Shown here piece after piece: positions 1-37,885 of a stretch of DNA of 37,885 bases (its first letter is position 1; each line of letters starts with the position of its first letter). Below the pieces are notes generated by a model that saw only the letters and a program-made list of their open reading frames with translations, did not search any database and was not told where the DNA came from. This stretch comes from an uncultured bacterium (lineage in GTDB: Bacteria > Patescibacteriota > Microgenomatia > UBA1400 > UBA12108): NCBI GenBank assembly GCA_903945195.1, contig CAJAUT010000029.1, positions 1-37,885 of the forward strand. The letters are read 5' to 3'. A program made the position numbers and the translations under genes.

Positions 1-95
1 AATTCAGCGACAGTCTTTTCCTCTTTCACCGCTTCTAGTGCAACTTTGGCTTTAAAAGCCGGCGGATGTTGCCTCCGCAAGTGTTGTTGATCCAT
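1..95 (-). CDS. IS3-family transposase OrfA, N-terminal fragment (runs off window)
   Basis: The ATG at 95-93 opens a frame whose 31 visible residues include PAFKAKVALEAVKEEKTVAE. This is the hallmark start of the HTH_Tnp_1 domain of IS3/IS150-type OrfA, which binds the element's inverted repeats and is normally joined to the OrfB integrase by a -1 frameshift. The gene is cut by the window edge, so integrity and the OrfB part cannot be judged. The short distance to the putative inverted repeat fits the family. Confidence 0.8.
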   Translation of the reverse strand, partial: MDQQHLRRQHPPAFKAKVALEAVKEEKTVAE

Positions 96-143
96 ATAAA
101 TTGGATCTTAACCCATTGTGCAGATTCTGGGGTTCACTATACA
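1..143 (-). mobile_element. IS3-family insertion sequence, one end only
   Basis: The reverse strand from about 143 reads TGTATAGTGAACCCCAGAAT, which resembles the terminal inverted repeats of IS3-family elements (TG start, then a GAACCCC-type core). An OrfA start codon follows about 48 bases inside. The rest of the element lies left of the window, so neither the second inverted repeat nor the target-site duplication can be seen. The exact outer base is inferred. If it is 143, the last codons and stop of the giant gene are partly made of IS sequence. Confidence 0.7.
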
Positions 144-3100
144 CCTTGAGAAAAGATTTTATGAATCGTATCAAAAGCTTCTGCTGAAGTTAGATTGTCC
201 ATTTCACCACTCATAATCTTGTCCATTGCTTCCTTTGATTTTTTTAGGTTCAATTCTTGTCGACGTTCTTCGAACTCGACGGGATTATCCATTGCTTGTT
301 TCTTGAGCCCCCTAAGAGCACTGTAATACTCATCTGGGGTTGCGTCAGGACTTGTTGAGATTTGTGGAAAACTAAATGACATACCAAAAGGAATAAAGTT
401 AAAGTTTTGAGGTAGTGCGGACTTGAGCCAGTTTGGATAAGAAAAATTGGGAATGCCTGTTCGTAAGCCGATGGCCCAGAGATTGACGTTTTTTATAAGG
501 ATTGGCAAATTGGGAAGAAGGGGAGCAATATAAGGTGTTATGGCTGAAAGGATTGATTGGCCGATGCTAGTGCCTACTGATGTCAGGGCAGGGAAGGCTG
601 CGGCTACTATAGCTGGGGAGGTGGTGTGATCTATTTTTGTTTGATTTATGTATTCTGACAACTTACCCAATTCTGCTGCAAAATCATACCTGATGTTTAG
701 GATATTCTCAGTGATACTCTTTAGAGGCATAATTGTGTGTACATAGCTAACAAGTATTTCGAAATATTGTTGCTGATTCTCTGTTGCATTTTTCCATGCA
801 GATAGGTTGTCTCCAGATCCATCAGCTGTAATTTGTGATTCCAAATCTTTAATGATTTCTGCTTTGGTATTTGCCTCTGCGTCTTCGTAGTCTTTGGCTG
901 CAGTCATCAGACCAGGAAGGTTTGCTTGATTGACCACTCTAAATATATCTTCATTTTTGAGGGTTAATTTAGAGATATTGAGATTTTCTGCGATCCTTTC
1001 AGATTCATTTAAATCTGGATTTAGCATTTGATCGATATCTATAGCTTTGTTGATGTTGTATTGCATTGCTGCTAGGAAAAGAGATGAATTATCTTGGAGA
1101 TATTTAGATGTTAGATCAGAGAGGTAGATATCGGCACTGGCAAGCACTGCTGTATCGTTTGGATCGGTGATGAGATCATATCCTACGCTATAGATAGCGA
1201 GGCTTGGATTTGAGGCATTGCGGAGTATTGTGGTTTGTAGAATGGCAAAGTCAAACAATTTGATCAAATCAGCAGAACTCAAGCCTGTCGAACTAAGGTG
1301 ATATTTTTGAATATTCAAGAATGCTACTTCGGCTCTGGTAGACAAGCCTTCGTTAATTATTGGACTCAAATTTTCAAATTGAAATAGCATTTTTTCATAG
1401 CTAGCGTTTAATTCTTCTTTTTGTTTTATAAGATCCAGATACTGTAGGTGTTCTTGAGAATTCTCTCCGTAGGCTAGTTTAATGATATTGATTTCAGTTT
1501 TATCCAGATTTGAAATAAGGCGATTCCAATCTTCATCCGTATTTTTTCTATAAAGCTGAGCTTTGATGGAATCTCTGAAACCAGGCAAATCGGTTTGACC
1601 TTTTTGAGTCAGAAGTAATATTGCAGTCCTTATAATATCATCAGTTTGGACAAGAAGATCGTTACGCTGGGCTTTGATGGCAGATATGTGTGAACTCTTA
1701 ATAGTGTTGTAGATCGCATGATCAATCTCGTGGAGAGTAGTTGTGAGACTGGCGAGTAGCTTTAAGTTATTTGGTGAGTCCACGTCATATAGCGCAGAGG
1801 CTTTGAGGGCCAATCTACCTCTAGTGAGAATATGACTAGAGTCTAAGCCATATGAAAACATGCCGTAAGCACTTGATTGTTTCAGAGTGATTGGGTCATT
1901 GACTATAGGGGTATAAAACTCAAATCCTTCTGGAGTAGTGATTTTGATAGTTGGGATTTTGACGTTTAAGCTGTTTAACCCAGATATGATACCCTCATTG
2001 AGATTTAGCTTATCACCAGTATAGCGTGATTTATCTATTGCATCTTGTGGACTTAGATATTCTATAGATATTTTGACGCCTCTTGCGATTAGTTCGCGAT
2101 ATCTATCTTGAATGTATTCATCTATGGAGACTCTTTTTCCTGAAGTATTAAATATTAGTTTTGGCGCGCTAAAGATCTCCTCGATAATCTGGGCTGGGTG
2201 ATCAGTTTTGATTTGTGAAAGTGTGCGTCCATCTGTGAGCTCTATGTCTATAACAAACTCATTTTCTAAAACTTGATTGGCTTCATCTGCGATCTCTGAG
2301 AGAGGAGATTGAATGGTAAAATCCTTCTGATTTTGTGCATTAACAATCTCTACTACGGAGTTGAGTTTTGAGATGTACTCTCCTGTGGTGCCTGTTGGTT
2401 TGTATCTATTTTGGAGGTATGAATCTAGAAGTGATGATTTTGAGTCTAGCCAATCTGAAAAGGGAGAGAGGAGGTTTTTGATGGATTCGAGTGGAAGTCT
2501 GGTAGGCTCTGGATATAAGATCTCTGGACTTAGCGCAGGTTCTTGCGTGTTTGTAGGTGAAGTAAGCAATTTTTGATTCTCATTCCCTTTCCCAATAAAA
2601 GTACCCCATCTTTGATTTAGGTTCAAAATCAGATTGTATATTGGGCGAGTAATTAAACGAGTGAATAGAGGAGTGGGGAGTCGAGACTCAATGGAATCTA
2701 GATATTGCCCAACTTCATCAACTGCCTGATTGAGTGGTTCTATTTGGCCTTCAGTCTTGCTTCCTTCAACAGGTACAGCGTCTATCAAGTTCTGAATTGC
2801 TTGTGGGAGGCTTATGAGACCTGGCATATTAGCAATGACTAGAGAATTGGCGGGAGTATTTGATGTTGGATAATCCTTGGCGAGGTCACGCAGCTCTGAT
2901 AATAGTTTTTCTGCCTGGGCGATATCTATATCATAATTGGTGGCGAGACGTCTTAAGGTTGCAAACACCAGTTTCCAGGATTGTTGAATGATAGGGGAGT
3001 CATAGGTGTGATCGGTCAAGTAAAATTCAGCGGATCTGATCTTTGAGAGAGCGACATTGATATTGCCGTTTATTATCTCCTCCATGATGCTGACTGCAGA

Positions 3101-6100
3101 CTCGGCATGATTAGGGATACGAACTGCACATGATGAGCAACCTACAAACATGTTGTCTGCTGTAACGGCATTTGTGATTGATAGCCCTCGATTGAGTAAC
3201 CATGGATTTGATACTGGTACGTTTGATGTCTCTAGTTGTAACAACTCAGTCAAACGAGCTGTCAGGCTAGTTGCGGTTGGATACTGTTCAAATATTGCAT
3301 CGTTGTCCCTGAGTACTGAGTCAAAGAAGTCCATGATTACTTGCTGTCGAACTGGTGAATATTTACTTCTAATTGCATTTAGTAGTGGTTGTTTGTCCCA
3401 TTTGCCTGAGAAGACATTTTCGAATATTTCGTCTGTAGTGTTTCCAGTAAATGGCGATAGTCCTGTGAGTTGATTATAGGCAATAATTATCAGCGCTCTA
3501 TTATCATGTCTAGGCTCTTGCTTGAATGTTCCAGACCTATTTTGAGATGGTGCAAAATAGCTAGGTGTACCTCTGTATTTTAATTTGTTGTAGACTTCTT
3601 CCTTGAGAGTTCTTAGTAGCGCTATGTTTGATATCCCAAAGTCATAAATCATTTTTCCTTTTACAAAATTATAGATAATATTGTTGGGCTTAATATCTGC
3701 GTGTACGAGTGTTTTTCCATCGATTGTTTTGGAATGAATATAATCTATCCTAGATGCAAGCTCATGCATGATGTCGATAATTTCGTCAATTTCAATTGGA
3801 TCTCCCAATGCTTCTCTGACTCTTTGATAAGTTTCTAGAGTAGGTCCTGGAATATACTCCATTACAAAATAGGATTGATCGGCTTCTTCAAAAATTGCAT
3901 ATGGTCTAGAAAAATTATTAACATAGAAACTACTGAGTACCTTGGCTTCTTCAAACAATAATTGACGATTGATAGAATCATTTTTTGTAGTTGTTTTGAT
4001 AATAATTGGTTTAGCGAGATGAATATCCCACCCAAGATATACCTGTCCTATTCCGCCACTCCCATAAGGGGTTGAGGAAATGATATAGCGATTTTGAAGC
4101 ATTTGATCAGTGCTACTCTGAGATTCATCTAATTCAACATCGTTTCCATAGCTTTCGCGCTTTTTCCCAAGTAGTACTGAAATAGAATTTTCCAATTCTT
4201 CAAAATTCGCTCGATTGATAGTAATTGAATCTATAGTTATTGACTCTAGATTAGAATAAAGTTCAAATTTGTCCCGGATTTCCTCCATGACAAATAGTCT
4301 GCGAGCAAGAGGGGATTTCACCGGAGGGATCATAATTTGATTGACGCTATTGATGGATTTTTTATTCATCAGGATTTCATATCCACTAGACTGGAAATCA
4401 TATTTCAAGAGTTTTGCAATAGGATCTCCTTGAATCAGTTTTCTGCCAACTGATACAGAGGCTTTTGTAATTTTGACTACTGGATTTATTGGAGCTACAG
4501 AGATAGAGCTAGTGTCGCGAGTGATCTCTCCAAGATCGTTTGTTGCGGCAGTATCATCATTGGTTGTTAGGAGATCATCGTAGGTTTTCCCTGGATCTAT
4601 TAGGTCGTCTTTAGTTATCTCAGCTAACCACGCCTTATCATTTGTAATCTCGTCAATGAGAACCTCTGGATTTGAAACAAATTGATTTCCTCTACCTGTT
4701 AGATCTCCCCATTTTCGATTGATAAAATAGCCCCAATTATCTAGTTGGCGACTGAGGATTGTAATTGGGTCTGATTTAGATGATTCCACCTGACCGACTG
4801 CCATAACAGCCTCTAGTCTGTCTAGTGCTGCGAGGTGACTAGCTACGTCTTTGGCAGCTATTGTGCCTCTAACAGGGAGAGTAGTAAGCACATCAGCCAA
4901 GACTTTGATACTCTTGGGGAGAACAAGAGAGTTTGAGCCATACTCTATAGTGCCATATGCCTTGATGAGAGTACGAGTGGCATCTATGGCATTCATGCTA
5001 GCCTCATAGTCAATTGACTCGTTAGTTATCCTGGCTTTAAGGGCTTGTAAGACAGCTTCTACGGCAGTTTGTAAGTGCTCGTCTTCGTACGTATGAAGAC
5101 CTTTGTGATCTGCGATTACTTGATCAATTGCTGTTTCAGTTTGTGCAGCGAGTGCTCTAGCTATAGTTTGTGGGATGATCGTTCCACAGCTCGAGCAGCC
5201 AGTTAATACCAGAGTAAATATTGGGGCAACATGAATATCTTCGTTTGAATCAGTGAAAGTCTCTGTCCCCATGTAGGTGATTTGTGAGTACTGACCATCA
5301 GCAAGTGGAATATTTAGAATATCACCTATTTGTAGAGGTATTTCTACATCACTTAATCCAGCAAAAGTTATATTTCTGCCGTTTCTAGTTACTGAGATAA
5401 TTAGTTCTGGATCGTTGTAGATGAATTCATTGGCAGTTACTATTAGGGTGGTATTACCATCCTGCCCAATGACTAGTTGGTGAATTTTTGATTCTATACC
5501 TGCGATATTAAGATTCGCGAAGTTGTCCGTGACATATTGCGACTCGTCGGTAATTGTGATTACTCCATCGTCAATATAATCAGAAGGATAGGTGGGAGTG
5601 ATATTTGGTGTAGTTATTTGTTCTGCGACAGCAGGAGAGGTGATGGTAGGCGTGGTGATAACTGGTGTCGTAGTAACTGTTGCTACAGATGGCGTATAGC
5701 TCTCTCCGTCAATAGATACGATCCATTCTGGTTTGAGTCTGCCGATTAGTGCCATTTCGTTATCATTTAGATTGATCTGACTTCCTGATCTAATCGAATT
5801 GTTTACATCAAATAGATAGCTAACAGGGATGCGTGCAACAATCAGGTGCTCTCCAAATCCTGAGCTTTGAGAAGTTTGCTCTACACTTGACCTAGATGTT
5901 GAGAATGAAAGCACTGTATCTGGGATATTGTATTTTTTCTCACCGGTATTGTGTCTCTTGAGCATTGCCTCTATATCTAACTTATTTTGATTTGCAAGGA
6001 TCCACTCGGTTATCTGATCGATCTGATCATCCGTATATGATGCTGCTTCTGGGCGGAAAGTCGCTGCACGTTGTCTCTCTGGTTCAGAGATATCTGTGAC

Positions 6101-9100
6101 GGCGCGGTAAACTGTGATATAACCTGAGTCACTTTCTGGATGTGAAGCTCTGAAACTAGGATTGGTTGGGAGGAGTTTCTGGATATGATCAACGTTGTAT
6201 GCATTCTTTTGTGCATCATTTAAATTTTCGATAGTTCTGTTTATCAGCGATTTTTTGATATTTCGCCATAATTCCTGGGTGTAGGCAACCTCTCTGAGGT
6301 CTTCCAACCATTTAACGTAAGTATCAATTTCACTTCTAAATGAGAAGTATTTATCACCTGGGAAGTCTTGATTTCCTCCTGGATAATATCCCCTTACATA
6401 GTTGTCATATTCTTCTAGTTTTCTATCAAATGAAGCTTCATATCCAGTCTTTGGATCTGATTTGTACTCTGGCCAATTTCTAGTTTCAGAGTTCTTAAGA
6501 CGCATGAGATTGGCCCATTGATCTTCTAGTAGGCGAGTGCTTAACTTTTTAACATAAGAACTATCAATGTTTATTTTAAGACCTTTTTTGACTACAACAT
6601 TTAATAGTTTGAGACTATCTATTTGTTGAGTAATTTCCTCTGCTGAAGGTATGCGATCTGGGTATGTACTATCTGGTTTTATGATCTCAGTTTCTAGTTT
6701 GACTATAAAAGCTACTGGGTCACTTGATTTTTTGTCATAGTCAGCGATTTGGCCAAAGATGTTCTTCCAGAAGGTAGTGCGGAAAGCAGTATCCTTGTTT
6801 TCAATCCAACCAGAGTATTTTTCCCATACCATGTCTATTGCGGCCTGGCTAAAGACAGGTTTAATGTCTTTCTTTTGGAGTTTTTGTTCAACCATATCAA
6901 TGAGTAGATTATTCACATCTTTTGGATGAATTTTCTGATCTGTAAGGAGAGAGGATAGGGTATCAGGGAAAGAAATATTTTGTTCTGCAATAATTGCGAG
7001 ACGTTGCTCGAGAGGGTTGTTTTGTAACTTTTGACCCGTAACCAAACTTGTTAGTGATTGACTTACGTTTTTGCCTGCATGGAGCGCTCCATTGATTGCA
7101 TTATTGAGCATGGCTGTACCTTGTGGATTGGCGATTATTCCCATATTCCAACCCATTATCCAGTCTAGGAATTGTTGTAATGGGGTCTTTGTATTTTGTA
7201 TAGTATTTGTGACTGGTGCACCTAATATCAAGTTGCTCAACTGATTGGTGAGACTCTCTGCTGTAGGATATCCTTTGTAGAAGGATTCGTTTGAGTCGAA
7301 CGCCAGGTCAAAGAATTTTTCGATCTCTGGATATAGAGGATTATCTCCAAAGAGCTCTTTGAGGGCCTCTTTGTTCCAATTGTTATCATTAACATTATCA
7401 AATGTCATCCCACCAAATTCTTCATAAAATGGTTTTTTACCTGTTAGCAATTCATAGGCAACTACCATAATTGCTCGATTGTCGTCTACTATAGTTGCTT
7501 CTCTTCCGAGAGTCTGATTTTTGGACGCATAGTCTGGTGTATATGCAATAAATTCACCATCTGGGTCTCTTGCTAGTGCGACACTTGGTGATAGTCCAAA
7601 ATCAATAATTATTGGTTGTCCATTTGGATCAATCCTGACGCTATTTGGCTTGAGATCGCAATGTACAACTGGGCGGGATTCGCCTGATTGATCTTCTATA
7701 GTTTGCGCATGAATACTGTCTACGGTAAGGGATACTGAGGAGAGAATATTGAAGATCTCGGCTTGTGTAAGAGGATTGCCAAATCTAGATTTTATGAGGA
7801 CGTATTCACCCAATTGCTGACCTGGAATGTAATCCATCACAAAATAACTGACTCCAGATTGTGTGAAAGCATCGTATGGTTTAGGGATATTTAGATTATT
7901 GATATTTGCGCTGAGTTTGGCATTTAGTCTAGCCTCTTCGATTGTGGCGTTGTGACCGAATATTTCTTTAGTGCTTAGATAAGATTCTGTTTGAGTAGAT
8001 TTTAGAATTACAGGTTTCATCAGGGTTTTGTCCCAGGCTAGTACCACATTTGCCATCCCACCCTCACCAAATTTTGCATCTAGGGTGATATATCTACTAT
8101 TTAATTCTTCATTGAAGCGGCTTGCAGGTAGACTTAGACTTGGATCATTATTTTCTATCAATTCATAGAATTCTTGATTTAATTTGTCTATTTCTTCTTG
8201 GAGCTGATAGAGATTCTCCCTCGCAATCGTCTCCCCAGTCATGAAACTAAAACTCTTCATCTCTGGATATATTTTTGAGAGATTAAGGATTTCGTTGAAG
8301 AAGAATATTTTCCTTGCTAGCTCTGATTGGACTGGGACTAATTGGATATCGTGCTGATAGGAGTTAGACTGGTTGATTAGAATCTTAGCAATACCAATCG
8401 GAATTTTGACGCTTAAGAACTCCGTGAGATCCTGTCTTGGGGCCAGAGGAACAGGGGAGTCTACCTGATCATCTGAGGATGACTCAACTAGGGAGAGCTC
8501 GTCAAATCCAGAGCCTAGGATTTCACCTCTACCTATTAGATCTCCTAGTCTTTGGTTGAGTTCAAGATAAAGATATCTGACGTAAGCGGTAACGCGTGAA
8601 GAGAGGGTAATTGGGCCGGAAGCGGTTTGGGCATCAGTTACGTACTCCGCAGCCTCCTTTAGGGCGTTTTCAAAAGAAGATGGATCGGTGGCTGCCACTG
8701 TGCCAGTGATTGGCAGAGATGCGATTAGTTTCTCAACTATTTCAGGCATATCAGATAGGCCCGGGATTACAATGGTTTGATCTCCACCCTGGATTGTTGA
8801 TCTACGGTCTTGTAGATAGGTGAGTGCTTTGCTTATAGCGCTGCGTGAGTAGGGGTAGGCGATAGGTTTGCCGCTGACTTCAGCGATCATGATATGGATC
8901 GCGCTTACGATACCGTTTTGGACATCCTGGTCATCAAAAGTGTGGGATTTGGCTAGTGCCAGTGACTGCTCTAGTTTGCCTAGATCTTTGTTGTTGTATC
9001 CGTCTACAAAGAGCTGTGCAATCTGTGGGACTACGACTGAACAGTCGGTGCAGCCGGGGGTCTTGGGGGTAAAGACAGTGTGTGTTATGCCCCTTGATAA

Positions 9101-12100
9101 TATTAAACTTAGGATTGAAACGTCAAGCTTGTCTATCTGAGAAAAATCGATATTAATATTTCCAATATTATTGGGTGAAATCGCAGATGTGTGGTAGATC
9201 ACAAACTGAGTTCCGTTTCGACTATCATTTGACAATTTCTCTAGTGCGGAACTTAGCTTGGCCTCTGTAAGATCTTTGATGGAATTAAGTTCAAGATAAA
9301 TTTTTCCTTCACTCATAAAGATTATCTTCCCCTTGAGTGTGATGGAATTTTGCATTAATTTGACTGCAAGTTTTAGGATTTCACCTCGGGATGGCATTTT
9401 TTTGAAGACATAGGGCTGGTAGTTAATATCTGGGTTATTAGTTTGAGGCTGCGAAACTAATTTATCTGGACCTGGTGGGATAGGAGTATTTGAAGATGGC
9501 TTGACGGTTTTTGCGTAATGAGTGGCGATCGAGAGATCATCAAGCGCTTCTTTGGCAGATTTGATAGATCTATCAATGACACTCTTTTCAAATGTTGCTG
9601 GAGTTAGGGATGAGTTGTTTGCAAAAAAAGTAAGGATTGTTTTCCAGTCATAAGTATTTGAGTCAGGATCCCAAGCTTGCTTGATAATTCCATCACTCAT
9701 ATTGACGACGATATCACCTGGTTCTAGTTGATATTCTGCAACAAATGCTACTGTATTGTTGTTCTCGTAGCCAGAGATTTGTCTGGGTTGACGAGTTGTA
9801 CTCTGGATATCTTCGTCATTGGAATTGATGGGACTGAGGGTGAAGTTGTAGCGAGGATCAAGTTCTACATTAGCTTTTATTCCTTGTGCAGTCTTAATTC
9901 TATTTGGGCCAATCATAGCTAGTTTGTTGTTGCGCAGGACGAAGATGGGACTGTCTCCAAGGCTCTGGACATAGAGTATATTGGTAGCGTGATCATGAAA
10001 GACAAAATTGAGGGTAGTACCTATCCATAGATCAAGTCCCGTGGAATTGTTTATATTTCTTGCAAGTTTCTCGATAGAGGCGAAGACATTTTGGATCTTG
10101 GCTGCATACTGAGAGAAGGTCATCCTTCCTTCTTTGTAGGCCACTAGGTCACGTTCTACGACGGGAGTGATGAGCCCATTTGGATCACTTGTAATAACAT
10201 CTGTGAGTCTGGCGACAGCTTCACCATATCCAGGAACATCCCTACTGGCGGTACCTCCAGAAACTCCGTCAGCAACTATGGAAACTCCGAAGGTTTCACC
10301 TGTGTCTTTTGAGGTAATTGTAGTGGTTTTGACTGCGTCCTGAATGACTCCTCCATGATCGGCTCTGGCGTACTTTGCGTCCATAACGGTACCAGGGCCA
10401 GTGAGTGCAGAATTGTCTTGGGTTGTGGGTGAAACACTAGGCTTGATAGGTGTAGCAATTGTTGGAGTGATGATAATCGGCTTGGCAGTGACTGTCGTGG
10501 AGTTATTGATGTCTAGAGCCCTGGTAACAAGTTCTCCAGCTGGTGTTGTAAAGGTGATCGAGAATACCGCTTGAATATTTTTTTGTTTGCCTTGTCTAGC
10601 TCTAGCGACGGTACCTTGTAAAGTATTTCTATAGCTGCTGATATCTGTCTGCAATTGCAGTGATGTTTTGTATGGAGATTTAGGTTTAGAATCATATCCA
10701 AACCAATTGCCATTCCAAGTGGAATTCTCCCATTTGGCTCCATAATTTACATTGATAGGCATAGATAGATCTATGTCCAATGTGACGCTGCCATTTGTGA
10801 GTTGTACTATATTTGATACTGCGTTTGATTGTGCAGTAGGTAGAATTATGGGAGTTAAAGCGCGCGGCGCAATTGGTTGAGATTTGCTCTTTAAGGCAGT
10901 AATTATTATGCGTTTGGTTTCGTCTTGCAGATCAAGTGCTTCGACTCGCTTTATCGCTTCGTCAATACTTATCTGATTTGCCTTAAGACTTGAAAGTATA
11001 TTGTTCATTTGGTTCCATGGAGTATTTCTGGTGAAGAGGGCTGTGCTCCAGGCTGATTGACTGAACTCGCCTGTGTCTAGATTGACTCCACGTGGGAGTA
11101 TCAGATCGTTTAAGTCAAAGAGTCCTTCTTGTTTTGTTCCCAATTTACCGGAGAGTCCAATCCCTAGTTCTTCCCAGACAGAAGGATTTGTATCCATGAA
11201 GGTGAAAACAGGTGTGAGAAGGTTGCGTACTCGAAGAGGTAAGATCAGGAATATTCGATCAAGTAGTGGTTCTGATGTAGGTAGCTCTTCTGGAGTAACT
11301 AAGATGTCTGTGTTTGGTGTACTGGCTATGACAAGATTGGCGAGGTCTGTAGCCGGTAATACAGCGTTTCCAGCTCCATTTGTAACTCTTAAACTATAGT
11401 CGCCTTCATCAAGGAATCCACTGGCGGGGAAGTTGTTGATAACAAGATTAAAGGATCTACTATTTTGGACGTTTACTCCTTTAGTTACGAAATATTGATT
11501 CCCAATTTTTTCGAACTTGATTTTGGAATCTGCAGTTCTTGGTCTTTTTAGATTTACGGAATTTATGGTCAGTGTAATAATATTGCCTTTGTTCAGGTGA
11601 TCAATAAAAGATTCACCATTGATCAGGAGTTTTGATAGGTCGATACCAAAGTTTGTTTGAGAGATAACTGGGCTTTCGGCAAGTAGTTCACGTTTAGATT
11701 TTGGTGTTGGTGCTGGGGCGTCTGGGGTAGGTGCATTAATTACTGGGGCTTCTAAAACTGGTGATGTGACTACTTGTTTGTAAGTTCTTCTAAGAGCAGT
11801 GATAATTACAGCCTTGGTTTCGTCTTGCAGGTCAAGTGCTTCAATCCGTTTTATCGCTTCGTCTAGATTGATATTATTTTGCCTAAGGGTTATTAGAATA
11901 TTGTTCATTTGGTGCCAAGGAGTGTTGGTAAATAGAAGTGAACTAAACCAGGTTGTTTGACTGAATCTGCCTGTATCTAGGTTTACTCCACGAGGGAAAG
12001 ATAGTCTGGCTAATCTGAACTTTTTCTCTTGAGAGGCTGCGATTCTACCTGACATACTTAGGCCGATTTCCTGACCTGAGGTAATAGTTTCTGATACCCA

Positions 12101-15100
12101 AGCGGGGAGAGTTGTTTCGTTTATTGTGGTAGTTGATGGGTAGAGGGTAATTTGCTCGACGAGGTATTTCCAAAGATTGTCGAGAGTAGTGGAAGAGTTG
12201 GATGTCGTATTTGCTCTGGCTATCGCCGCTGCCTTGCGACGCTTGAATGGAGGGTCAATGATAACTGGATTAATAACTTGGATAATTGCATTTTTAAATG
12301 ACATGAAGGTTGTGTATTCATAATCATATTCATTTTTAGCATAGTGATAGTCGGAGGTATTCCCAAAAATAGTTGTGAGAGGAGCTAACTTGTTGTCAGC
12401 AAACCAGGATCTAAGGTTGTCAAAATCACTATTGAATGCAGTGTCCTCAAATAACCTGAGTGCTTCGTCATGTTTGGCCTGTCCGAGGGTTCTTTTGATG
12501 TAGCCAAGTGCGGCATCGATCTTCTTTACGCCTGTTGAATAGACGATTCTATCTTTGTAGAGTGAGCTACCTGGAGATAAGTATTTTCTGGTGTACCACT
12601 CAGTGAAGATCTCGACATAGGTTGAGTCTGGTTGTTGCTTGTCATAATTATCATTTATAAAGCTTTGGATTTGGTGCAAGGCTTCGTGGGCAGCAATTGT
12701 AATTTGCTCTGAGAGTGGGAGATATTGGAGGATCTCTACATTTGCTTGTAGTGCATGAGTGAACGAGTTTTGGGTTCCCAGTGTTTGCCCACTCATAGTC
12801 ATGTCGCCTGTATTGATAGGACGTAAATTTTCGACTGAGAATGCTTCGTCGATCTTTAGCTCTTCTAGTTTGCGGTTAAATAGATTTGCAATTTTTGTAA
12901 ACTGTCTTCTGCCTCTAGCGCTATCGACTGGATTCACAAAACCCTGGATGTAGATCGTGCGAGATGCCAAGGCTAAGAGCTCATTTTCTGCGAGAGTCGT
13001 GAGCTCTTTGCTGGTAAACATTTTCCTGGCCCGATCATCTAAAACGGCGGTCTCTGCCCTAGAACAGTTACCTAACTGACAATCTCTAATATGAGAGATT
13101 GCGTCATGTATGGCAACAAAATCATCTGGGAATGAGGGGGTGAAATGGTCAAGGTATATAGGATTTGATCCAAAGTATGTTTGGTTTAACATATTAAGCA
13201 TCTCTTCTTCAGATAGAGAAAGTAATCCATCTTTTGTAGTTACTGAAAGTTCGATGTCGTATCCTCTTGTGGCTTTGGCTATTTGATAGAAGGTCATGGT
13301 TGAGTTGCCAAGCGTAATATTGTCCCCAGCTTGTAGCTCTAGATCACTACCTGCTGGAATTACTCGCTCAACACCATTTAGAATAATTGTCATATCCTCC
13401 AATATTGATTGGTTGTAGATGAGTAGGGTCCATTCTTCTGGGACATTGCCATGGAGATTGCCACGCAATATAAGCGAATCTTCTCCCATATTCTCAAGCC
13501 CAAATCCTCTTGAGGAGAGATATGAGATATCCCCCGCAGGTATCGCGATTATGTCTTCTGATTGGGCTACTGCACTACTAGTATTAGCTGGCTGGGCAGG
13601 ATTTGGCTCTGTAGGTGCTGGATCAATTGCTGGTGCAGAGCTTGGTGAAGGAGCATCGTCTGGTTGAGCACCTTGATTGTCGATTTCAATTGCATCTGGA
13701 GTGATGATTCCAGGTTCGTAGGTACGTTTTAGTTCTGCAATAATTTTGAGCTTAGTTTCGTCTGAGAGCTCAAGAGCTTCGACTCTTGCGATCGCTTCCT
13801 CCATACTTAGATTTGTAGTTCTTAGATCTGAAATGATTCTGTTCATTTCATGCCAAGGAGTACGAGTAAAGATAAAAGATGAGGTCCAGGCACCTTGACT
13901 GAATCTGCCTGTATCTAGGTTTACTCCACGAGGTAGGGAGAGAATAGATTGTTTAAATAGTCCTTCCTGTCTGTTTGCCAACTGATCTGAGAGTAATAGA
14001 CCGATCTCTTCACCTGGAGTCGTAAAGTTTGTAACCATAGATGATAAGACGGATGATCCCAAACTACGAACTGCTTGTGGTAGATCTACCTGCCAGAAAT
14101 CTAAGAATGGTTGTATAGAACTGTCTACGGTCAAGTCTTCTGCTGGTGGTAGACCATTAATAACATCTCCAAGATCTGCTCCAGCTTGAACTGCCTCATT
14201 TGCTAGGGTAGGGGTGGGGACTTTGCGCATGTTTGAGATCTGGTAGGAATCAAGAGGGAGGGTTGCGAGATTAAACATAATCATCTTAACCATGATCTTG
14301 TTAGGTAGAATTTTTTCTAAGTCAGATACGACAATTGGAGTTTGTTTTAATGGTTTTTTTCCTGCTGCAATTACTTGAATCTCATTAAATATGACGTACG
14401 AGAGGGCTCCATTTGTATTCTGGATTGAAATAAAATCCCCAGTCTCAAGTACAAAGGTAATGTCATCACCAGGATTGACTAAGAGATCTGCGACATCTGA
14501 GGGAGTATTGAAAGTGATTGGATCTGCGAGGGTGATGTTCTTGCCGTTATAGATAATAGAATCAATCTCGTCTGGATTAGGAATTAATTTTAGATCTGAT
14601 TCTGAATCAAAGGGGCGGGTGGTTGCTACTTCTTCATTTCTGTCATACTGACTAAATTGTAAGACTCCAAACTCGTCTATGAATATTTTGGTCACGGTAC
14701 CAAAGGAATCCTGGTAAATAACTGATCCAAAGTTTGGATCATTAAGAAAATCTGGTAATTCACTAGACTTTTTAATATCCGTGGATTCATCAGGATTGAA
14801 AAGTGCGGCTATAGTATCTGCTACACCTTCTGCAACGGATACAGTGAAGCGACTATCTGGAAGAGCCATCCCAGAGGGAACTCTGGTTTCATTTGATTTT
14901 GCAACACCCCTAGCTTTGATGTAGGAGGATTTATCTACAACGCCCTCATTTAATTCGATGCTTATGACATTACTCGAACTTGGTAGATATGACAGTACAG
15001 TATTTGGATTGTAGATCCTAGTTAGATTAACTCCGTCGTAAACATTTAGGGTTCCATCTAATTCCCTGGTAATTACAACAACTTTGTCATTGTTTGAGAT

Positions 15101-18100
15101 AAAAACGAGGGTTTTAAAATCTGGTTCTGCAATGAGATCTAAGATTGGTCTACCTGCTAGATTTGCGATATTTGAGTATGTGATTTTACCTATTTTTGTA
15201 GGGGTAGTGGCGAGGAGTGGAATCGAATTAGATAGTTCTGCCAGGATAGATCTGACGGAATCAACTATTGGACTCGTAGTGGGTGGGAGAGTAGGGATCC
15301 GGCTTACTGGGGAGATAGCAGCGGGTGCTGCAACTGGTGCAGTTAAAGTAGGCTGAGCAGAACTTGCGATATATTTCTCTGTAGCTGCACGATATTGGCC
15401 AGGAGTATTATCGGCAATGGAGTTATTTCTAGCGTAGGTCATGAGGGTATCAGCTGGGCCAAAGGTATCTGGTGAAGTTAGGCGATTTGTGGGATTATTT
15501 AATTCTGCGAAGAAATCATCATATTTGGGGAAGTCTTCAGCGTCACGAGCATTTAAGGCTCTTTTTACTTCTATTAGTTCGTCACTTGAGAGTCCAAGGC
15601 GCTTGCCGATTGTTTCTGCCATTGCTAAGAGCTGATTGTTGGTAGATACAGCGCGACGATGAATTTCTTTGTACAGATCTTCGCCCTTTAGTGCTTCGCG
15701 ACTGCTACTCGTGCGTAGCATAGTTTCAAAACTGCTAGCCCTTTGGCTGAGCTCGGTTTTTAGCGCATTTAGTCGCCAGTTATCAATAGTGCCAAGATTT
15801 AATTTTTCTGGTAAAGAATCTAGTGCACTAAGAGCTTTCTTTGGAGCTGCACCTAGTGCACGCATTGTTTCGTCAAGTCGATCGGTCGCCATCTTGGTAT
15901 TTAGATTCTCAACGTAAAAATCTTTGTAGACATTGTCGGCTGTAAGATCTGTACGCTCAGTCTTGAGATAAAGATCGAACTCCTGGGCGAACTCTACCTT
16001 TGTTGGATCTAGTCTTGTTGCATTGTTTGGGTCAGCGGCGAGACGGTTCCTGCGCCACATTTGTTCGAAACTAACAGAGGTTGGGAGGGAAGATCCCTGG
16101 CCATCGGTAAACTGAGACCATCTGATATGCTCGTGATTGGCGGTGACTTTGAGATCTGCACCACGCTCACGGCCCATGTAGGCGATGAGGAGGTCTTGAG
16201 GCTTGTTGCCATCCTCACTGGCTAGGATAGATTGGGCTCTCCTGTTCCAATCTGCAGAGTCGTCGAGGCGTAGGCGATGTTCAAAATCTATTTTGCCGTC
16301 GATGACTAGGTATTCGATGAACTCTTCTACTGTTTCACCATTTGGTTTTTGGCCGTACTGAGTTACGAGGATTTTTTTGAATGGAACTCCTTTTTCATGC
16401 GCAGATCTGACCGATGCCTGGAGATCTGCCGCCATATCATTGTTTGTCCCTGCATAGACGATTGCTGAGGACATGTTGTTGTATTTGGTTTGACGATTAT
16501 CCATAAGTTGATCTGCTAGTCCCTCGCGAGTGGTAGAGGCGCCAAAGTTAGTAGGTCTTAGTGATTCTGCGTTTACTTTTTGGTTCTGATTGAGGAGGTT
16601 TAACGCCTCTTGTGGTGTAGCGTCTAGCCCCTTAACAGTATTTTTGAGATTGCCAAATTCATCCAACCTAGCATTTGTGACTTCATCGTAAAAATCCATG
16701 ACGTTCATTTGAGTGCCAGGTGGGGCAATTTTAATTTGAGTAAGATCTGGAAGAATTGTGATATCTACAATTTTTCCACCTAACATATTTTGACTTGCTG
16801 CGGCAAGCATCTTGCTACCCTTGTCGTAGAAAGATAATAATTGGGTTGTTTCTGGTAATCTCTCACCAGTTGAGGCACTGCCTTCGTAGAGAACTAGATC
16901 TCTATCTTCCTGGGCAAAATCAGTTCCAGGTCTACGAGCAAATTGGTTCCAGTCATCTTGGAGGGTGGCTTTGCGAAAATTGAGATCAGTAATGAGCGTC
17001 AATTCTTTTTTGATGGTACTACTTTGGGACGTGGCTATGAGTGCATCTAACTCTTTTATAGTATCTTCTAATTGTTTTATTTCAAGGTCATTTGTTGCTG
17101 GCCGACGGAGTTTTTCTATGAGTGAATCAAGTTTTTTACCCAAATCGGTCGTACGGCTTTTTGTTTTTAAGAGTGATTGATCAATTACATCTGCAAGTGA
17201 ATTGCCCTGAATACTAATATCTCTTGGGACATAATTGCCGTCTCCTACGCTTACCAATAAGGCCCTATGATCTTGTCCTAGCGATAGTTTGTTGATGATT
17301 TGACTGAAAAATCCCTGATGGGTAGAGGAGGCGTCTACACTGCGATAAGTATTGATAGCTTCATTACCATTCTTGAGACCTCCAAGTAGTTTGGGATTTT
17401 TGATCTTTGATAAGTCTATTCCACTGCCGCCCATTGCCATGTTCTTTTTGATACCATCACTTATTTCATCGATAATATAGATAAATTTGCCTTGTTCTCC
17501 TTGAGTAATTTGCTTCATCAAGAGTCCTTCAGCAGTTGGCTTGCCTTTACCCATTAGTCTGCTTAACCAAGTCGAATCTGGGGCTTCGTTGCCCGCTAGT
17601 CTTGTCCAGACTGCATTTGGTCTATCTGCGACAAATGAGATGTGAGTAGAACCTGGGAGATCAGTATTGGCTTTGAGTAGCCCTGCTACTTCATCTGCTG
17701 ACATGCGTCTAGCAAAGTTGGGATCAAAGTTGCCTTTGGAGAAATCGATTTCTAGGAAGCCTCTTTGGGAATCAATAAATATCCCTTTGGTATTCTGGCT
17801 GCCAAAGAATTGTATGCCTCCGGAAGTTAGCATCTGAGAATTGACATATTCAATGGCCTCGGTACTACCTTTAAATAGTGCCATACTCTTTGGTTCGGTG
17901 ACAGAGAGAATGCGAGTGATGGCGTCACTTTTGCCTGCGAGTGAGCCACCATTAGCAGTCTTTAATTGAGCAATCGGGTCTGAACTAAGTAAGGTCTGTA
18001 CCTGTTCTTCGTAGAGATGGTAGCCGACGGACTTCTCGAATTCGTCAAGGATACCATTGAAGGCTTCTGCCTTGGCTTTTACGACTGGATCGACGATGGC

Positions 18101-20998
18101 GACTGTTTCTACGCGAGTAATTTTGTTGCTTGATCTACCCACACTTGCTTGATCCCAGGCAGCTTCTACGGCATTTAGATTTGCGGCGTCCGAGTTGGTG
18201 CCCAGTCTTAGATCGTTATTGGTGTAGGCGGCATTTAGGTCACCAAGGGATTCGGTTAGGATCCGTGGAGGCAAATCGATCACTGGTGCTACGGCTCCAC
18301 TGGTAAGTGCAGGGGTGATTGGGAGCTCTGGTAGATCAGCGACATTGGCTAGTGCGGGTGTAGGTAGCGCTGCATCTACCTCTGTTCCCGCAACATGGAG
18401 GAGGGTGGCTGGGGGAACATCAACTGTTGGAAGTTTGGAATAAAGGAATTGACCACTGCGGTAATCAAATACTCCACCTACTATGTCAAATGCAAAGGCA
18501 CCGGCTGACATAATACAGTTGGCGGTAGTTGCATTCTCTCCTAAACAGCCTTCTTTGGCTTGATCAAGATCTGTAGCGGCATTAGCTACAGAAACTGCAG
18601 TATTGAGATATCTGGCTACTTGCATCTGCGAGGTGACACCTGAGGCAAAAGCGCTAGAAACATACTGCATGGTTCCAAGATTGGCCCAGGATAAGCCTGC
18701 ATAGAGGGCATCTCTCGTACAGTTTTCTGAGCCATCTAAACAAGTGACTGTAGCGTTACCTGTTTGATACATCGTAGAGATTGCACCAACTGAAGCTAGG
18801 GTAGAAGTGATCGCTGCACCTCCACCAGCGAGGATACCTGTAGTGGCTGTGACAGCTGGAAAGATCATGGTAGGAAGAGCAGATACTGCAGCACCTGCTG
18901 CTGTTACAGAGGTCCCTAGTTGAGTGGAGGCGGATAATTGTTCGACCGAGCGTGTAGGCATGTTGCATAACATCGCAGCACTCCTAGATTTGCCTTCCTG
19001 GCAAGCCTCTAGACTGGAATAACCTGTATATTGCCAAGCTTTTGAGGCTTTGTCAGGAGCAAAAGCTTCTACATAGCGATCAAACCCAGGTAGGATAGAG
19101 AGTCCGGTTTCTGCCGAGGTAAGACTAGTGTTACAGGCTTCATCACCTCCACAGATTGCATAGTTATTGAGATTGGTCTTCGCATAAGTTCTTTCTGGAT
19201 TGATCATGGATGCAAGTTCTGGAGTAAAGGCGGCCCCAGTTAATCCATTTGAAGCTGGTACGGCTTTTTCTAGAGTTGTAAGACTGGTATTTTGATCACT
19301 GGTAAGACAGACACATGATCCACCTCTACAGGTGAGAGTGGTACCTGCTGCACAGGAGCTCGGGTCTACCACAGGTGCCGGAGTAGTGTTGACCTGACAG
19401 CTACCCTTGAGCGACATCATGTTTTGCTTGCCACAGGAACCTGAGGAACATTCGGTATCTAGCTCGCACGAATCTCCATTGGTCTTGGAAAAAGGAGTAA
19501 CTGTGGAGATAGCTGCTGCAATATTTTTGATTGGAGGTTGATAATTTGGATTATCGATTAGATATTTGTTGATTGCGGTAGTTTTTGTCCCGTCGGTTGC
19601 AAAGTTGGTGATATTTTCTATGACACTGAGCTGAGTTGCATTTGGACGATTAATCTCGGTATAGGTATTTTGGGTGCTTACGATCTTGTTGGTATCTGCA
19701 TCAGTGTAGGTAGTTTTGTCTATTTGGACTGTTTCTGCTGTACCGCCTGCGCCACGACCAGCAGTTTTGAAAGTCTGACTTGTGGTTTTTTTGATGAGAG
19801 AAGTGGTATCTGCATCAAGTAGTTCTCCAGTTGCTGCGTCGCGGTAATAGGCAGTGGTATGAGTAATAAATCCTTCATCTACTTTTTCGAGCTGTGATTT
19901 TTGTTCAATGACATAAGACACTGATTGGGTGTCTACTACGGCGCCAGTTTGGGGATTTCGATAGGTGGTGGTAGCTGTATAAATAGTTTGTCCGTTTACG
20001 ACAGCTTCGGTATTAACTGTTTCTGCAGTACTGACCATGGTGATATTGTCTTGGCGTTTGGTAGTGAATGAAGCCTGATCTGTAGGACTAAAACCAGTAA
20101 GCAGGTCAGCGATATTTGAAACACTGTATTTGGCCTTGAGATCTTCTTCTGAGAGAGCCATATAATCGCTAGCTTTTCTACTGTCTAGGACGGCTGTGGT
20201 TAAATTATCGTTTTTAACTGTAAAGGTGCTAGCGACAGTTTCGGTGATAATTTTTTGCTGACAGGAGAGATCATCTGCTACACAAGTCTTTGCAGGATCT
20301 TTGGATTTGGCTACTTCTAGAAGATCGGCATCGGATAGAGTTGCCACTTTTTCGGCGATTTTTTGGTTCAAATTGTTGGAGGCATTGATTGTATCTTGAT
20401 TCGCGACGTTGAAACGCTCTCCATTTGGGGCACAGTAAGTACCAGAGATCGTGCCCTGACCATCCTTGCATGTTTCTCCATTTGTTTTGTCGATATAGGT
20501 GTCTGCAGCTGTTAACTGGTAGCCGTATCTCAGGGCTTCTGTGCCGTTGATTTCTGCGTACGCATCTGCCTGAATAGAGGCGGCTGTGACTACTTTGGGA
20601 GCTTCGACAACTGCTGCGGGAGGGGTGTAGACAGGATCACCTACTTCGTTGAAGATAATATCTTTTTTTGTAGCTGTTTTAACGACTGTGGGAGTAGCTA
20701 TCTTTGGTGTCTTAGTCGTGACTACAGGAGAATCTCCTTCGAGTAGAAATTTAGTTTTTACTACGGAGATCTGGGCTTTAGCAAATGGTGACCACATCAA
20801 TTTGCTGGTTGATTTTGAAAAGATTACTTGAGGAATATTGTTTGAAAAATTTGAGATTGTAGGAATTGTTTGGCCTGGGTAATCTAGGAGGTGGGTGGTG
20901 AGTGGTTTGAACTGAGTTGGAGCATAAATTTGAACGAAGAATAGACTAACAATCCCGATCGCGATGCCCACATAAAATTTGCTCAAATTTCTTTGCAT
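137..20998 (-). CDS. Giant multidomain kinase/phosphatase/protease-like secreted protein (6,953 aa)
   Basis: One uninterrupted frame of 6,953 codons. Domains in order (approximate residues): signal anchor 7-25; Cys-rich region with Tx(n)YxDxxTG-type beta repeats at 338-450 and many Cys pairs, 170-830; hydrophobic segments about 690-740; degenerate SecA-like ATPase region 985-1660; Pro/Ala-rich linkers from about 1870; three PRGVNLDTG modules (P2356, P3002, P3302); FHA-like beta domain 2480-2590; HEALH zinc site at H2771; PP2C phosphatase 3533-3830; three CxxC/helical modules (C3983, C5268, C5954); Ser/Thr kinases at about 4300-4594 and 5634-5921; ADP-ribosyltransferase-like stretch 4960-5095; second HExxH (HEIDH) at H6423. 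The start ATG follows a TTGACA/TACAGT promoter by 6 bases and has no good Shine-Dalgarno. The stop lies in the presumed IS end, so the protein may be truncated. The kinase and PP2C assignments are motif-based and firm. The overall function is unknown; an envelope-associated signalling or interaction protein is an inference. Confidence 0.9.
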   Translation of the reverse strand: MQRNLSKFYVGIAIGIVSLFFVQIYAPTQFKPLTTHLLDYPGQTIPTISNFSNNIPQVIFSKSTSKLMWSPFAKAQISVVKTKFLLEGDSPVVTTKTPKIATPTVVKTATKKDIIFNEVGDPVYTPPAAVVEAPKVVTAASIQADAYAEINGTEALRYGYQLTAADTYIDKTNGETCKDGQGTISGTYCAPNGERFNVANQDTINASNNLNQKIAEKVATLSDADLLEVAKSKDPAKTCVADDLSCQQKIITETVASTFTVKNDNLTTAVLDSRKASDYMALSEEDLKAKYSVSNIADLLTGFSPTDQASFTTKRQDNITMVSTAETVNTEAVVNGQTIYTATTTYRNPQTGAVVDTQSVSYVIEQKSQLEKVDEGFITHTTAYYRDAATGELLDADTTSLIKKTTSQTFKTAGRGAGGTAETVQIDKTTYTDADTNKIVSTQNTYTEINRPNATQLSVIENITNFATDGTKTTAINKYLIDNPNYQPPIKNIAAAISTVTPFSKTNGDSCELDTECSSGSCGKQNMMSLKGSCQVNTTPAPVVDPSSCAAGTTLTCRGGSCVCLTSDQNTSLTTLEKAVPASNGLTGAAFTPELASMINPERTYAKTNLNNYAICGGDEACNTSLTSAETGLSILPGFDRYVEAFAPDKASKAWQYTGYSSLEACQEGKSRSAAMLCNMPTRSVEQLSASTQLGTSVTAAGAAVSALPTMIFPAVTATTGILAGGGAAITSTLASVGAISTMYQTGNATVTCLDGSENCTRDALYAGLSWANLGTMQYVSSAFASGVTSQMQVARYLNTAVSVANAATDLDQAKEGCLGENATTANCIMSAGAFAFDIVGGVFDYRSGQFLYSKLPTVDVPPATLLHVAGTEVDAALPTPALANVADLPELPITPALTSGAVAPVIDLPPRILTESLGDLNAAYTNNDLRLGTNSDAANLNAVEAAWDQASVGRSSNKITRVETVAIVDPVVKAKAEAFNGILDEFEKSVGYHLYEEQVQTLLSSDPIAQLKTANGGSLAGKSDAITRILSVTEPKSMALFKGSTEAIEYVNSQMLTSGGIQFFGSQNTKGIFIDSQRGFLEIDFSKGNFDPNFARRMSADEVAGLLKANTDLPGSTHISFVADRPNAVWTRLAGNEAPDSTWLSRLMGKGKPTAEGLLMKQITQGEQGKFIYIIDEISDGIKKNMAMGGSGIDLSKIKNPKLLGGLKNGNEAINTYRSVDASSTHQGFFSQIINKLSLGQDHRALLVSVGDGNYVPRDISIQGNSLADVIDQSLLKTKSRTTDLGKKLDSLIEKLRRPATNDLEIKQLEDTIKELDALIATSQSSTIKKELTLITDLNFRKATLQDDWNQFARRPGTDFAQEDRDLVLYEGSASTGERLPETTQLLSFYDKGSKMLAAASQNMLGGKIVDITILPDLTQIKIAPPGTQMNVMDFYDEVTNARLDEFGNLKNTVKGLDATPQEALNLLNQNQKVNAESLRPTNFGASTTREGLADQLMDNRQTKYNNMSSAIVYAGTNNDMAADLQASVRSAHEKGVPFKKILVTQYGQKPNGETVEEFIEYLVIDGKIDFEHRLRLDDSADWNRRAQSILASEDGNKPQDLLIAYMGRERGADLKVTANHEHIRWSQFTDGQGSSLPTSVSFEQMWRRNRLAADPNNATRLDPTKVEFAQEFDLYLKTERTDLTADNVYKDFYVENLNTKMATDRLDETMRALGAAPKKALSALDSLPEKLNLGTIDNWRLNALKTELSQRASSFETMLRTSSSREALKGEDLYKEIHRRAVSTNNQLLAMAETIGKRLGLSSDELIEVKRALNARDAEDFPKYDDFFAELNNPTNRLTSPDTFGPADTLMTYARNNSIADNTPGQYRAATEKYIASSAQPTLTAPVAAPAAISPVSRIPTLPPTTSPIVDSVRSILAELSNSIPLLATTPTKIGKITYSNIANLAGRPILDLIAEPDFKTLVFISNNDKVVVITRELDGTLNVYDGVNLTRIYNPNTVLSYLPSSSNVISIELNEGVVDKSSYIKARGVAKSNETRVPSGMALPDSRFTVSVAEGVADTIAALFNPDESTDIKKSSELPDFLNDPNFGSVIYQDSFGTVTKIFIDEFGVLQFSQYDRNEEVATTRPFDSESDLKLIPNPDEIDSIIYNGKNITLADPITFNTPSDVADLLVNPGDDITFVLETGDFISIQNTNGALSYVIFNEIQVIAAGKKPLKQTPIVVSDLEKILPNKIMVKMIMFNLATLPLDSYQISNMRKVPTPTLANEAVQAGADLGDVINGLPPAEDLTVDSSIQPFLDFWQVDLPQAVRSLGSSVLSSMVTNFTTPGEEIGLLLSDQLANRQEGLFKQSILSLPRGVNLDTGRFSQGAWTSSFIFTRTPWHEMNRIISDLRTTNLSMEEAIARVEALELSDETKLKIIAELKRTYEPGIITPDAIEIDNQGAQPDDAPSPSSAPAIDPAPTEPNPAQPANTSSAVAQSEDIIAIPAGDISYLSSRGFGLENMGEDSLILRGNLHGNVPEEWTLLIYNQSILEDMTIILNGVERVIPAGSDLELQAGDNITLGNSTMTFYQIAKATRGYDIELSVTTKDGLLSLSEEEMLNMLNQTYFGSNPIYLDHFTPSFPDDFVAIHDAISHIRDCQLGNCSRAETAVLDDRARKMFTSKELTTLAENELLALASRTIYIQGFVNPVDSARGRRQFTKIANLFNRKLEELKIDEAFSVENLRPINTGDMTMSGQTLGTQNSFTHALQANVEILQYLPLSEQITIAAHEALHQIQSFINDNYDKQQPDSTYVEIFTEWYTRKYLSPGSSLYKDRIVYSTGVKKIDAALGYIKRTLGQAKHDEALRLFEDTAFNSDFDNLRSWFADNKLAPLTTIFGNTSDYHYAKNEYDYEYTTFMSFKNAIIQVINPVIIDPPFKRRKAAAIARANTTSNSSTTLDNLWKYLVEQITLYPSTTTINETTLPAWVSETITSGQEIGLSMSGRIAASQEKKFRLARLSFPRGVNLDTGRFSQTTWFSSLLFTNTPWHQMNNILITLRQNNINLDEAIKRIEALDLQDETKAVIITALRRTYKQVVTSPVLEAPVINAPTPDAPAPTPKSKRELLAESPVISQTNFGIDLSKLLINGESFIDHLNKGNIITLTINSVNLKRPRTADSKIKFEKIGNQYFVTKGVNVQNSRSFNLVINNFPASGFLDEGDYSLRVTNGAGNAVLPATDLANLVIASTPNTDILVTPEELPTSEPLLDRIFLILPLRVRNLLTPVFTFMDTNPSVWEELGIGLSGKLGTKQEGLFDLNDLILPRGVNLDTGEFSQSAWSTALFTRNTPWNQMNNILSSLKANQISIDEAIKRVEALDLQDETKRIIITALKSKSQPIAPRALTPIILPTAQSNAVSNIVQLTNGSVTLDIDLSMPINVNYGAKWENSTWNGNWFGYDSKPKSPYKTSLQLQTDISSYRNTLQGTVARARQGKQKNIQAVFSITFTTPAGELVTRALDINNSTTVTAKPIIITPTIATPIKPSVSPTTQDNSALTGPGTVMDAKYARADHGGVIQDAVKTTTITSKDTGETFGVSIVADGVSGGTASRDVPGYGEAVARLTDVITSDPNGLITPVVERDLVAYKEGRMTFSQYAAKIQNVFASIEKLARNINNSTGLDLWIGTTLNFVFHDHATNILYVQSLGDSPIFVLRNNKLAMIGPNRIKTAQGIKANVELDPRYNFTLSPINSNDEDIQSTTRQPRQISGYENNNTVAFVAEYQLEPGDIVVNMSDGIIKQAWDPDSNTYDWKTILTFFANNSSLTPATFEKSVIDRSIKSAKEALDDLSIATHYAKTVKPSSNTPIPPGPDKLVSQPQTNNPDINYQPYVFKKMPSRGEILKLAVKLMQNSITLKGKIIFMSEGKIYLELNSIKDLTEAKLSSALEKLSNDSRNGTQFVIYHTSAISPNNIGNINIDFSQIDKLDVSILSLILSRGITHTVFTPKTPGCTDCSVVVPQIAQLFVDGYNNKDLGKLEQSLALAKSHTFDDQDVQNGIVSAIHIMIAEVSGKPIAYPYSRSAISKALTYLQDRRSTIQGGDQTIVIPGLSDMPEIVEKLIASLPITGTVAATDPSSFENALKEAAEYVTDAQTASGPITLSSRVTAYVRYLYLELNQRLGDLIGRGEILGSGFDELSLVESSSDDQVDSPVPLAPRQDLTEFLSVKIPIGIAKILINQSNSYQHDIQLVPVQSELARKIFFFNEILNLSKIYPEMKSFSFMTGETIARENLYQLQEEIDKLNQEFYELIENNDPSLSLPASRFNEELNSRYITLDAKFGEGGMANVVLAWDKTLMKPVILKSTQTESYLSTKEIFGHNATIEEARLNAKLSANINNLNIPKPYDAFTQSGVSYFVMDYIPGQQLGEYVLIKSRFGNPLTQAEIFNILSSVSLTVDSIHAQTIEDQSGESRPVVHCDLKPNSVRIDPNGQPIIIDFGLSPSVALARDPDGEFIAYTPDYASKNQTLGREATIVDDNRAIMVVAYELLTGKKPFYEEFGGMTFDNVNDNNWNKEALKELFGDNPLYPEIEKFFDLAFDSNESFYKGYPTAESLTNQLSNLILGAPVTNTIQNTKTPLQQFLDWIMGWNMGIIANPQGTAMLNNAINGALHAGKNVSQSLTSLVTGQKLQNNPLEQRLAIIAEQNISFPDTLSSLLTDQKIHPKDVNNLLIDMVEQKLQKKDIKPVFSQAAIDMVWEKYSGWIENKDTAFRTTFWKNIFGQIADYDKKSSDPVAFIVKLETEIIKPDSTYPDRIPSAEEITQQIDSLKLLNVVVKKGLKINIDSSYVKKLSTRLLEDQWANLMRLKNSETRNWPEYKSDPKTGYEASFDRKLEEYDNYVRGYYPGGNQDFPGDKYFSFRSEIDTYVKWLEDLREVAYTQELWRNIKKSLINRTIENLNDAQKNAYNVDHIQKLLPTNPSFRASHPESDSGYITVYRAVTDISEPERQRAATFRPEAASYTDDQIDQITEWILANQNKLDIEAMLKRHNTGEKKYNIPDTVLSFSTSRSSVEQTSQSSGFGEHLIVARIPVSYLFDVNNSIRSGSQINLNDNEMALIGRLKPEWIVSIDGESYTPSVATVTTTPVITTPTITSPAVAEQITTPNITPTYPSDYIDDGVITITDESQYVTDNFANLNIAGIESKIHQLVIGQDGNTTLIVTANEFIYNDPELIISVTRNGRNITFAGLSDVEIPLQIGDILNIPLADGQYSQITYMGTETFTDSNEDIHVAPIFTLVLTGCSSCGTIIPQTIARALAAQTETAIDQVIADHKGLHTYEDEHLQTAVEAVLQALKARITNESIDYEASMNAIDATRTLIKAYGTIEYGSNSLVLPKSIKVLADVLTTLPVRGTIAAKDVASHLAALDRLEAVMAVGQVESSKSDPITILSRQLDNWGYFINRKWGDLTGRGNQFVSNPEVLIDEITNDKAWLAEITKDDLIDPGKTYDDLLTTNDDTAATNDLGEITRDTSSISVAPINPVVKITKASVSVGRKLIQGDPIAKLLKYDFQSSGYEILMNKKSINSVNQIMIPPVKSPLARRLFVMEEIRDKFELYSNLESITIDSITINRANFEELENSISVLLGKKRESYGNDVELDESQSSTDQMLQNRYIISSTPYGSGGIGQVYLGWDIHLAKPIIIKTTTKNDSINRQLLFEEAKVLSSFYVNNFSRPYAIFEEADQSYFVMEYIPGPTLETYQRVREALGDPIEIDEIIDIMHELASRIDYIHSKTIDGKTLVHADIKPNNIIYNFVKGKMIYDFGISNIALLRTLKEEVYNKLKYRGTPSYFAPSQNRSGTFKQEPRHDNRALIIIAYNQLTGLSPFTGNTTDEIFENVFSGKWDKQPLLNAIRSKYSPVRQQVIMDFFDSVLRDNDAIFEQYPTATSLTARLTELLQLETSNVPVSNPWLLNRGLSITNAVTADNMFVGCSSCAVRIPNHAESAVSIMEEIINGNINVALSKIRSAEFYLTDHTYDSPIIQQSWKLVFATLRRLATNYDIDIAQAEKLLSELRDLAKDYPTSNTPANSLVIANMPGLISLPQAIQNLIDAVPVEGSKTEGQIEPLNQAVDEVGQYLDSIESRLPTPLFTRLITRPIYNLILNLNQRWGTFIGKGNENQKLLTSPTNTQEPALSPEILYPEPTRLPLESIKNLLSPFSDWLDSKSSLLDSYLQNRYKPTGTTGEYISKLNSVVEIVNAQNQKDFTIQSPLSEIADEANQVLENEFVIDIELTDGRTLSQIKTDHPAQIIEEIFSAPKLIFNTSGKRVSIDEYIQDRYRELIARGVKISIEYLSPQDAIDKSRYTGDKLNLNEGIISGLNSLNVKIPTIKITTPEGFEFYTPIVNDPITLKQSSAYGMFSYGLDSSHILTRGRLALKASALYDVDSPNNLKLLASLTTTLHEIDHAIYNTIKSSHISAIKAQRNDLLVQTDDIIRTAILLLTQKGQTDLPGFRDSIKAQLYRKNTDEDWNRLISNLDKTEINIIKLAYGENSQEHLQYLDLIKQKEELNASYEKMLFQFENLSPIINEGLSTRAEVAFLNIQKYHLSSTGLSSADLIKLFDFAILQTTILRNASNPSLAIYSVGYDLITDPNDTAVLASADIYLSDLTSKYLQDNSSLFLAAMQYNINKAIDIDQMLNPDLNESERIAENLNISKLTLKNEDIFRVVNQANLPGLMTAAKDYEDAEANTKAEIIKDLESQITADGSGDNLSAWKNATENQQQYFEILVSYVHTIMPLKSITENILNIRYDFAAELGKLSEYINQTKIDHTTSPAIVAAAFPALTSVGTSIGQSILSAITPYIAPLLPNLPILIKNVNLWAIGLRTGIPNFSYPNWLKSALPQNFNFIPFGMSFSFPQISTSPDATPDEYYSALRGLKKQAMDNPVEFEERRQELNLKKSKEAMDKIMSGEMDNLTSAEAFDTIHKIFSQGV
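1310..1900 (-). other. Second metallopeptidase-like region (HEIDH)
   Basis: TTLHEIDHAIYNTI gives H6423, E6424 and H6427 in a helix. An NEGLSTRAEVAF segment about 125 residues later could carry a third ligand. No family assigned. The arrangement resembles gluzincin-like folds, which is inference. Confidence 0.4.
2578..3147 (-). repeat. CxxC/helical module, copy C
   Basis: Residues about 5951-6140. VGCSSCAVRIP (C5954, C5957), helical core, VPVEGS, and end LNQRWGTFIGKGN. It is not followed by a kinase but by the second metallopeptidase-like region. Confidence 0.75.
3238..4100 (-). other. Hanks-type Ser/Thr kinase domain 2
   Basis: Residues about 5634-5921. GSGGIGQV loop, IIIK lysine K5668, HADIKPNNI with D5768, YDFG with D5786, then GTPSYFAP and QLTGLSPF. 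HAD replaces HRD. Other catalytic residues are kept. The kinase 1 / kinase 2 likeness and the shared flanking module suggest internal duplication. Confidence 0.85.
4675..5206 (-). repeat. CxxC/helical module, copy B
   Basis: Residues about 5264-5441. GCSSCGTIIPQ (C5268, C5271), helical core, LPVRGTIAA, and end RKWGDLTGRGN. It precedes kinase 2 exactly as copy A precedes kinase 1. Confidence 0.75.
5710..6125 (-). other. ADP-ribosyltransferase-like stretch (tentative)
   Basis: Residues about 4960-5095 read VYRAV...LSFSTSR...EHLIVARIP...NDNEMALIG, in the order R, STS, E expected for R-S-E clade ADP-ribosyltransferases. The ExE motif is only partly met, so this is a weak, motif-level suggestion. 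Confidence 0.3.
7216..8102 (-). other. Hanks-type Ser/Thr kinase domain 1
   Basis: Residues about 4300-4594. Glycine loop GEGGMANV, VILK lysine K4333, catalytic loop HCDLKPNSV with D4448, IDFG with D4466, and a downstream TPDYAS / ELLTGKKPF lobe. The catalytic Lys, Asp and Asn are present. HCD replaces HRD, so the activation-loop arginine contact is missing. Probably active. Confidence 0.85.
8518..9065 (-). repeat. CxxC/helical module, copy A
   Basis: Residues about 3979-4160. Starts GCTDC (C3983, C3986), continues with predicted helices and LP.xGT, and ends LNQRLGDLIGRG. It precedes kinase 1. The CxxC could form a disulfide or bind metal. Family not recognised. Confidence 0.75.
9508..10402 (-). 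other. PP2C-type Ser/Thr protein phosphatase domain
   Basis: Residues about 3533-3830. All main PPM/PP2C motifs are present in order: VADGVSGG with metal-binding D3577, GTTL, SLGDSP, MSDGI and the final DDLS (D3820, D3821). The aspartates needed for the two-metal centre appear to be kept, so activity is likely. In bacteria this family dephosphorylates proteins modified by Hanks-type kinases, two of which lie downstream in the same chain. Confidence 0.85.
10883..11176 (-). repeat. PRGVNLDTG module, copy 3
   Basis: Residues about 3275-3372: EELGIGLSGKLGTKQ...PRGVNLDTGEFSQ...TPWNQMN...EAIKRVEALDLQDETK. The helical half matches copy 2 best. A beta-rich domain separates it from the PP2C. Confidence 0.85.
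11770..12080 (-). repeat. PRGVNLDTG module, copy 2
   Basis: Residues about 2973-3076: QEIGLSMSGRIAASQ...PRGVNLDTGRFSQ...TPWHQMN...EAIKRIEALDLQDETK. It shares 39 identical bases with copy 1 (here 11957-11995) and its helical half is close to copy 3. Confidence 0.85.
12590..12960 (-). other. Metallopeptidase-like HExxH region (HEALH)
   Basis: ITIAAHEALHQIQSF places H2771, E2772 and H2775 in a zincin-type helix. An acidic EIFTEW about 20 residues on could provide the third zinc ligand. Family unknown. The site looks intact, so a working protease or a metal-binding scaffold are both possible. Confidence 0.5.
13240..13560 (-). other. FHA-like beta domain
   Basis: Residues about 2480-2590. The segment LNGVERVIPAG...LQAGDNITLGNSTMTF matches the C-terminal half of FHA domains (strand, NG turn, L.xGD.I.LG, final strand). 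FHA domains bind phosphothreonine, which would fit the kinases in the same chain. The N-terminal GR..S signature is weak, so phosphopeptide binding is unproven. Confidence 0.4.
13714..14016 (-). repeat. PRGVNLDTG module, copy 1
   Basis: About 100 residues (2328-2428): EEIGLLLS...PRGVNLDTGRFSQ...TPWHEMN...EAIARVEALELSDETK...ELKRTY. I do not recognise the family. The second half looks like two helices. A 39-base stretch (13895-13933) is identical to the one in copy 2. Confidence 0.85.
16019..18046 (-). other. Degenerate SecA-like ATPase region
   Basis: Residues about 985-1660. YHLYEEQVQ...IAQLKTANGG resembles SecA's RPYDVQ...IAEMKTGEGKT. A P-loop-compatible GGSLAGKS with K1023 follows, then IIDEISDG near 1180 (compare the SecA DEVD region) and GRERGADLKV near 1606 (compare GRGTDIKLG). 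The order and spacing are SecA-like, but the motifs are altered. It could be a distant SecA-derived domain without translocase activity; the family call needs profile comparison. Confidence 0.45.
18500..20490 (-). other. Cys-rich exported N-terminal region of the giant protein
   Basis: Residues about 170-830 contain at least eight Cys pairs or clusters, for example CELDTECSSGSC near 509 and CRGGSCVC near 553. This pattern is typical of disulfide-bonded extracellular domains. Three beta-type repeats (TxYxDxxTGxxVDTQS-like) precede them. Together with the N-terminal signal anchor this argues that the region is outside the cytoplasm. Hydrophobic Ala/Gly-rich segments near 690-740 could re-enter the membrane. 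Confidence 0.6.
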
Positions 20999-21004
20999 AG
21001 TACC

Positions 21005-21034
21005 ACTGTAAACCCCTGGAACAATTCATGTCAA
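21005..21034 (-). promoter_or_regulatory. Promoter of the giant gene, leaderless geometry
   Basis: TTGACA (21029-21034) and TACAGT (21005-21010) are separated by 18 bases. The -10 ends 6 bases before the ATG at 20998, so transcription should start at or next to the A of the start codon. No convincing Shine-Dalgarno is seen. Confidence 0.55.
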
Positions 21035-21105
21035 TGCTTATTATTATGGTCTGGACAGATAGCATTACTAGTTGCTAAAGTGTATCACTAATTGATAGTT
21101 TGATC

Positions 21106-21117
21106 CGCCTATAGGCG
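21106..21117. promoter_or_regulatory. Palindrome upstream of dus, possible operator
   Basis: CGCCTATAGGCG is a perfect 12-base palindrome just upstream of the dus -10, where a -35 would lie. No transcription-factor family is implied. It might equally be incidental. Confidence 0.3.
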
Positions 21118-21130
21118 AGATGAATATAGA

Positions 21131-21139
21131 TGTTAAAAT
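21131..21139 (+). promoter_or_regulatory. Extended -10 promoter of dus, leaderless geometry
   Basis: TGTTAAAAT (TGn plus TAAAAT) ends 6 bases before the ATG at 21146. There is no recognisable -35 and no Shine-Dalgarno. Confidence 0.55.
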
Positions 21140-21145
21140 AGAGTC

Positions 21146-22183
21146 ATGAAACTAGGATTGTCACCAATGGATGGAGTTACGGACGCAGCTATGCGGTACA
21201 TGGTCGCAAAGTATGGTCATCCCGATTACCTGTTTACAGAATTTGTCTCGGTCGATGCGCTGCATCATGCTACGGGAGAACGTAGGGAGCGACTACTTAA
21301 AACATTTGTGAAGGCGAGAGATGTAGGACATTGGCTGCAAAGTTCCGATCACTCGCCTATAATCTCGCAAGGATCGGAACTAAGGGAAATCGCCCAGATC
21401 TTTGGACACAATATAGAATATTTTAAAGAAGCTGCAGAGCTAATAGAATCACTTGGGTTTGACGGTATAGACATAAACATGGGCTGTCCTATGCACAAGG
21501 TGGAGGACCAGGGGAGTGGGGCAGGGCTCATCCGCACACCAGAGATAGCAAAAGAGATAGTACTAGCTGTCAAGTCAGCTACCAAGCTACCTGTGTCTGT
21601 AAAAACGAGGATAGGAGTGGATCGCGACATTGCAGAAGAATGGATGGAGCAGCTCATGGAAGTAAAGCCAGCATTTATATCTTTGCATGGACGTACCCTG
21701 CGCCAGCTTTACTCAGGTAGTGCTGACTGGGAGGCTATAGGGAGGGCTGCTAGGGTGGTGCACAAGCATGGAGGAATCATCTTTGGCAATGGAGATGTAG
21801 AGTCTATAGTGGACGCCCAGGCCAAGGCTGCAAAATATGGTGTTGACGGGATACTCATAGGTAGATCTGCAGAGGGGAATCCGGGGATATTTAGCGAGCT
21901 GCAAAGTTCCGAACACTCGCTAACGCAAGGTTCGGAACTGTGGGTGCAGAGACAAATTCAGAGACTGATTGAACATGCTCAGGTTTTTGAAAAAATATTT
22001 AAACCCCAGATAGAAAAAGAAGGGGACTATAGGTGGTTTATGCCGATGCGCAAACATTTGGCCTGGTACTGCAAAGGTTTTGAGGGGGCGGTAGAGATGA
22101 GAGCGAAACTTATGTTGACTAATTCGGTTTCAGAAGTTGAACAGATCGTTTCTTCTCTGCGAGATTTTTTGCCGCAAGTTTGA
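21146..22183 (+). CDS. dus: tRNA-dihydrouridine synthase, DusB-like
   Basis: FMN-dependent reduction of uridines in the tRNA D-loop. Dus signatures occur in order: LSPMDGVTD at the start, DINMGCP with catalytic C114, GSGAGL, VSVKTRIG, SLHGRT, IFGNGDV and GILIGR. Its 345 residues are slightly longer than usual, owing to two short in-frame insertions, LQSSDHSPIISQGSEL (64-79) and LQSSEHSLTQGSEL (252-265). Each is encoded by a palindromic DNA element. The first falls just before the conserved AQIFG strand and the second after the GNPGIF segment, both outside the catalytic motifs, so activity is probably kept. The gene is divergent from the giant gene (147 bases between starts). Its 3' end overlaps the continued frame of the convergent GGDEF-like gene. 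The exact Dus subfamily is uncertain. Confidence 0.95.
   Translation: MKLGLSPMDGVTDAAMRYMVAKYGHPDYLFTEFVSVDALHHATGERRERLLKTFVKARDVGHWLQSSDHSPIISQGSELREIAQIFGHNIEYFKEAAELIESLGFDGIDINMGCPMHKVEDQGSGAGLIRTPEIAKEIVLAVKSATKLPVSVKTRIGVDRDIAEEWMEQLMEVKPAFISLHGRTLRQLYSGSADWEAIGRAARVVHKHGGIIFGNGDVESIVDAQAKAAKYGVDGILIGRSAEGNPGIFSELQSSEHSLTQGSELWVQRQIQRLIEHAQVFEKIFKPQIEKEGDYRWFMPMRKHLAWYCKGFEGAVEMRAKLMLTNSVSEVEQIVSSLRDFLPQV
21334..21381 (+). repeat. Palindromic element 1 inserted in frame in dus
   Basis: It starts GCTGCAAAGTTCCGATCACT and carries perfect 10-base arms AGTTCCGATC (21341-21350) and GATCGGAACT (21372-21381). It encodes LQSSDHSPIISQGSEL. It matches element 2 outside a variable centre. Confidence 0.8.
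21898..21939 (+). repeat. Palindromic element 2 inserted in frame in dus
   Basis: Same start GCTGCAAAGTTCCGA and same reading frame as element 1. Its arms AGTTCCGAAC (21905-21914) and GTTCGGAACT (21930-21939) differ from element 1 at one position on each side in a compensating way (T/A changed to A/T), so the palindrome is preserved. It encodes LQSSEHSLTQGSEL. Confidence 0.8.
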
Positions 22184-22436
22184 TTTTAGCTTTGTCGATA
22201 TTGACTCTCTGTAAATAGAGATATTCAAGTGTCTTATCTAAATTCGACGGTCTCATGGAGTAGTAGTCGCCAAATGCAGTCAAGAAATATGAGGCTATTT
22301 GAATCTGATCTAAATTCGTAGAGTTTAAACCCTGAGCTTGAAGTAAACTGTCTATCTGAATCAGTAATTGCTCTGGTAGTTGATTGGCGATCCCGCTAGT
22401 ATATAGAGCAACAAGAGTTTCATTGACTGTTTGAGT
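22119..22436 (-). CDS. Out-of-frame C-terminal continuation of the GGDEF-like gene
   Basis: Directly after a run of seven A (reverse strand, 22442-22436) a second frame stays open for 105 codons to a TAG at 22121-22119. It reads TQTVNETLVALYTSGIANQL and later LDQIQIASYFLTAFGDYY and LEYLYLQRVNIDKAKIK. This looks like genuine helical protein and has no start signal of its own. It becomes continuous with the upstream gene if one A is removed from the run. It overlaps the 3' end of the convergent dus by 65 bases, where the reading is less certain. Confidence 0.65.
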   Translation of the reverse strand, partial: TQTVNETLVALYTSGIANQLPEQLLIQIDSLLQAQGLNSTNLDQIQIASYFLTAFGDYYSMRPSNLDKTLEYLYLQRVNIDKAKIKLAAKNLAEKKRSVQLLKPN

Positions 22437-23784
22437 TTTTTTGTAGAGTTTCTACTAGATCCCAGAGATTGTCCTTACCTATTATTGGACTTGTCAAAGC
22501 ACCATTTCCATCCCTGATCTGGGTTGTAGCCACAATAAATGGATCGGCGCGTAGATTGTGGTTTTGACCTGCCAATTTCTCGCGATTTATCTCTGCTTCT
22601 TTAAAGTATGTGTTAAGAGAGATGGGATCATTGAATATTTTTGCTATATTATCGTAAGTATCTTTGTCCATAGTTGCAAGCATGCTACCGTTGTGTTGGT
22701 ATAGATTTACTTTATCTCTTTTGATATTAAAGTCTCTTGTTAGACGAATGAACATGTTTGCTACCGCGATCATTTGGTGATCACCCTTGGTGTGACTATA
22801 CATTTTATTGGTCAATTTTAGAAAAATATCGGCGAACCTAATCATGTAAAGATCTTCATTCTTGCGTGTTTGTTGCCAGGTGTTTACATCTGATTCCATG
22901 GTCGCGATTTTTTTAACTAGCAATTCCTTGGGGAACAGATTTTCTAAATCTTTGTTTTGAGTAACTAGATCGAGATTTTGGGTCAACGAATTGGTCAAAA
23001 AATCATTTAAAGTCATGCTTGAGTCTGGATCCATTGGAATGTTGCCTGTTGCAGCGTCGATGATAGCTCCCATAACTTGCTTGATGTGTGGAACCATTTT
23101 GTCTTTTCCCACACAACCCTCATAACGAGTAGGGGTGTAGATGGATACATTAACAGGATCCGCATAGTTTATGGTGAGTCCGATACTTTGACCTGGGTAC
23201 TGACTCTCTATATACGATTTGGCGGCTGCAAAATATGGGTTTGAATAGTATACTTTTGCATTCTCTTTTAGTTTGGCATCAAATCTTGTTTGAAGAACGC
23301 GTCTATCATTATCAAAGTCTGCAGGATTTAGTGGCGCCATCATAAAGGCGCCTTCATCGCCAGAGTAGTTGGGAGGCAAGATCTCGATATTGAGTTCGCT
23401 TGCAGTTTGAAGTAGCAATTCCATATTGCTGATGATGATGGAGTCTGAGACGTGGCGACCTGCTCCGTTTACATTATTGAGATCAGAGATTTTTACCCCA
23501 TCATATGTGCCAACAAGTCCACAGCTAGTGAGATTTTGGATAAATTTTGAAGGATTATTGACTGATCTAAGCGCGTGTAAGATAGACTCGCTACGAGGGA
23601 GATATCTAGACTCACCGGGATTGGTGGTATTGGGATTCTTTTTGCTAAAAAATTCTAATAATTCGTCTTCAGATAATGTGTGATTGAACAATTTATCGAT
23701 GTATTTGAAAATATAGGGATATCGAAAAAGAGTCTGATTACTCTCAGGAGTAGTACTTGGTATCTTTTCGACAGCTTCTGTCAT
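22420..23784 (-). CDS. Degenerate GGDEF-like protein, frame broken near the 3' end
   Basis: As read, 454 residues from the ATG at 23784. This start is preferred to a TTG at 23793, because a TATAAT ends 8 bases before the ATG and covers the TTG. The middle segment ISDLNNVNGAGRHVSDSI...SGDEGAFM (SGDEG at about 141-145) follows the diguanylate cyclase pattern DxxxFKxiND..GH..GD...GGDEF, but with the signature GGDEF and several metal or substrate residues altered. Cyclic-di-GMP synthesis is therefore unlikely; a degenerate sensor or structural role is inferred. No membrane segment is visible. The current stop at 22420 comes nine codons after an A7 run, beyond which another frame continues for 105 codons, so the intact product would be about 554 residues. 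Whether this is mutation, slippage or a sequence error cannot be told here. The HTH gene lies 45 bases upstream on the same strand. Confidence 0.65.
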   Translation of the reverse strand: MTEAVEKIPSTTPESNQTLFRYPYIFKYIDKLFNHTLSEDELLEFFSKKNPNTTNPGESRYLPRSESILHALRSVNNPSKFIQNLTSCGLVGTYDGVKISDLNNVNGAGRHVSDSIIISNMELLLQTASELNIEILPPNYSGDEGAFMMAPLNPADFDNDRRVLQTRFDAKLKENAKVYYSNPYFAAAKSYIESQYPGQSIGLTINYADPVNVSIYTPTRYEGCVGKDKMVPHIKQVMGAIIDAATGNIPMDPDSSMTLNDFLTNSLTQNLDLVTQNKDLENLFPKELLVKKIATMESDVNTWQQTRKNEDLYMIRFADIFLKLTNKMYSHTKGDHQMIAVANMFIRLTRDFNIKRDKVNLYQHNGSMLATMDKDTYDNIAKIFNDPISLNTYFKEAEINREKLAGQNHNLRADPFIVATTQIRDGNGALTSPIIGKDNLWDLVETLQKNSNSQ

Positions 23785-23792
23785 AAAGATCA

Positions 23793-23798
23793 ATTATA
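23793..23798 (-). promoter_or_regulatory. -10 element of the GGDEF-like gene
   Basis: A perfect TATAAT on the reverse strand ends 8 bases before the ATG at 23784, with no Shine-Dalgarno. The -35 is poor (TTTCAA at 17-base spacing). It implies a leader of 0 to 2 bases. Confidence 0.45.
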
Positions 23799-23829
23799 TA
23801 ATCACAGTTTCGAAATTGAAAAGATGGAA

Positions 23830-24036
23830 TTAGACCTGATCTGGATTGATACCAAGGAGCCACTGAACCTGCTCTTTTTTGTATCTACGGTCACCACGAG
23901 AATTGATGCGGATGGCAGGGAGTTTGCCGCGTTTGCCCCAGCGTTTGAGGGTAAGAGGGGAGACACGCAGTAGATCGGCGACTTCGCGGACAGTAAGTAA
24001 ATCGGGGAGGTTTTTTAAATCAACTTTGTCTTGCAT
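23830..24036 (-). CDS. Excisionase/MerR-type HTH DNA-binding protein
   Basis: A 68-residue protein with LLTVREVADLLRVSPLTLKR followed by WGKRGKLPAIRINSRGDRRY and a closing helix. This is the compact winged HTH_17 fold used by phage excisionases and many small regulators. The chosen ATG at 24036 has a GGAG Shine-Dalgarno 8 bases upstream and sits 44 bases below a strong sigma-70 promoter; the longer frame upstream crosses that promoter and is not used. No integrase is in view, so a regulator role is as likely as excision. It could be cotranscribed with the GGDEF-like gene that follows after 45 bases. Confidence 0.85.
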   Translation of the reverse strand: MQDKVDLKNLPDLLTVREVADLLRVSPLTLKRWGKRGKLPAIRINSRGDRRYKKEQVQWLLGINPDQV

Positions 24037-24079
24037 ATTTTGACTCCTAAATATTTGTGCTGGGTACAGGTATGAGTAG

Positions 24080-24108
24080 ATAATATCAATTGTCAGGGTG
24101 TGTGTCAA
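24080..24108 (-). promoter_or_regulatory. Sigma-70 promoter of the HTH gene
   Basis: TTGACA (24103-24108), 17-base spacer and TATTAT (24080-24085) on the reverse strand. One of the best promoters in the window. It predicts a leader of about 37 bases with Shine-Dalgarno. Confidence 0.7.
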
Positions 24109-24199
24109 TAGGATACTATTTGATGATGTATGTGATATGTATAGATGCCAGGTGATGTTTAAACCTTTACAATGCGATAGATTGATGTACTTACATTGT

Positions 24200-24238
24200 G
24201 CGACCCCACTACGCACTTTCGTGCTACGCTTGGGGCGC
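24200..24238. other. Imperfect hairpin between divergent genes
   Basis: GCG...CCCCA...GCAC-TTTC-GTGC...TGGGG-CGC forms nested stems with internal loops. There is no T-tract, so it is not a clear terminator. It may be part of the upstream region of the 24290 gene. Nothing else is recognised in 24109-24289. Confidence 0.3.
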
Positions 24239-24289
24239 GGCTTGTAGGTACTAGGCACTACCTGTAGTGGTATACAAAGGTGGGGAAAT

Positions 24290-24601
24290 GTGGAAAAATA
24301 TATACTCAAGATGCCAGTGAGATGGAGAAGTGGTGAAGGGTATGTTACTAGTGGAGTTGATTTAGCCAGTGAACGAAATCAAAAATCTGCCGATCAGTTG
24401 GGAATTAATATCGATGAGTTTCACGCTCTCATGTCTATACCTCAGTGGGCACTGACGGTACTTGGAGTCAGGGATGAGCATCCGGATTGGGATATAACAA
24501 AAATACAATATGAAGCGATTGGCTTGATGTTTCATGGAGAAAAAGTTAAGCAGCAAATGACTATGGGTGAGTTAATAGCTCAGATGTTGAGATCTAGATA
24601 A
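24290..24601 (+). CDS. Hypothetical protein (103 aa)
   Basis: Not recognised. It is soluble, with a helical C-terminal half (IDEFHALMSIPQWALTVLGV, then KIQYEAIGLMFHGEKVKQQM). The GTG at 24290 is used because a purine-rich AGGTGGGG lies just upstream and TGGTATACA (24268-24276) could be an extended -10. An internal ATG at 24311 is the alternative start and would remove seven residues. It is convergent with rplL, sharing the bidirectional terminator 56 bases after its stop. Coding status rests on frame length and codon quality only. Confidence 0.55.
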   Translation: MEKYILKMPVRWRSGEGYVTSGVDLASERNQKSADQLGINIDEFHALMSIPQWALTVLGVRDEHPDWDITKIQYEAIGLMFHGEKVKQQMTMGELIAQMLRSR

Positions 24602-24656
24602 TGATTTTAGACTTACAATTTGATTCTACGAGCTTGTGATCTTGTAGTATCTCAAC

Positions 24657-24683
24657 AAAAACCCCGCTTTCGCGGGGCTTTTG
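24657..24683. terminator. Bidirectional intrinsic terminator
   Basis: CCCCGC-TTTC-GCGGGG (24662-24677) is flanked by A-runs on the left and T-runs on the right, so it can end transcripts from the 24290 gene (plus) and from rplJ-rplL (minus). Confidence 0.85.
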
Positions 24684-24703
24684 AGTATTTATAACAAAAT
24701 GTC

Positions 24704-25081
24704 TTATTTCAATTCGACAGTTGCACCGGCATCTTCGAGCTTTTTCTTGGCTGCTTGGGCATCTTCTTTTTTAGCACCTTCAAGTACAGTCTTTGGGGCT
24801 GCTTCTACTAGATCTTTGGCTTCTTTTAGACCCAAAGTCTGGTTGAGTTCGCGGACGGCCTTGATGACACCGATTTTGTTAGCACCACCAGCTTTGAGTA
24901 CGACGTCAAAAGCGTCTTGCTCTTCTACTGGGGCGGCTGCTGCTGCGCCTGCTGCTGGAGCGGCCATCATAGGAGCTGCGGCGGATACACCGAATTTTTC
25001 TTCGAGGGCTTTTACGAGTTCAGCCACTTCGAGGACGGATAATTTCTCGATTTGCTCTACTAGAGCGTTTAGATCTGACAT
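24704..25081 (-). CDS. rplL: 50S ribosomal protein L7/L12
   Basis: 125 residues of standard layout: an N-terminal dimerisation helix region ([20 protein letters not shown]), an Ala-rich hinge around 37-60, and the C-terminal domain [20 protein letters not shown]...[16 protein letters not shown] that contacts translation factors. The ATG at 25081 has GGAG 5 bases upstream; an apparent start ten codons earlier has no such signal. It lies 40 bases after rplJ and is ended by the strong terminator at 24657. It forms the ribosomal stalk with L10. Confidence 0.97.
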
Positions 25082-25121
25082 ATTGTCTCCTTTTATAATT
25101 AATTTATACAAATAATACTAT

Positions 25122-25658
25122 TTAAGCGGTGGCAGCCTTCTTTTTAGATACGGCAGAAAGAGCGTATACCAGGCTACGCATAGGTGCTACCAAGATGCCA
25201 ACCATGTTGCGGGCTGGATTGGATAGAGTGCCCAGGAGTTTGGCGATGAGTTCATTCTTGGAAGGTAGGGCAGCTAGCTGCATAACTTTTTCCATCGATA
25301 AGACATCTTTACCGAGTATACCAGCCTTTATCTTTGGTAGATTTCTTTCGTTGGCTTTGGCAAACTCTACAAGTGCCTTTAGTGGCGAGACGGCGTCATT
25401 TTCGGCCATGAGGGTCAGGTTGGGGCCGGTCATTTCACTTTCGATACTACTGACGTCGTAACCTTTGCTGGTCATGGCGATTTTGAGTAGTGAGTTTTTG
25501 GCTACTGTGATGGTGCCACCGGCTGCGCGGACTTTGTCGCGGAGGTCTACTTGTTCTTTGACGGTGAGCCCGGCATAGTCGGCGATAAAGACTGCTTGGA
25601 CTTTACCTAGCTTTTCTACTAGTTCTGCAACTTGTGCGATGTTTTGTTTGTTTGGCAT
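25122..25658 (-). CDS. rplJ: 50S ribosomal protein L10
   Basis: 178 residues. The N-terminal rRNA-binding domain has AVFIADYAGLTVKEQVDLRDK and the TVAKNSLLKIA motif; the C-terminal helix recruits L7/L12 dimers. A GGAG Shine-Dalgarno lies 6 bases before the ATG. It is the first gene of a two-gene unit with a structured leader of about 108 bases and its own sigma-70 promoter. In most bacteria rplA would come immediately upstream; here rplA is more than 5 kb away, behind an oppositely oriented operon. Confidence 0.97.
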   Translation of the reverse strand: MPNKQNIAQVAELVEKLGKVQAVFIADYAGLTVKEQVDLRDKVRAAGGTITVAKNSLLKIAMTSKGYDVSSIESEMTGPNLTLMAENDAVSPLKALVEFAKANERNLPKIKAGILGKDVLSMEKVMQLAALPSKNELIAKLLGTLSNPARNMVGILVAPMRSLVYALSAVSKKKAATA

Positions 25659-25766
25659 AAATGTCTCCTTATACGAATAAAGCTGTCCTTTAGACAGCTT
25701 ATGACTACCGCTTGTAGTCTATACGCCTTCGACAGGATTTATTGATAACCTGTTGTCTTTAGGATT
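25659..25766 (-). promoter_or_regulatory. Structured rplJ leader (candidate L10 autoregulatory leader)
   Basis: The leader holds hairpins AAGCTGTC/GACAGCTT (25680-25700), GACTAC/GTAGTC (25703-25719) and ACAGG/CCTGT (25732-25753). L10 leaders bind the L10-L12 complex to repress translation in many bacteria. The position fits, but the conserved kink-turn was not verified here. Confidence 0.5.
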
Positions 25767-25772
25767 GAGGGT

Positions 25773-25801
25773 ATTGTAGCAGGACAGTGATATTTAGGCA
25801 A
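25773..25801 (-). promoter_or_regulatory. rplJ-rplL promoter
   Basis: TTGCCT (25796-25801), 17-base spacer and TACAAT (25773-25778) on the reverse strand, placing the start near 25766. Confidence 0.65.
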
Positions 25802-25947
25802 GAACCGTGTATTTTTGTATTATTTTCCTATATGTATATTATAAATGGTATAGGCGAGGCATTTTTATTGTAAGTTGGTGATTGACTAACTAGCAATAAA
25901 TATCTATTATTAATTAAGTAATAGAAATCAAAAAGTCATGCTTGCCC

Positions 25948-25976
25948 TTGACTTTTGTCCTATAAGATAGTAAGAT
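25948..25976 (+). promoter_or_regulatory. Promoter of the 1,008 aa gene operon
   Basis: TTGACT (25948-25953), 17-base spacer and TAAGAT (25971-25976). A leader of about 42 bases ends with AGAGGAG 6 bases before the ATG at 26025. The 147 bases between the two promoters (25802-25947) are AT-rich and show nothing else. Confidence 0.65.
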
Positions 25977-26024
25977 CCGCCGGCAAGAAATATATAGATA
26001 GTTATAAGTAAAGAGGAGACAAAT

Positions 26025-29000
26025 ATGTCAGAAGTTAGCCAATTTCAAGGAATAACCGCAGCAGAGATGGGAGCAAAAGTTGGATTAGAACCTACAATAA
26101 CAATTGGTGCTGACAAAGTCCCTGCTAGGTTTATAGGTGATACAGCTAATTTAGCTCGAGCTAAAGAAGGCGTTTTTGATGCAAGAATGCGTGGTGCGAT
26201 TGAAACTCCTGAAGATCTAGCAAAAATTAATGCAAAGAGAGAAGCTCAAAATGAGGCGCTAAAATTCTCTGGTAAAGAGGAGCTTAAACCACTTGGAGTT
26301 GAGTCTTTACTTCAGACTGTAAAGGACGAAGAAGTAGCCATAATTAAAGGTGAAAAATCTGCCGATGATAATGTTCGTAAATTCTTGGGTGAACCAGCCA
26401 AGGTTGAGACAGATGGCACTGAGACAGAGGCAGCTACTGGCTCCATGGCTAAACTAGACAGGATGAAAGGCGAAGCTGCAGCAACGTTTGCAGAAATCGA
26501 TGAAATAGTGGCAAATGTGAAGGGTGATTCTGTAACAGAAGTCAGTACAAGAGTCGACGCTTATAACGAATTTGATCAGAAGCATGCTGATGATGTTGTT
26601 GAAATGGTTCAAAATGCTACCAACGTTGTTCTAAGTTCCGAAGGTAAATCAAGAGCCAAATATCTAAAAGCATTGGGTATAGATCCAAACACCTTTGCTG
26701 AGCAACTCGGCGCGGATGGGATGATTGATAACGTTGATGTCTTGTCGACTCAAATAGCCGATGCAATTGATGTCAAGGCAGCCGCTAAGCACAAAAAAAC
26801 AGGTGTCTCTAAATGGCTTTCAAACCAAAAATTAACATCTTGGTTATCTCCTAAAGAAAATGTTGCTATAGACAATATTGTTGATAAAGCCGCATCTTTC
26901 AAGCAAGCAGAAGACATGCATAAAGTTGAAGCTGATACATATGGTGCCGATTTTGCCAAGTTTGACAAAGCTTATGCTAAGTTTGACAAACAACTAACTA
27001 GAATCGCAAATCGCGAAAAAGTGAATGCTGAAATTGGTGGAGCAGTAGAAAAAGGAATGCAAGCTGAGTCGTTGAAACAACAACTGGAATGGCAAGCTGA
27101 AGCAAGAAAAGAGCATAATGATAGATCAGAGGCTTCGGAGAAGCTCGTAGCTCTAAATAGTACAGTGGAAGGTTTAGAGAAGCTAGCTGCTGAAAAAGCC
27201 GTAGTTATCGAAAAGACTCTAGCAACCATGGGTGCCATCAAGAAGCTCGATGCCGAAAAAGCTGTAGCCGGAGCAAAATTGGAAGCAGGTAATATCCCAG
27301 AAAAACTAGGTGAAATAATTGGGGCTAAATCCTTTGCCAGTGTACAGGAATTTATCGATACCTATGGTGCTAAAGGAGACATGGCTTCGGTTGAAATATT
27401 CTTATCTGAAATGGAAGGATTAGTCGCCGCCAAACTGCCAAACCCAGATGGTACCCCTGTAGTGCAAGCCGAATTCTTATCTAGCAACATAGTTGAGATT
27501 GGTGGTAAACAAGTAGAAATGGGTATGGTGGTAGGAGCTACTACCGATCCAGAGGTTATGCAGATAGTACTCGCATCCCGTGAGCCAGGAACTGGTGACA
27601 AAAATATCACATTAGACAATAAAAATATATTATTCTTCCCACACGCAGAAGTGCGTAGGATGATGACGGATATCAAAAATCTTTCAGAAAGCATAGAAAC
27701 TCTAGAAAGATCTGCCAGTAAGTCAAAGGGTAGTGTTGGTGTGGCCGGAAGTGCCGATTTTGGTGAACAACATTCTGCATTGGCCGCTAGCAAAGAGGCA
27801 TTGCTTAACTCACGCAAAGAATCACTTGCTGCCAGTAAGTCACTACTAGCTGAAACTATTAAACCTATGGGTGGAAAAGATGCAACCCTTGCTAAGGCCT
27901 TAGGTCAGATGGGTGAAGCTCAGCAACAAATCGTAGATGATCTGTATAAAGGCGCATTTAAGGAATCAGTCACAGAAGTCGCTGAACTACTAGGCGTGAC
28001 TCCAGAGAGTGTGACACCTGCGATGCTTGCAGTCTCTCATGTGGAAGCACAGCGTGTAGCAGATTCTTCCAAAGAGATCTTGAACTATTTGAAGAACTTC
28101 AATGAAATTAGATCTGCAGCCATACTATCAAATAAAGATCAAATGGTTAAGTTTGCTAAGGAATTGCAAGATCTTAGAGAGTCTGAAGCAGCGATAGGCA
28201 AAACTCCTCATCCAGCAGTAAAAGCTGCAATGGAGAAGACTATTGTCAAACTTAGAGCTAAGGTAGATGAGAATGCAAAAAAATTGGCAGCTCAAATCGA
28301 AGCATCTCTAGTCGAATCTACTCCAAAAGTATTAAGAACTGATGCAAAAAATATCTCTACTGAACTAAGTAGTAATACTGTTGCAAAGAGAGCTAGTGAA
28401 CTCCTGGATGCATCAGGAATGTCTGAATATAAGGGTGCGGTAGACAAAGTGGTGAAGAATGCAGATATTGATGGTGGTTTGACTCAGGGTCTGGAATCAT
28501 CAGTTGTAGAGATTAGAAATGCTCTGAGTGTATTGGATCTTCCAATAAGTGATAACTTAAGAACTGCCTTTAAAGGTGGCGATCCAAGTGCCATGGAAAG
28601 AGCTGTTAAAGAGGTCATAGCAAGTGAGTTGAGCGCAGAAAATGATCTCCGCACTGAAGCTGTGGCAGGTAAAGAGTTCGGCGAAACCCCTGTAGAACAT
28701 GCAGAGGCATTTATTAAGGGTGATGTAAATCAAGATCACATCTTAGAGCTAGTGACGAACTTACCTAGCCCAGATGGAGTTGCTGAGTTCTTTACTAAAT
28801 TAAAAGCTGAAGCTTTTAGCAATAAACAGGGTGAAGATGCAGCTAGAGATTTAACCTCTCGCGTTGTTGAGATGCTACAAACAGTTGAAGCAAATTACCA
28901 TGCTCCAGCTCTTGAGAACATGATGAAGGAGCATCCAGAAAATTGGGCAGAGATGCTTAAGCAGATTTTTAGTGCAGATAGTACAAATGCTACCGTCATA

Positions 29001-29051
29001 AGGAACGCAGCTGGTGTTGCCGAAAAACTAATTACGGAAAAAAAAACTTAA
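26025..29051 (+). CDS. Large helical protein of unknown function (1,008 aa as read)
   Basis: Not recognised. No signal peptide or membrane segment is visible. The protein is Ala/Glu/Lys-rich, with long stretches likely to be alpha-helical or coiled coil (for example around residues 320-420 and 680-770). A compact, more ordered stretch in the middle (about 430-550, GAKSFASVQEFIDTYGAKGD onward) may be a separate domain. A strong Shine-Dalgarno and promoter support the start. The stop follows a run of nine A by one codon, and the -1 frame continues for over 100 codons of similar helical sequence, so the natural product may be about 1,114 residues. It heads an operon with a three-segment membrane protein and a 109 aa protein, suggesting an envelope-linked complex (inference). 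Confidence 0.85.
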   Translation: MSEVSQFQGITAAEMGAKVGLEPTITIGADKVPARFIGDTANLARAKEGVFDARMRGAIETPEDLAKINAKREAQNEALKFSGKEELKPLGVESLLQTVKDEEVAIIKGEKSADDNVRKFLGEPAKVETDGTETEAATGSMAKLDRMKGEAAATFAEIDEIVANVKGDSVTEVSTRVDAYNEFDQKHADDVVEMVQNATNVVLSSEGKSRAKYLKALGIDPNTFAEQLGADGMIDNVDVLSTQIADAIDVKAAAKHKKTGVSKWLSNQKLTSWLSPKENVAIDNIVDKAASFKQAEDMHKVEADTYGADFAKFDKAYAKFDKQLTRIANREKVNAEIGGAVEKGMQAESLKQQLEWQAEARKEHNDRSEASEKLVALNSTVEGLEKLAAEKAVVIEKTLATMGAIKKLDAEKAVAGAKLEAGNIPEKLGEIIGAKSFASVQEFIDTYGAKGDMASVEIFLSEMEGLVAAKLPNPDGTPVVQAEFLSSNIVEIGGKQVEMGMVVGATTDPEVMQIVLASREPGTGDKNITLDNKNILFFPHAEVRRMMTDIKNLSESIETLERSASKSKGSVGVAGSADFGEQHSALAASKEALLNSRKESLAASKSLLAETIKPMGGKDATLAKALGQMGEAQQQIVDDLYKGAFKESVTEVAELLGVTPESVTPAMLAVSHVEAQRVADSSKEILNYLKNFNEIRSAAILSNKDQMVKFAKELQDLRESEAAIGKTPHPAVKAAMEKTIVKLRAKVDENAKKLAAQIEASLVESTPKVLRTDAKNISTELSSNTVAKRASELLDASGMSEYKGAVDKVVKNADIDGGLTQGLESSVVEIRNALSVLDLPISDNLRTAFKGGDPSAMERAVKEVIASELSAENDLRTEAVAGKEFGETPVEHAEAFIKGDVNQDHILELVTNLPSPDGVAEFFTKLKAEAFSNKQGEDAARDLTSRVVEMLQTVEANYHAPALENMMKEHPENWAEMLKQIFSADSTNATVIRNAAGVAEKLITEKKT
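29038..29046 (+). other. A9 slippery run, candidate frameshift site
   Basis: In the zero frame this reads GAA AAA AAA ACT TAA. It contains an in-frame A AAA AAA heptamer compatible with -1 slippage, and a homopolymer long enough for transcriptional slippage. Moving to -1 bypasses the TAA and enters the frame 29045-29362. Confidence 0.55.
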
Positions 29052-29362
29052 CTTCTGATAATAAGGAAGAACTAGTTGCAGAGACCAACACCTTGGTCTC
29101 TGCTCTAGTATCTAGAGGTTCTGGAGCGGAAGCAAGTGAGGAGCAAGTAGAGCGGTTGGTAGACTCCGTGAGTAAGCTGGTGGGTGGCAAGGAAGCTGCA
29201 AAACAGCTAATTGAACGCTATCAAGCTGCTACTACATCTGCTGCACAGCATGAGGTATTAGCTCACTTGGATACTGATGTAACTGAGGTACTAGAGCAAC
29301 TATTGCACCTTGAAGGACCGGTATTAAAGATGCTAGCATATATTGGTGGTGTGAGATCATAA
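29045..29362 (+). CDS. C-terminal extension of the 1,008 aa protein in the -1 frame
   Basis: About 105 residues beginning NLTSDNKEELVAETNTLVSA and ending MLAYIGGVRS, helical throughout with the same composition as the preceding gene. In this frame the first usual start-type codon is a TTG at 29093, with no Shine-Dalgarno, and it falls inside a strong hairpin (29078-29103). Independent initiation is therefore unlikely and fusion by frameshift at the A9 run is the simplest reading. The stop is 4 bases before the ATG of the next gene, which fits translational coupling. Confidence 0.65.
   Translation, partial: NLTSDNKEELVAETNTLVSALVSRGSGAEASEEQVERLVDSVSKLVGGKEAAKQLIERYQAATTSAAQHEVLAHLDTDVTEVLEQLLHLEGPVLKMLAYIGGVRS
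29078..29103 (+). other. Perfect 11-bp hairpin downstream of the A9 run
   Basis: GCAGAGACCAA - CACC - TTGGTCTCTGC. It starts 31 bases after the A9 run and is followed at once by CTCTAG-TAT-CTAGAG (29104-29118). No T-tract, so not a terminator. It is further from the slip site than classical frameshift stimulators. Confidence 0.6.
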
Positions 29363-29366
29363 ATTT

Positions 29367-30761
29367 ATGATAGAAGATGGGATCCAAAATAGAATAATAT
29401 CGGGTGGTGTATTGACAGACTACCTAGCCGCTAAACCATATCTAGCAATGGAAAATATCCCATACGCAGATGATGTGGTAGATAAGTATGCGGTCCCTGG
29501 ATGGGGGGCGTTGACCAAGCAGATTGAAGATCCATTGACCCTACCAGAGAATGTTGCTCAGCTGAGGCAAGACCGAGCCAAGTTATTTATGAAAGCTGTA
29601 CACAATTCTGATGTGTATTTTGGACCAGTTCGTGAGAGGGTTGAGGAGGCAGCTGAGCCAGAGCCTACACCTGAACCTGCTGCTGAGAATCCCAATGAGT
29701 GGAGAATAGTGAAGGCTATGAAGAAAATGGGTGGGAATATAAAACAACACTGGAATAATTCCACTTCTTTCTTTAAAGAAAATAAGGGCAAAGCCTCGGC
29801 TAGTTTGCTAGTTGGTGCTCTAGCCGGCTTTGGGATAGTCACTGGTGTACATTACACTACTGAAGCAATTATGGATGGTTTTAAAGCCATAGGGATGACA
29901 AACTTAGCTTTGGATTGGTTCATAGGCGCCAGTATAAATGTAGGTGGGAGTTGGGCGATAAACCAAAAATTCTTCTTGGATACAGTTGTACGTAAATGGA
30001 CAGTACCTAAAATTACTGATGCAAGTTTTAGAAAAGAAAATAATTTAGTACCATATGATGTCTTGACCGCAGAGCAACAAAAAAAGATTGATTTAGATAC
30101 AAACGGTATGATCTCGAGTGTAGTGATCGGAGATATTGCCGGCAAGATGCTTGGAGCGATACTACCAGTTAAAGCTATGCTTCATAGAATAGGGGACGGT
30201 GTACATGCATTTAAAGAATGGGCGCAAAGTCAAGGGAATGGTGGTGCTACACCAGCCGTAGAAACTCCAGTTCCACTAGAGCCTCAACCTGTGCCCGCTG
30301 AGCTTGTGCCCCCACACACAGGAGGGGAAGGTGTAGTTCCTCCGGGGCCCGAACCGGTAGATGTCCCCCATGTAGAGTTGCCACCAGCAGATACTCATGG
30401 ACTTGAGCATATCGTACGGGGTAATAATGAAATGTTGACCCAGATACTCGTAGATCATGGTCTAAAGCCATATTCTGGAGACTACATTAGACTGTTAACT
30501 GAGAACAAAGACGTGTTTGTTGAGATGCTAAAAAAGACTTATCCAAATGGTAATGTGCCGGTTTTGGAAAATTTGACATCAAACAAATGGGATTATATCT
30601 CTGTAGACCAGGCCGTAAAAAATTTAAATGAAGTGATCCAAGCTGGATATCCAGATCCAAGTAAGTTGACTGAATCAGCTTTAAGAGCAGCACTGACGAA
30701 AATGTTTAACGCTATCAGATATTTACCGTCTGGAACTGAAATAGAGATGCCTACACCATAA
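29367..30761 (+). CDS. Membrane protein with Pro-rich linkers (464 aa), unknown function
   Basis: Not recognised. N-terminal soluble part to about 92, a short Glu/Pro linker (93-108), three hydrophobic segments (about 143-163, 178-199 with VGGSW, 248-272), a long Pro-rich linker (295-345) and a helical C-terminal domain of about 120 residues. The start lies 4 bases after the preceding stop with no clear Shine-Dalgarno, so coupled translation is likely. The segment pair ending in VGGSW resembles the one in the 225 aa membrane protein at 32597. Pro-rich spacers suggest reach across the envelope (inference). Confidence 0.85.
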   Translation: MIEDGIQNRIISGGVLTDYLAAKPYLAMENIPYADDVVDKYAVPGWGALTKQIEDPLTLPENVAQLRQDRAKLFMKAVHNSDVYFGPVRERVEEAAEPEPTPEPAAENPNEWRIVKAMKKMGGNIKQHWNNSTSFFKENKGKASASLLVGALAGFGIVTGVHYTTEAIMDGFKAIGMTNLALDWFIGASINVGGSWAINQKFFLDTVVRKWTVPKITDASFRKENNLVPYDVLTAEQQKKIDLDTNGMISSVVIGDIAGKMLGAILPVKAMLHRIGDGVHAFKEWAQSQGNGGATPAVETPVPLEPQPVPAELVPPHTGGEGVVPPGPEPVDVPHVELPPADTHGLEHIVRGNNEMLTQILVDHGLKPYSGDYIRLLTENKDVFVEMLKKTYPNGNVPVLENLTSNKWDYISVDQAVKNLNEVIQAGYPDPSKLTESALRAALTKMFNAIRYLPSGTEIEMPTP

Positions 30762-30770
30762 AGGAGAATC

Positions 30771-31100
30771 ATGACTGATACAAAACTAAAGACAATAGTA
30801 GATTTAAAAAATGCTCTAGAAGCTCATGGAATGGAATCTGAGGCGGTAAATGGTGCAATAGAGGTGGTTATGAAGGCCGTGGGTACGAAATACATGATGG
30901 AGCTGTATGCGGCGGTATCGAAGGAAGTGGTGGTAAAAGTCCAGACAATGTCTAAAGATCAAGCGGCGACTACTCTTCACGAAGCTTATTTTGAGAAAAC
31001 TGGTAAACAGGCTACGGATAGACTAGATGAGATCATTAGCGTGACTATAGAGGACATGATTGAGAACCCAGGAGACTTTTTCCAGAAAAAAACTAATTGA
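30771..31100 (+). CDS. Small helical protein (109 aa), last gene of the orphan operon
   Basis: Not recognised. All-helical acidic protein (VDLKNALEAHGMESEAVNGA, later LDEIISVTIEDMIENPGDFF). Good Shine-Dalgarno (GGAG, 4 bases before the ATG) and 9 bases after the previous stop, so it belongs to the operon. Its TGA (31098-31100) directly abuts the rplA stop on the other strand (31101-31103) with no base between and no terminator visible. Confidence 0.8.
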   Translation: MTDTKLKTIVDLKNALEAHGMESEAVNGAIEVVMKAVGTKYMMELYAAVSKEVVVKVQTMSKDQAATTLHEAYFEKTGKQATDRLDEIISVTIEDMIENPGDFFQKKTN

Positions 31101-32030
31101 TTAGTTTAGTTGGAGTTTAATCCCAGGACTCATGGTGGAAGCTAGAGTGGCCTTGGTCACGTTTTTGAGCTTGACTGCATCAAGGAGAGCCTTGATATTG
31201 GCAATCAATTCTGCATCAGCTTGGTTGATCTTGCCGACAGTGACGTGCATGAGAGGGAATTTGGCTTCGGCTTTGACTACTGTCTTGCCTGCTTCAAATT
31301 CTTTGGCTTTTTTCTCTGGGTCAGGTGTCACTGTGCCAGCTTTAGGGGAAGGCATGAGACCTTTTGGACCTAGGACTTTAGCGAACTTGGCTAGTTTAGG
31401 CATGAAAGCAGGGGAAGTGACCAAGATATCAAACTCGATTTTGCCTTTTTCGATATCTTTAAGTAGTTCGTCGGTCACGATCGCAACCCTCTTGGCTGCA
31501 CCAGCCATGTGAGGGAAGGTAAGCTCGACGCGAGTTGGGGCGTCTTTGGTTACGAGATTTAGGTGAAGAGTGACAGTCGAGACAAATTTGGTGATATTAC
31601 CAGATTTGACTAGTTTGATGGCTTCAGAAAGCTCGTATTTCTTTTGTGGATCTACTTTGGATTTGGCAGCGCGGATAGCTTTGCCGTTTTTGAAGTCGTG
31701 GCGTTTGTTGGCTGGGCGTGGTCCTACGATCTCGACAGCTTCGGCAGGAGCGGTTGCTGCTGAGTCTGCTGTCACTGGAGCGGAGTCGGAAGGGGCTACG
31801 GTCATATCTGGTGAGTACTTGGATCTGATTTCCTCTAGACCATTGTCAAAGATACCTTGGATAGCGGTGATATCGCCGTCGGTCATGTTGACTAATTGCT
31901 CTGGTTTGACGCGAGCTAAACGGAGTGCTTCAGCTACGTTTGGAGTCAAGTCTGTATACAGCTCTTCCCAGATAGTCATGGATTTTTGTTTTTTAGGAGC
32001 GACGGTGGTTGAATCTTTTCTTTTTCCCAT
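31101..32030 (-). CDS. rplA: 50S ribosomal protein L1 with long N-terminal extension
   Basis: 309 residues from the ATG at 32030, which has AGGAAAA just upstream; a TTG eleven codons earlier is not used. The L1 core begins near residue 112 and includes VELTFPHMAGAAKRVAIV, KVLGPKGLMPSPKAGTVT and the final TLASTMSPGIKL. L1 binds the mobile 23S rRNA stalk and often its own mRNA. The first 110 residues are extra relative to usual L1 (about 230 aa): a basic start, a helical segment (TPNVAEALRLARVKPEQLVN...ITAIQGIFDNGLEEI) reminiscent of helix-hairpin-helix repeats, and an Ala/Pro linker. It has its own promoter rather than reading from rplK. Confidence 0.95.
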   Translation of the reverse strand: MGKRKDSTTVAPKKQKSMTIWEELYTDLTPNVAEALRLARVKPEQLVNMTDGDITAIQGIFDNGLEEIRSKYSPDMTVAPSDSAPVTADSAATAPAEAVEIVGPRPANKRHDFKNGKAIRAAKSKVDPQKKYELSEAIKLVKSGNITKFVSTVTLHLNLVTKDAPTRVELTFPHMAGAAKRVAIVTDELLKDIEKGKIEFDILVTSPAFMPKLAKFAKVLGPKGLMPSPKAGTVTPDPEKKAKEFEAGKTVVKAEAKFPLMHVTVGKINQADAELIANIKALLDAVKLKNVTKATLASTMSPGIKLQLN

Positions 32031-32043
32031 ATAATTTTTCCTT

Positions 32044-32077
32044 TTCTCCTTATCCTTCGACAAGCTCAGGACAAGTA
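32044..32077 (-). repeat. Palindrome-type motif in the rplA leader
   Basis: CCTGAGCTTGTCGAAGG lies in the roughly 59-base rplA leader. It looks like the core of a dispersed repetitive palindrome known from many bacterial genomes. Only one copy is present here. It might form an rRNA-mimicking L1 site or be a repeat remnant. Confidence 0.3.
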
Positions 32078-32095
32078 ATAATGAATAGTGGGGGA

Positions 32096-32104
32096 ATTAT
32101 AGCA
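32096..32104 (-). promoter_or_regulatory. rplA promoter, perfect extended -10
   Basis: TGCTATAAT on the reverse strand, start predicted near 32089. The -35 is weak. It gives rplA an independent transcript with a leader and Shine-Dalgarno, unlike the leaderless genes nearby. Confidence 0.6.
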
Positions 32105-32115
32105 CAAGATGTGAG

Positions 32116-32355
32116 TTAGGTAAAAATGACCGATTCGGAAGGCGAATTGATTTTGAGTTTGGTTTCGACTTTTCTGAGACGCTTGTCGTGCTTGTCGACT
32201 TTGACCTTGGTGATAGTATGTTCTTGCTTTAGATCTACGAACATTTTGACTAGTTTATCTACGTTTACGGCAGTTCTCTCGACTGTTTTGGCTACAGGAG
32301 CTAATTCTTCCTTGACTATTTCTCTGACTCTTTTTTCATCCTGAAATGTAAGCAT
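32116..32355 (-). CDS. Small coiled-coil protein (79 aa)
   Basis: Not assigned to a function. Charged heptad-type sequence (VREIVKEELAPVAKTVERTA...VDKLVKMF...VDKHDKRLRKVETKL) predicts one long coiled coil. Short proteins of this style are frequent in Patescibacteria genomes (general impression, not a search). The ATG at 32355 is preceded by TTGATT - 17 - TGC TTAAAT ending 6 bases upstream, so it is probably leaderless. It is divergent from the 53 aa gene with 61 bases between starts and lies just upstream of rplA on the same strand. Confidence 0.7.
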   Translation of the reverse strand: MLTFQDEKRVREIVKEELAPVAKTVERTAVNVDKLVKMFVDLKQEHTITKVKVDKHDKRLRKVETKLKINSPSESVIFT

Positions 32356-32361
32356 AAGTTC

Positions 32362-32390
32362 ATTTAAGCAGGGTAGATGGACGAAATCAA
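32362..32390 (-). promoter_or_regulatory. Promoter of the coiled-coil gene, leaderless geometry
   Basis: TTGATT (32385-32390), 17-base spacer and TTAAAT (32362-32367) preceded by TGC. The -10 ends 6 bases before the ATG. Confidence 0.55.
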
Positions 32391-32401
32391 GCGTATATTT
32401 A

Positions 32402-32410
32402 TGCCATAAT
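32402..32410 (+). promoter_or_regulatory. Extended -10 of the 53 aa gene, leaderless geometry
   Basis: TGCCATAAT ends 6 bases before the ATG at 32417. No Shine-Dalgarno in the GTAGGG gap region at usable distance. Confidence 0.5.
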
Positions 32411-32416
32411 GTAGGG

Positions 32417-32578
32417 ATGAGTGGAGATGGAGTAAAAAAGGATAATTTGCCGTTTCTGTTTGCTCCAGCAGAAAAACAGGAATTGCTTACTGATGGGGCA
32501 AGTGTTCAAAGCTCTGAGAGTGAGACAGATAAAGATCAAAGTAATCCACAAAAGATATTTCGGGAGTTATTTTCATGA
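32417..32578 (+). CDS. Short acidic hypothetical protein (53 aa)
   Basis: Reads MSGDGVKKDNLPFLFAPAEK and ends NPQKIFRELFS. Disordered, Ser/Glu/Asp-rich. It is supported by an extended -10 at leaderless spacing and by its tight link to the following membrane-protein gene: its TGA overlaps an ATG (ATGA at 32575-32578). Probably the first gene of that small unit. Function unknown. Confidence 0.5.
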   Translation: MSGDGVKKDNLPFLFAPAEKQELLTDGASVQSSESETDKDQSNPQKIFRELFS

Positions 32579-32596
32579 TCCATAAACGTAGCGTTG

Positions 32597-33274
32597 ATGA
32601 TTGGGGAGGCTGGAAGATATAGTATACGAAATGGAATGTTTGAAAATGGTCAGGATGATTGGTCATACAAACTTCTGCAAAAGAATGAATTTGCCTTTGA
32701 TCATATTGGTAATGTTTTTGAGTCTGGAGAGGTTATATTTGGAGTACGTAGTTTCTTGGAGTTGACAGATTTTTTACGTGATAAAGCAGGTAAGGAAAAA
32801 TGGGATCCGAGAGTAAAGATGTGGATTTCAGTTATTGCTGGGATGGTAATACCTTCTGCTTTAGAGACGATTGGATATGCTGCTGAGGGTTGGAATACGC
32901 CCGATGTCCTAGACTCCTTTGGTCCAGCGTTATCGCTACTTTTGGTAGGAGGCTCTTGGGAGCTTGTAAACTTTTTGACCGATAGCGAAACAGCTTTAAA
33001 AGCTGAAACTTTAAAGCAAAAATTTCACGATGGTGCTGTCAATATCGGAACTATGATAGAAGATAGGGTCGATTTACTCGTAGCGTCAAAAGATAGCCCA
33101 ACTGCGTCTAGAATATCGAATGCCTTGGAAAAAATTATGTTTATGACTGAGACTTTTACAGCAAAAATGGATGCGATAGACATGGATAAATATACTAGAG
33201 ATCTAGATCTAGAGGTGTTAGCAGATCGTTCTTTAAAAGCGATGGCACGACTATTTAATAGATCGCGAGAATAG
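32597..33274 (+). CDS. Two-segment membrane protein (225 aa), unknown function
   Basis: Not recognised. Hydrophobic segments at about 74-95 and 108-128, the second containing VGGSW as in the 464 aa protein, then an amphipathic helical tail. The ATG at 32597 has no Shine-Dalgarno. The overlapping ATGA start at 32575 would be the natural coupled start, but its frame ends after 15 codons. Removing one G from GGGG (about 32602) would join it to this frame as MIHKRSVDDWEAGRYS. The true N-terminus is therefore uncertain. Confidence 0.7.
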   Translation: MIGEAGRYSIRNGMFENGQDDWSYKLLQKNEFAFDHIGNVFESGEVIFGVRSFLELTDFLRDKAGKEKWDPRVKMWISVIAGMVIPSALETIGYAAEGWNTPDVLDSFGPALSLLLVGGSWELVNFLTDSETALKAETLKQKFHDGAVNIGTMIEDRVDLLVASKDSPTASRISNALEKIMFMTETFTAKMDAIDMDKYTRDLDLEVLADRSLKAMARLFNRSRE

Positions 33275-33275
33275 T

Positions 33276-33360
33276 TTACTTCTCTACTTCTACACCCATA
33301 CTGCGAGCAGTACCGGCCACGGATTTCATGGCGGACTCTAGTGAGGTAGTGTTTAGATCG
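33276..33360 (-). pseudogene. rplK: Detached duplicate of the rplK 3' end
   Basis: On the reverse strand this reads DLNTTSLESAMKSVAGTARS and continues to the stop, nearly the same as the end of the true rplK (34007-34090). From the stop inward, 62 of 63 bases match before the copies diverge. No start or promoter, so it is not expressed as a protein. The two copies bracket the mntA-hepT pair as direct repeats. Confidence 0.85.
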
Positions 33361-33376
33361 CATGAATTGTTACCCG

Positions 33377-33385
33377 TGCTATACT
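33377..33385 (+). promoter_or_regulatory. Extended -10 of mntA-hepT, leaderless geometry
   Basis: TGCTATACT ends 6 bases before the ATG at 33392. Longer readings of the gene from 33362 would start upstream of this element. Confidence 0.55.
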
Positions 33386-33391
33386 AAAAAT

Positions 33392-33667
33392 ATGAAGTAT
33401 ATACCGCGCATTACTGCAATTTTGAAGAAATACGGAGTCATCGAGGCCGCTATTTTTGGGAGTGTGGCAAGGGGTGAAGCGAAGCTGGGGAGTGACTTGG
33501 ATCTGATGATTCAGATGGGACCAATGTTGAATTTGTTTGAATATGTCCAGATGAAGCAAGAATTAGAAGATGTCGTAGGGAAAAAAGTTGATTTGGTAAA
33601 TAAAAGCAAAATCAAACCAAGATTGAAATCATTTATTATGCAAGATTTGCGATATTTACCAGTATGA
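33392..33667 (+). CDS. mntA: MntA-type nucleotidyltransferase antitoxin
   Basis: 91 residues of the minimal nucleotidyltransferase family. IFGSVARGEA (G23, S24) and SDLDL (D35, D37) are the GSxxxG and DxD signature that binds ATP and metal. Characterised MntA antitoxins AMPylate the conserved tyrosine of HepT to silence it. The start at 33392 is preferred over 33362 because the promoter lies between them. Its TGA overlaps the hepT ATG (ATGA), the usual coupled arrangement. Insertion between duplicated rplK ends points to recent acquisition. Confidence 0.9.
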   Translation: MKYIPRITAILKKYGVIEAAIFGSVARGEAKLGSDLDLMIQMGPMLNLFEYVQMKQELEDVVGKKVDLVNKSKIKPRLKSFIMQDLRYLPV

Positions 33668-34005
33668 AGAAGCAGTCGACGGTTTACCTAGAGGATGTCT
33701 TGGAAGCGATTGAGAAGATTTTTGAATACGTAAATAAAGTCGATTACGAGGAATTCGAGAAAAATTCCGAAAAACAGGATGCAGTAATACGAAGATTTGA
33801 AATTATAGGAGAGGCATCACGGCGACTTGAAGCTGATTTTCGAGAGACATATAGTCAAATACCTTGGGCGCAAATGGTTGATTTTCGAAATGTATTGATC
33901 CATGGATATGATACTGTGGAGCTTGGGATTTTGTGGAAGGTTATCCATGATGGTGATCTGGAAAAAGCAAAGAAACAAATTGAAGAGCTATTGGCTAGTT
34001 TGTAA
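33664..34005 (+). CDS. hepT: HepT-type HEPN ribonuclease toxin
   Basis: 113 residues, HEPN (DUF86) family. The RX4HXY motif is complete in FRNVLIHGYD: R75, H80 and Y82. R and H form the RNase active site and Y82 is the residue AMPylated by MntA in studied systems. Length and helical layout are normal, so both toxin and antitoxin look intact. The stop lies one base before the convergent rplK stop (34007), with no terminator between. Confidence 0.92.
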   Translation: MKKQSTVYLEDVLEAIEKIFEYVNKVDYEEFEKNSEKQDAVIRRFEIIGEASRRLEADFRETYSQIPWAQMVDFRNVLIHGYDTVELGILWKVIHDGDLEKAKKQIEELLASL

Positions 34006-34006
34006 C

Positions 34007-34435
34007 TTACTTCTCTACTTCTACACCCATACTGCGAGCAGTGCCGGCCACGGATTTCATGGCGGACTCGATAGAAGTGGTGTTCATGTCAGGCAGCTTC
34101 TCGGTGGCGATCTTTTTGAGCTGAGCTTGTGAGAGCTTACCGACTTTGGTCTTGTTTGGTACGCCTGAACCAAGCTTGAGCTTGAGCTCTTGCTTGATCA
34201 TCTCAGAGACAGGAGGGAGTTTGATGACAAAGGTAAAGGTGCGATCTTCGTAGATTGTGATCTCAGCTGGAGTCTTTTGACCTTTTTTGTCTTGAGTAGC
34301 TTTGTTGTATTGGTTTACAAACTCCATGATGTTGACACCATGTTGTCCAAGAGCTGGTCCGATTGGAGGGGCAGGCGTAGCTGCACCACCCATAGGGAAG
34401 ACTTTAATAATTGTTTTGATCTTTTTCTTGGCCAT
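34007..34435 (-). CDS. rplK: 50S ribosomal protein L11
   Basis: 142 residues of usual length. N-terminal domain with GGAATPAPPIGPALGQHGVN, the thiostrepton/GTPase-centre loop, and a C-terminal rRNA-binding domain ending KSVAGTARSMGVEVEK. AAGGAA Shine-Dalgarno, 24 bases after nusG. Its last 25 or so codons exist a second time at 33276-33360, on the far side of mntA-hepT. In canonical order rplA should follow directly; here it is 2 kb away. Confidence 0.97.
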   Translation of the reverse strand: MAKKKIKTIIKVFPMGGAATPAPPIGPALGQHGVNIMEFVNQYNKATQDKKGQKTPAEITIYEDRTFTFVIKLPPVSEMIKQELKLKLGSGVPNKTKVGKLSQAQLKKIATEKLPDMNTTSIESAMKSVAGTARSMGVEVEK

Positions 34436-34459
34436 AAGTTCCTTATTTTATCATTTAAA

Positions 34460-35134
34460 TTAAATCTTGGATACCTGTGCAAAATCGAGCTCCACTGGGG
34501 TCTCGCGACCAAAGATGGAAACAAGCACGGACAACTTGCCCTTTGTTTCGTCGATGTGATCGACGGTACCGAGGAAGTCGGCAAATGGACCTTCGACGAT
34601 TTTGACGGCTTCGCCAGAGGTGAAAGTGCTCTTGTATTTGGGAGCTTTGACTTCCATAAACTTCATGATGGTGTCGACTTCGCGTTGTGGGATAGGAGTA
34701 GGGCGTTTGCCGACGCTACCGATGAAAGCGGTGACGCCTTGGGTGGTGCGAACAGCTAACCATGATTGATCATCGACGATCATCTTGATCAAGATGTAAC
34801 CTGGGAGAATCTTTTCTTTGACGGTTTTCTTTTGACCTTTTTTGACTTGGATTTTGTCTTGGGCGGGGATCACGACTTCGAAGATCTTGCCTTCGACGTT
34901 CATAGAGGCGATGCGGACTTTGAGTTGCTCGGCTACTTTGAGCTCGTGACCACTATAGGTGTGGACGACGTACCATTTGGCGCGGGCTTCGAGGCCTTCG
35001 TTCTTTTCGTAGATGACGTGGTAGGGATTGTTTTCGCGAACTTCAGAGAGGATATCGCCGTTTTTGGCATCCTCAAGGCGTTCGGTCAAGCTGGCATCTG
35101 GATTTTTGATATCTAGGGTGGCGGTGTCTGTCAT
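34460..35134 (-). CDS. nusG: Transcription elongation/termination factor NusG
   Basis: 224 residues. NGN domain from KWYVVHTYSGHELKVAEQL (about residue 53) to the KILPGYILIKM strand, then a KOW domain (SGEAVKIVEGPFADFLGTVD...FGRETPVELDF). NusG binds RNA polymerase and couples it to Rho or ribosomes. The first 52 residues are an acidic, low-complexity extension not found in short NusG proteins. AGGAG Shine-Dalgarno 9 bases before the ATG. Lies 65 bases after secE. Confidence 0.97.
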   Translation of the reverse strand: MTDTATLDIKNPDASLTERLEDAKNGDILSEVRENNPYHVIYEKNEGLEARAKWYVVHTYSGHELKVAEQLKVRIASMNVEGKIFEVVIPAQDKIQVKKGQKKTVKEKILPGYILIKMIVDDQSWLAVRTTQGVTAFIGSVGKRPTPIPQREVDTIMKFMEVKAPKYKSTFTSGEAVKIVEGPFADFLGTVDHIDETKGKLSVLVSIFGRETPVELDFAQVSKI

Positions 35135-35199
35135 ACTTTTAAGACTCCTATTTTTCGTTTATATAACTTTTATCTTGTGGGAACTTGTCAAGTATACCA

Positions 35200-35379
35200 T
35201 TATTTCAAGAAAAGCCCAAGTAGATTGGTAAAAGCTAGATCAAGTCCACCTATATATAGTCCTACTACTAGGGAGGCACCGATGATGATGAGGGTGAGAT
35301 GAGTAGCTTCGGCTCTGGTTGGCCAGGTGACTTTGGTGAGCTCGACACGAACTTCTTTGAGATAATTAATTAGATTCAT
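35200..35379 (-). CDS. secE: Preprotein translocase subunit SecE
   Basis: A 59-residue protein, MNLINYLKEVRVELTKVTWP followed by TRAEATHLTLIIIGASLVVG and a short tail. The ELTKVTWPT motif just before the single membrane helix is the SecE hallmark; it clamps SecY. The position upstream of nusG is canonical. The single-helix short form is normal for most bacteria. A TGATAATAT element ends 7 bases before the ATG, with no Shine-Dalgarno, so the mRNA is probably leaderless. Confidence 0.95.
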   Translation of the reverse strand: MNLINYLKEVRVELTKVTWPTRAEATHLTLIIIGASLVVGLYIGGLDLAFTNLLGLFLK

Positions 35380-35386
35380 AAGAGAT

Positions 35387-35395
35387 ATATTATCA
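35387..35395 (-). promoter_or_regulatory. Extended -10 of secE, leaderless geometry
   Basis: TGATAATAT on the reverse strand, ending 7 bases before the ATG at 35379. Confidence 0.5.
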
Positions 35396-35402
35396 TAAAT
35401 CC

Positions 35403-35448
35403 TGAAAGGTCTGACCTCGTAGGATGACCTACAAGATCAGACCTTTCA
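35403..35448. repeat. Long inverted repeat between divergent secE and frr
   Basis: Outer arms TGAAAGGTCTGA (35403-35414) and TCAGACCTTTCA (35437-35448) are a perfect 12-base match. Inner arms GTAGG and CCTAC surround an ATGA loop. On the minus strand the two mismatches become G-U pairs, giving a nearly unbroken stem of about 19 bp. It lies where both divergent promoters would have their -35. It may be an operator, an RNA hairpin or a repeat element. Confidence 0.75.
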
Positions 35449-35457
35449 CAGCGAATG

Positions 35458-35466
35458 TGATATATT
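35458..35466 (+). promoter_or_regulatory. Extended -10 of frr, leaderless geometry
   Basis: TGATATATT ends 7 bases before the ATG at 35474. No Shine-Dalgarno. Confidence 0.5.
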
Positions 35467-35473
35467 ATGTTCT

Positions 35474-36031
35474 ATGAGCGATACAATTTTGGCAAATTTG
35501 AAAGCGAGACTAGACCAAACTATCGAGGTTGTAAAGAAAGATTTATCTAGCGTGCGCACAGGGCGTGCCAAGCCATCCCTAGTAGAAGACGTCAAAGTCG
35601 AGGCTTACGGCACGATCATGACCATTAAAGAGCTGGCTACGATCAATGCGCCAGATACGACTCTCATCGTAATCTCTCCGTGGGACAAAGGACTTGTGGC
35701 AGCTATTTCAGCTGGTATTCAAAAATCTGGACTAAATATCCAACCTATTGTGGACGGAGACATGGTCAAGATCTCGATTCCATCTCTGACAGAAGAAAGA
35801 CGTCTAGAGCTAGTTAAACTAGTTCACTCTAAACTAGAGTCCGCCAAAGTCATGATCCGCGGAGTTCGCACAGAGATCAAAGAGGAAATCGAGGCTCAAA
35901 AAGGAGAGGCTGGTATCTCTGAAGATAATATCGAATTTTGGCTTGAATCTATGCAAAAGACCGTAGACTCGTATATGGTCAAAGTGGAAGAACTAGAAAA
36001 AGAAAAAGAAAAAGAGCTGATGACTCTATGA
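35474..36031 (+). CDS. frr: Ribosome recycling factor
   Basis: 185 residues, full length for the family. LSSVRTGRAKPSLVEDVKVE near the start, ISPWDKGLVAAISAGIQKSG in the middle, and IPSLTEERRLELVKLV with VRTEIKEEIEAQ in the helical bundle. With EF-G it splits post-termination ribosomes. It is divergent from secE across a 94-base region with a long inverted repeat. The galU-like gene follows 50 bases later on the same strand and may share its transcript. Confidence 0.97.
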   Translation: MSDTILANLKARLDQTIEVVKKDLSSVRTGRAKPSLVEDVKVEAYGTIMTIKELATINAPDTTLIVISPWDKGLVAAISAGIQKSGLNIQPIVDGDMVKISIPSLTEERRLELVKLVHSKLESAKVMIRGVRTEIKEEIEAQKGEAGISEDNIEFWLESMQKTVDSYMVKVEELEKEKEKELMTL

Positions 36032-36081
36032 TAGTTGTAAGTCTATCAAGTTTATAAAGTTCATAAAGTAGGGGGGGGACA

Positions 36082-36972
36082 ATGCAGAAAGTAACAAAAG
36101 CAGTAATACCAGCCGCTGGATTTGGTACGCGTTTCCTGCCTCAAACCAAGGCCATGCCCAAAGAGATGCTTCCGATCGTAGACAAGCCAGTGATCCAGTA
36201 TATCGTCGAGGAGCTAGTTGACGCAGGCATTACCGATATCATCATAGTCACTGGTTACCACAAGCGTACTATTGAAGATCATTTTGACAATCCCTCAACT
36301 GATCTGATTGAAAACCTAAAGATGGGTGGGGAAAAGAAAAAATCACTACTTGACTCTGTCATGAAGATTTCGACTATGGCCAACTTTGCTTATGTCCGCC
36401 AGAAAGGGCCATACGGTAATGGGACACCTCTCATGAACGTCCGCCACTTGATCGGCAACGAACCATTTATCTATACCTGGAGCGATGATTTTATTGCCTC
36501 AGAACCATCTAGATTTAAGCAACTGGTAGCGTCATACGAAAAATATGGCTATAGCAGTATGGCGAGCGTACGTGCTAAAACTGACGCAGACTACGATAGA
36601 TATGGTTTTGCAGGAGGTCCTGAGCTTGAACCTGGAATAATTGATTGTAATGTAATTGTGGAAAAGCCTGGTAAAGCAAATGCTCCATCGGATTTGGCAA
36701 ATGTGAGCGGGTATTTACTTACTCCAGACATTTTTGATTATCTAGATACTGTACTAGCTAATCTAAAGCCAGGTGAGGAATTTTACTACAATGACGCCCT
36801 TAAACTCATGCTGAAAGATGGGAAGCATGTACTAGCCACTGAGATAAAAAATGGCAAGTATTACGACACAGGAAACAAACTAGAGTACATGAAAACTCAG
36901 ATAGAGTTTGCGCTAAAAGACAAAAGTATGTCTAGTGAGTTGACTGAATTTATCAAGGGTTTGAGCTTGTAG
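36082..36972 (+). CDS. galU: UTP-glucose-1-phosphate uridylyltransferase (GalU-like)
   Basis: 296 residues. PAAGFGTRFLPQTKAMPKEM is the nucleotide-binding and activator loop, VDKPVIQYIVEELVDAGI follows, IYTWSDDF stands for the catalytic metal aspartate region, and DTGNKLEYMKTQIEFAL closes the fold. It makes UDP-glucose for glycan precursors. A run of eight G (36071-36078) 3 bases before the ATG acts as, or contains, the Shine-Dalgarno and is an unusual homopolymer. Related nucleotidyltransferases with other sugars cannot be fully excluded. Confidence 0.92.
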   Translation: MQKVTKAVIPAAGFGTRFLPQTKAMPKEMLPIVDKPVIQYIVEELVDAGITDIIIVTGYHKRTIEDHFDNPSTDLIENLKMGGEKKKSLLDSVMKISTMANFAYVRQKGPYGNGTPLMNVRHLIGNEPFIYTWSDDFIASEPSRFKQLVASYEKYGYSSMASVRAKTDADYDRYGFAGGPELEPGIIDCNVIVEKPGKANAPSDLANVSGYLLTPDIFDYLDTVLANLKPGEEFYYNDALKLMLKDGKHVLATEIKNGKYYDTGNKLEYMKTQIEFALKDKSMSSELTEFIKGLSL

Positions 36973-36982
36973 CTGTAGTAAG

Positions 36983-36998
36983 TTGTGCTGAGGATAGG
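36983..36998 (-). repeat. Copy of the tRNA-Tyr 3' end (att-like direct repeat)
   Basis: TTGTGCTGAGGATAGG here is identical to 37085-37100, which covers the last bases of tRNA-Tyr, 102 bases away. Duplicated tRNA 3' ends are typical of integration sites or tRNA gene remnants. The sequence between holds only small hairpins, so no element remains. Confidence 0.6.
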
Positions 36999-37031
36999 TA
37001 TCCCAAATTACTTCGTATTTGGATACATTTC

Positions 37032-37050
37032 TCAAGTGCAAAGCACTTGA
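37032..37050. other. Perfect 8-bp hairpin downstream of tRNA-Tyr
   Basis: TCAAGTGC-AAA-GCACTTGA lies between galU and tRNA-Tyr. No T-tract on either side. A weaker hairpin (ATCCCAAAT/ATTTGGAT) precedes it. Either could help end the tRNA transcript. Confidence 0.4.
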
Positions 37051-37087
37051 AGTGTGATTCTCGCGATCGGTTCTCATCCTATGCTTG

Positions 37088-37171
37088 TGCTGAGGATAGG
37101 ATTCGAACCTATGGAGCTTTTTAGGCAGGAGATTTACAGTCTCCCCTCGTTGTCCACTTGAGTACCTCAGC
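37088..37171 (-). tRNA. tRNA-Tyr (anticodon GTA)
   Basis: 84 bases with acceptor GCTGAGG/CCTCAGC, anticodon stem GGAGA/TCTCC around CTGTAAA (anticodon GTA), a long variable arm as expected for bacterial tRNA-Tyr, and T-arm TAGG-TTCGAAT-CCTA. CCA is not encoded. Its 5' end supplies the stop codon of the preceding gene. Confidence 0.95.
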
Positions 37172-37778
37172 GTATGTTTGGATTATACCCGAGTTTAGTG
37201 AGTTGTTCCATCATCCAAGCTTGGAAATGGGTGTTGTAGACGTCTATGGCCATGACGCCATGTATATTTATGTTCTTGTAGTTACCTTTTCCTTGTGAGG
37301 GTATTGGCTGACTTGTGTGAATATTCTCTGCATTAATACCTAATGTTTTGGACCAGTAGTCTTTTGCTCTTTGAATATTGTTGTCTTTAAACGTTTGTAA
37401 ATGAAAATGTATTTTTGAAGTTTTGACTCGACAAATATTGAGTAAAAATTTGTAGAATATCAATATCATAGTTGGATCAGAATTGACTAGTCGTGTAGTC
37501 TGATAGTTAGTTTTACCACCTTCTCCCCAATAAAAACCCATGGCTAAATAATAAAGATGCTGATCATCTATGGAGAGGTTTGATTTTATATTGAAAGGGT
37601 CACCATCTGGATTATATTTTGCGTAGTTTGCATCTTTTTGATTTCTTCTGGGTATTTTGTATTTGGTAAGCCAGTATTGGACTTTGTGGATAGAAATATC
37701 CATGTTTTTTGCAATGTCAAACATTGATTTTTGTTCTAAAACATAACTTTTGTAAAGAATAGATTTAGGAATGGACAT
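37167..37778 (-). CDS. HTH plus LAGLIDADG-like endonuclease-type protein
   Basis: 203 residues from the ATG at 37778. The longer reading from 37862 is rejected because it runs into tRNA-Thr. An N-terminal homeodomain-like HTH (about 8-45, SMFDIAKNMDISIHKVQYWL) is followed by LYYLAMGFYWGEGGKT (75-90), RLVNSDPTMILIFYKFLL and KIHFHLQ, the layout of a LAGLIDADG homing-endonuclease-like fold. The acidic residue at the end of the first motif helix is E rather than D, so cleavage activity is open. It could be a DNA-binding regulator in the manner of WhiA. A TTGACA-17-TTTACT promoter ends 6 bases before the ATG. The TGA stop lies inside tRNA-Tyr. Confidence 0.8.
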   Translation of the reverse strand: MSIPKSILYKSYVLEQKSMFDIAKNMDISIHKVQYWLTKYKIPRRNQKDANYAKYNPDGDPFNIKSNLSIDDQHLYYLAMGFYWGEGGKTNYQTTRLVNSDPTMILIFYKFLLNICRVKTSKIHFHLQTFKDNNIQRAKDYWSKTLGINAENIHTSQPIPSQGKGNYKNINIHGVMAIDVYNTHFQAWMMEQLTKLGYNPNIR

Positions 37779-37784
37779 ACTTTT

Positions 37785-37813
37785 AGTAAACCCGAAATAA
37801 CTACGAATGTCAA
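37785..37813 (-). promoter_or_regulatory. Promoter of the HTH/LAGLIDADG-like gene, leaderless geometry
   Basis: TTGACA (37808-37813), 17-base spacer and TTTACT (37785-37790) on the reverse strand. The -10 ends 6 bases before the ATG at 37778. The -35 begins 8 bases from the tRNA-Thr 3' end. Confidence 0.6.
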
Positions 37814-37820
37814 TATATTG

Positions 37821-37885
37821 AGCCAACGTCGAGGATCGAACTCGAGACCCCGGTCTTACCAAGACCGTGCTCTACCAACTGAGCT
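37821..37885 (-). tRNA. tRNA-Thr (anticodon GGT), 5' end outside window
   Basis: Visible from AGCTCAGTTGGTAGAGC (D-arm) onward: anticodon stem CGGTC/GACCG around TTGGTAA (anticodon GGT), T-arm CGAG-TTCGATC-CTCG, acceptor 3' strand CGTTGGC. The first nine or so bases lie beyond the window edge. CCA is not encoded. Confidence 0.9.

Follow-up and report, generated by a model that had tools for sequence, protein, structure and literature searches.

The window analyzed in this study, i.e., the whole stretch of 37,885 nucleotides, carries a dus gene that hosts two short palindromic elements in one shared orientation and reading frame (Table 1). Both elements have 10-bp arms. Copy 1, AGTTCCGATC-ACTCGCCTATAATCTCGCAAG-GATCGGAACT, is a hairpin of 41 nt and encodes Q-SSDHSPIISQGSEL; copy 2, AGTTCCGAAC-ACTCGCTAACGCAAG-GTTCGGAACT, measures 35 nt, encodes Q-SSEHSLTQGSEL and has TGCA on either side, 45 nt apart. 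Once the common 5' flank CTGCAA is included, the elements span ~48 and ~42 nt. At the ninth pair, the two stems differ, with T-A in one and A-T in the other, i.e., the change in one arm is compensated in the opposite arm. Together with the preceding CAA, the left arm of copy 1 reads CAAAGTTCCGATC, to be compared with CAAAGTTACGATC next to a transposase gene of the same genome (see below). The pattern AGTTCCGAN{10,30}TCGGAACT matched twice in the window versus not at all in 100 shuffles, and DNA hairpin z-scores were -3.6 for copy 1 and -5.1 for copy 2.

An initial annotation had described the palindromes and their compensated difference exactly where we find them, and had read them either as being under constraint or as inserted ready-made. 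Selection for a hairpin function in dus need not follow from the compensation, since the two copies may descend from different source palindromes. Insertion as ready-made palindromes gains support from the many further copies, their covariation and the peptide-free orthologs described below. An alignment of Dus proteins, also proposed in the initial annotation, revealed that both peptides are missing from all aligned relatives. Compared with these proteins, site 2 represents an insertion. At site 1, the loop is already extended and variable in the Dus of this family, which means that the insert does not represent a clear gain of length at this site. A single-sequence structure prediction of Dus was unusable (mean pLDDT of 46). 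Furthermore, three Dus orthologs (L068, L086, and L062) carry other short inserts, e.g., CLPAGR and LPAQAG; these resemble yet another, unrelated type of palindromic insert in frame (CCTGCC..GGCAGG).

Elsewhere in the window (33276-34084), a HepT-like ribonuclease gene and its partner, probably a nucleotidyltransferase antitoxin gene, sit between two copies (78 bp, 92% identical) of the 3' end of rplK. This arrangement suggests that a toxin-antitoxin module was inserted at the rplK end and that the gene end was regenerated. More than half of the window is occupied by a single unbroken ORF, which gave no Pfam match in the 1,000-aa stretch scanned (17999-20998).

Table 1. Positions of features in the window and of the candidate transposase gene elsewhere in the genome
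Feature	Position	Strand	Basis or remark
dus, tRNA-dihydrouridine synthase, 345 aa	21146..22183	+	ORF list; PF01207, E = 3.3e-59; solved Dus relatives (1vhn, 6ei9, others)
Putative REPIN copy 1, long-loop type: TGCAA 5' flank and hairpin (21341-21381)	21336..21382	+	insert ends approximate
Copy 1 left arm AGTTCCGATC, putative REP half, CAA before it	21341..21350	+	
Copy 1 right arm GATCGGAACT, putative inverted REP half	21372..21381	+	
Putative REPIN copy 2, short-loop type: TGCAA 5' flank and hairpin (21905-21939)	21900..21940	+	
Copy 2 left arm AGTTCCGAAC	21905..21914	+	
Copy 2 right arm GTTCGGAACT	21930..21939	+	
HepT-like ribonuclease gene	33664..34005	+	PF01934
Probable nucleotidyltransferase antitoxin gene	33362..33667		
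rplK	34007..34435	-	
Unbroken ORF, 6953 aa	137..20998	-	
Best candidate RAYT-like gene (L171/L212)	G000:C6:56620-57309		PF01797; NF047646 REP_Tyr_transpos, 2.8e-12; HFH and YIHRNP motifs

A dispersed hairpin family in protein-coding genes

The genome containing the window (G000; 1.05 Mb, 97.6% complete) was searched for further copies, as the initial annotation had suggested. The pattern GTTCCGAN{10,40}TCGGAAC, with AGTTCCGATCACTCGCC as the exact element ends, yielded 15 full palindromic copies versus none in a reversed control. The copies are dispersed over the genome, and in each of them the inverted halves form one imperfect hairpin. Twelve have cores of 41 or 35 nt with an interior of the CACTCG...GCAAGG type (slightly changed in L010 and L021); L014 is a 39-nt core variant, and L012 and L017 have a longer core of 50 nt. 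A 5' flank of (T/C)(G/A)CAA is nearly invariant across the copies. The inserted DNA comprises roughly 45 to 60 nt, with uncertain exact ends. Among 13 aligned copies, one stem pair is UA in eight, AU in three and CG in two and thus always paired, and a second is CG in 12 and UA in one (L014). Paired cells made up 98.9% of the stem alignment, and the covariation score was matched by 0 of 500 shuffles and by no slid register. Furthermore, nearly all of these copies share a bulged A and a C.A mismatch.

All 15 full copies lie within ORFs, not in the extragenic position after which REPs are named. According to Pfam, the hosts are a glycosyltransferase, an ATP-dependent DNA ligase, LeuRS, TatD, a nucleotidyltransferase, ValRS, a polysaccharide flippase-like protein, QueA, TGT, an aldolase/phosphoglycerate kinase (PGK), DnaX, Dus (twice) and two less characterized proteins. 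Ten copies share one frame and read SSDHSPKIAQGSEL or a variant of it, two long-loop copies read SSDL...RSEL, and the remaining three are antisense and use other open frames. Three of the six consensus frames are open, and the set of surviving copies is thus filtered for open frames. The predominant peptide, (Q)SSDHSPKIAQGSEL, is short, polar and linker-like, and in-frame copies would be translated as a nearly neutral tag of 15 to 20 amino acids that does not break the protein.

In the orthologs found in G001, G002, G003, and G005, the peptide is missing from LeuRS, ValRS, TatD, TGT, QueA, and the ligase. LeuRS of G000 reads MKGKQ-ESQSSDHSPKIAQGSELGGQ-VLSPMG versus MKGREVLSPMG in an ortholog of the same family, and PDB alignments place this gap between the conserved motifs R.KG and VL.P.GWDAFG. 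ValRS and TatD are ~17 amino acids longer than their orthologs of the same family. Copy number and orthologs together suggest that the element has been mobile.

Two other observations concern the host genes. The copy at L020 (G000:C16:~19570) lies where a DeoC/LacD-type aldolase and a phosphoglycerate kinase meet. These are encoded by separate, overlapping genes in G005 and by one ORF in G000, where a mobile hairpin may have fused the two genes. In addition, the ligase (L010) and ValRS (L015) of G000 as well as ValRS of G002 and G005 contain repetitive inserts like KSENQNIQ or SENQTIRKSE; these occur in several enzymes, are common to relatives, and form another class of coding repeat.

A second family of in-frame palindromes, GGGTCTGACCTTGAAGGA...AAGGTCAGACCC, encodes the peptide GSDLEGSAQPADSKAGRSDP and gave seven clearly palindromic pattern matches, with queA, fmt, a nucleotidyltransferase gene, and genes for membrane proteins among its hosts. 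One copy at a gene end supplies a stop codon.

Beyond G000, a scan of named genome contigs for the exact element gave four matches, none of them followed by the second arm. Viral contigs contained 30 left-arm matches, none palindromic, and no core of the second family. Across 374 genomes of the class, the palindrome search outside G000 returned scattered, chance-like matches, one or two per genome; the other multicopy genome is G003, of the same family, with a variant of 26 to 27 nt.

RAYT-like genes and their flanking repeats

Five Y1 transposase genes (PF01797) are present in G000, one for an IS200 TnpA (L168) and four ORFs resembling REP-associated tyrosine transposases (RAYT-like) of 219 to 258 amino acids with MPNHFH-type HUH and Y-I-H-x-NP motifs. 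With 38 to 58 bits (47 for the best candidate), the RAYT-like ORFs stay below the curated REP_Tyr_transpos cut-off of 80; their scores are still significant (1.8e-9 to 1.1e-15) and above the PF01797 cut-off.

The best candidate gene (Table 1) is flanked by CAAAGTTACGATC at 56588 (+) on its 5' side and, inverted, at 57305 (-) on its 3' side, and its ORF holds two more in-frame copies at 56811 and 57088. The upstream flank has the sequence TTTACAAAGTTACGATCTTTGCAA and the downstream flank, inverted, TTGCAAAGTTACGATCCTTGCAA; shuffled flanks yielded a REP match at a rate of about 1e-5 upstream and in 0 of 100,000 cases downstream. At the left end of the element (TGCAAAGTTCCGATC), 12 of the 13 bases of CAAAGTTNCGATC match both sides of the gene. 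The REP beside the gene reads GTTACGATC, one base off the GTTCCGA(T/A/C)C (GTTCCGATC) of the 15 full copies. Due to this difference, the gene at C6:56620-57309 may be a cousin of the true mobilizer rather than the mobilizer itself.

Overall, CAAAGTTACGATC occurs 11 times exactly in G000, with sites in fmt (a full inverted pair), dnaX, uvrA, folD, and glycosyltransferase-like ORFs besides the two in the RAYT ORF. Intermediate REPINs with a RAYT-type arm were found at L036 (GTTACGATCACTCGCC...GCGCAAGGATCGTAACT) and in fmt (L199). The former combines this arm with the interior of the dus elements (ACTCGCC...GCGCAAG) and thereby bridges both forms. UvrA with the REP is ~9 residues longer than a solved relative. 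The single short REP in folD adds no length compared with a solved FolD; hence, REPs are not clean insertions in every case.

A GTAG/CGTC tetranucleotide at the hairpin foot was not found in the aligned flanks of the dus-element family, where the foot is RCAA; CTAC adjoins the hairpins at two other RAYT genes, L169 and L170. These two genes also contain in-frame palindromes or repeats, namely, NLQGSSLKV, encoded by AACCTTCAAGGATCATCCTTGAAGGTT, and PTRLHLEGL, which occurs twice. The RAYT gene L172 (G000:C7:~6900-7800) has its own hairpin, ATCAAACTCCGGGAGTTTGAT, on both sides and once more downstream, and is followed by a divergent second RAYT ORF, of which about 160 amino acids lie in the locus. 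The second palindrome family resembles the flank of another RAYT gene, AGGTCTCACCTTGAAGG, in 15 of 17 bases, which suggests a link to that RAYT, weaker than the link of the first family.

RAYT homologs were detected in 28 of 53 sampled genomes of the order, and relatives of the host have genomes of 0.5 to 1.7 Mb. The closest RAYT of G003 is 54% identical to that at C6:56620-57309 and has GCAAAGATCCGTTCTTTGT on both sides in inverted orientation. Of 25 RAYT homologs analyzed, about 14 have inverted hairpins in their flanks that exceed the maximum of the shuffles. A RAYT is present in each of the nine genomes that carry either palindrome family, compared to 19 of the 44 others (Fisher P = 0.0016, uncorrected for relatedness). 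Palindromes of the relatives are also often in frame, with ArgRS-like, glycosyltransferase, PEPCK-like, and radical-SAM-like ORFs (named by sequence recognition) as hosts.

Origin of the elements and comparison with known systems

We consider it probable, at roughly 0.8, that the dus elements are copies of a REPIN, i.e., inverted pairs of REPs, or repetitive palindromic sequences (PMC3116915), that are non-autonomous relatives of the ends of a RAYT gene. The element is best read in this way because the same REP lies inverted on both sides of the RAYT gene and twice inside its ORF. According to this model, a hairpin would form on single-stranded DNA during replication, and a RAYT-like HUH/Y1 enzyme, for which G000:C6:56620-57309 is the candidate, would recognize the REP halves in trans, cut, and join a copy at another place. 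Coding DNA would not be avoided, and copies would persist where the frame is kept and the peptide is tolerated. Because of the missing GTAG/CGTC tag, the sites within genes and the scores below the NCBIfam cut-off, we say that the system works like REPIN-RAYT; most likely, it is a divergent variant of it. The odds appear even for a broader proposal, namely, that in this order of small genomes, probably Patescibacteria as judged from genome size and relatives, REPIN-RAYT systems now act mainly as parasites of protein-coding DNA, with several RAYTs per genome, each with its own hairpin family, and with in-frame copies in essential genes, family-specific peptides, entry into a RAYT gene, and the joined aldolase-PGK.

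An unlikely alternative is that the elements are MITEs of an ordinary DNA transposon or insertion sequence, with terminal inverted repeats AGTTCCGA and target duplications of 4 to 5 bp. Some copies indeed have short direct repeats 51 nt apart (GCAAA, GACA, and CACAA), but over all copies these are not significant as target-site duplications (P of about 0.11). A scan of the genome for the left end with three mismatches gave no longer element with these ends, which match the RAYT flanks instead.

The initial annotation had likened the palindromes to the Rickettsia palindromic elements (RPEs), in an apparently unrelated lineage. The likeness holds for the outcome, since RPEs are likewise inserted in frame as palindromes with a conserved peptide in unrelated genes (PMC10969869, PMC3733652), and the lineage appears to be a different one. 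The relation supported here is more specific and of the REPIN type, as the arms match the RAYT-flanking REP in all but one base. That our elements are RPEs proper, i.e., selfish coding palindromes, is quite unlikely: they are about 45 to 60 rather than about 150 nt long, their sequence appears unrelated to RPEs as these are described, the aligned flanks show no CGTC tag at the hairpin foot, and the genome here has a transposase gene that is flanked by the same repeat. CGTC REPs, with some RPEs among them, apparently lack a transposase (PMC3733652). If the broader proposal is true, coding palindromes such as those of Rickettsia would gain a suggested transposase-based mechanism. RPEs are not known to have a dedicated transposase or other mover.

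Covariation of the stem would also fit an RNA or DNA structure selected in each host gene, such as a regulatory hairpin or a bypassed or spliced insert. This is very unlikely given that the hosts are functionally unrelated, that orthologs do without the element, and that a search of Rfam returned one subthreshold chance match, outside the elements. Moreover, all copies are in frame and free of stops, as a skipped insert would not have to be. Chance, or a conserved protein motif whose codons happen to form a palindrome, is refuted by the copy number (15 versus 0) and by the same peptide occurring in unrelated enzymes and missing from their orthologs.

A genome that combines a hairpin family in frame in genes for tRNA synthetases, the clamp loader, a ligase, and glycolytic enzymes with a RAYT gene that is bounded by this hairpin and also contains it makes the origin of coding inserts testable, and its copies represent insertions that essential proteins naturally tolerate. 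It also calls for caution in annotation, as short lineage-specific peptides in such genomes may be mobile DNA and not adaptation. In-frame palindromes and REPINs as such are already known. In literature on intragenic REPIN/RAYT and on RAYT in Patescibacteria, covered mostly outside subscription journals, we did not find this case reported, i.e., an almost wholly protein-coding REPIN population in a small-genome lineage, probably Patescibacteria, whose RAYT gene is both flanked by the same REP and entered by it.

Among known systems, the IS200/IS605 family shares the HUH/Y1 chemistry of TnpA, but no palindrome was found in the flanks of the ordinary IS200 tnpA gene of G000. The REPIN/REP-RAYT systems of Pseudomonas fluorescens SBW25 and E. 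coli (PMC3116915, PMC8266576, PMC2817692) likewise have inverted REP pairs that fold into imperfect hairpins, a RAYT-like HUH/Y1 gene with cognate-like REPs at its flanks, and several RAYTs per genome that differ in REP type. They also share the recurring hairpin bulge or mismatch, and TnpA-REP of E. coli requires a stem bulge for its activity (PMC8266576). In contrast, the copies described here are almost all intragenic and in frame instead of extragenic, their number is low (about 15 to 30), the dus-element family lacks the GTAG/CGTC tag, and the RAYT resembles the curated model only distantly. The tag describes most, not all, REPs, and intragenic REPs are known, most of them in Opitutus terrae and Rickettsia conorii (PMC3733652). 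The intragenic GTAG REPs of O. terrae are comparable in that REPs or their dimers in ORFs add 20 to 30 amino acids, with some genes hit twice (PMC3733652); REPs there are mainly intergenic, whereas those in the 1-Mb genome studied here are nearly all intragenic.
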